NCBI GenBank assembly: GCA_017441765.1
Contig: JAFRVK010000040.1
Span: forward strand, 1-36,523
Length of the DNA: 36,523 bases
Direction of reading: 5' to 3'
Origin: Erysipelotrichaceae bacterium
GTDB lineage: Bacteria > Bacillota_I > Bacilli_A > Erysipelotrichales > Erysipelotrichaceae
Shown here: one piece after another, positions 1 through 36,523 of the stretch
Numbering within the stretch: position 1 is the first letter of the stretch
Layout: each line of letters starts with the position of its first letter
Made by a program: the position numbers and the translations under genes
Notes under the pieces: model-generated
Database searches by the model: none
What the model was told of the DNA's origin: nothing
The model's input: only the letters and a program-made list of their open reading frames with translations

Positions 1-1
1 G

Positions 2-304
2 ACCGGCCTGGAACTGGAAGGTATCAGCATCGCGATGCCGCATACGGATATCATCCATGTCAACAAGCCGGGCGTGACGGTCGCCAAGCTGGCGCATCCG
101 GTGGAATTCGAGCACATGGGCGAGCCGGGGCGCAAGGTCCAGGCGGAAATGCTGTTTATGATGGCGATCACCAATCCGGAAGATCAGATCGGTACCATTA
201 TGAGAGTATTGGGTGCGTTCCAGAACAAAGATGCGATGGAAGCATTCAAAAAAGCAGAAACAGAAGATGAAATCTATGCTGCTGCTATGCAATATATCGG
301 TTAG
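2..304 (+). CDS. gatA: PTS EIIA component, fructose/galactitol type (5' end outside window)
   Basis: This is the C-terminal 100 residues of a phosphotransferase system EIIA domain of the fructose/mannitol/galactitol (EIIA type 2) family. The frame is open back to base 2, so the true start lies upstream and the ATG at 35 is internal. The motif ISIAMPHTD holds the histidine that accepts phosphate from HPr, matching the GIAIPH-type active site of the family. It is cytoplasmic and passes phosphate to the EIIB protein encoded 42 bases downstream. The EIIB and EIIC partners that follow are galactitol-type, which supports the gat naming. The transported sugar cannot be read from sequence. Confidence 0.88.
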   Translation, partial: TGLELEGISIAMPHTDIIHVNKPGVTVAKLAHPVEFEHMGEPGRKVQAEMLFMMAITNPEDQIGTIMRVLGAFQNKDAMEAFKKAETEDEIYAAAMQYIG

Positions 305-346
305 TGCCTTATAATATAAGGTGTTAATAAAAAAGGAGGAAATCTT

Positions 347-646
347 ATGAAAACATGCACAGTTGTAACTGTATGTGGATCTGGCGTTGTTACCTCTTCC
401 ATGATCGCATTGAAGATCAAGGAACAGCTCAGAGAAAGAGGCTGGGATGCGACGATGCTCGAAGCAAGTCCTGTCAGCCTGAACTCTGTCATTACCGGTA
501 AAGACGTCGACGTCATCGTTTGTGCATCTCCGGTTACCGAAGATGTAGGCATTCCTAAGGTAAAAGGAATGGGCATGGTTACTGGTATGGGCGAGGAAAA
601 GGTCATGAATGCGATCTGCGAAGTCCTCGAAGAGAAATACAAATAA
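347..646 (+). CDS. gatB: PTS EIIB component, galactitol type
   Basis: A 99-residue cytoplasmic EIIB protein that takes phosphate from EIIA and passes it to the incoming sugar at EIIC. The phosphorylated cysteine is Cys10 in the P-loop-like motif VCGSGVVTS, as in the lactose/galactitol EIIB fold. Length is normal for a stand-alone GatB. An AAAGGAGGA ribosome site lies about 6 bases before the ATG. It sits between EIIA and EIIC in one operon. Substrate specificity (galactitol or another hexitol or pentitol) is inferred from family resemblance only. Confidence 0.9.
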   Translation: MKTCTVVTVCGSGVVTSSMIALKIKEQLRERGWDATMLEASPVSLNSVITGKDVDVIVCASPVTEDVGIPKVKGMGMVTGMGEEKVMNAICEVLEEKYK

Positions 647-726
647 CTAGCTATTGTTCTTGTCGTTTACCAAAAAAAGCATTTTAAAGAAGATTAACCA
701 TTAGAAATCAAGAGGGGGAAATTATT

Positions 727-2136
727 TTGGAGGCTTTTTTAAACACATTATCTAACATTTTTGGAGCTTTCGGTTCCGGTATCATTATCCCTGTCATCCT
801 TTTCGTTCTCGGAAAGGTCATGGGTGTCGACACCAAGAAGGCTTTCAACTCCGCATTGCTCTGCGGTGTTGGCTTAACAGGCTTTAACCTTGTCATTAAC
901 TCTTACTCCGGCATTATCGCTCCGGTCGTTCAGTCCATGGTCGATAACTCCGGTGTCAACCTTCCTGCATTGGATACAGGCTGGCAGTCAACCTCGATCA
1001 TCGCTTACTCCACAACCGTAGGCGTCCTGTTCATCGGTGTTGCAATCGCTTTACAGCTGATTCTGTTCTTTGTCGGTTATACGGATGTCTTCATGGCTTC
1101 TGACCTCTGGAACAACTATTCCTTCATGGTCTGGGGTTCCATGTTATATGCAAAGACTGGCAACATGCTGCTGGCTATGGCTCTGATGGTCGTTCAGTTA
1201 TTATACATCCTGCTGTTCTCTGAAATGTGCGCTCTTCGTTGGGGCACATACTACGAGTATGACGGCTGCTGTATGACAGCTCCTCACCACCTCGAGTCCT
1301 TCCCGTTTGCAGTTCTTATGGACTGGATCCTGACCAAACTCGGCTTCAACAAGATCAAACTGAATGCTGCTGCTCTGCAGAAGAAACTCGGTATCCTTGG
1401 TGAACCGATGATGATCGGTCTGATCGTTGGCTTGATCATCGGTCTGATCGGCGAATGGCCATTCCTGTTCGGCGAGAATGCATTAGGCGCTTGGGGTACA
1501 GCATTAGGCGCAGCTATCAACACTGCTGCTATCATGGCTGTCTTCCCGAAGGTCGCTGCAATCTTCGCTTCCGCCTTCACTTCCATGTCAGATGCATACA
1601 AGTCAAAGGCAGCTGCTGCTGCTAAGAACCGTCAGTGGTTCCTGTCCGTCAACGATGCCTGCGGCTATGGTGAAACGAATACTCTGGTTACCGGCGTTAT
1701 CTTAATTCCGATCATGCTGGTTCTCTCATTCATTCTGCCTGGCAACATCATCCTTCCGATGGCTGACCTCTGTGCTCTGCCATACATGGTTGAAGTATTC
1801 GTATGCGTATCTAACGGTAACATTGCAAAATCTCTCGTAATGGGTGCTATCTGGTTCTCATTAGGTCTGATTGTTTGCTCACAGCTGTGCCCGACCTTCA
1901 CTGAAGTCGCAGTAGGTGCAGGATTCAATCTGCCGCAGCCAGGTGTCTATGTATGCTCATTCGGTATCATCTGCCACCCGTTACTGTGCGCGTTCTTCTT
2001 CATTTTCTATTCTCAGAATATTATTCTGATCGCAGCTTTGATCGCTGTATATGTCGTTCTCTACATCTGGTTCAGAAAGAACAAGCAGAAGGTCTACGAC
2101 TATCTCGAGAACAACGCTGCTGCCTACCAGGCATAG
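727..2136 (+). CDS. gatC: PTS EIIC component, galactitol type
   Basis: A 469-residue polytopic membrane permease forming the sugar channel of the PTS. It is almost entirely hydrophobic, with roughly ten or more membrane segments, beginning with FLNTLSNIFGAFGSGIIIPV and including a conserved GVGLTGFNLVIN stretch typical of GatC-type permeases. Translation most likely begins at the TTG at 727, since AGAGGGGGA lies about 8 bases upstream and no better start is in frame. An 80-base gap separates it from EIIB, so the three subunits are probably cotranscribed. A strong hairpin follows at 2171-2204. Confidence 0.9.
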   Translation: MEAFLNTLSNIFGAFGSGIIIPVILFVLGKVMGVDTKKAFNSALLCGVGLTGFNLVINSYSGIIAPVVQSMVDNSGVNLPALDTGWQSTSIIAYSTTVGVLFIGVAIALQLILFFVGYTDVFMASDLWNNYSFMVWGSMLYAKTGNMLLAMALMVVQLLYILLFSEMCALRWGTYYEYDGCCMTAPHHLESFPFAVLMDWILTKLGFNKIKLNAAALQKKLGILGEPMMIGLIVGLIIGLIGEWPFLFGENALGAWGTALGAAINTAAIMAVFPKVAAIFASAFTSMSDAYKSKAAAAAKNRQWFLSVNDACGYGETNTLVTGVILIPIMLVLSFILPGNIILPMADLCALPYMVEVFVCVSNGNIAKSLVMGAIWFSLGLIVCSQLCPTFTEVAVGAGFNLPQPGVYVCSFGIICHPLLCAFFFIFYSQNIILIAALIAVYVVLYIWFRKNKQKVYDYLENNAAAYQA

Positions 2137-2170
2137 CATTTCATTCTAAGGGTAAACACAAGAGTGATAT

Positions 2171-2210
2171 AAGGGCTATTGCTATGAAAATAGCGATAGC
2201 CCTTTCGTTT
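2171..2210 (+). terminator. Hairpin between the PTS genes and the catabolic genes
   Basis: A 14-bp stem (2171-2184 with 2191-2204, one G-U pair, 6-base loop) is followed by TCGTTT. The U-tract is weak, so it may act as a partial terminator or mRNA processing and stabilising element that sets lower expression of the two enzymes than of the PTS. Confidence 0.7.
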
Positions 2211-2226
2211 AAGAAAGGTCAAAGAT

Positions 2227-3318
2227 ATGTTGAATGAATTGACAAAAGAACCTCAGAAGATCCTGCTGATTACCGATGCCAATGTCGACATCGAAGTCAT
2301 GAAACAGGCGATTCTTAGAAGCAAGATCAACTGCGGAGAGATCAGGACTTTATTCTTCGGACCGGAGGATAAAGAAGATTTTCCTGAACTTCAGCTGAAT
2401 ATTGAAAGAAACGGTCCGGAAAATATCGAGATTCCTGAAGAAGCATATGAACTGATCAGAGATACGGATGTACTGATGGTACATTTCTGCCCTGTATCTT
2501 CGAAACTGATCGATAAGGCAGAACATCTGAAATTGATTATGACAAATCGTGGCGGTGTCGAGCATATCAATGTCGAGGCTGCTACTTCCAAAAACATTCC
2601 GGTCGTGAACTGCATCCGTAATGCCGATGCGGTCGGAGAATTCGTGATCGGACTGATGATAGATATGACCAGAGATATTACGATATCTCATAACTTCCTG
2701 CATGAAGGAAAATGGAAAAGGGAATACTACAATTCCGCTTATCAGAAGACGTTAAGCAATTCGATCGTCGGATTGATCGGTATGGGAAATATCGGCTGTG
2801 TCCTGGCGAAGAAACTGCTGGGATTGGGGGTTCATACGATCGTATATGATTCTTTCGTTACAGCGGATTCTTTAGCGAAGAAGGGATTGGGAGAACTGGA
2901 GTATACCGATGATCTGGATTATCTCCTGAAGACGGCAGACATCGTTTCGCTGCATCTGCGTCTGGTTCCGGAAACGGAGAAGTGGTTCAGGATGGAACAC
3001 TTCCGGAAGATGAGAAAAGATGCATATTTCATCAATTCTGCTAGAGGAGGCATTCTGGATTACGATGCTTTGCGAGAAGCTTTGAAACAGGGCCTGATTG
3101 CCGGAGCAGCGCTGGATGTCTTCGATAAAGAACCTCTGGATGAAGATGATCCTCTTTTGCAGATGGAAAACGTGCTTGTCACCTCGCATCTGGCAGGCAC
3201 AACGCTTGATTCCATCGCCTTATCGCCGTATATTGTGACTAGAGATGTCGATGAGATCATTGAAAAAGATATCACTGACCGTATCGTCAACTATAAAATG
3301 CTGCACAAAGGAGAGTAA
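2227..3318 (+). CDS. D-isomer-specific 2-hydroxyacid dehydrogenase (phosphoglycerate dehydrogenase-like)
   Basis: A 363-residue NAD(P)-dependent 2-hydroxyacid dehydrogenase. The nucleotide-binding motif G185-M-G187-N-I-G190 lies in LIGMGNIG and is followed by VYDSF, whose acidic residue fits NAD preference. The catalytic set is visible: Arg in NSARGGILD, Glu in FDKEPL and His in TSHLAGTT. It resembles SerA and related oxidoreductases but lacks a C-terminal ACT domain, and its place between a PTS and a class II aldolase argues for sugar or polyol-acid catabolism rather than serine synthesis. A GAAAGG ribosome site precedes the ATG. The substrate is unknown. Confidence 0.85.
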   Translation: MLNELTKEPQKILLITDANVDIEVMKQAILRSKINCGEIRTLFFGPEDKEDFPELQLNIERNGPENIEIPEEAYELIRDTDVLMVHFCPVSSKLIDKAEHLKLIMTNRGGVEHINVEAATSKNIPVVNCIRNADAVGEFVIGLMIDMTRDITISHNFLHEGKWKREYYNSAYQKTLSNSIVGLIGMGNIGCVLAKKLLGLGVHTIVYDSFVTADSLAKKGLGELEYTDDLDYLLKTADIVSLHLRLVPETEKWFRMEHFRKMRKDAYFINSARGGILDYDALREALKQGLIAGAALDVFDKEPLDEDDPLLQMENVLVTSHLAGTTLDSIALSPYIVTRDVDEIIEKDITDRIVNYKMLHKGE

Positions 3319-3320
3319 AC

Positions 3321-3965
3321 ATGTTACTGAGAGAAGAAAGAGAAGAGATCGTCAAGTATGGCAAGATCATGGTCGATCGTCATCTGACGGTAGGCACATT
3401 CGGCAATATTTCCGTATATAACCGTGAACTGGATCTGTTCGCGATCACGCCATCAGGTTTCGATTACTATAAGACTTCCCCGGAGGACTGTGTCATTTTA
3501 AGACCGGATGGAACGATCGTCGAAGGCGACCGCAAGCCTTCTAGCGAAGTGGATATGCACAGGATCTTCTATCAGAGAAAAGAAAACATCAATGCTGTCG
3601 TGCATACGCATTCCGTCTATGCGACGACCTTGTCCTGCCTGGGCTGGAAAGTTCCGCAGCTGCATTATCTGGTCGCTTATTCCGGAAGCGAAGTCCCTTA
3701 CATCCCGTATGTACAGTTCGGTACCTATGATCTTGCAGAAGCCGCATACGATGCGATGGGCGACAACCGTGCCTGCATCCTGGGCAACCACGGTCTGCTT
3801 TCGACAGGCAAAACTCTGGCTTATGCGATGGATGTCGCGGAACAGATCGAGTTCTGCTGCCAGTTATACTACAACTGCAAGGTTGCAGGCAAAGAACCGA
3901 TCTTACTGACAGATGAAGAAATGGCTGTCGTCAGAAGCGGTTTTGGAGATTACAGGAAGAAATAG
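3321..3965 (+). CDS. Class II aldolase, L-fuculose-phosphate aldolase-like
   Basis: A 214-residue zinc-dependent class II aldolase/adducin-family enzyme, the usual length for FucA. The catalytic base is Glu76 (SSEVDMH), and the zinc ligands are His95 and His97 (HTHS) and His157 (GNHG). It would split a ketose 1-phosphate into dihydroxyacetone phosphate and an aldehyde, although family members also act as epimerases or decarboxylases. It starts 2 bases after the dehydrogenase stop with AAGGAG 7 bases upstream, so the two are one unit. Together with the PTS it suggests a route from a phosphorylated polyol to triose intermediates; the exact sugar is not readable. Confidence 0.85.
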   Translation: MLLREEREEIVKYGKIMVDRHLTVGTFGNISVYNRELDLFAITPSGFDYYKTSPEDCVILRPDGTIVEGDRKPSSEVDMHRIFYQRKENINAVVHTHSVYATTLSCLGWKVPQLHYLVAYSGSEVPYIPYVQFGTYDLAEAAYDAMGDNRACILGNHGLLSTGKTLAYAMDVAEQIEFCCQLYYNCKVAGKEPILLTDEEMAVVRSGFGDYRKK

Positions 3966-3966
3966 A

Positions 3967-4371
3967 ATGAAATGTGTCTATTGCGGTAAAGAATACAGCG
4001 AAGGAGGGACGACCATCAACGTATCGAATGGCACGTTCGATGTGTGTTCCAACGAATGCAAGAAACTGGTCAGAGACTATCTAAACAGGGATATGCAATA
4101 CAAGAACCGTTCCTATATCATGATCTTCTGCGGAAGCATCGGTTTTATCCTGTCGACTTTCTTTTTCTCAGGGAAATACAAGCTTGTGCCGATGTATCTG
4201 GGTATGATCATCATGGGTCTGGCTCTGATCATCTATCCTTACATTTTTTCCAGTTTCATTACCTTTACGCGTTATCCGATCAAGAAAGCGACAGCTGCCG
4301 TTCGTATCATTGGTGCAGCGGTGATCGTTGCATCGCTGGTTTTTCTTGTTTTGACATTCATGGGAGTCTGA
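3967..4371 (+). CDS. Zinc-ribbon membrane protein of unknown function
   Basis: A 134-residue protein with an N-terminal Cys4 zinc ribbon (Cys3, Cys6, Cys27, Cys31; C-x2-C-x20-C-x3-C) followed by a linker and three membrane segments (about residues 50-67, 77-95 and 113-133). The ATG at 3967 is chosen because the cysteines begin at residue 3 and it lies one base after the aldolase stop. It overlaps or abuts its neighbours, so it is probably translated by coupling. I do not recognise a named family. Its position starts a block of five small unknown genes. Confidence 0.75.
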   Translation: MKCVYCGKEYSEGGTTINVSNGTFDVCSNECKKLVRDYLNRDMQYKNRSYIMIFCGSIGFILSTFFFSGKYKLVPMYLGMIIMGLALIIYPYIFSSFITFTRYPIKKATAAVRIIGAAVIVASLVFLVLTFMGV

Positions 4372-4372
4372 T

Positions 4373-4996
4373 ATGAATATTGATTACGTAGTAGTGTTCT
4401 TTATGATCGTAGCGGATCTTGTGCTGGTTCTGGAGATCCTGTATTTCATCATCCGCCGGAATGTATCGAACAAGCTGATCCGTGCGGCTTTTGAACGGAA
4501 TGAAGCCAAATTCGAAGCGATTTCAAAAACATTCGCGGCCAAGACCTTAAGCAGGTTCGATATGGAACTGATCCGTTTCAATGTCGCGGAACTGCAGCGT
4601 GATGATGCACTGATCGAAAAACAGATCGGGAAGTTTGAAGAGATGGAGCTGAAGGATTCCCAGAAGAAAAAAGTCTATCCGCAGATCTTCTACTACTATA
4701 TCGATCGTCACAGAAAAGAAGATGCGACACGATATTACAATAAACTTTCTGAATTTGATGTCTACCGCAACAAGCGGGATATCGAGATGACCTATGATGC
4801 CTATGTCAGGGGATCTCATATGTATCTTGAGGAAGCATTGAAGGATCTCAAGAAGTGTACGAAAATCGAACTTCCGGCAAAGGAGAGGCTGGTAGCCAAG
4901 ATGTATGCGAACAAAGGCATCAATGCCGAGGCCAAGAAATACAATTCTTTGGCTGACAAGCATGAGGCGCAACTGAAGGGAAATGATAAAGCATAG
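4373..4996 (+). CDS. Membrane-anchored protein of unknown function
   Basis: A 207-residue protein with one N-terminal membrane segment (about residues 5-26, VVVFFMIVADLVLVLEILYF) and a long, charged, helix-rich cytoplasmic part. That part resembles small tetratricopeptide-like helical repeats (alternating Tyr/Leu and Lys/Glu), but no clear repeat consensus is visible. It begins one base after the stop of the zinc-ribbon gene and is thus in the same operon. A hairpin that could end or attenuate transcription follows at 4997-5016. No family was recognised. Confidence 0.7.
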   Translation: MNIDYVVVFFMIVADLVLVLEILYFIIRRNVSNKLIRAAFERNEAKFEAISKTFAAKTLSRFDMELIRFNVAELQRDDALIEKQIGKFEEMELKDSQKKKVYPQIFYYYIDRHRKEDATRYYNKLSEFDVYRNKRDIEMTYDAYVRGSHMYLEEALKDLKKCTKIELPAKERLVAKMYANKGINAEAKKYNSLADKHEAQLKGNDKA

Positions 4997-5016
4997 AAGG
5001 GCATTATGCCCTTTTT
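4997..5016 (+). terminator. Small hairpin with U-tract directly before a ribosome site
   Basis: Stem AAGGGCA (4997-5003) pairs with TGCCCTT (5007-5013) around a 3-base loop, followed by TTT. The next gene's AGGAGGA site begins at 5017, so the element could be a weak terminator or could limit access to that ribosome site. Confidence 0.55.
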
Positions 5017-5027
5017 AGGAGGAAGAT

Positions 5028-5327
5028 ATGGAAAAAACGATCGAGAGAATCAACGCGATGGAACAGCGCTTAAACGAGACAAACGAGACCATTGCGAGTA
5101 TCGCGTATGCTTTGGATAGGATCGATGCGTCGAAGGATGAGATATCGGCTCTGTTTACTTACTACGGAAGCGAAGAGTGGTATGAAGACCGGGACCGGGA
5201 ACTGCCTGAAGGCATGCCTGCAGGCGTATTGTCGGAAGATCTTGTCTATGATGCGATCACAGAATTAAGAGAGGAAGCCATCCGCATGCTGGAGACAGCG
5301 ACGGATATTCTGAAGAACCGTATCTGA
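5028..5327 (+). CDS. DUF4298-family protein
   Basis: A 99-residue soluble protein matching the DUF4298 pattern: an N-terminal coiled-coil-like helix, then YYGSEEWYEDRD, then a GVLSEDLVYDAI motif and a final helix. The family is small, widespread in Firmicutes and some Proteobacteria, and has no assigned biochemical role that I know of. AGGAGGA lies 5-11 bases upstream. It is three bases ahead of the kinase-like gene, so the two are likely made together. Confidence 0.75.
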   Translation: MEKTIERINAMEQRLNETNETIASIAYALDRIDASKDEISALFTYYGSEEWYEDRDRELPEGMPAGVLSEDLVYDAITELREEAIRMLETATDILKNRI

Positions 5328-5330
5328 TTT

Positions 5331-5897
5331 ATGTGTCCTTTTCAAATCAATGAAACAGTTGATGTCTGTGGCAAGGATTACCGTCTGATAAAGATGCTTG
5401 GCCATGGAAAAGGCGGATATTCGTTTCTAGCGGAATGCGATGGAAATCAGGTCGTACTGAAACAGATCCATCATGAGCCTTGCGATTATTATCAATTCGG
5501 TAACAAGATCGAAGCGGAATTCCGTGATTATGAAAGGCTGCTTCATGCCGGCATCAGGATTCCGAAGATGCTGGAAATTGACCTGAAACAGGAGATCATC
5601 ATCAAAGAATACATTCCCGGAGAGACGGTCTTTGCCTGTGTACGGGATGGAAAAAATACAGGATCTTACCTGCCGCAAGTCAGGGAAATGGCGAAACAGG
5701 CAAAGAATGCCGGTCTGAATATCGATTTTTTCCCGACAAATTTCATCATTCATGACAGCATGCTTTGGTATGTGGACTATGAATGCAACGATTATATGGA
5801 AGAATGGAATTTTGAAAACTGGGGTGTGAACTACTGGAGCGATACTCCGGAATTCAGACAATACCTTCGGCAGCATCCTGCTGAAGGTAACAGATAA
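5331..5897 (+). CDS. Minimal protein-kinase-fold protein (RIO/APH/KdkA-like)
   Basis: A 188-residue protein with the parts of a eukaryotic-like kinase fold in order: a glycine-rich loop G24-H-G26-K-G28, an ATP-binding Lys44 (VVLKQI), a helix-C glutamate (Glu61 or Glu63), a hinge KEYIPG (92-97), a catalytic-loop-like D132-FFPT-N137, and a metal-binding Asp149 in YVDYE. The D-x4-N and D-Y-E pattern resembles RIO, aminoglycoside and Kdo kinases more than Hanks-type Ser/Thr kinases. The C-terminal lobe is very short. Activity is likely retained, but the substrate is unknown. It has no clear Shine-Dalgarno sequence and starts 3 bases after the DUF4298 stop, suggesting coupled translation. Confidence 0.7.
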   Translation: MCPFQINETVDVCGKDYRLIKMLGHGKGGYSFLAECDGNQVVLKQIHHEPCDYYQFGNKIEAEFRDYERLLHAGIRIPKMLEIDLKQEIIIKEYIPGETVFACVRDGKNTGSYLPQVREMAKQAKNAGLNIDFFPTNFIIHDSMLWYVDYECNDYMEEWNFENWGVNYWSDTPEFRQYLRQHPAEGNR

Positions 5898-5906
5898 GGA
5901 ACAGAA

Positions 5907-6455
5907 ATGAAACAAAAGAACGATCGGAACAAGAAGAATCAACGATCCATCCTATTGGCGGGATGCATTCTTGTGGTTTTATTATCGGTTTCTGTCATCA
6001 TGTTTGGAGGTGATCGTATGAGTTTTACAGATCTTATGTCAGGAAAGAAGACCGTCGGCAAGGATATCAAGCAGGAAGATATCACAGAATTCTATTACAC
6101 TTATGCAACTTCAACATTCCCGCCTGATTATCAGCGCTACCGTTTCTATGTTGAAGATGGTGTACATTATTTCTATCACGAGAAAAGAGAAGGCGAACAT
6201 TGGCCGCTGGAAGAGGATGATATCACTGTCTGCGGCACTAAAGAGCTCACAGAGGAAGAATGGAACGCTTTCTTTGAATGTCTTTCCGGTGGGACCGTTC
6301 AGAAAAGAAGCGATGATGTCGTCGATGGCGATGCAGGGCCATGGTTTTATCTGTACTGGAAGAATGACCATGGCGATCTGCAGGAATATCGTTTTGCTTC
6401 ATGGGACGATGAAAAAGCGTTTGAAGAATTCTGTATCCGTCTGATGAATCGGTAA
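5907..6455 (+). CDS. Signal-anchored protein of unknown function with an internal start
   Basis: A 182-residue protein with a basic N-terminus, one membrane segment (residues 14-34) and an acidic, aromatic-rich outer domain containing a TEEEWNAFFECL motif. LLAGC at 16-20 looks like a lipobox, but the hydrophobic stretch runs after the cysteine, so an uncleaved anchor is more likely. AAGGA precedes the ATG at 5907. A second, much stronger site GGAGGTGAT (6006-6014) lies before an in-frame ATG at 6018, which would yield a 145-residue form without the anchor. No family was recognised. A terminator follows at 6482-6513, closing the operon. Confidence 0.7.
   Translation: MKQKNDRNKKNQRSILLAGCILVVLLSVSVIMFGGDRMSFTDLMSGKKTVGKDIKQEDITEFYYTYATSTFPPDYQRYRFYVEDGVHYFYHEKREGEHWPLEEDDITVCGTKELTEEEWNAFFECLSGGTVQKRSDDVVDGDAGPWFYLYWKNDHGDLQEYRFASWDDEKAFEEFCIRLMNR
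6006..6020 (+). promoter_or_regulatory. Internal ribosome site and alternative start
   Basis: GGAGGTGAT is a full-length complement of the 16S anti-Shine-Dalgarno end and sits 7 bases (from GGAGG) before the in-frame ATG at 6018. It lies just after the membrane segment of the 5907 gene. Confidence 0.6.
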
Positions 6456-6481
6456 CGATAAACTGAAATCAGCCATAAACC

Positions 6482-6513
6482 ATCCTCTTTATGAAAATAA
6501 AGAGGATTTTTTT
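6482..6513 (+). terminator. Rho-independent terminator closing the 3967-6455 block
   Basis: An 11-bp stem (6482-6492 with 6497-6507) capped by a GAAA tetraloop, with a run of T extending to 6513. Confidence 0.92.
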
Positions 6514-6584
6514 CATTGATCCGACTTTTTCTTAGTAAAATGTATGTTTTTTTGTCACACAGGTATGGTATGTGAAACAAGACG

Positions 6585-6590
6585 TATAAT
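6585..6590 (+). promoter_or_regulatory. Candidate -10 box for the oxaloacetate decarboxylase operon
   Basis: A perfect TATAAT lies 54 bases before the oadA start and after the upstream terminator. No good -35 hexamer is seen at 16-18 bases, so the promoter may need an activator. The rest of 6514-6644 shows no other feature I can support. Confidence 0.5.
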
Positions 6591-6644
6591 ACAATAAGAC
6601 TTGATAGGGTCTGCGAAAACAGGCCATAGACACGGAGAAACAAT

Positions 6645-8018
6645 ATGCTGAAAATAGTCGAAACATCAGTAAGAGACGGTCATCAATCGCTTTTGGCGAC
6701 CCGGATGACGACAGAGGAGATCGTTGAACTTTGCCGCTTCTATGATGAGGCAGGTTATCATGCGATCGAAATGTGGGGAGGCGCCACTTTTGATGCCTGC
6801 CTGCGTTTTTTGAATGAAGATCCGTGGGAAAGGCTGAGACTGGTAAGACAGGTCTGCAAAAAGACGAAACTGCAGATGCTGTGCAGAGGGCAGAATCTTC
6901 TGGGCTACCGTCATTATTCCGATGATATCGTCGATCTGTTCTGCAAGAAAGCGATCGAAAACGGTATCGATATCATCCGTGTTTTTGACGCTTTGAATGA
7001 TCTGCGCAATCTGAAGCAGGCGGTCGCTTCGACCAAGAAATACCATGGCGAATGCCAGATCGCCCTGTCATATACGACATCTCCGGTCCATACGATCGAT
7101 TATTATGTCGATCTTGGAAAGAAGATTGAAAAAATGGGAGCTGATTCCTTGTGTATCAAAGACATGGCGGGTGTTTTGCTTCCTAAGGACGCGGTCGAAC
7201 TTGTGACTGCCCTGAAGCATGAAGTCAGCATCCCTTTGGAGCTGCATTCCCATTGCACGGCCGGTGTGGCTTCGATGGCGTATATGGATGCGATCCAGGC
7301 AGGTGTTGATATCGTGGATACCTCGTTGTCGCCTTTATCCAACGGTACGGCACAGCCTTCGACCCAGGCTCTGGTCAACGCTCTGAAAGGCACGGAATTC
7401 GATCCCAAGATCGACCTGGAAGTCCTGCAGGAAGCAGAACAGCTCATGACCAGGATCGTGGACCGTTTCATTGGAAACGGCATTCTGAATCCAAAGCCTT
7501 TTGAAGTCAACTCCAATATCCTGACCTATCAGGTTCCCGGAGGAATGCTGTCGAACATGATACACCAGCTTCATGAACAGGATGCGATGGACCGTTATGA
7601 AGAAGTGCTCAAAGAGATTCCAGCCGTCCGTAAGGATCTTGGCTATCCTCCTCTGGTGACGCCAATGTCACAGATGGTTGGAACCCAGGCGGTTCTGAAT
7701 GTCCTGAACGGTGAACGATACAAGGTATGTACCAAAGAAGTCAAGGATTATCTGCATGGGCGCTATGGGAAAGCTCCTGCCAGGATCAATAAGGCTGTCA
7801 GAGAGAAGATCATAGGCAACGACGAAGTGATCCGCTGCCGTCCTGCCGATCTGCTGAAGCCGGAATACCCGCGTCTGAAGAAGACCTATCATGATATCGC
7901 AAGAACGGATGAGGATATTCTGTCGCTGGCTTTGTTTGAGAAGGTGGCAGTCGAGTTTCTGAAGAAGAAATATCAGAAAGAAGAAACGGAAACAGATGAA
8001 TTCGAGATGTTCATCTAG
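6645..8018 (+). CDS. oadA: Oxaloacetate decarboxylase alpha chain (carboxyltransferase)
   Basis: A 457-residue carboxyltransferase of the OadA/pyruvate carboxylase-B family. It removes the carboxyl group of oxaloacetate and loads it on biotin, giving pyruvate. The HMGL-like barrel begins TSVRDGHQSLLATR with metal-binding Asp11; the other metal ligands are His201 and His203 (HSHCTAG), with the carbamylated-lysine region near CIKDMAG. The conserved PYC_OADA domain follows. It ends without the C-terminal biotin domain found in Klebsiella OadA; the carrier is a separate gene two places downstream. GGAGA precedes the ATG. The membrane subunits in the same operon make a sodium pump far more likely than a pyruvate carboxylase. 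Confidence 0.92.
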   Translation: MLKIVETSVRDGHQSLLATRMTTEEIVELCRFYDEAGYHAIEMWGGATFDACLRFLNEDPWERLRLVRQVCKKTKLQMLCRGQNLLGYRHYSDDIVDLFCKKAIENGIDIIRVFDALNDLRNLKQAVASTKKYHGECQIALSYTTSPVHTIDYYVDLGKKIEKMGADSLCIKDMAGVLLPKDAVELVTALKHEVSIPLELHSHCTAGVASMAYMDAIQAGVDIVDTSLSPLSNGTAQPSTQALVNALKGTEFDPKIDLEVLQEAEQLMTRIVDRFIGNGILNPKPFEVNSNILTYQVPGGMLSNMIHQLHEQDAMDRYEEVLKEIPAVRKDLGYPPLVTPMSQMVGTQAVLNVLNGERYKVCTKEVKDYLHGRYGKAPARINKAVREKIIGNDEVIRCRPADLLKPEYPRLKKTYHDIARTDEDILSLALFEKVAVEFLKKKYQKEETETDEFEMFI

Positions 8019-8027
8019 GGAGGAGAA

Positions 8028-8267
8028 ATGGAAAAAGGGACAGGAATCATTGCGATCTTTGTGTATCTTATGCTGCTGATCATGATCACCAGATTCAGCA
8101 AAAGAGCAAAGATAAATAAAGACAATACAGATACGCCGGAACGATATAGAAAAGAACTCGATCCAGACGATGAAAATGCCTTGGTTGCCAGTCTGGTGGC
8201 GGCGATCGATTATCGTGAGGAGACAAAGAAGAATATCAGGATCGTAAGTGTAAGAGGGGTTGAATGA
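8028..8267 (+). CDS. oadG: Oxaloacetate decarboxylase gamma chain
   Basis: A 79-residue protein with one N-terminal membrane helix (about residues 5-22) and a charged tail, the layout of OadG/MmdD. In known pumps this subunit ties the alpha chain to the membrane beta chain and helps assembly; the residues that bind zinc in Klebsiella OadG are not obvious here. GGGAGG lies just upstream, 10 bases after oadA. Its identity rests on size, topology and operon position more than on sequence. Confidence 0.75.
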   Translation: MEKGTGIIAIFVYLMLLIMITRFSKRAKINKDNTDTPERYRKELDPDDENALVASLVAAIDYREETKKNIRIVSVRGVE

Positions 8268-8268
8268 G

Positions 8269-8607
8269 ATGAAGATTTATAAAGTCAAAGTCAATGGAAA
8301 AGTATATGAAGTCGAAGTCGAAGCTGTAGATGAAACGACGGAAGAAATCTCCAGGACGGAAACAGCGAAAGCACCGGAAACGGTCAGCGAGGGAAACAAT
8401 CAGATCCTGGCTCCGATTGCCGGGAAGGTCATTGAGATCAAGGTCAAGGTTGGGGAATCCGTCCGTAAAGGGCAGACTGTGGCAGTTATTGAAGCGATGA
8501 AACTGGAAAACGAGATCCAGTCGGCTTATGACGGCAAAGTCAGGGAAATCGCTGTCAGTAACGGTTCCGCTGTCCGCAACAAGGATGTACTGATCGTTCT
8601 GGAATGA
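8269..8607 (+). CDS. Biotin carrier protein of the decarboxylase
   Basis: A 112-residue biotinyl carrier. An N-terminal segment MKIYKVKVNGKVYEVEVE, typical of OadA/MmdC carriers, is joined by a Thr/Glu/Ala-rich linker to a lipoyl/biotinyl domain whose EAMKLEN motif carries the biotinylated lysine. It shuttles carboxyl groups from OadA to OadB. The ATG at 8269 is preferred over an upstream TTG at 8260, as AAGAGGGG is properly spaced only for the ATG. It resembles the separate carriers MmdC of Veillonella or OadD of Enterococcus. The downstream biotin ligase overlaps its stop. Confidence 0.92.
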   Translation: MKIYKVKVNGKVYEVEVEAVDETTEEISRTETAKAPETVSEGNNQILAPIAGKVIEIKVKVGESVRKGQTVAVIEAMKLENEIQSAYDGKVREIAVSNGSAVRNKDVLIVLE

Positions 8608-9329
8608 TTAAAGAGATTTATTTTAAGACGATCGATTCGACCAATGCGTATCTGAAACGGAATTATGACAGACTGGATGATTTCTGTTTTGTCAGCGCGG
8701 ATGAACAAAGCTCTGGCAGAGGACGTCAGAAACGCATCTGGTACAGCGAGAGCGGCAAGAATCTGCTGTTTTCGGTGCTGATAAAAGATAAGGATCTGAT
8801 CGATCATTTTGAAAACCTTTCGATCGTATCTGCTTATGCGATCCTGAAGGTTCTGGAAGGCTATGGAATTCGGGACCTTGGCATCAAATGGCCTAACGAT
8901 GTCTATGTCGGACAGAAAAAGATCTGCGGCATCCTGCTGGAGAGCGTGTCTTCTGCGCAGATCGATTGTCTGATCATCGGGATCGGGATCAATGTCAATC
9001 AGACCGTTTTTCCTGAAGCATATCTGACAGAACCGGTGTCGATGAAAGGACTGTTAAAAAAGGATATCAGCATTCAGAAACTGAAAAAAGAACTATTTGA
9101 GGAGCTGATCGCTTGTTTTGAACGGATCAGAAGAAAGGAAGATTTCTACCCGCGGATCAGCAGCTATGATCTGCTGAAAGGTAAGACCGTCACAGCTGAA
9201 ATCGATGGCAGGCAGGAAGAAGTCATCGTTGCAGGGATCTGTCCGGATTATTCGTTGCAAGTCGTGTGTCACAATGAGAAGATCTGCTTAAGATCCGGTG
9301 AGATCAGTTTCCATTCGAAGGAGGTATGA
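8604..9329 (+). CDS. birA: Biotin-[acetyl-CoA-carboxylase] ligase, no DNA-binding domain
   Basis: A 241-residue biotin protein ligase that adenylates biotin and attaches it to the carrier encoded just upstream. The catalytic motif SSGRGRQKRIW, the KWPNDVY motif and the GIGINVN stretch are present, followed by a small C-terminal SH3-like domain. The N-terminal winged-helix found in E. coli BirA is absent, so it should not be a repressor (group I type). The ATGA overlap with the carrier gene indicates coupled translation. Being inside this operon suggests a dedicated ligase, though it may serve acetyl-CoA carboxylase as well. Confidence 0.93.
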   Translation: MIKEIYFKTIDSTNAYLKRNYDRLDDFCFVSADEQSSGRGRQKRIWYSESGKNLLFSVLIKDKDLIDHFENLSIVSAYAILKVLEGYGIRDLGIKWPNDVYVGQKKICGILLESVSSAQIDCLIIGIGINVNQTVFPEAYLTEPVSMKGLLKKDISIQKLKKELFEELIACFERIRRKEDFYPRISSYDLLKGKTVTAEIDGRQEEVIVAGICPDYSLQVVCHNEKICLRSGEISFHSKEV

Positions 9330-9330
9330 T

Positions 9331-10461
9331 ATGAGTTTTCTCTATGAAAATCTGCTGCTTCTGACCTGGCAGCAGGTAACGATGTGGGTGATCGGAGGTA
9401 TCCTGATCTATCTGGCGATCGCCAAGGAGATGGAACCGTCTTTGCTGCTGCCGATCGGATTCGGTGCGATTCTGGTGAATATGCCGTTTTCCGGAGCAGT
9501 GAATCAGTATGTCAACGGGATCCTGCAGGAAGGGCCTTTGACATCTCTGTATACAGCGGGAATCGCCAATGAGCTGTTTCCATTGCTGCTGTTTATTGGT
9601 ATCGGAGCGATGTGCGATTTCGGACCATTGCTCACAAATCCGACTCTGATGATTTTCGGAGCAGCGGCACAATTCGGCATTTTCTTTACGTTCTGTATCG
9701 CATCCATGTTTTTCCCGATCAATGATGCCGCTTCGATCGCTACGATCGGTGCAGCGGATGGACCTACCGCCATCGTTGTCGCCCAGGTCCTTCATTCCAG
9801 CTATCTGGGGCCGATCATGGTAGCGGCTTATTCCTATATGGCTCTCGTGCCGATCATTCAGCCTCCGGTGATCCGCCTGCTTACAACAAAAAAAGAACGG
9901 ATGATCCGCATGGATTATGAACCGAAGACCGTTTCCCGGCTGACGAGGATCATTTTCCCCATCATAATTACGATCATCGCAGGTCTGATCTCTCCGGCAT
10001 CCGTATCTCTGGTCGGTTTCCTGATGTTTGGCAATCTTCTGAAAGAGTGCGGCGTGCTGAATTCTTTGTCTGATGCCGCCCAAAGCGCATTGGCGAATGT
10101 TATCACCTTGATCCTTGGTATAACGATTGCCTCACAGATGCAGGCGGAACAGTTCCTGCAGATGGATACGCTGATGATCCTTGGTCTGGGCCTGTTTGCG
10201 TTCATCTTTGATACGGCAGGCGGCGTTCTGTTCGCAAAATTCCTGAATCTGTTCCTGAAGAAGAAAGTGAATCCGATGATCGGCGCAGCCGGCATCTCGG
10301 CTTTCCCGATGTCCGGAAGGATCATTCATAAGATGGGTCTGGAAGAAGACAACCAGAATTTCCTGCTGATGCATTCCATGGGTGTCAATGTATCGGGACA
10401 GATCGCTTCGGTCATTGCCGGAGGTCTGATGATGAGTTTCTTCATGTACGGAGGTTTTTAA
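9331..10461 (+). CDS. oadB: Oxaloacetate decarboxylase beta chain (sodium pump)
   Basis: A 376-residue integral membrane protein of the OadB/MmdB/GcdB family. It decarboxylates carboxybiotin and couples this to sodium export. The conserved AADGPTAIVVAQ region with the key aspartate, and the C-terminal GAAGISAFPMSG and FLLMHSMGVNVSGQI segments, are clear. The ATG at 9331 is chosen because AAGGAGG lies 6 bases upstream; a longer frame to 9298 adds only charged residues. It follows birA by one base. The next coding unit, a 44-residue peptide, uses a ribosome site inside its final codons. Confidence 0.93.
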   Translation: MSFLYENLLLLTWQQVTMWVIGGILIYLAIAKEMEPSLLLPIGFGAILVNMPFSGAVNQYVNGILQEGPLTSLYTAGIANELFPLLLFIGIGAMCDFGPLLTNPTLMIFGAAAQFGIFFTFCIASMFFPINDAASIATIGAADGPTAIVVAQVLHSSYLGPIMVAAYSYMALVPIIQPPVIRLLTTKKERMIRMDYEPKTVSRLTRIIFPIIITIIAGLISPASVSLVGFLMFGNLLKECGVLNSLSDAAQSALANVITLILGITIASQMQAEQFLQMDTLMILGLGLFAFIFDTAGGVLFAKFLNLFLKKKVNPMIGAAGISAFPMSGRIIHKMGLEEDNQNFLLMHSMGVNVSGQIASVIAGGLMMSFFMYGGF

Positions 10462-10462
10462 G

Positions 10463-10597
10463 ATGACATTCAGTCCGGAAAACTTTATTCTTAATCTTCC
10501 TTATCTGCTGAAAGGGGAACTGGGTCTGTTCTGTGAGTTAGGAATCATCGCTTTGTCGGTGATCGTTCTGAATCGTTTGTTTAAGGGGGAAGAATAA
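10463..10597 (+). CDS. 44-residue membrane peptide at the end of the oad operon
   Basis: A short reading frame MTFSPENFIL... ending KGEE, with one membrane helix (about residues 21-38, GLFCELGIIALSVIVLNRL). GGAGG (10450-10454) sits 8 bases before its ATG, and the ATG is one base after the oadB stop, which makes real translation likely. A terminator follows at once. It may be a small accessory subunit like MmdE of Veillonella methylmalonyl-CoA decarboxylase; that role is an inference from size and position. Confidence 0.75.
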   Translation: MTFSPENFILNLPYLLKGELGLFCELGIIALSVIVLNRLFKGEE

Positions 10598-10621
10598 GCC
10601 ATATCTTATGGCTTTTCTTTT
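10596..10621 (+). terminator. Terminator of the oxaloacetate decarboxylase operon
   Basis: Stem AAGCCATA (10596-10603) with TATGGCTT (10607-10614), 3-base loop, then TTCTTTT. It overlaps the stop codon of the 44-residue gene. Confidence 0.85.
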
Positions 10622-10629
10622 AGTGAAAG

Positions 10630-11829
10630 ATGAGAGAGTGGAAATCACAAGAACTGTCGGTTTTGGAAAACCGGATCATGCGAGATCCGATGGCATCGGA
10701 CCATTTCAATTCACAGGCAGCGAAACAAGTATGCGCTTTTCATAAACAGATTCGCAACTATGCTGCAACACCATTGCTGAGTCTGTCTGCCTTAGCTGCA
10801 TCCTGGGGCGTAAAGGATATCTTTGTGAAGGATGAAGCAAAACGTTTCGGTCTGAAGGCTTTTAAAGGCCTTGGCGGCAGCTATGCGATGTTCAGGATCC
10901 TGTGTGAACGGTTCCTGCTTGATCCTGAGACTGCATCGATAGATGATATCAAGAAAAGAGTCAAAAGAATGAAACAGCCTCTTGATTTCATCACCTGTAC
11001 GGATGGAAATCATGGCAAAGGTGTTTCCTGGGCAGCGGGTCTATTTGATTGCTGGGCACATATTTTCATGCCTGCGGGTACAGTGGAAGCCAGGGCAGAA
11101 GCGATAAGGAATGCCGGTCCTGCAGAAGTCATCATTACTGAAATGAATTATGATGATACGGTAAGATATGCAAAAGCGGTCAGTGAGAAAAACAGCTGGA
11201 TCCTCATTCAGGATACTTCCTGGGAAGGATATGAAACAATCCCGACCTGGATCATGCAGGGATATCTGACCATGGTTCAGGAGATTACGGATGAACTGAA
11301 GACGATTCCAACACATCTGTTCCTGCAGGCGGGAGTCGGTTCCATGGCGGCTGCAGTTGTCGCATATATGGCTGACTATTATGGGAAGAATAAACCGGAA
11401 ACAGTCATTGTGGAACCTGAGGCAGCCGGCTGTTTCTATGCATCGATCAAGGCAGACGATGGCAAGGCTCATTCTGTCGAAAGCAATGAATCAACGATCA
11501 TGGCGGGACTGAACTGCGGAACGCCTTGTTCCGTAGCGTGGCCGATCCTGCGTGATCAGGCAGAGTATTATGTATCCTGTAAAGACCATGCCACTGAAAC
11601 AGGCATGCGAACCTATGCCTATCCTCTCGCTGATGATCCCGTTATCGTTTCCGGAGAATCTGGTGCGGCAACCCTGGGAGCGGCACAAACGATCATGGCA
11701 GACAAAGAACTTGAGGATATCAGGAAAATGATGAGATTGAATGAAGATTCCGTTCTCCTGTTCATCAATACGGAAGGTGATACCGATCCCGAGAACTATC
11801 AAAATATCATCACTGAAAAGAATTACTGA
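10630..11829 (+). CDS. dpaL: Diaminopropionate ammonia-lyase
   Basis: A 399-residue PLP enzyme that turns 2,3-diaminopropionate into pyruvate and two ammonia. It follows E. coli DpaL (YgeX) along its length: VKDEAKRFGLKAFKGLGGSYAM with PLP-binding Lys79, CTDGNHGKGVSWAAG, MNYDDTVR, DTSWEGYETIPTWIMQGY, IVEPEAAGC, SGESGAATLG and a final NTEGDTDPENY. The ribosome site is poor (only GAAAG near the ATG), and no promoter is clear, so expression may depend on read-through from the oad operon. E. coli partners such as ygeW or ygeY are not in the window. It yields pyruvate, like the adjacent decarboxylase. Confidence 0.95.
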   Translation: MREWKSQELSVLENRIMRDPMASDHFNSQAAKQVCAFHKQIRNYAATPLLSLSALAASWGVKDIFVKDEAKRFGLKAFKGLGGSYAMFRILCERFLLDPETASIDDIKKRVKRMKQPLDFITCTDGNHGKGVSWAAGLFDCWAHIFMPAGTVEARAEAIRNAGPAEVIITEMNYDDTVRYAKAVSEKNSWILIQDTSWEGYETIPTWIMQGYLTMVQEITDELKTIPTHLFLQAGVGSMAAAVVAYMADYYGKNKPETVIVEPEAAGCFYASIKADDGKAHSVESNESTIMAGLNCGTPCSVAWPILRDQAEYYVSCKDHATETGMRTYAYPLADDPVIVSGESGAATLGAAQTIMADKELEDIRKMMRLNEDSVLLFINTEGDTDPENYQNIITEKNY

Positions 11830-11837
11830 AACGAAAG

Positions 11838-11864
11838 AAAACCGCTTCCTGAAGAAGCGGTTTT
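11838..11864. terminator. Bidirectional terminator between convergent genes
   Basis: Perfect 11-bp stem AAAACCGCTTC (11838-11848) with GAAGCGGTTTT (11854-11864) and a 5-base loop. It can end both dpaL on plus and the 11888-12613 gene on minus. Confidence 0.9.
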
Positions 11865-11887
11865 AAGTACTGTATTAAGATTCCTGA

Positions 11888-12613
11888 TTAGTCGTCGGTT
11901 GCCAGACCGGTAATGTTGTCGCGGGCAGCGCAAGTCTTGCACAGACGGACTCTGTTGGCTGCGATTGCCTGTTCGACGGTACCATAGGTCAGCGTCTCAC
12001 TGCGGTTCAGGTGCTGGCAGTCATCATGTGTGTGATAGACTTTACCGAATGTCGACCAGTAAACAGTCGTTGATCCTAATGCGTCCATAGCTGCATCTTT
12101 CTGCTCGATGGAAACCGGATTCCAGTCATAAGAGAACAGACCGCCAATCAGCAGGCAGATCACAGCTGCGACTGTCGCGATCGTCTTGGTCTTCTTGTCC
12201 GCATCCTTATTGGTCAGGACCAGGATGATGAAGGGGAAGAAACAGACCGCACAGGCGATCAGACCCATGTTGTTCCATAACCAGAATTTCAGACTGTTTT
12301 CTTCAGAAATAGGATCGATATGATTCGCTTTCTTCCAGAGCTGTGCACCAATGATGACGGCGATCAGATCCAGTACCAGGAAAGCGATCAGCTGATACAG
12401 CTGAGGCATGAACTTGAGATCAAGCTTGCCTAAGAAAACAAATAAAGCGCATACTTCAAATGCCAAAGCCAGGATCCAAAGCAGGAAAGCGCCGATACGC
12501 AAAGGTTTCGGATTGCCGACCGGTTTTGCTTCTTTGACTTTGCCGGTCCTAGTGACAGCTTCTTCCACTTCCGGAGAAGCAGCTACGTATTTTTTCTCTT
12601 TTTTTGTTGCCAT
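11888..12613 (-). CDS. Four-helix membrane protein with C-terminal Cys/His cluster
   Basis: A 241-residue protein. A charged N-terminus (MATKKEKK...) leads to four membrane segments (around residues 42-64, 75-97, 113-136 and 146-165) and a soluble C-terminal domain with the pattern YHTHDDCQHL ... RLCKTCA. That H-x3-C ... C-x2-C arrangement looks like the small zinc-binding tail seen on some nucleases and surface proteins (a Yx-H-x-x-x-C ... PCK-x-C type motif). AAGGAG lies 7 bases before the ATG at 12613; an upstream TTG would put the ribosome site inside the gene. Function unknown. Confidence 0.75.
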   Translation of the reverse strand: MATKKEKKYVAASPEVEEAVTRTGKVKEAKPVGNPKPLRIGAFLLWILALAFEVCALFVFLGKLDLKFMPQLYQLIAFLVLDLIAVIIGAQLWKKANHIDPISEENSLKFWLWNNMGLIACAVCFFPFIILVLTNKDADKKTKTIATVAAVICLLIGGLFSYDWNPVSIEQKDAAMDALGSTTVYWSTFGKVYHTHDDCQHLNRSETLTYGTVEQAIAANRVRLCKTCAARDNITGLATDD

Positions 12614-12644
12614 AATGTACTCCTTAATCAATATTTATATCTAT

Positions 12645-12674
12645 TATATGACTTTTTTCTGCTTGCAAGCAAAA
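12645..12674 (-). promoter_or_regulatory. Promoter for the 12613 gene
   Basis: On the minus strand TTGCTT and TATAAT are 18 bases apart, about 30-60 bases before the start. A 10-base palindrome GCTTGCAAGC (12661-12670) overlaps the -35 and spacer. Confidence 0.55.
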
Positions 12675-12688
12675 ACATGTTTCTCCTA

Positions 12689-12717
12689 TTGACTCTGTTC
12701 CTTCATCTTTCTATCAT
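12689..12717 (+). promoter_or_regulatory. Promoter for the 12737 gene
   Basis: TTGACT (12689-12694), a 17-base spacer and TATCAT (12712-12717). The predicted start of transcription near 12724 leaves a leader just long enough to hold TAGGAGA. Confidence 0.65.
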
Positions 12718-12736
12718 TACAAGTAGGAGATCGTAT

Positions 12737-13078
12737 ATGAGTCTGATAGGTAAACCGATCATATCGCGTGCCAGCAAGATGTCTGGCCATATCACCGGAA
12801 TCGAAAGTGATGATCTGAAGATCACTTTTACAAAGATGCAGGAGATTTCTGTGCCTTTAAAGAAAGCGGAAGATCTGCTGATTCTGGATGAAGAAACATT
12901 GAATGAATTAAGAGCCCTGATCAAGACGAATCAGAAGAATCCGACAGAGAAGACTTCAAAAGTTCCTACCTACATCGATGATTACCAGGAAGAAGAATAC
13001 GAAGAAGATCCGGATGATGAAAATGAACCGGAAGAACTGGGAATGGTCTTTCGAGAGGAAACGGAAGAAGAGGAATAA
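12737..13078 (+). CDS. Small acidic-tailed protein of unknown function
   Basis: A 113-residue soluble protein. The first 50 residues (MSLIGKPIISRASKMSGHITGIESDDL...) look like a small beta-rich domain, with alternating hydrophobic and polar residues and a glycine turn. The last 40 residues are strongly acidic (runs such as QEEEYEEDPDDENEPEE). The ATG at 12737 is used because TAGGAGA is 6 bases upstream; the longer frame to 12677 would cross the promoter. No family recognised. A terminator follows, so it is a single-gene unit. Confidence 0.7.
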   Translation: MSLIGKPIISRASKMSGHITGIESDDLKITFTKMQEISVPLKKAEDLLILDEETLNELRALIKTNQKNPTEKTSKVPTYIDDYQEEEYEEDPDDENEPEELGMVFREETEEEE

Positions 13079-13110
13079 ACAGAATACGATAAAAAGCAAT
13101 GATAGGACCG

Positions 13111-13134
13111 AATCATCCGTATGGATGATTTTTT
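13111..13134 (+). terminator. Terminator after the 12737 gene
   Basis: Stem AATCATCC (13111-13118) with GGATGATT (13123-13130), 4-base loop and T-run. The last T bases overlap the next -35 box. Confidence 0.8.
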
Positions 13135-13161
13135 GATTTAAAAACGATTCTGCGATACCAT
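13133..13161 (+). promoter_or_regulatory. Promoter for the 13188 flavoenzyme gene
   Basis: TTGATT (13133-13138), 17-base spacer, TACCAT (13156-13161), followed by AAGGAG at 13171-13176. Confidence 0.6.
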
Positions 13162-13187
13162 GAAAGCAGATAAGGAGTACAAATAAT

Positions 13188-15164
13188 ATGAACAAATATG
13201 CTGCTTTGAAACAGCCTTACATGATCGGTAACGTGACGATTCCAAATCGTTTTACCGTGATTCCGATGACGATGGGAGCTTTGGCATATGATGAAGGAGG
13301 CGGATTTTCCGACAATCTGATCAACTACTTCGAATTGAGAGCAAAGGGCGGTTTTGGTCTGATCATTCCAGGTGCGGCAGGGACTGATTACCATGTCGAT
13401 CCGTATTCTGCTCTAGGTCCGAATGTCATAACAAATAAACATTGGCAGGAAAGAGCCAAGGTACTGACCGATACGATCCACAGGCACGACACAAAGATTT
13501 TCTGTCAGTTGACCATGGGACTCGGACGCAACTATCCGGGTCTTCCGGGTCCTTCCGAGAATCCGGTCTGGCGCACACCGGGACAGGTTTCTCCTGAACT
13601 GACCAAGGAACAGATCAGACTGAAGATCAATGACGTGGTCGAAGGTGCTATGGTTGCCAAGGAATGCGGTTATGACGGTGTCGAGATTCATGCGATGCAC
13701 TGGGGTTATCTCCTGGATCAGATGGCTATGGCATTCTACAATCGCCGTGAAGATGAATATGGCGGAAGTCTGGAGAACAGGCTGCGTTGTGCGAAAGAGA
13801 TTGTGGAAGGCATCCATGAGAAATGCGGAAGAGACTTCCCGGTCGGCATGCGTCTCGGATTGAAGACGTTTATCAAAGATTATGACAAAGCGACATTGAC
13901 CGGAGAGGAGGAAGTCGGCCGTACACTGGAAGAAGGCGTGGAAATATCAAAACTTCTGGAAAGCTATGGCTACGATTTCCTGGATGTCGATACAGGAACC
14001 TATGATTCCTTCTATTACGCATGTCCGCCGATGTACAATCCGCAGGGGTTCATGATTCCGCTGGCTGCCAAAGCAAAAGCGGTCGTGAAAATACCGGTCA
14101 TTGCCGGAGGCAGGATGCAGGATTATGATCTGGCTTTGGAAGCAATAGAGAAGGATGAGATCGATGCGGTCGGTCTGGGAAGACCATCCCTGGCTGATCC
14201 GGACTATCCGAATAAGGTATTCAACGGAGAAACCGAGAAGATCCGTCCTTGTATCGGCTGCAACATGGGCTGTTTCCGCAGATGCGTTGAAACCGGAGAA
14301 CCGGTATCCTGTGCAGTGAATCCGCAGGCAGCCAGAGAACTTGTGCTGGGACTGAAAGCAGGCGAAGGTAATAAGAAAGTGGTCGTTGTAGGCGGCGGCG
14401 TGGCAGGCATGGAAGCTGCCCGTACGGCTGCGTTAAGAGGCTACAGAGTGACTTTATTTGAAAAGAGCGATCATCTTGGCGGCCATATCGTCGAAGCCGG
14501 TGCACATGAATTCAAACATGAAATCAGAAAGCTCAATGAATGGTATCAGCGCGAACTGAAAGATCTCGGTGTTGATATCAAGCTTGAACATGAACCCTGC
14601 ATCAACTGTATCCGTAAACAGGAAGCTGATGTGATCATCTTGGCGACGGGTACCAACGAAGCCCATCCGCCGATTCCGGGTCTCGAGAAAGCGCTGCCAT
14701 CCCTGGATGCGATCGATCACCCGGAGAAGATCGGAACCACGGTCATCGTGGCGGGCGGCGGTCTGGTAGGCTGCGAAATCGCACTGGATGAGGCTAAGAA
14801 AGGCAAAGATGTTATGATTGTCGAAGCTTTGGATGATATCATGGCCGCGGGTGGCGCAAGCGCTCCGTATCCGAATAAGCAGATGATCGTAGATCTGTTT
14901 GAACATTATGGTGTCAAAGTATATACTTCGACCAGATTGTCTGAAGTTGCAGAAGAAGGCGCGATCGTTGAGAAAACGGATGGTTCCAAAGAACTGTTGA
15001 AAGCTGATACGATCATTTCCGCTCTAGGTTTCAAGCCGACTCCGAATCTCAAAGAAGAATGGGCAGAACTGAATCTGCCCATGTATGAGATCGGTGATGC
15101 GACAGGCGCTGGAACGATTCTCAAAGCGATCTGGGATGCCTATGAAGTCGCAAACAGTATCTAG
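13188..15164 (+). CDS. Old-Yellow-Enzyme family reductase with Fe-S and FAD/NAD domains
   Basis: A 658-residue oxidoreductase built like 2,4-dienoyl-CoA reductase, 2-enoate reductase and the bile-acid enzymes BaiCD/BaiH. Residues 1-345 form an FMN-binding barrel (PNRFTVIPMTMGA, DGVEIHAMHWGYL, AGGRMQDYD, VGLGRPSLADPDY). A 4Fe-4S site follows with Cys355, Cys358, Cys362 and probably Cys375. Residues from about 393 bind FAD (VVVVGGGVAGMEAA) and NAD(P)H (VIVAGGGLVGCEIA). It would reduce a C=C bond next to a carbonyl or thioester. It has its own promoter and terminator, with no neighbours pointing to a substrate. Confidence 0.88.
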   Translation: MNKYAALKQPYMIGNVTIPNRFTVIPMTMGALAYDEGGGFSDNLINYFELRAKGGFGLIIPGAAGTDYHVDPYSALGPNVITNKHWQERAKVLTDTIHRHDTKIFCQLTMGLGRNYPGLPGPSENPVWRTPGQVSPELTKEQIRLKINDVVEGAMVAKECGYDGVEIHAMHWGYLLDQMAMAFYNRREDEYGGSLENRLRCAKEIVEGIHEKCGRDFPVGMRLGLKTFIKDYDKATLTGEEEVGRTLEEGVEISKLLESYGYDFLDVDTGTYDSFYYACPPMYNPQGFMIPLAAKAKAVVKIPVIAGGRMQDYDLALEAIEKDEIDAVGLGRPSLADPDYPNKVFNGETEKIRPCIGCNMGCFRRCVETGEPVSCAVNPQAARELVLGLKAGEGNKKVVVVGGGVAGMEAARTAALRGYRVTLFEKSDHLGGHIVEAGAHEFKHEIRKLNEWYQRELKDLGVDIKLEHEPCINCIRKQEADVIILATGTNEAHPPIPGLEKALPSLDAIDHPEKIGTTVIVAGGGLVGCEIALDEAKKGKDVMIVEALDDIMAAGGASAPYPNKQMIVDLFEHYGVKVYTSTRLSEVAEEGAIVEKTDGSKELLKADTIISALGFKPTPNLKEEWAELNLPMYEIGDATGAGTILKAIWDAYEVANSI

Positions 15165-15183
15165 GCAATAAAACATCACGATG

Positions 15184-15220
15184 AAAGCAGAACGTCTAAA
15201 AAGCGTTCTGTTTTTATTTT
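15184..15220 (+). terminator. Terminator after the flavoenzyme gene
   Basis: Stem CAGAACG (15188-15194) with CGTTCTG (15204-15210), then TTTTTATTTT. Confidence 0.85.
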
Positions 15221-15229
15221 CCTTTGTTT

Positions 15230-15235
15230 TATAAT
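15230..15235 (+). promoter_or_regulatory. Candidate -10 box for tyrA
   Basis: TATAAT 30 bases before the tyrA start; the -35 region overlaps the preceding terminator and is weak (TTCTGT-like). Confidence 0.5.
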
Positions 15236-15264
15236 GATGATTGCAGAACACAGAGGAATTGGAT

Positions 15265-16131
15265 ATGAACATTGAAGAAACGAAAATAGCGATCATCGGA
15301 TTAGGCATGCTGGGAGGCAGCTATGCGCAGGGACTGCATAAAGCAGGAATGTGTGTCATAGGGATCGATATCGATCCCGAGGCAATACAGTATGCCAAAG
15401 AGCGCCGATGGATCGAAGAAGGAGGGAATAACCCATCCCTGATCGAAGACTGCGATATCGTGATTTCTGCGCTTTATCCGCAGGCTTTTGTGGATTGGGT
15501 CTGCCGCTATCAGCAACATTTCAAGTCAGGCGCCATTCTCAGCGATGTGACAGGCGTCAAGCGGAAAGTCATCAGCGAGATCAATGCAGTGCTTCGCCCC
15601 GATGTCGAATTCATTGCCTGCCACCCGATGGCGGGACGGGAATACAAAGGCATCGCTTATGCAGATCCTTCCCAGTTTACACAAGCCAATTTCCTCATCG
15701 TTTCAACCGAAAACAATACCGGACACGCGATCGAAACAGCCAGAGAGATTGCCACTCTTCTGAAGTTCAGAACGATTTCCCTGATCGATCCTGAGGAGCA
15801 CGACCGCATCATCGGTTTCGTATCCCAGCTGTGTCATGTGATCGCTGTCTCACTCATGAACATTTCCGACGATCCTAAACTGGTCGACTATACCGGCGAC
15901 AGTTTCCGTGATCTGACCAGGATCGCCGACATCAATGAAGATCTCTGGCCCGAACTTTTCATCTACAACAAAGACAATCTGATGAAAGAAATCGATCAGC
16001 TGATCTGTCAGCTGGAACAGATGCATCATCTGATCAGCGATGAAGATATCGAAGGCATGAAAGAAAAAATGATCACAGCGACCATCCGTCGCAGACGCTT
16101 CAATCAGCGTCAGGATCATCCTGATTCGTAA
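15265..16131 (+). CDS. tyrA: Prephenate dehydrogenase
   Basis: A 288-residue NAD-dependent prephenate dehydrogenase, converting prephenate to 4-hydroxyphenylpyruvate for tyrosine synthesis. The Rossmann motif G12-L-G14-M-L-G17 is at the N-terminus, and the substrate-binding CHPMAGREYKG segment with its catalytic histidine follows. It lacks both a chorismate mutase domain and a C-terminal ACT domain, so feedback control by tyrosine through an ACT domain is not expected. The ATG at 15265 has AGAGGA 7 bases upstream; a TTG at 15241 in the same frame lacks one. No other aromatic pathway genes are adjacent, and alr follows within 30 bases. Confidence 0.92.
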   Translation: MNIEETKIAIIGLGMLGGSYAQGLHKAGMCVIGIDIDPEAIQYAKERRWIEEGGNNPSLIEDCDIVISALYPQAFVDWVCRYQQHFKSGAILSDVTGVKRKVISEINAVLRPDVEFIACHPMAGREYKGIAYADPSQFTQANFLIVSTENNTGHAIETAREIATLLKFRTISLIDPEEHDRIIGFVSQLCHVIAVSLMNISDDPKLVDYTGDSFRDLTRIADINEDLWPELFIYNKDNLMKEIDQLICQLEQMHHLISDEDIEGMKEKMITATIRRRRFNQRQDHPDS

Positions 16132-16148
16132 AAAACAGGATTATGCGA

Positions 16149-16163
16149 TACAATATATCTATG
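16149..16163 (+). promoter_or_regulatory. TACAAT box six bases before the alr ATG
   Basis: TACAAT (16149-16154), six bases, then ATG at 16161. This is the spacing expected if transcription starts on the A of the start codon. The -35 is weak (TTCGTA). Confidence 0.45.
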
Positions 16164-17243
16164 TTTAGAAACACCTACCTGCAGATCGATCTTGATAAGT
16201 TGAGATATAATATCGATTATTTTTTACATAAATCCGATAAGAAAATGATGGGTGTGGTCAAAGCGGACGGCTATGGCAGCATCGACTACATGGAAGCGAA
16301 GATACTGGAAGAAAAGGGAGTCGATTTCTTTGCAGTCTCGAGTCTGGATGAAGCTTTGTGTCTTAGAAAGCATGACATCAGGGGCCAGATCCTGATTCTG
16401 GGATATGTGCCGGAAGATGCATTGGATCTGATCAGAAAAAATGATTTCAGTATCGTTACATACAGTCCGGAATTCGTGAAGGAAGCAGATCTCAAGGATG
16501 TCAAAGTCCATCTGAAACTGAATACCGGTATGAACCGTCTGGGGATCCGACCGGAAGAAGCGAAAGAGATACTGGATATCCTTTTGGGAAAAGGCAGCAT
16601 CGTCGAAGGTGTCATGTCGCATTTTTCCAGCGCCGACTTCGATGAAGACTATTCGATCCGTCAGTACCGGCGTTTCGGAGACTGCGTCTTGTCTCTGGAT
16701 CATGATTTCAGGTATATCCACATGTCTGCTACGGACGGTTCTATCTTGATCGATGATGACATCTGCAACTATGAGAGGATCGGAATCGGTCTTTTGGGTT
16801 ACAGTTCCTACGAGACGGAGCTGAAGCCCTGTCTCGGTCTGTACAGCGAAGCGGTCATGACCAAGCAGCTATCGCAGGGGGATACGGTTTCTTATGGGCG
16901 GCATTACACCAGCGATGGCAAGGGTTATATCCTGACGGTGCCGATCGGTTATGCGGACGGCTTCTATCGCAGCAATACCGGGAAACAGGTCTACGTGGAT
17001 GGAGAATACGGAACGATCGTCGGAAGCGTCTGCATGGATCAGTTGATGGTTCTCACGGAGCATGAACATCTTCCCGGAACAAAGGTGGAGCTGTTTGGCG
17101 AACATATCTCGATCGTCGAACGGGCTAAAGAATTGAATACGATCACCTATGAACTGCTGACAGGTCTGACAGATCGTGTCAGCAGAGTCTATCTCGAAAA
17201 CGGACAGATCGTGAAAACGATCGATCCCCGTTTTTCCGAATAA
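16161..17243 (+). CDS. alr: Alanine racemase
   Basis: A 360-residue PLP enzyme interconverting L- and D-alanine for peptidoglycan. Lys34 in VVKADGYG binds PLP, the catalytic tyrosine is in VPIGYADGF, and GSVCMDQLMV is the conserved C-terminal motif. The family's start normally lies a few residues before a Y-x-x-I-D/N-L-D-x-L segment, which fits the ATG at 16161 (MFRNTYLQIDLDKL). An in-frame ATG at 16143 adds six residues but its AGGA is only 2 bases away. Position 16161 lacks any Shine-Dalgarno sequence, and a TACAAT six bases before it suggests a leaderless message. It may be co-expressed with tyrA as well. Confidence 0.92.
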   Translation: MFRNTYLQIDLDKLRYNIDYFLHKSDKKMMGVVKADGYGSIDYMEAKILEEKGVDFFAVSSLDEALCLRKHDIRGQILILGYVPEDALDLIRKNDFSIVTYSPEFVKEADLKDVKVHLKLNTGMNRLGIRPEEAKEILDILLGKGSIVEGVMSHFSSADFDEDYSIRQYRRFGDCVLSLDHDFRYIHMSATDGSILIDDDICNYERIGIGLLGYSSYETELKPCLGLYSEAVMTKQLSQGDTVSYGRHYTSDGKGYILTVPIGYADGFYRSNTGKQVYVDGEYGTIVGSVCMDQLMVLTEHEHLPGTKVELFGEHISIVERAKELNTITYELLTGLTDRVSRVYLENGQIVKTIDPRFSE

Positions 17244-17269
17244 GACATCTGTCGCGAATGACTAAAGAA

Positions 17270-17302
17270 AAACGCTTTCTCTTTGCATTAGAGAAAGCGT
17301 TT
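17270..17302. terminator. Bidirectional terminator between alr and the TraB-family gene
   Basis: Perfect 12-bp stem AAACGCTTTCTC (17270-17281) with GAGAAAGCGTTT (17291-17302). On the minus strand it is followed by a good T-tract (TTTTTCTTT); the plus-strand T-tract is shorter. Confidence 0.88.
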
Positions 17303-17314
17303 ATTATATGATGA

Positions 17315-18478
17315 TCAGAAACTTTCGATAAACTTCCTAACGATATCGAACCCGGAGATCAGAGTTCCCAGAGAGGAAAACAGGTTGGCGAAGATCACTA
17401 CCAGCAAGGTCCTGGTGACTCGGTTTTTCCAGAATCCTTTCAGAGTCGCAGTATCTTCGGCGATGTCTTCGAAGTCTTTTACTTTAGGCTTGCGGATGGT
17501 CGCTTCCACGATGCCAGCAAACCAGCCTGAGGCCAATAACGGATTTAAAGATGTCAACGGAGCCAGCAGGAATGCTGTAATGATCGACAACGGATGACCC
17601 AAAGCCAGCAGTACGCCCAATGCGGAAAGACTGCCGTGCCACAGGAACCAGGACTTGATCTGGCTCAATCCGAGGTCTCTGTTCTGATAGATCGTCCACA
17701 GGATGATCCCAAGAAAAAACAGAGGGATGAGGTATTTAAGATAAGAGACAAAACCCTTTTTCTTTCTGACTGTGTCCAATGCCTGGATATCGATCTCGTT
17801 TTCGAGGTTCCGTTCGATTCCTTTCGCGTGAGCCGCTCCGATGACCGCAACGATCTTCTTGCCGGGAGCTGTCTTGATCTTCTGACAGAGATACTGGTCC
17901 CGTTCATCTACCAGAACCCGCTTGACATTCGGGAAAGCTTTGCCTACCTCCAGCAATGCAGCTTCCAGCGCGTCCGTTTCCTTCAGTTTGGTGATATCTT
18001 CTTCACTGATGTCCTCGCTCTCGAAGATGGATTCGATCAGCCCTGTCAGCAGTTTCAGCTTCTCGTTGGATGACAGTTCATTCCAGATCCGCGAGAATGT
18101 CGTCTTGATGGAACGGTCTGCCATCACCAGAGGGATCTGTTTCTCTTCCGCGATCTCCATCGCTGTTTTCATTTCCGCACCTGATGTCGAATCCATGGAT
18201 TTGGCGATCCTTTTCTGAAAGGAAGACAGGATCACATTCACCAGCAGAAAACCGACCTGCTTCTCTTTGATGACTTTAACAATATCCGTATCGCGCCATT
18301 TTTCCGGCTCTTTCAGCTTATTGTAGCGATCCTGATCCAGTTCGACACAAATCGCATCCGGCTGTACCTCTTCGATGCATTCTTTGACATCTTCCACGGA
18401 ATTGCGCGAAACATGTGCCGTTTTGACCAGATAGATCTCTTTCTTTTGATATTCCAGTTTTACGATATTATCATTCAT
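17315..18478 (-). CDS. TraB/PrgY-family membrane protein
   Basis: A 387-residue member of the TraB/GumN family (PrgY-like). The N-terminal domain holds the two conserved histidine motifs, KTAHVS near residue 20 and GAAHAKG near residue 215, and a conserved CVELDQDRY segment; these are proposed to form a metal-dependent protease-like site. The C-terminal third has about four membrane segments. Enterococcal PrgY/TraB lowers export of self sex pheromone, but chromosomal homologues without plasmids are common and their role is unclear. There is no ribosome site: TATAAT lies six bases before the ATG, suggesting a leaderless mRNA. It diverges from the HD gene. Confidence 0.85.
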   Translation of the reverse strand: MNDNIVKLEYQKKEIYLVKTAHVSRNSVEDVKECIEEVQPDAICVELDQDRYNKLKEPEKWRDTDIVKVIKEKQVGFLLVNVILSSFQKRIAKSMDSTSGAEMKTAMEIAEEKQIPLVMADRSIKTTFSRIWNELSSNEKLKLLTGLIESIFESEDISEEDITKLKETDALEAALLEVGKAFPNVKRVLVDERDQYLCQKIKTAPGKKIVAVIGAAHAKGIERNLENEIDIQALDTVRKKKGFVSYLKYLIPLFFLGIILWTIYQNRDLGLSQIKSWFLWHGSLSALGVLLALGHPLSIITAFLLAPLTSLNPLLASGWFAGIVEATIRKPKVKDFEDIAEDTATLKGFWKNRVTRTLLVVIFANLFSSLGTLISGFDIVRKFIESF

Positions 18479-18503
18479 GAATCTATTATATAATTAAATG
18501 GTG
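18478..18503. promoter_or_regulatory. Palindromic divergent promoter with overlapping -10 boxes
   Basis: ATTATATAAT (18485-18494) is a perfect palindrome that contains a TATAAT on each strand. On minus it is six bases from the TraB ATG at 18478. On plus it is three bases from the ATG at 18498 and six from the next in-frame codon, GTG at 18501. Neither gene has a Shine-Dalgarno sequence. The -35 hexamers on both sides are poor. Confidence 0.6.
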
Positions 18504-18965
18504 AAACTAAGAAAAGCAGATCAGCAGGAATTCGATCGGATCCTGGAGCGTTACCTGAATGATCCTGAAGTGAAACAGATGGATGCTTATAAAGCCCATG
18601 GAAAAGTGAGCGTTCTTCAGCATAGTCTGGATGTGGCGAAGATGGCCTATTCTCTGGATAAACGTTTCCATGTGAATGCGGATCCTGAGATCCTTTTAGG
18701 CGGAGCGATCCTGCATGATTTCTATCTCTATGACTGGCATGACAAAGAGCTGCATTGGAACATCTTCAAGATGCATGGTTTCACGCACCCCAATGAAGCC
18801 TGTGAAAATGCGGTCAGATCCTTCCAGATCGATGAACGCACCCAGGAGGTCATACGGTCGCACATGTGGCCTTTGACCTTACGATCCATTCCCAGGCACC
18901 GCGAGGCAATACTGGTCTGTATCGCGGATAAGCTGTGTGCCTTGAAAGAGACGGTGGACCGATGA
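18498..18965 (+). CDS. HD-domain protein
   Basis: A 155-residue protein of the HD metal-dependent phosphohydrolase superfamily. A histidine in [13 protein letters not shown], the paired residues in [13 protein letters not shown], a further histidine in [14 protein letters not shown] and RSHMWP give the set of metal ligands expected. It is a short, single-domain form; the substrate is unknown. The start is ATG at 18498 or GTG at 18501, both next to a TATAAT and without a ribosome site. Its stop overlaps the ATG of the next gene, and it opens the operon that runs to lgt. Confidence 0.78.
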
Positions 18966-19765
18966 TCGACAGATGCATCATATACTTCATTATTCTGAGC
19001 TTTATCGGCTATATCTACGAATCCATTGCGATGACGATCTGGGGCGGCAAATGGGATAACCGGGGTTTTCTTTACGGTCCGATCATTCCGATCTACGGAT
19101 TTGCGGCATTAGGCGGGACACTGTTTTTCCGTTACTGCATGACTGATTATACGCCGCTTCAGGTTTTTCTGATCGCGGTAGGTTCTTCTGCCGTTCTGGA
19201 ATACAGCGTGCATTACACTATGGAGAAGCTTTTTCACGCCTACTGGTGGGACTATTCCAAAGCGCCGTTAAACCTGAATGGCCGTATCTGCCTGCCTGCT
19301 TCCCTTGGCTTCGGTCTGGCCGGACTGATCATCATCTATGTGATCAACCCGAGACTCGTGCCTTTCATTGAAGCGTTGCCTGATACGTTTGTCGAAGTGC
19401 TGTCTATCATATTGACGATCCTCTTCACTGTCGATCTGACGATGACCGTTTCGATCATCAGCGGTTTCGAGAACCGGGTGGAAGCGATGGATAATTTCAT
19501 CAATGAGCATATGGATGTCCTGGTCGCAAACTATCTCGATGAATCCAAAGGTCTGAACAATAAATTCTATAACGCCGTCGATCGTATCGATGAGGGCAGG
19601 AAACGTCTCATCAACGACCGTATCGATAAGACCATCAACTCCATGGACCGCGTTTATCATGAAACCTTGTCGAGAATCAAAGGATATCGCGGCAAGAATG
19701 CTTCAAAACTGAACTATATGCTGAAGAAAGTCAAACAAAAGATAGGAAGAAACAAAGATGAATGA
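18962..19765 (+). CDS. CmpB-like membrane protein (putative ABC-transporter type IV family)
   Basis: A 267-residue membrane protein with the pattern of the ABC_trans_CmpB family: an N-terminal [13 protein letters not shown] segment, [19 protein letters not shown], then [22 protein letters not shown] and [18 protein letters not shown]. About five membrane helices are followed by a basic, helical cytoplasmic tail of some 85 residues. Despite the family name, a transport role is not established. The ATG at 18962 overlaps the HD stop as ATGA, with GGTGG upstream. uvrA starts inside its last codons. Confidence 0.82.
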
Positions 19766-22589
19766 CAAGATCATGATAAGAGGAGCCAGAGTCAACAACC
19801 TCAAGAATATCGATCTGGATCTCCCCCGCAACAAGATGATCGTTATGACCGGTCTTTCAGGCTCTGGAAAGACATCTTTGGCGTTTGATACGATCTATGC
19901 CGAAGGACAGCGCCGTTATGTCGAGTCTTTGTCCAGCTATGCCAGACAGTTTCTGGGCGGCGTAGACAAGCCGGATGTCGACCTGATCGAAGGTCTTTCG
20001 CCGGCAATTGCGATCGATCAGAAGACCACCTCAAACAATCCCCGTTCTACGGTCGCGACGATCACGGAGATCTACGACTATCTCAGATTATTGTATGCGC
20101 GATGCGGTATCGCCTACTGTCCGAATCACAATGAACCGATCGAACCGATGACCGTTACCGGCATGGTACGCACCATCATGACGTTTCCGGAAAATGAACG
20201 GCTGGAGATCCTGGCGGATGTCGTCAAAAACAAGAAGGGTACCTTCAAGGATCTGTTTGATAAGCTGAAGAAAGACGGCTATATCCGTTTATATGTGGAT
20301 GATGAGCTCTATGATATCGAGAGCGTTCCTGAACTGGATAAAAACAAGCGCCACAATATCGATGTTGTAGTGGACCGTATCATCAAGAAAGCAAACATCG
20401 AGACGAGACTGAGCGATTCTCTGGAGATCGCTTTAGGCCTGACCGACGGGACCTGTATCATTTCCCATGGCGGAAAGAAAGACCTGTTTTCTTCGCATCA
20501 CGCCTGTCCGAAGTGCGGGTTTACCGTTCCAACGCTGGAACCCAGACTGTTTTCGTTCAACAGCCCTTTAGGTGCCTGTGACGAGTGCAAGGGTCTGGGC
20601 GTGACCATGTCGGTGGATCTGGATTATCTGATCCCTGACAGGAGCAAATCGATCGCAGAAGGCGGAATACGCTACTATAAGAATATCTATGGCACCAACA
20701 ATCTCGAATGGCAGAACTTTTCAAGATTGCTGGAACACTATCATATCTCTGAATATAAGCCATTGGAGGAATTTACCGAAAGAGAGATGAATCTCATCCT
20801 CTACGGTTCCGATGAAGAGATCAAATACACCGTGACCTCTACTGGCGGCACCACCTACAACAAGTACGGCTACATCGAAGGAGTAAAGACGCTGATCGAG
20901 AGAAGGTTTGCGGAAACGCAGTCCAAGTTCGGCAAGGAATACTATGGCTCCTTCATGGTGGAATCGGAATGCAAGAAGTGTCACGGCAAGCGTCTGAATG
21001 AGAAAGTGCTCGCGGTACGGGTAGGGGACAGGAACATCGCTGATTTTACGGAGATGTCTATCCTTCAGGCAAAGGAATATCTGGAGGATCTGAAGCTTGA
21101 TCCGATGCGTGCCGAAATCGCAACCACGTTACTGAATGAACTGGGAAGCCGTTTCCGTTTCCTCAATGATGTCGGGCTGGATTATCTGACGCTGAATCGG
21201 ACAGCAGGTTCTTTATCCGGAGGAGAAGCGCAGAGGATACGGCTGGCGACCCAGATCGGTTCGGCACTGACCGGAGTCCTTTATGTCCTGGATGAGCCAT
21301 CCATCGGTCTGCATCAGAAAGATAACGCCAAGCTGATCGATACGTTAAAGAGAATGCGCGATCTGGGGAATACGGTCATTGTTGTCGAACATGATGCGGA
21401 GACGATGATGGCGGCAGATCATATCGTGGATATCGGTCCGGGTGCGGGCAAGGATGGCGGCGAAGTGGTCTTTTCCGGTACACCGGAAGAGATCCTCAAA
21501 GATGAGAAGTCCATTACCGGTCAGTATCTTTCGTTCCGGAAGCAGATCCCGATCCCTTCTGAGAGAAGAAAAGGCAACGGAAAGTCTCTGAAACTGATCG
21601 GCTGTCAGGAGAATAACCTGAAGAATATCGATGTGTCCTTCCCGTTGGGTAAGTTCATCTGCGTGACCGGGGTATCCGGTTCAGGAAAATCTTCTTTGGT
21701 TATTGAAACCATGACCAAGGCGGTCATGAAATCTCTGGATCGTGTGCGTATCAAACCGGGCAAGGTCGAAAAGGTGGAAGGACTGAAGAATATCGATAAG
21801 ATCGTCTACATCACCCAGGATCCGATCGGACGCACTCCTCGAAGCAATCCTGCGACCTATACAGGGGTGTTTGATGATATCCGTGATCTTTATGCCTCCA
21901 CCCCCGATTCGAAAGAAAGAGGCTATTCAAAATCGCGCTATTCGTTCAATGTCCCGGGAGGACGCTGCGAAGCCTGCCAGGGCGATGGTGTGAAAAGGAT
22001 CTCGATGCTGTTTATTCCGGATGTCTATGTGGAATGCGAGGAATGCCGGGGGAAACGGTATAACAGGGAAACGCTGGAAGTACGCTACCGCGGCAAGAAT
22101 ATCTACGATGTTTTGAAGATGCCGGTCAAAGAAGCGCTGGACTTCTTCAAGAATCACCGGAAGATCAAAGACAAGCTGCAGGTCTTATATGATGTAGGAC
22201 TTGGCTATATCGAACTGGGACAGTCCGCGACGACCTTGTCCGGAGGAGAAGCGCAGCGGGTCAAGCTTGCTTCCGAACTGCAGAAGAAACCAACCGGAAA
22301 GACGATGTTCGTGTTGGATGAACCGACCACAGGCCTGCATATGGACGACGTCCATAAACTGATCATGATCATCGACCGTATCGTGGATAACGGAGATACG
22401 GTGGTGGTGATCGAACACAATCTGGATGTGATCAAGTGTGCGGACTACATCATCGATCTGGGACCGGATGGCGGTGACAAGGGCGGTGAACTGATCGCCT
22501 GCGGTACGCCGGAAGAAATATGCAACGCTGAGAATTCCTATACCGGAGAATATCTGAAGAAAGTGTTAGGTGATAGAAATGGCAAATGA
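19758..22589 (+). CDS. uvrA: Excinuclease ABC subunit A
   Basis: A 943-residue UvrA, the damage-recognition ATPase of nucleotide excision repair. It has two ABC ATPase modules: Walker [14 protein letters not shown] near residue 35 and [10 protein letters not shown] near 640, ABC signatures [12 protein letters not shown] and [12 protein letters not shown], and Walker B motifs [10 protein letters not shown] and [10 protein letters not shown]. Zinc modules appear as CPKCGF...CDECKG and CEACQGDG...CEECRG. Length matches the family. The start overlaps the CmpB-like gene by 8 bases. uvrB, often next to uvrA, is absent; instead it leads into hprK with an 11-base overlap. Confidence 0.98.
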
Positions 22590-23535
22590 AGAACTGAACA
22601 AACGTGTCTATGTGCGGCAGCTGAAGGAATACTTCAATCTGGAACAGCTATCCGGAGATGACAGTTCCCTGGATCGCTGGATCATCGCGCCGGATGTCAA
22701 CCGTCCCGGCTTGGAACTGTCCGGCTATCTGGAATCCAACGACCTGAAACGTGTCGTTGTCTTAGGAACAAAAGAGTATGAATACATGACCAAACTGGAT
22801 CAGGAGACCCAGCGTCTGCGTTTTGAGATCATTACCGACTCCTATACGCCATGCATCATCATTTCGGATGGTTTCGAACCTCTGGATTCTCTGATCTGGC
22901 TGGCCAACGACAAGAACTTCCCGGTCTTCCGGTATGAAGGAAAGACCTATCAGCTGATGGTCGATCTGGTTTCCTATCTGTCCGAACAGCTGGCTGTAAC
23001 CGATACGATCCACGGGGTCATGATGAATATCTACGGAAGAGGTGTGATGATCACAGGAAAATCAGGCATAGGTAAATCCGAACTGGCGCTGGATCTGATC
23101 AACAGGGGACACATGCTGGTTGCAGACGACTGTATCGAAGTGACCAGAGTCCATACCAGCATCATCTGCCAGGCACCGAAGATGCTGAAGCGGATGCTGG
23201 AGATCCGAGGCCTTGGCATTGTGGATGTGACCCGGATGTTTGGCGCAAACGCCTTCCTGAACCGCTGTAACCTTGATTTTGTGATCAATCTTGTCAAACA
23301 GGATGAAACAGTCGAACAGGATCGTCTCAATCCGATCAACCGGACCAAGGATGTCTTGGGACTGGAAAAGCCGATGCTGGTCATTCCGATCACTGAAGGC
23401 AAATCCCTGTCTGTCATCATCGAAGCGGCTGTTTCCAATTATCTTCTGAAAAAACTCGGCTATGATTCGAATGAAGAATTCAAGCAGGAATATCGCGAAT
23501 CGCTTATCCGTAAAGGAGAACAGAACGATGATTAG
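22579..23535 (+). CDS. hprK: HPr kinase/phosphorylase
   Basis: A 318-residue bifunctional enzyme that phosphorylates HPr on Ser46 and, in reverse, uses phosphate to release it as pyrophosphate. It is the central sensor of carbon catabolite repression in Firmicutes. Walker A G160-KSGIGKS167 follows a conserved IHGVMMNIYGRGVMI stretch (His145), and the HprK signature EIRGLGIVDVTRMFG comes after VADDCIEV. The ATG at 22579 has AGGTGA 6 bases upstream and lies inside the end of uvrA. Its stop overlaps lgt, whose fused HAD domain resembles PpaX, the pyrophosphatase that removes the product of HprK. Confidence 0.97.
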   Translation: MANEELNKRVYVRQLKEYFNLEQLSGDDSSLDRWIIAPDVNRPGLELSGYLESNDLKRVVVLGTKEYEYMTKLDQETQRLRFEIITDSYTPCIIISDGFEPLDSLIWLANDKNFPVFRYEGKTYQLMVDLVSYLSEQLAVTDTIHGVMMNIYGRGVMITGKSGIGKSELALDLINRGHMLVADDCIEVTRVHTSIICQAPKMLKRMLEIRGLGIVDVTRMFGANAFLNRCNLDFVINLVKQDETVEQDRLNPINRTKDVLGLEKPMLVIPITEGKSLSVIIEAAVSNYLLKKLGYDSNEEFKQEYRESLIRKGEQNDD

Positions 23536-24991
23536 CTTCTTCCCTGATGCCCAGACATTTATTGCTCTGCGTATCGGTTCATTGGCTCTGGATGTGCGCT
23601 GGTACGCCGTACTGATCCTGATCGGTGCTGCGATCGCCTATGTCGTATCGAAACGTTCTGCCAAAGAATGCAGATATATCGATATGCCTTATTTCGATGA
23701 TCTGTTCATCTATACGTTATGGGTCGGCATCATGGGTGCGAGGCTGTGGTTCTGTGTATTCTATAACTTTTCCTATTATATGGCTCATCCGTTTGAAATT
23801 ATCCGTATCTGGGACGGAGGGTTGGCAATCCAGGGAGGACTGGTATTCGGCGCTTTGTTCGCATACTGGTTTATCCGCAGGAAGCATTATCCTTTCATGA
23901 AATTCATGGATATTCTCTTGCCGAATGTCCTGATCGGTCAGGCGGTAGGCCGCTGGGGAAATTTTGTCAATCAGGAATGTCATGGAGGAGAAGTTGCAGA
24001 AAGCTATTTCAACGGTATCCTTTCTTTTCTGAAAGAAGGTATGTATATCAACGGGCATTACTATGAACCTTTATTCTTCTATGAATCGATCCTGTGTTTT
24101 GTCGGCTGGATCCTGATCAGTTTCATTCTGCGCAAGCATCAGAACAAGCGCGGTGATCTGGCATATGCCTATCTGATGTGGTATGGGACAGGACGTTTCT
24201 TTATCGAAGCAAGAAGAACGGATTCTCTCTATATCGGCAATCTCAAGATGGCCCAAGTGACTTCTCTGATTTTCATTGTCGTAGGCATACTGGGATATCT
24301 CGGTGTTCTTGACAGATGGTTCAAGAAAGAAAAACCGGTCGTTATCTTTGATTTTGACGGGACGCTGATGGATACCCGCGAAAGCATCTACGAAGCATAC
24401 AAAGCCTTGTTCGAGAAATATTCCGATTTATCCAAATTCACTCCGGAAGTGAAACAGGAAGTGATCGGTCCTGCGCTGAAGGATCTGTTCCCGAAGTATT
24501 TTCCGGGAATCGATTATGATACTTTGTATGCGGACTATCGGAAACGTCAGCTTGAAGTCCGAGAGGCAGTGACGCACATGATGCCTCATGCGGAAGAAGT
24601 GCTGAAATACCTTCATGTGAATGGCTATAAAGTGGGAATCATTTCGACCAGAACCAATGAAGGGATACGGGAACTGCTTAAGATGTTTGATGCGGAACAG
24701 TATATCGATGATATCTGCGGTCTGCGCGATGTGGAGAATCTGAAACCGGATCCGGAAGGGATCTTCAAACTCATAAACAATAATTCCTGGAATAAGGATT
24801 GTGTCATGGTGGGCGATTCTGTTATGGACATCAGATGCGGACTGAATTATGGGGCATATACGGTGGCATATCTTTCTGATCCGGAACGGAGCCAGGAACT
24901 GTCTCAGATCGCGAATGAAGCGATCACGGATCTCGAAGAATTGTTGACGATCCTGAAGAAAGATATCAGTTTTACCTACGATCAGCGATAA
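23528..24991 (+). CDS. lgt: Fusion of Lgt (prolipoprotein diacylglyceryl transferase) and a PpaX-like HAD phosphatase
   Basis: A 487-residue two-domain protein. Residues 1-262 are Lgt, the membrane enzyme that puts diacylglycerol on the lipobox cysteine of prolipoproteins: multiple helices, WDGGLAIQGG (the E. coli His103 position is Gln102 here) and the signature GRWGNFVNQE at 141-150. Residues 270-475 are a HAD hydrolase with motif I F-D275-F-D277-GT, motif II Ser373, motif III Lys406 and motif IV GD430SVMD434; VIGPAL resembles the PpaX phosphatase group. In Bacillus subtilis hprK, lgt and ppaX are adjacent separate genes. GGAG precedes the ATG at 23528; the longer frame to 23462 lies inside hprK. 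Confidence 0.95.
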   Translation: MISFFPDAQTFIALRIGSLALDVRWYAVLILIGAAIAYVVSKRSAKECRYIDMPYFDDLFIYTLWVGIMGARLWFCVFYNFSYYMAHPFEIIRIWDGGLAIQGGLVFGALFAYWFIRRKHYPFMKFMDILLPNVLIGQAVGRWGNFVNQECHGGEVAESYFNGILSFLKEGMYINGHYYEPLFFYESILCFVGWILISFILRKHQNKRGDLAYAYLMWYGTGRFFIEARRTDSLYIGNLKMAQVTSLIFIVVGILGYLGVLDRWFKKEKPVVIFDFDGTLMDTRESIYEAYKALFEKYSDLSKFTPEVKQEVIGPALKDLFPKYFPGIDYDTLYADYRKRQLEVREAVTHMMPHAEEVLKYLHVNGYKVGIISTRTNEGIRELLKMFDAEQYIDDICGLRDVENLKPDPEGIFKLINNNSWNKDCVMVGDSVMDIRCGLNYGAYTVAYLSDPERSQELSQIANEAITDLEELLTILKKDISFTYDQR

Positions 24992-24998
24992 ATGAAAG

Positions 24999-25043
24999 AA
25001 GATCTCATGATCTGACAATTGATGCAGATGATAAGATCTTTTT
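24999..25043 (+). terminator. Terminator of the uvrA-hprK-lgt operon
   Basis: A 16-base arm at 24999-25014 pairs with 25025-25040 with two mismatches, followed by a T-run. Confidence 0.8.
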
Positions 25044-25084
25044 ATGAATATTCGTTTTTTCCTTTCATTATCATGAGATTCAAG

Positions 25085-25110
25085 TATAATAGGAAACAGA
25101 AAACAGGAGG
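25085..25110 (+). promoter_or_regulatory. -10 box and ribosome site of upp
   Basis: TATAAT at 25085-25090 with a weak TTTCAT -35 sixteen bases upstream; AGGAGG at 25105-25110 is 9 bases from the ATG at 25120 and touches the ATG at 25111, which decides for the later start. Confidence 0.6.
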
Positions 25111-25119
25111 ATGTTTTTT

Positions 25120-25740
25120 ATGGTAACGGTATTAGATCACCCGCTGATCACTCACAAACTGGCGATCATGCGTAATGAAGAGACAGGACATAAGGATTTC
25201 AGAGAAAATCTCAATGAGATCGCTTCCCTGATGGCCTATGAAGTCTGCCGGGATCTTCCTTTGAGAGATGTGCATATCACGACACCGATGGGACCGTGTG
25301 GCACGAAAGAACTTGATACGGAAGTGATCCTGGTTCCGATCCTGCGTGCAGGCATGGGATTGGTCGATGGCATCATGGATCTGATTCCTACCGCTAAGGT
25401 CGGATTCATCGGCTTGTACAGAGATGAAAAGACCCTGGAGCCGGTGGAATATTTTGCCAAATTTCCGAAAGAACTGCCTGATGGCGTCGTGCTCGTTCTG
25501 GACCCGATGCTGGCGACAGGCGGAAGCGCTATCGCTGCTGTCGATATGATCAAGAAAAGGGGAGCCAAGAATATCCGCATGGTCTGTCTGGTAGGTGCTC
25601 CTGAAGGCGTTAAAGCCTTTACGGAAGCGCATCCTGATGTGGACCTGTATCTGGCGGCTCTTGATGATCATCTCAACGACATCGGCTATATCGTCCCTGG
25701 TTTGGGTGATGCAGGCGACAGGATCTACGGTACCAAGTAA
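25120..25740 (+). CDS. upp: Uracil phosphoribosyltransferase
   Basis: A 206-residue salvage enzyme joining uracil and PRPP to give UMP. The PRPP-binding loop [12 protein letters not shown] and the uracil-binding C-terminus [15 protein letters not shown] are present, with the conserved [13 protein letters not shown] in between; length matches the family. The start [13 protein letters not shown] fits the usual N-terminus. It is a single-gene unit with its own promoter and terminator, in front of the convergent adhE gene. Confidence 0.97.
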
Positions 25741-25752
25741 ATATATAAACAG

Positions 25753-25788
25753 AAACCTCTGATTCATCTTGTGATTCAGAGGTTTTTT
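25753..25788 (+). terminator. Terminator of upp
   Basis: Stem AAACCTCTGA (25753-25762) with TCAGAGGTTT (25776-25785) and a T6 run ending at 25788. Weakly usable by adhE on the other strand. Confidence 0.88.
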
Positions 25789-25826
25789 GTAGAGTTATTC
25801 GTATGGAATACAGGATAATGATTTAT

Positions 25827-28442
25827 CTAGTTTCCTTCGTATGCTTTCAGAAGGATCTCTTTCATATCCTCAACCAGCGGAACTCTTGGATTGGCCGGTG
25901 AGCACTGGTCTTCGTATGCGGCGACTGCGATCTCATCAAGATGTTTCTGGAGTTCTTCTTTTGCAATGCCCATGGCTTTCAGATTCGGATCCAGTCCGCA
26001 TTCCTTGCACAGATCGATGACGGCCTGTGCCAGCGATTCGACACCCTGCTTTGGCGTCTCGGCTTTTAAGCCTAAAAGCTTGGCGATTTCCTGATATTTC
26101 TCATCCGCACAGTAGTGATTGTATTTCGGCCAGACAGAGAGCTTGTTCGGGATCTGTCCGTTGTAACGGATCACATGCGGGAGCAATACGGCACAGGTAT
26201 AGCCATGTACGGTATGGAACTGAGCTCCTACCTTGTGAGCCAGGGAGTGCGTCATACCAAGGAAAGCGTTCGCAAAAGCCATACCTGCTATGGTTGCAGC
26301 GTTATGCATCTTTTCTCTGGCCAGAAGATCGTTCTTTCCATCTTTGACCGCTCTAGGAAGATACTGGAATACCAGCTGTATCGCTTTGAGGCATAAGCCA
26401 TCGGTATAGTCGTTCGCCATGACAGAGACGTAGGCTTCGATCGCATGAGTCAGGACATCCAGGCCGGTCATTGCTGTGGCTTTGGCAGGAAGGTTGGTCG
26501 TAAATTCCGGATCGATGATGGCGATCGTCGGAGTCAGAGAGTAGTCGGTCAATGGATATTTTTTGTTGTTCGCTTTGTCGGAGATAACTGCAAACGGTGT
26601 GACTTCGGAACCGGTACCCGAAGTGGTTGGAATGCAGATCAGTCTTGATTTACGGCCAAGTTCAGGGTATTTGAAGGCACGTTTGCGGATATCCATGAAC
26701 TTTTGTTTCAGGTCATCGAAATTGACCTCAGGATGTTCATAGAAGAGCCACATGCCCTTGGCCGCATCCATGACGGATCCTCCACCCAGTGCTATGATCG
26801 CATCCGGCTTGAAGATATCCATCATTCTCGCACCCTTGGTAACTGTGGTGATATCCGGATCCGGTTCGACATCGCAGAACAGCTGTATCTGTACCTTGTT
26901 TCTTCTGAGATTGAGCTGTTCGGTGATCTTTGAAAGATAACCCAGTTCGACCATGGAAGTATCTGTTACCAGGAATACTTTATTCAGATCCTTGCAGGAT
27001 TGCAGATACTGGATGGAATTTCGTTCGAAATAGATCTTCTGAGGGACTTTGAACCACTGCACTGTATTTCTCCTTTTACCGACTTTTTTGATATTAAGCA
27101 GATTGACTGCCGAAACATTGCCGCCGATCGAATTATGGCCATAGGAACCGCATCCTAAAGTCAATGACGGCAGGAACGAGTTATAGACGTTGCCGATCCC
27201 GCCAAAAGTGGAAGGCGAGTTCCAGATGATACGCATCGCGAGGATGCGATCGCCATAGGCGTCTGCCAGTTCCTGGGACTTGCAATGGATCGCTGCGCTG
27301 TGTCCGAGACCGTTGAATTTGACGATCCTATCAGCAAGTTCGAAGCCTTCTTTCTCGTCTTTGGATTGATAGAACGCCAGTACAGGAGACAGTTTTTCTC
27401 TTGACAGAGGTTCTTTTATGCCTGCCTGCTTGCATCTGACGCCAAGGATCACAGCATCTTTCGGAACCGATATTCCTGCCTGTTCAGCGATCCACTGTAC
27501 AGGCTTTCCTGCGATTGCCGGATTCAATACAGCCATCTCGACACCTTTTTCATTCTCGGCATAACCGAACATGTACCGGGAGAGTTTCTTCTTTTCTTCA
27601 CTGTTCAGGAAATGGACTTTGAATGTTTTAAACATTTTTATGGCTTCATCATAGATTTCTTTATCGATGATGATCGACTGTTCGCTGGCGCAGATCATGC
27701 CATTGTCGAAAGATTTCGATAAGACGATATCATTGACAGCCTGACGGATATCGCAGGATCTATGCATGTAAGCAGGGACATTGCCCGCGCCGACACCCAT
27801 GGCAGGTTTGCCGCAGCTGTAGGCAGCTTTGACCATCGCGTTGCCTCCGGTTGCCAGGATCGTCGCGACACCCGGATGATTCATCAGTGCCGTGGTCGCA
27901 TCCATGGAAGGATGTTCGATCCACTGGATGCAGTTGACAGGTGCACCAGCCGCTTCTGCCGCTTCTTTCATGACGATCGCTGCCTGTTTCGAAGAATTCT
28001 GTGCTCCCGGATGGAAAGCGAATATGATCGGGTTCCTGGTCTTCAGACAGATCAGTGATTTAAAGATGACCGTCGAAGTCGGATTGGTGACAGGAGTGAT
28101 CCCGCAGATCACTCCGACCGGTTCCGCGATTTCTGTAATGCCGGTGACCGGATCATCGGAAATGACGCCGACCGTTTTCAGATGGCGCATATTGTTTACG
28201 ACATACTCGCAGGCGAAAAGGTTCTTGGTTGCCTTGTCTTCAAAGACACCGCGTCCTGTTTCGTCGATCGCCGCTTTTGCCAGGATGCCATGATTGTCTA
28301 ATCCGGCAACCGAACACTTCGCTACGATATAATCGATCTTCTCCTGATCGAAATCCTCAAATTCTTCCAAAGCCTTGGCAGCTTTGCTTACAAGTTCATC
28401 GATCTCCATGATGACTTGATCATGTCCGTTCATTTCTTTCAT
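25827..28442 (-). CDS. adhE: Bifunctional acetaldehyde/alcohol dehydrogenase
   Basis: An 871-residue AdhE, turning acetyl-CoA to ethanol through acetaldehyde with two NADH. Residues 1-445 are the CoA-acylating aldehyde dehydrogenase with the catalytic Cys in SFDNGMICASEQS; from about 470 comes an iron-dependent alcohol dehydrogenase with GGGSVMDAAKGM for NAD and metal-binding residues including MTHSLAHKVGAQFHTVHG. Its length equals the usual form. GAGGA lies about 8 bases before the ATG. The promoter carries a Rex-type operator, so it is expected to be repressed when NADH is low. AdhE normally forms cytoplasmic spirosome filaments. Confidence 0.97.
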   Translation of the reverse strand: MKEMNGHDQVIMEIDELVSKAAKALEEFEDFDQEKIDYIVAKCSVAGLDNHGILAKAAIDETGRGVFEDKATKNLFACEYVVNNMRHLKTVGVISDDPVTGITEIAEPVGVICGITPVTNPTSTVIFKSLICLKTRNPIIFAFHPGAQNSSKQAAIVMKEAAEAAGAPVNCIQWIEHPSMDATTALMNHPGVATILATGGNAMVKAAYSCGKPAMGVGAGNVPAYMHRSCDIRQAVNDIVLSKSFDNGMICASEQSIIIDKEIYDEAIKMFKTFKVHFLNSEEKKKLSRYMFGYAENEKGVEMAVLNPAIAGKPVQWIAEQAGISVPKDAVILGVRCKQAGIKEPLSREKLSPVLAFYQSKDEKEGFELADRIVKFNGLGHSAAIHCKSQELADAYGDRILAMRIIWNSPSTFGGIGNVYNSFLPSLTLGCGSYGHNSIGGNVSAVNLLNIKKVGKRRNTVQWFKVPQKIYFERNSIQYLQSCKDLNKVFLVTDTSMVELGYLSKITEQLNLRRNKVQIQLFCDVEPDPDITTVTKGARMMDIFKPDAIIALGGGSVMDAAKGMWLFYEHPEVNFDDLKQKFMDIRKRAFKYPELGRKSRLICIPTTSGTGSEVTPFAVISDKANNKKYPLTDYSLTPTIAIIDPEFTTNLPAKATAMTGLDVLTHAIEAYVSVMANDYTDGLCLKAIQLVFQYLPRAVKDGKNDLLAREKMHNAATIAGMAFANAFLGMTHSLAHKVGAQFHTVHGYTCAVLLPHVIRYNGQIPNKLSVWPKYNHYCADEKYQEIAKLLGLKAETPKQGVESLAQAVIDLCKECGLDPNLKAMGIAKEELQKHLDEIAVAAYEDQCSPANPRVPLVEDMKEILLKAYEGN

Positions 28443-28466
28443 AACAGTTTCCTCACATATGTCACC

Positions 28467-28495
28467 ATTATATAGTGAAAAAATTCACAAGTAAA
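28467..28495 (-). promoter_or_regulatory. adhE promoter with Rex-type operator
   Basis: Minus-strand -35 TTTACT and -10 TATAAT (28472-28467) are 17 bases apart. The spacer is filled by an 18-base near-palindrome at 28473-28490, TTGTGAA-N4-TTCACTA on the minus strand, which matches the Rex consensus TTGTGAA-N4-TTCACAA at 13 of 14 set positions. Rex releases DNA when NADH rises, so binding here would block polymerase until NADH builds up. Confidence 0.75.
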
Positions 28496-28517
28496 GAATA
28501 ATTATGATAAAACATGA

Positions 28518-28547
28518 TTGAGATAGAAAGAACAGTTGTGCTAGAAT
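28518..28547 (+). promoter_or_regulatory. Promoter of the metG T-box leader
   Basis: TTGAGA (28518-28523), 18-base spacer and TAGAAT (28542-28547), with a TG one base before the -10 (extended -10). Confidence 0.6.
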
Positions 28548-28555
28548 AGAACTGT

Positions 28556-28753
28556 TATTGATAATGAGAGATAGAGTGGCTTCGATCATTTGAAGAGAAC
28601 TGATGGCTGGTGCGAATCAGGAGTGATGCTGCTACAGATGGATCTTGAATCTTCCTGTCGATAGGTAGGCAGGAACGTTGACTGCGTTAAAGTAATGAAG
28701 TTACAAATGAAGGTGGTAACGCGTCAGAAGACGCCCTTTGATCACCTTTTTTA
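28556..28753 (+). ncRNA. T-box leader (methionyl-tRNA sensing)
   Basis: This about 200-base leader fills the 327-base gap between adhE and metG. The T-box sequence AATGAAGGTGGTAACGCG (28706-28723) fits the AANNAGGGUGGNACCGCG consensus with two changes, and its TGGT pairs with the ACCA end expected of tRNA-Met. A GA-type motif GAGAGATAG and an apical stem CTGAT...ATCAG with a GGTGCGA loop mark stem I. Possible Met specifier codons are ATG at 28626-28628 or 28638-28640. The terminator pairs AAGGTG (28710-28715) with CACCTT (28743-28748) and ends in T6. Uncharged tRNA-Met should promote read-through. Confidence 0.88.
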
Positions 28754-28769
28754 TTTTTAGGAGGATAGT

Positions 28770-30698
28770 ATGGAAAACAAAGGCAAGTATTACATCACAA
28801 CCGCGATCGCTTATGCCAGCGGAAAACCGCACATCGGCAATACCTATGAAATCATCATGGCTGACAGCATCGCGAGATACAAGAAGATGCTGGGCTATGA
28901 CGTCTATTTTCAGACCGGAACCGATGAGCATGGTTTGAAGATCGAAGAAAAGGCCAATGCCACAGGCATGACTCCGAAACAGTTTGTCGATATTCAGGCA
29001 GCGGAAATCAAGAGGATCTTTGATCTGATGAATACTTCCTATGACCGTTTCATCCGTACCACGGATGACGATCATGAGAAACAGGTCAAGAAGATCTTCA
29101 AGAAACTCTATGATCAGGGTGATATCTATAAGAGCGAATACGAAGGCTGGTACTGCACGCCTTGCGAATCGTTCTGGACGGATTCCCAATTGGTTGATGG
29201 AAAGTGCCCGGACTGCGGAAGAGAAGTACATAAAGAGAAGGAAGAGTCTTATTTCTTTAAACTGAGCAAGTATCAGAAACAGCTGGAAAAGTATATCGAA
29301 GAACACGATGAGTTCATCCAGCCGGAATCAAGAAAGAATGAGATGATCAACAACTTCCTGAAGCCGGGTCTGCAGGATCTGTGTGTATCACGTACATCTT
29401 TCAAATGGGGCATTCCGGTCGATTTCGATCCGAAGCATGTCGTTTATGTCTGGATCGATGCGTTAAGCAATTACATTACCGGATTAGGCTATGATGTGGA
29501 TGGCGATCACGGGGAACTGTACAAGAAATACTGGCCGGCAGATCTGCATCTGATCGGAAAGGATATTATCCGTTTCCACACCATCTACTGGCCGATCATG
29601 CTGATGGCGCTGGATGTGCCGCTGCCAAAACAGGTCTTCGGACATCCGTGGATGCTGGTAGGGGAGGACAAGATATCCAAGTCCAAAGGCAATGCGATCT
29701 ATGCCGATGACCTGGTTCATTTCTTTGGGGTGGATGCGGTACGTTATTATGTGCTCCATGAGATGCCTTTTGCTCAGGATGGCACGATCACCTGGGAACT
29801 GATGATCGAAAGGATCAATTCCGATCTGGCCAATGTTTTCGGCAACCTGGTCAACCGGACCATTGCCATGACCAACAAGTATTTCAATGGCGTACTGAAT
29901 AAAGACTTTGTCGAAGAAGAGATTGACAAAGAATTCAAGGAACAGATCCTGAAAGCCGTAAAGACTGTCGAAGAAAAGATGGACAGACTCAGAGTCGGAG
30001 ATTCTCTGGAAGCGATCATGGAACTCTACCGCCGCTGCAACAAGTACATCGACGAGACGGAACCATGGGTTTTGGCCAAGGACGAAAGCAGCAAAGCCCG
30101 TTTGAATACTGTGCTGTACAACCTGCTGGAAGGTATCCGTATCGGAACTGTTCTGCTGTCGCCATTCCTTCCGGAAACGGCAGAAAAGGTCTTTGCCCAG
30201 CTGAATACGCAGGCGACATCCTATGATACGCTGCAGGAATTTGGCGGATTCGAATGCAACAGAGCCACGGAAGAACCGACCGTGCTGTTTGCCCGTCTGG
30301 ATCCGGTCAAGACGATGGAAGAGGTCCATGCCTATCTGGACAGGGATGTACCGAAAGTCGAGCACAAAGCCGAGATCGCTTTCGAAGATTTCGATAAAGT
30401 CGAAATGGTCGTAGGCAAGGTGCTGGAATGTACGAAACATCCGGATGCAGACAAGATCCTTGTTTTCAAGGTCGATTTCGGTTATGAACAGCGACAGATT
30501 CTTTCCGGTGTCGCGCAATTCTACAAGCCTGAAGAGCTGATCGGCAGAAAAGTCATCGCGGTCATGAACCTGAAACCGAGAAAGATCCGGGGTCTGGATT
30601 CCAACGGCATGCTACTGTCGGCAGTCAAGGAAGAGAATGGCAAAGAAAAACTGGAACTGCTCACTTCAGAAATGGACATCGGTTCAATCGTCTGCTAA
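28770..30698 (+). CDS. metG: Methionyl-tRNA synthetase
   Basis: A 642-residue class I synthetase charging tRNA-Met. The HIGH-like motif is PHIG (from residue 20) and the KMSKS-like motif is KISKS; the zinc-binding insert has CTPCESF and CPDCGR. The anticodon-binding helical domain follows, and from about residue 535 there is a C-terminal tRNA-binding (Trbp111-like) domain, FEDFDKVEMVVGKVLE, that helps dimerise and bind tRNA. AGGAGG is 5 bases before the ATG. It is regulated by the T-box leader upstream and ends at its own terminator. Confidence 0.97.
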   Translation: MENKGKYYITTAIAYASGKPHIGNTYEIIMADSIARYKKMLGYDVYFQTGTDEHGLKIEEKANATGMTPKQFVDIQAAEIKRIFDLMNTSYDRFIRTTDDDHEKQVKKIFKKLYDQGDIYKSEYEGWYCTPCESFWTDSQLVDGKCPDCGREVHKEKEESYFFKLSKYQKQLEKYIEEHDEFIQPESRKNEMINNFLKPGLQDLCVSRTSFKWGIPVDFDPKHVVYVWIDALSNYITGLGYDVDGDHGELYKKYWPADLHLIGKDIIRFHTIYWPIMLMALDVPLPKQVFGHPWMLVGEDKISKSKGNAIYADDLVHFFGVDAVRYYVLHEMPFAQDGTITWELMIERINSDLANVFGNLVNRTIAMTNKYFNGVLNKDFVEEEIDKEFKEQILKAVKTVEEKMDRLRVGDSLEAIMELYRRCNKYIDETEPWVLAKDESSKARLNTVLYNLLEGIRIGTVLLSPFLPETAEKVFAQLNTQATSYDTLQEFGGFECNRATEEPTVLFARLDPVKTMEEVHAYLDRDVPKVEHKAEIAFEDFDKVEMVVGKVLECTKHPDADKILVFKVDFGYEQRQILSGVAQFYKPEELIGRKVIAVMNLKPRKIRGLDSNGMLLSAVKEENGKEKLELLTSEMDIGSIVC

Positions 30699-30706
30699 AC
30701 AATCAT

Positions 30707-30732
30707 AAACGCTATCATCGGATAGCGTTTTA
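30707..30732 (+). terminator. Terminator of metG
   Basis: Perfect 10-bp stem AAACGCTATC (30707-30716) with GATAGCGTTT (30721-30730), 4-base loop, short T-run. Confidence 0.85.
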
Positions 30733-30753
30733 TGTAGGATCACATCTGTATGT

Positions 30754-30812
30754 CTGTCATCGTTAAAGTTTCGCTGTCATCATAAATATTCCTATTGTAT
30801 AATAGACTCATG
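30754..30812 (+). promoter_or_regulatory. murT promoter, leaderless type, with direct repeats
   Basis: TATAAT (30798-30803) is six bases before the murT ATG at 30810, and no ribosome site exists. CTGTCA (30774-30779) may serve as -35 at 18 bases. CTGTCATC occurs twice, at 30754-30761 and 30774-30781, 20 bases apart. Confidence 0.55.
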
Positions 30813-32141
30813 AGAAAATTGTTTGCCATAGTACTATGTAAGATAGCCAAAAAGGTCGGAGGATTGTTTCATCGCGGATCGTCTTTGCCCGGCAAGATCG
30901 CTTTGAAAGTCTGCCCGGATATTCTGAATCGTATCCGTTTGCCGGAGAATATCATTGCTGTGACCGGTTCGAATGGCAAGACTTCGACCGTGGAGATGAT
31001 CTACAATGTCCTGACCGATGCCGGATATCGTGTCGCCAGCAACCGTGAGGGTTCCAACCAGATCGAAGGCGTGACGACGCTGATTCTTGATAACTGCAGT
31101 CTCGGTGGAAGATTCCGTGCGGATATCCTGCTTCTGGAAGTCGATGAACGGTATGCGAAGCATGTTTTCCGTTATATCGTTCCGAAATATTACGTCATCA
31201 ACAATCTGTTCCGTGACCAGCTGACCAGGAACGGTTCTCCGGAATTTGTTCTGGAAGAGATCAAGCGTTCGATCAAAGACGGCTCTATCCTGATCCTGAA
31301 TGCGGATGATCCGCTGGTATCTTCTTTAGGCCGCCTTTATGAGAACAAAGCCTATTATTTCGGCGTCAATGAAAACCAATATGTCGAAGAAGAAGCAACA
31401 GGCCCCTATGATGATGGCCATTACTGTCCGTTGTGCAAGTCCAAAATGATCTATGAATACCGTCAGTTTGCGCATATCGGCAAATACAAATGCCTGGGCT
31501 GCGGTTTTGAGCGTCCGGAACCTGATTTCTATATCAGCGATATCGATCTGCAGAGCGGCCGTATGACGATCAACGGCGAATATCATCTGAATCTGGCCTA
31601 TCATACGATCTTCAATGCATACAATATCCTGGCTGCTTTCAGCATCGGCAGATTGCTGGATGTCCATGTGGATTCACTGATTGATACCTTGAATGAATTC
31701 CTGATTCATAACGGACGTATCAAACGTTTCAAGATCGGTTCGAAAACAGGAACATTGCTGATCTCCAAACATGAAAATTCCGTTTCCTACAACCGCAATC
31801 TGGCTTATATCGCAAATTATGACAAGGATGTCACATTGTTGCTGATCGTCGAAGACATCTCCCGGAAATACTTTACTTCCGACACTTCCTGGCTGTGGGA
31901 TATCGATTTTGAAATGCTGAATTCCGACAACATCAAGATGGTCATCGTAGCAGGACAGTATCTCAATGATCTTGCGGTGCGGCTGGAGAATGCAGGACTG
32001 GATATGCGCAAGGTCATATTAAGAAGAAACGTCGACAGCGCGATCGCTTATCTGCGCTATGAAGGAATCGGCGAATCCTTTGCCATGACCTGTTTCTCTG
32101 ATGAAGCGAAACTGCTGAAAGAAGTGGAGAGTTACGAATGA
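30810..32141 (+). CDS. murT: Lipid II isoglutaminyl synthase, MurT subunit
   Basis: A 443-residue Mur-ligase-like enzyme that amidates the alpha-carboxyl of D-glutamate in lipid II with its GatD partner. The ATP loop is TGSNGKTST; four cysteines (CPLCKSKM...CLGCGFE) form the zinc ribbon typical of MurT; and SDTSWLWDIDFE is the C-terminal catalytic region. A TTG at 30795 would extend the frame, but it overlaps the -10 box, so the ATG at 30810 is preferred. The gatD start overlaps its stop by 4 bases. It heads an operon of envelope-related genes. Confidence 0.93.
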   Translation: MRKLFAIVLCKIAKKVGGLFHRGSSLPGKIALKVCPDILNRIRLPENIIAVTGSNGKTSTVEMIYNVLTDAGYRVASNREGSNQIEGVTTLILDNCSLGGRFRADILLLEVDERYAKHVFRYIVPKYYVINNLFRDQLTRNGSPEFVLEEIKRSIKDGSILILNADDPLVSSLGRLYENKAYYFGVNENQYVEEEATGPYDDGHYCPLCKSKMIYEYRQFAHIGKYKCLGCGFERPEPDFYISDIDLQSGRMTINGEYHLNLAYHTIFNAYNILAAFSIGRLLDVHVDSLIDTLNEFLIHNGRIKRFKIGSKTGTLLISKHENSVSYNRNLAYIANYDKDVTLLLIVEDISRKYFTSDTSWLWDIDFEMLNSDNIKMVIVAGQYLNDLAVRLENAGLDMRKVILRRNVDSAIAYLRYEGIGESFAMTCFSDEAKLLKEVESYE

Positions 32142-32824
32142 AGATCTTACATTTATTCCCTGATCTGATGAATCTTTACGGTGATTATGGCAATATCGCG
32201 ATTTTAGTCAGGCATCTGAAAGATCTTGGTGTTCCGGTCACGGTCGATAAAAGGGATGTCGATGACCTGATCGATTTTCCGTCCTATGATCTTGTATATA
32301 TGGGACCCGGTACGGAAAAGAATCAGCTGGTTGCTTTGAAAGAATTAAAGAACTATGAGTATCAGTTCAATGAATATATCAATGACAATAAACTGCTGCT
32401 TCTGACGGGCAATGCCATGGAACTCTTGGGAGAAAGGATCGATGATGAGCCTGCTATGAATCTGGTGGATTTCTATACGGAAATCACCGATAAGCGCTAT
32501 ACCGGCGATGTGGTAGTACACAACGATACTTTAGGCGAAGTCGTCGGTTTCATCAACAAGTCTTCCCTGATCCATGGGGGAGAGAAAGAAAAACTCTTTA
32601 CCTATGCCTTCAAGGACAGCAATCTTATCGACAACAGCTACGAAGGCTATCATTTTAAGAACGTCTATGGAACACATATCATCGGACCTATCCTGGTCAA
32701 GAATCCTTCTTTCCTGAATCTGATCGTCCGTTCCCTGGCGCGCAGCCAGTATCGCAGCATCGAATATCCCTATGAGACTGCGGCATATGAAGTCACTCTG
32801 AAAGCTCTTCAGAACAGGAAATGA
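32138..32824 (+). CDS. gatD: GatD-like glutamine amidotransferase lacking the expected catalytic residues
   Basis: A 228-residue protein with the CobB/CobQ-like class I amidotransferase fold of GatD, which normally takes ammonia from glutamine for MurT. MGPGTEKNQ near residue 55 and YGTHIIGPILVKNP near 177 are recognisable. The nucleophile elbow, CGGYQ-like in known GatD (Cys94 in Staphylococcus aureus), reads T90-G91-N92-A93-M94 here, with no cysteine nearby. The usual HGP histidine (His189) is Ile182, although a histidine stands two residues earlier at 180. The gene overlaps murT by ATGA-type junction, so it is still paired with MurT. Confidence 0.85.
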   Translation: MKILHLFPDLMNLYGDYGNIAILVRHLKDLGVPVTVDKRDVDDLIDFPSYDLVYMGPGTEKNQLVALKELKNYEYQFNEYINDNKLLLLTGNAMELLGERIDDEPAMNLVDFYTEITDKRYTGDVVVHNDTLGEVVGFINKSSLIHGGEKEKLFTYAFKDSNLIDNSYEGYHFKNVYGTHIIGPILVKNPSFLNLIVRSLARSQYRSIEYPYETAAYEVTLKALQNRK

Positions 32825-33759
32825 TGATCGGCCAGACCTTTCAGTTTCCTGTTGAAATCACCCTGATCGAATGGATCCAGCAGATGCTGCTGAATGCTCC
32901 ATCGATCGTAACGATCCTGTCACTGCTTACCGAACTCGGTGATGCGGCTGTAGCAGCCGTTTTCATCGGGTTTTTATATTTTGGCTATGACAAGAAAAGC
33001 GCCATCTGTCTGGCGATCCAGTCGCTTGCTTCGATGAGTTTCAACGGGATCATCAAGAACCTAGTCATGCGTCGCCGTCCATATTTTGATAATGAAGGAA
33101 TCGAATGTCTGAAAGCAGTCGATGACAGCTATGATATCTATGATATTGCGGGACAGGGTTTTTCTTTTCCAAGTGGTCACGCGACCAACAGCGGATCGCT
33201 GGTGGCTTCCCTGTATCTTCTTTTCCGTGACAGGAAGATCTTGACCTGTGGCGGAATGCTGGTCTTTCTGGTCTGCCTGACCCGTATCGCTCTGGGCGTC
33301 CATTATCCCAGCGATATCCTTGCGGGATTGCTTCTGGGTATTTTCACAAGCATTCTGGTCTATTATCTTCTGGATCATTATGACAAGAAAAAGATCTATC
33401 TGATCCTGTTGCTGGCTGGATTGCCCGGGTTTTATTTCTGCCACTCCAATGATTTCTATTCTTCCTATGGACTTCTGATCGGTTTTACGATGGGCGATCT
33501 GTTCGAGGATCGTTTCGTAGGATTTGAGAGTACTCAAAACTTTTTCAGGATAGTTCTTCGCTTGATGGGCGGAATCGCCATATTTACGATCGTCGCAGGA
33601 GGATTGAAACTGCCATTCAGCGTTATCTTCCTGGAGACCGATGCATTTCTTCCTCATCTGTATCGCTGTTTCCGTTACGGTCTCGCCTGTTTCATAGTGA
33701 TCGGTATCTACCCCTATCTATTCCGCTATGATATATTTAAATTGAACGACAGGAAGTGA
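32821..33759 (+). CDS. PAP2-family membrane phosphatase
   Basis: A 312-residue membrane phosphatase of the PAP2/undecaprenyl-diphosphatase superfamily. The three motifs are present: K-x6-RP in KNLVMRRRP, PSGH in FSFPSGHAT, and R-x5-H-x3-D in TRIALGVHYPSD. About eight membrane helices are visible, more than the six of the minimal family, with an extra C-terminal half of unclear role. A role in recycling undecaprenyl pyrophosphate or in lipid turnover is suggested by the murT-gatD neighbours, with which it overlaps (ATGA), but the substrate is not proven. Confidence 0.87.
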   Translation: MMIGQTFQFPVEITLIEWIQQMLLNAPSIVTILSLLTELGDAAVAAVFIGFLYFGYDKKSAICLAIQSLASMSFNGIIKNLVMRRRPYFDNEGIECLKAVDDSYDIYDIAGQGFSFPSGHATNSGSLVASLYLLFRDRKILTCGGMLVFLVCLTRIALGVHYPSDILAGLLLGIFTSILVYYLLDHYDKKKIYLILLLAGLPGFYFCHSNDFYSSYGLLIGFTMGDLFEDRFVGFESTQNFFRIVLRLMGGIAIFTIVAGGLKLPFSVIFLETDAFLPHLYRCFRYGLACFIVIGIYPYLFRYDIFKLNDRK

Positions 33760-33762
33760 ATT

Positions 33763-34683
33763 ATGCAAATAAAATTAAGTGAACTGGTTGAAGCACTAGA
33801 TAATACCGATGTGAATACGAGGTATTACTACTATCTTCCGGAAGAGCGTATCGTTCTCAAGGAAGATGATGATTTCGATGAGAAGGAACTGATTCCTTTG
33901 CCTACCCATAAGCAGATCGATGACTACCAGACCATGCAGCATTTCATCGAAGAGCTCGATGAACCGGAGGCATCCGAGTGGCTGGCAGAAGCGATCCGCG
34001 GGGCAGGGGCTTTCCGGCGTTTCCGTTCGACCTTGGAACGTTTCGGACTGACTGACAAATGGCTGGATTACCGGCAGATGATCCATGAAGGGATCGCCAT
34101 CGACTGGTGCGAATACTACGGGATCGAATATCTTTCGGATGAGCCATTTACTTATGAAGAACCGAAAGAACCTAAGATCATCAGCAAGCACAACTACCGT
34201 CTGATCCGTATCGATGAAGACAATGCCTACGGTCTGGCTTATCTTGTGCAGGAATTCAGAAAGACGCTTGCCCGATTCAAGGAACAGAACTATGAAGGGG
34301 ATGTCGATGATTCGATGAGTGAACTGCGCTACTATCTATCGAAAGGCTATCCCATCTTCGCGATCAGCGATAACGGACGTTATATCGCCTATGCGGTCTG
34401 CCGTATCGATGGGGATGTGGTATGGCTGGAATCGATCTATGTCCGTAAGGAAGACAGAAAAAAGGGCGTAGGAAAGATGCTGCTCCAGCATGCCGAGAGT
34501 ATCGCCAAGGATTATGACAATGATACTTTGTATTTCTATGTCCATCCGAACAATCATGAGATGCTGAACTTCCTGAAGACCAACGGTTATGATGTGCTGA
34601 ATCTGATCGAAATCAGAAAAGCCTATGCTGAAGAGAAGTTCCACAAAACCTATACACTGGAAGATCACGAATACAAATACTAG
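33763..34683 (+). CDS. UPF0158-GNAT acetyltransferase fusion
   Basis: A 306-residue two-part protein. Residues 1-127 match the UPF0158 family, seen in the segments QHFIEEL, AIRGAGAFRRFRSTLERFGLTDKWLDY and IAIDWCEYYGIEY. Residues 145-275 are a GNAT-type N-acetyltransferase with the acetyl-CoA loop VRKEDRKKGVGKMLL and FYVHPNNHEMLNFLKTNGY. UPF0158 has no firm function; the acetyltransferase target is unknown. AGGAAGTGA lies before the ATG, three bases after the PAP2 gene, so it belongs to the murT operon. Confidence 0.82.
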   Translation: MQIKLSELVEALDNTDVNTRYYYYLPEERIVLKEDDDFDEKELIPLPTHKQIDDYQTMQHFIEELDEPEASEWLAEAIRGAGAFRRFRSTLERFGLTDKWLDYRQMIHEGIAIDWCEYYGIEYLSDEPFTYEEPKEPKIISKHNYRLIRIDEDNAYGLAYLVQEFRKTLARFKEQNYEGDVDDSMSELRYYLSKGYPIFAISDNGRYIAYAVCRIDGDVVWLESIYVRKEDRKKGVGKMLLQHAESIAKDYDNDTLYFYVHPNNHEMLNFLKTNGYDVLNLIEIRKAYAEEKFHKTYTLEDHEYKY

Positions 34684-34694
34684 AGGTAACAATG

Positions 34695-35618
34695 ATGAAA
34701 AAAGAAGAATTCTCTTTCCGCTCCAACAATGATCTTGCGGATATCCGTGCTGTCTCATATATGCCGGATACGGAAATCAGAGCCATCCTGCAGATTGCAC
34801 ATGGCATGGATGAATTTATCGACCGCTATGATGATTTTGCAGCATATCTCAACAGTAAAGGCATCCTGGTGGTCGGCAATGACCATCTGGGCCATGGAGG
34901 CTCCGTCAACAGTCCCGAGGAATGGGGCTATTTCGGTGAGCACGGCAACCAGACGCTGCTGGAAGACATGCACAAACTGACGGAACTGACGAAAGAAAAG
35001 CATCCGGATCTTCCATATTTCCTGTTGGGACATTCCATGGGTTCTTTCTATGCGAGGCAGTATATCACCACATACGGCAAGGAACTGAAAGGCGCCATCA
35101 TCATGGGCACGGGTTTTGAACCTTTGTACAAACTGAATGCCGCAAAAGCGTTATGCCGAAGCATCGCCTTGGTCAAAGGCTGGAAATACCGCAGCACTTT
35201 CGTCAACGACATGGCCTTCGGCTCTTACAACAAGCGTTTCGAACCGGCAAGAACCAGAGTCGACTGGCTGACCAAGGATGAAGCGATCGTTGATAAATAT
35301 ATCGCAGAACCGCGCTGCAACTTCATATTTACCCTGAATGGCTACTACAACATGTTCGAGGGGATCGCCCGTCTTCATAACAAGAATCTCTTAAGGATCG
35401 TGCCAAAGAATCTGCCTGTCCTGTTCGTATCGGGAGAAGATGATCCGGTTGGCACTTTCGGTAAAGAAGTCATCGATGCTGCAAAATCATTGCAGGATGT
35501 CGGTGTCCAGGAAGTCACGGTCAAGCTCTATCCGAATGACCGTCACGAGATCCTCAATGAACTGGACAAAGAGATCGTCTATGATGATCTGTACAATTGG
35601 ATCATAGAGCATATGTAA
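34695..35618 (+). CDS. Alpha/beta hydrolase (monoacylglycerol lipase-like)
   Basis: A 307-residue serine hydrolase of the Hydrolase_4 group. The nucleophile is in LLGHSMGSF, the acid in SGEDDPVG and the base in NDRHEIL, and the oxyanion region is HGMDEF. No signal peptide is seen, so it is cytoplasmic. It resembles lysophospholipase/monoacylglycerol lipase enzymes; the substrate is not proven. Of the two consecutive ATG codons, 34695 has the better distance (8 bases) from GAGG. It closes the murT operon at a terminator. Confidence 0.87.
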   Translation: MKKEEFSFRSNNDLADIRAVSYMPDTEIRAILQIAHGMDEFIDRYDDFAAYLNSKGILVVGNDHLGHGGSVNSPEEWGYFGEHGNQTLLEDMHKLTELTKEKHPDLPYFLLGHSMGSFYARQYITTYGKELKGAIIMGTGFEPLYKLNAAKALCRSIALVKGWKYRSTFVNDMAFGSYNKRFEPARTRVDWLTKDEAIVDKYIAEPRCNFIFTLNGYYNMFEGIARLHNKNLLRIVPKNLPVLFVSGEDDPVGTFGKEVIDAAKSLQDVGVQEVTVKLYPNDRHEILNELDKEIVYDDLYNWIIEHM

Positions 35619-35640
35619 AAAAGGCCTCAGAGGCCTTTTT
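35618..35640. terminator. Bidirectional terminator between the hydrolase and tRNA-Arg
   Basis: Perfect 10-bp stem AAAAAGGCCT (35618-35627) with AGGCCTTTTT (35631-35640) and a 3-base loop; A and T runs on both sides let it work for the plus and minus strands. Confidence 0.9.
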
Positions 35641-35648
35641 CTTCACTA

Positions 35649-35725
35649 TGGCGTGCTCAACAGGACTTGAACCCGCAACCTTTTGAATCGGAATCAAATG
35701 CTCTATCCATTTGAGCTATGAGCAC
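35649..35725 (-). tRNA. tRNA-Arg (CCG)
   Basis: A 77-base cloverleaf with acceptor GTGCTCA/TGAGCAC, D-arm AGCTC...GAGC, anticodon stem TTTGA/TCAAA with loop TTCCGAT (anticodon CCG, reading CGG), T-arm with GGGTTCAAGTCC-type loop, and an encoded CCA end. It lies one base after the dut stop and is probably cut from the same transcript. Confidence 0.95.
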
Positions 35726-35726
35726 A

Positions 35727-36212
35727 TCAGTCGGTGGAACCGAAACCGCCATGCCGTTCGGTCGTTGTTTCTTCTTCATCCGCTGTTTCATACTTCAGAA
35801 ACACGCCCTGTACGATGCGATCTCCCGCATTCAGCACAAGATCCTTTTCGCCATCATTGATCAGACCGATGATGATATGTCCCTCATTGTCGGCATTGTA
35901 GTAATCGGAGTCGATGATACCTACGGTATTGAGAAGACACAGGTGATATCTGAATCCTAGAGAGGAACGGGGAAACAGCTGCAGAACATAGCCTTCCGCC
36001 ATTTTGCAACGGATCCCTGTCGGTATGCGGATGTTTTCATGAGCTTTGATCGTCAGATCGACAGGACAGCAGAAATCATAGCCTGCGCTGCCTTTGGTGG
36101 CTCTGTGAGGCGTTCTGATCTGTTCATAGCAGTCTCCCTGAAGATCCAGAAGATCTTTCATATCCTCAGCAAACTGTTTCTCACTGACTCTCTCAAAAAC
36201 GGCGATACTCAT
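35727..36212 (-). CDS. dut: dUTP diphosphatase
   Basis: A 161-residue trimeric-type dUTPase, splitting dUTP to dUMP and pyrophosphate and so keeping uracil out of DNA. The five motifs are present: SAGYDF, PRSSLGF, the NTVGIIDSDYYN loop with catalytic aspartate, AGDRIVQGVF and the C-terminal RHGGFGSTD. An N-terminal stretch of about 35 residues before motif I is longer than usual. The ATG at 36212 lacks a ribosome site; longer frames to 36278 would cross the tRNA promoter. TATACT lies ten bases upstream, so the mRNA leader is very short. Confidence 0.93.
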   Translation of the reverse strand: MSIAVFERVSEKQFAEDMKDLLDLQGDCYEQIRTPHRATKGSAGYDFCCPVDLTIKAHENIRIPTGIRCKMAEGYVLQLFPRSSLGFRYHLCLLNTVGIIDSDYYNADNEGHIIIGLINDGEKDLVLNAGDRIVQGVFLKYETADEEETTTERHGGFGSTD

Positions 36213-36222
36213 GAACACAATA

Positions 36223-36251
36223 AGTATAACAAACATCTTGCGAAAAATGAA
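36223..36251 (-). promoter_or_regulatory. Promoter of dut
   Basis: Minus-strand TTCATT and TATACT are 17 bases apart; transcription would start about 4 bases before the dut ATG. Confidence 0.5.
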
Positions 36252-36266
36252 TAAGTGTGTTATATT
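36238..36266 (+). promoter_or_regulatory. Promoter of the tRNA cluster
   Basis: TTGCGA (36238-36243), 17-base spacer, TATATT (36261-36266), 24 bases before tRNA-Ser. It overlaps the dut promoter on the other strand. CACAATTGTG (36275-36284) just downstream is a perfect palindrome. Confidence 0.7.
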
Positions 36267-36289
36267 TAATAAGCACAATTGTGTAGACT

Positions 36290-36381
36290 GAAGAAGTACT
36301 CAAGTGGTTGAAGAGGAGGCCCTGCTAAGGCCTTAGGTCGGGTTACCTGGCGCGAGGGTTCAAATCCCTCCTTCTTCGCCA
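36290..36381 (+). tRNA. tRNA-Ser (GCT)
   Basis: A 92-base class II tRNA with acceptor GAAGAAG/CTTCTTC, anticodon loop CTGCTAA (anticodon GCT, reading AGC/AGT), a long variable arm (TAGGTCGGGTTACCTGGCGC region), T-loop GGTTCAAATCC and encoded CCA end. Confidence 0.96.
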
Positions 36382-36389
36382 ATTAAAAT

Positions 36390-36463
36390 GCAGATGTAGT
36401 TCAATGGTAGAACGCCACCTTGCCAAGGTGGACACGAGGGTTCAATTCCCTTCATCTGCTCCA
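36390..36463 (+). tRNA. tRNA-Gly (GCC)
   Basis: A 74-base tRNA with acceptor GCAGATG/CATCTGC, anticodon stem CCACC/GGTGG with loop TTGCCAA (anticodon GCC), T-loop GGTTCAATTCC and encoded CCA end. It follows tRNA-Ser by 8 bases. Confidence 0.96.
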
Positions 36464-36464
36464 T

Positions 36465-36523
36465 GGTGCGTTAGCGAAGTTGGTTATCGTGCCTCCCTGT
36501 CACGGAGGAGATCACGGGTTCGA
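36465..36523 (+). tRNA. tRNA-Asp (GTC), 3' end outside window
   Basis: The first 59 bases of a tRNA beginning GGTGCGT, with anticodon stem CCTCC/GGAGG and loop CTGTCAC (anticodon GTC). The window ends in the T-loop (GGGTTCGA). Confidence 0.94.

Follow-up and report, generated by a model that had tools for sequence, protein, structure and literature searches.

A widespread MurT/GatD variant that has lost its glutaminase residues and probably no longer attaches ammonia taken from glutamine

The window analyzed here is a stretch of 36,523 nucleotides from an Erysipelotrichaceae bacterium (assembly GCA_017441765.1, contig JAFRVK010000040.1, positions 1 to 36,523), and it encodes a MurT/GatD pair whose features are collected in Table 1. 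In their usual form the two proteins draw ammonia from glutamine and attach it to a precursor of the cell wall. The GatD reading frame matches Pfam GATase_3 (E 6e-11), the NCBIfam GatD models (E about 1e-29), and the PDB GatDs of Staphylococcus aureus, Streptococcus pneumoniae and Streptococcus pyogenes (E 2e-22 to 3e-27). MurT is matched by Pfam MurT_C (1.4e-20) and Mur_ligase_M, and by PDB MurT (E 6e-56). The scores nonetheless fall far below the NCBIfam equivalog cut-offs of the canonical pair, GatD reaching 104 bits where the curated threshold is 400. As an initial annotation of this DNA had proposed, gatD is coupled to murT, the start of the former overlapping the end of the latter by 4 nt (ATGA). 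Elsewhere in the window, a single open reading frame at 23462-24991 resembles, by eye, a fusion of prolipoprotein diacylglyceryl transferase (Lgt) with a HAD phosphatase.

Table 1. Features of the murT-gatD locus, in window coordinates. Types are described in the text.
Feature	Position	Strand	Basis or conservation
murT, type A, 443 aa: Mur ligase central domain, Cys4 zinc ribbon, MurT_C	30810..32141	+	
MurT loop RDQLTRNGS (135-143), GatD interface/channel; canonical RDQ[LM]DRxGE	31212..31238	+	
MurT zinc ribbon Cys206/209/228/231	31425..31502	+	97-100% conserved in type A
MurT KHENSVSYN (320-328) for canonical KNP[AT]GxN; two-residue insertion before Asn	31767..31793	+	
MurT DISRKYFTSDTSW (349-361), in place of the DNAAD amino-acid/stem-peptide motif	31854..31892	+	
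gatD without catalytic Cys/His	32138..32824	+	228 aa ORF, homology, model, Cys count
TGNAME codons (residues 90-95), site of the CGGYQ nucleophile elbow	32405..32422	+	alignment
Gly91 codon, equivalent to S. aureus Cys94	32408-32410	+	alignment
Arg120 codon, equivalent to S. aureus Arg128, retained	32495..32497	+	conservation count
THIIGP codons (residues 179-184)	32672..32689	+	alignment
Ile182 codon, equivalent to S. aureus His189	32681-32683	+	alignment, conservation count

The initial annotation had read TGNAME in place of the nucleophile elbow and an isoleucine in place of the HGP histidine, and had concluded that this GatD is not a normal glutaminase. Alignment to the PDB structures bears out both readings: Cys94 of S. 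aureus GatD aligns with Gly91 (LLLT-G-NAMELLG), and His189 aligns with Ile182 (GTHI-I-GPIL). The whole protein contains zero cysteines, so no alternative alignment could supply the catalytic one. An AlphaFold model built from 65 relatives (mean pLDDT 96.7) matches the three GatD structures with Z scores of 26-28 over 213-225 residues, HisH being the next family at Z 18.9. The residue that captures glutamine in S. aureus GatD, Arg128 (PMC6085368), aligns with a retained arginine, Arg120. The reading frame is thus confirmed as a GatD homologue without equivalents of Cys94 and His189, and alignment, cysteine content, model and conservation together support the view that it does not work as a normal glutaminase.

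This form is not peculiar to one genome. In a survey of 101 relatives, nearly all genomes belonging to the genus had the cysteine-less GatD, and a MurT-alignment scan of 84,980 named species returned 498 relatives, among which the best 80 all have a GatD without the cysteine and histidine adjoining MurT (80/80). The hosts of these best 80 are Erysipelotrichaceae (including records named Solobacterium) and Oscillospirales (Ruminococcus, Flavonifractor, Oscillibacter and Massiliimalia timonensis), so the earlier suggestion that related gut Firmicutes share the form was correct. In the window's own genome, which is 77% complete, a PF07685 search found a single GatD; a second GATase_3 match, on contig C29, is by eye a DJ-1/PfpI-like protein and was rejected as a GatD. 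A second GatD that might pair with MurT was therefore sought without success, and PF08353 identifies one MurT in this genome and in each of ten genomes of named relatives. Four near relatives that are 94-99% complete (G001, G007, G014 and G016) likewise hold one MurT, of the window's form, and most genomes with that form carry a single MurT/GatD pair. Against the two nearest relatives gatD has dN/dS values of 0.04 and 0.08, similar to murT, and is under strong purifying selection. Together with the loss shared by all 80 of the best MurT relatives, these values place the absence of the cysteine and histidine beyond chance. Decay or mis-assembly of gatD, for which the missing catalytic residues alone would speak, is ruled out by this conservation, the gene being intact in hundreds of species, and we give that explanation essentially no weight. 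Frame irregularities do occur in individual gatD genes elsewhere: in two rabbit-gut MAGs the gene is split across two frames at the same place (L107:2707-3439, L141:4632-5364), by frameshift mutation, recoding or a shared assembly error, and in L032/L062 (G029:C5:828-1510) the first 23 codons are out of frame with the remainder.

Pairs with a cysteine-less GatD and a remodelled MurT fall into three types. Type A comprises the window's form plus hundreds of Oscillospirales. MurT is present in 103 of 196 Clostridia genomes, and of those with loci read (all but about thirty of the 103), 22 have remodelled types (11 A, 7 B, 4 C) and four more have type D, in which the GatD cysteine and histidine are lost and MurT is canonical. 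With other Mur ligases as outgroup (among them three sequences first labelled B that were judged by motif to be other Mur ligases from the same loci), the MurTs of types A, B and C form one clade (SH-aLRT 99) nested within canonical MurT. The clade adjoins a canonical Erysipelotrichaceae branch (97 in a second tree), and type D falls elsewhere, inside canonical MurT. The phylogeny of the TGN form thus yields one clade, which indicates that glutaminase loss and MurT rebuilding happened once, long ago, while the position of type D indicates that glutaminase loss alone arose separately. Because the remodelled clade arose once, an independent-contrast comparison of MurT remodelling with cysteine loss had just 4-5 independent pairs and was powerless. 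No cysteine-less GatD was described in the literature we searched, with subscription journals outside its coverage, and the A/B/C pair is a widespread MurT/GatD variant undescribed in that literature.

The remodelled types do not always stand alone. In two genomes of the type C family described below, a type C pair coexists with a canonical one (L300/L304; L302/L303), and several Erysipelotrichaceae carry one A pair and one or two B pairs per genome. Examples of the latter are G375 (L241-L243), whose two B pairs are about 13 kb apart, G349 (L244-L246) and G397 (L236, L237). Type D consists of L197-L200 (G209, G268, G163, G251), with GatD reading ATASGYPLLG and LTGPLLP and MurT reading KNPAGFN. 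Type D pairs are likely natural NH3-dependent isoglutaminyl synthases, and they are a better candidate for plain ammonia use than types A, B and C. Three canonical-like MurTs, L260 (G043), L272 (G150) and L321 (G264), have no GatD detected adjoining them, and L260 and L321 read SWIND at the usual site of the GatD-contacting Trp/Tyr; to judge from these loci, the three MurTs are possibly GatD-independent. L311 (G214), L270 (G120), L271 and L322 show isolated single changes in otherwise canonical pairs, either Cys to Gly/Ser with the histidine kept or His to Asp with the cysteine kept.

The initial annotation did not notice that MurT has been rebuilt, nor that the form belongs to a large, old clade. 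The MurT model finds its best structural matches in MurT structures (Z 31-37), and residues were counted over 319 MurTs, a set with some duplicates between collections, with 102 canonical MurTs for comparison. The P-loop lysine, the acceptor asparagine, Glu110, Asp112, Glu113 and Asp136 occur in every A/B/C MurT, and the hinge arginine, Lys320, Asn323 and the zinc cysteines in nearly all. Conservation across Asn83, Glu110, Asp112/Glu113, Asp136, Arg303, Lys320, the P-loop lysine and the zinc ribbon is ~94-100%, and the window MurT itself holds K57, N83, E110, D112, E113 and R303. The clade has lost its glutaminase residues and retained its ligase residues, and since the catalytic and acceptor residues of MurT are kept, MurT is expected to remain a ligase with a carboxyl of that kind as its target. 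Type A also conserves the GatD-MurT interface (MurT W363, D364 and R135; GatD Y14, G15 and N19) and keeps Asp202 and Asp364 of the acidic MurT gate.

What has changed in MurT lies in three places. The KNPxG and DNAAD motifs are both absent from the window MurT. The two-residue insertion before the KNP-loop asparagine is found in all A/B/C MurTs and in 0/102 canonical ones. The last aspartate of DNAAD, present in 100% of canonical MurTs, is Lys/Arg in 100% of type A, where it is preceded by Arg (97%) and by an invariant Ser; the type A replacement reads D[AD]ISRKY, and in the window DISRKYFT, with the counterpart of S. aureus Asp349 retained as Asp358. In the 135-143 loop, Asp139 is 100% conserved in canonical MurT and replaced in A/B/C, where 95-100% of sequences carry Asn two residues on, at position 141. 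DNAAD has been likened to the MurE L-Lys site DNPAND and sits between the GatD site and ATP (PMC3266927, PMC6113224), and the 135-143 loop flanks the ammonia path in S. pneumoniae (PMC6085368). GatD changes in step: its cysteine position is Gly throughout types A and C and in 90% of type B, its His189 position is Ile/Thr/Leu in A/B/C, and the glutamine-capturing arginine persists in 99% of A and 93% of B and is lost in C. The cysteine is missing from every GatD that adjoins a remodelled MurT and present in 92/98 of those that adjoin a canonical MurT. The amino-acid pocket and channel loop of MurT have thus been remodelled together with GatD, in a clade of single origin.

Compared with the lipid II isoglutaminyl synthase MurT/GatD of S. 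aureus, S. pneumoniae and S. pyogenes, the window pair shares both folds, at the Z scores given above, the gene order with overlap, the zinc ribbon, and the ATP, Mg, acceptor and interface residues, but differs in the missing GatD cysteine and histidine and in the changed KNP, DNAAD and 135-143 regions of MurT. The closest laboratory counterpart is the S. aureus GatD C94G mutant, an identical Cys-to-Gly change that is natural in the window GatD; the C94G complex differs in that its MurT is canonical, and it works with NH3 only, at pH 8.5. The next-best structural matches of the MurT model (Z about 21-28) are MurC/D/E/F and the pseudomurein ligase pMurC, which likewise activate a carboxyl with ATP for subsequent attack by an amino acid, but which have a UDP-binding N-terminal domain and neither a GatD partner nor a zinc ribbon.

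In group B walls the cross-link starts at the alpha-carboxyl of D-Glu, which is the carboxyl activated by MurT; Schleifer and Kandler reportedly named this carboxyl as the cross-link origin. A ligase forming the type B peptidoglycan branch would share that target with the A/B/C pair. Type C pairs occur in at least 30 of 40 genomes of one family, taken to include Eubacterium limosum. Type C is the form in the genome taken as that species and probably also in Acetobacterium woodii, and the cysteine is absent from all type C GatDs read in the family. The recorded peptidoglycan type of Eubacterium is B2-alpha (PMC11382707). No gene for the branch-forming ligase was found in the literature searched, subscription journals again lying outside its coverage, which leaves no family of such ligases for the pair to be assigned to, and no donor clue, such as a racemase or bridge enzyme, was seen among the gene neighbors in E. 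limosum, A. woodii and two multi-pair loci. Erysipelothrix is another genus with type B peptidoglycan. In genus g77 (including G405, G418 and G526), presumably Erysipelothrix-like since 8 genomes match an Erysipelothrix 16S primer with one mismatch, an A/B/C MurT is absent from 11/13 genomes and the other two have a type B pair. A type B wall can therefore be built otherwise, and in those 11 genomes the D-Glu branch would need another enzyme. A strict equation of cysteine-less GatD with a type B wall is rejected, because most Erysipelothrix-like genomes are without the pair and type A Oscillospirales carry DAP epimerase. That enzyme is present in most type A Oscillospirales genomes and absent from most type A Erysipelotrichaceae, so type A is not bound to a single diamino acid, and the peptidoglycan-type listing checked records no branched stem for type A Oscillospirales. 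Within Erysipelotrichaceae, FemAB bridge enzymes were found in 49/55 canonical and 16/36 cysteine-less genomes (Fisher p 9e-6, uncorrected for kinship or completeness), a deficit that fits a changed bridge and is no proof of one.

The initial annotation had offered a relocated active site, a structural partner for MurT using free ammonia, or a different donor. A relocated glutaminase site would rely on His180, the residue named in that annotation, or on a Thr/Ser for catalysis, and could appeal to the conservation of His180 in 83% of type A and of Thr90 in about 86-98% of A/B/C. Among relatives, however, His180 gives way to Tyr, Ser, Gln or Glu and hardly occurs in B and C, some type A members carry Ala for Thr90, and the middle oxyanion-hole glycine is lost; with every candidate nucleophile varying among relatives, we reject the proposal as very improbable. 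Amidation might instead have been kept, with its ammonia supplied by a further glutaminase or another enzyme whose gene lies away from the pair. Glutaminases that work uncoupled are found in other systems, and type A retains part of MurT's negative gate, yet the loci read hold no conserved glutaminase gene beside the pair and offered no candidate, and we place little faith in this route. Somewhat less improbable, though still not something we expect, is a shift of the pair to another acceptor or pathway, in which a lipid- or nucleotide-linked carboxyl other than the D-Glu of lipid II would be used. The strong divergence of types B and C and the several paralogues per genome would suit such a shift, while the invariance of the acceptor-carboxylate Asn83 and of the Mg ligands, glmM among the neighbors in type C loci (by eye), and the single pair of most type A genomes speak against it.

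The use of free ammonia deserves more weight, even if we consider it unlikely as an account of types A, B and C. MurT would then make D-iso-glutamine from cytosolic ammonia, with GatD as a scaffold holding MurT in its active shape. The gut and rumen are ammonia-rich, the type A interface is conserved, and type D, with its canonical MurT, probably works that way. In S. aureus, MurT with GatD-C94G carries out NH3-dependent amidation of lipid II unimpaired at pH 8.5, and GatD is required by MurT in either case, but the mutant complex does not use NH3 at pH 7.5 (PMC3266927). Ammonia use also leaves unexplained the clade-wide rebuilding of DNAAD, KNP and 135-143 with its Asp-to-Lys change, the coexistence with canonical pairs, and the several paralogues per genome. 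The proposal of a structural partner therefore has a precedent in C94G and comes second to ligation of an amino acid.

That reading, which we favor at close to an even chance, is that the A/B/C pair is an amino-acid ligase for the D-Glu alpha-carboxyl. The acceptor would still be the D-Glu of lipid II, the donor would be an amino acid, and GatD would be a pseudo-glutaminase kept as an obligatory structural, and possibly amino-acid-sensing, subunit; in the type C members of Eubacteriaceae, this ligation would initiate the type B cross-link. Of the three options in the initial annotation, a different donor fits best, MurT having been rebuilt together with GatD. Counting for it are a GatD that has lost both catalytic residues and contains no cysteine, a MurT that keeps its ligase residues, the single clade formed by A, B and C, the fact that the rebuilt MurT parts (DNAAD, the KNP loop and 135-143) matter for the nucleophile, and type D, which shows that cysteine loss alone needs no rebuilding of MurT. 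The occurrence of type C in a family with a B2-alpha genus, the FemAB deficit in cysteine-less Erysipelotrichaceae, and the coexistence of canonical with C pairs and of A with B pairs, as expected of different donors, point the same way. S. aureus MurT has replaced MurE in an in vitro synthesis of the pentapeptide (PMC3266927), which puts amino-acid ligation within reach of the fold. Against it stand the 11/13 Erysipelothrix-like genomes without the pair, the DAP epimerase and lack of a recorded branched stem in type A Oscillospirales, the glutamine-capturing Arg120 retained in A and B, and the acidic gate kept in type A. What tips us from ammonia toward amino-acid ligation is that MurT has been rebuilt on its nucleophile side, together with the link through type C, the presence of paralogues and the occurrence alongside canonical pairs. 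A more specific version, possible although we lean against it as a whole, has the cysteine-less clade consist of branch ligases that add specific amino acids to the D-Glu alpha-carboxyl, with type C forming the Eubacterium/Acetobacterium type B branch, types A and B forming unrecorded branched stems, and a non-catalytic GatD that may select the amino acid. The A and B stems would then span hundreds of gut Oscillospirales and Erysipelotrichaceae.

Overall, what this pair attaches in its cell-wall step is probably not ammonia taken from glutamine and may be an amino acid. Databases label the A/B/C genes 'isoglutaminyl synthase', which implies a glutamine-dependent amidation that is impossible for this clade. 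If the donor is free ammonia, the clade would show, in nature and on a large scale, how a glutamine amidotransferase abandoned its glutaminase. Should an amino acid be the donor, the clade offers a candidate enzyme for the step that forms the type B branch, many abundant gut bacteria would have stem peptides that differ from what has been assumed, and the change would fall at a position read by host receptors such as NOD2.
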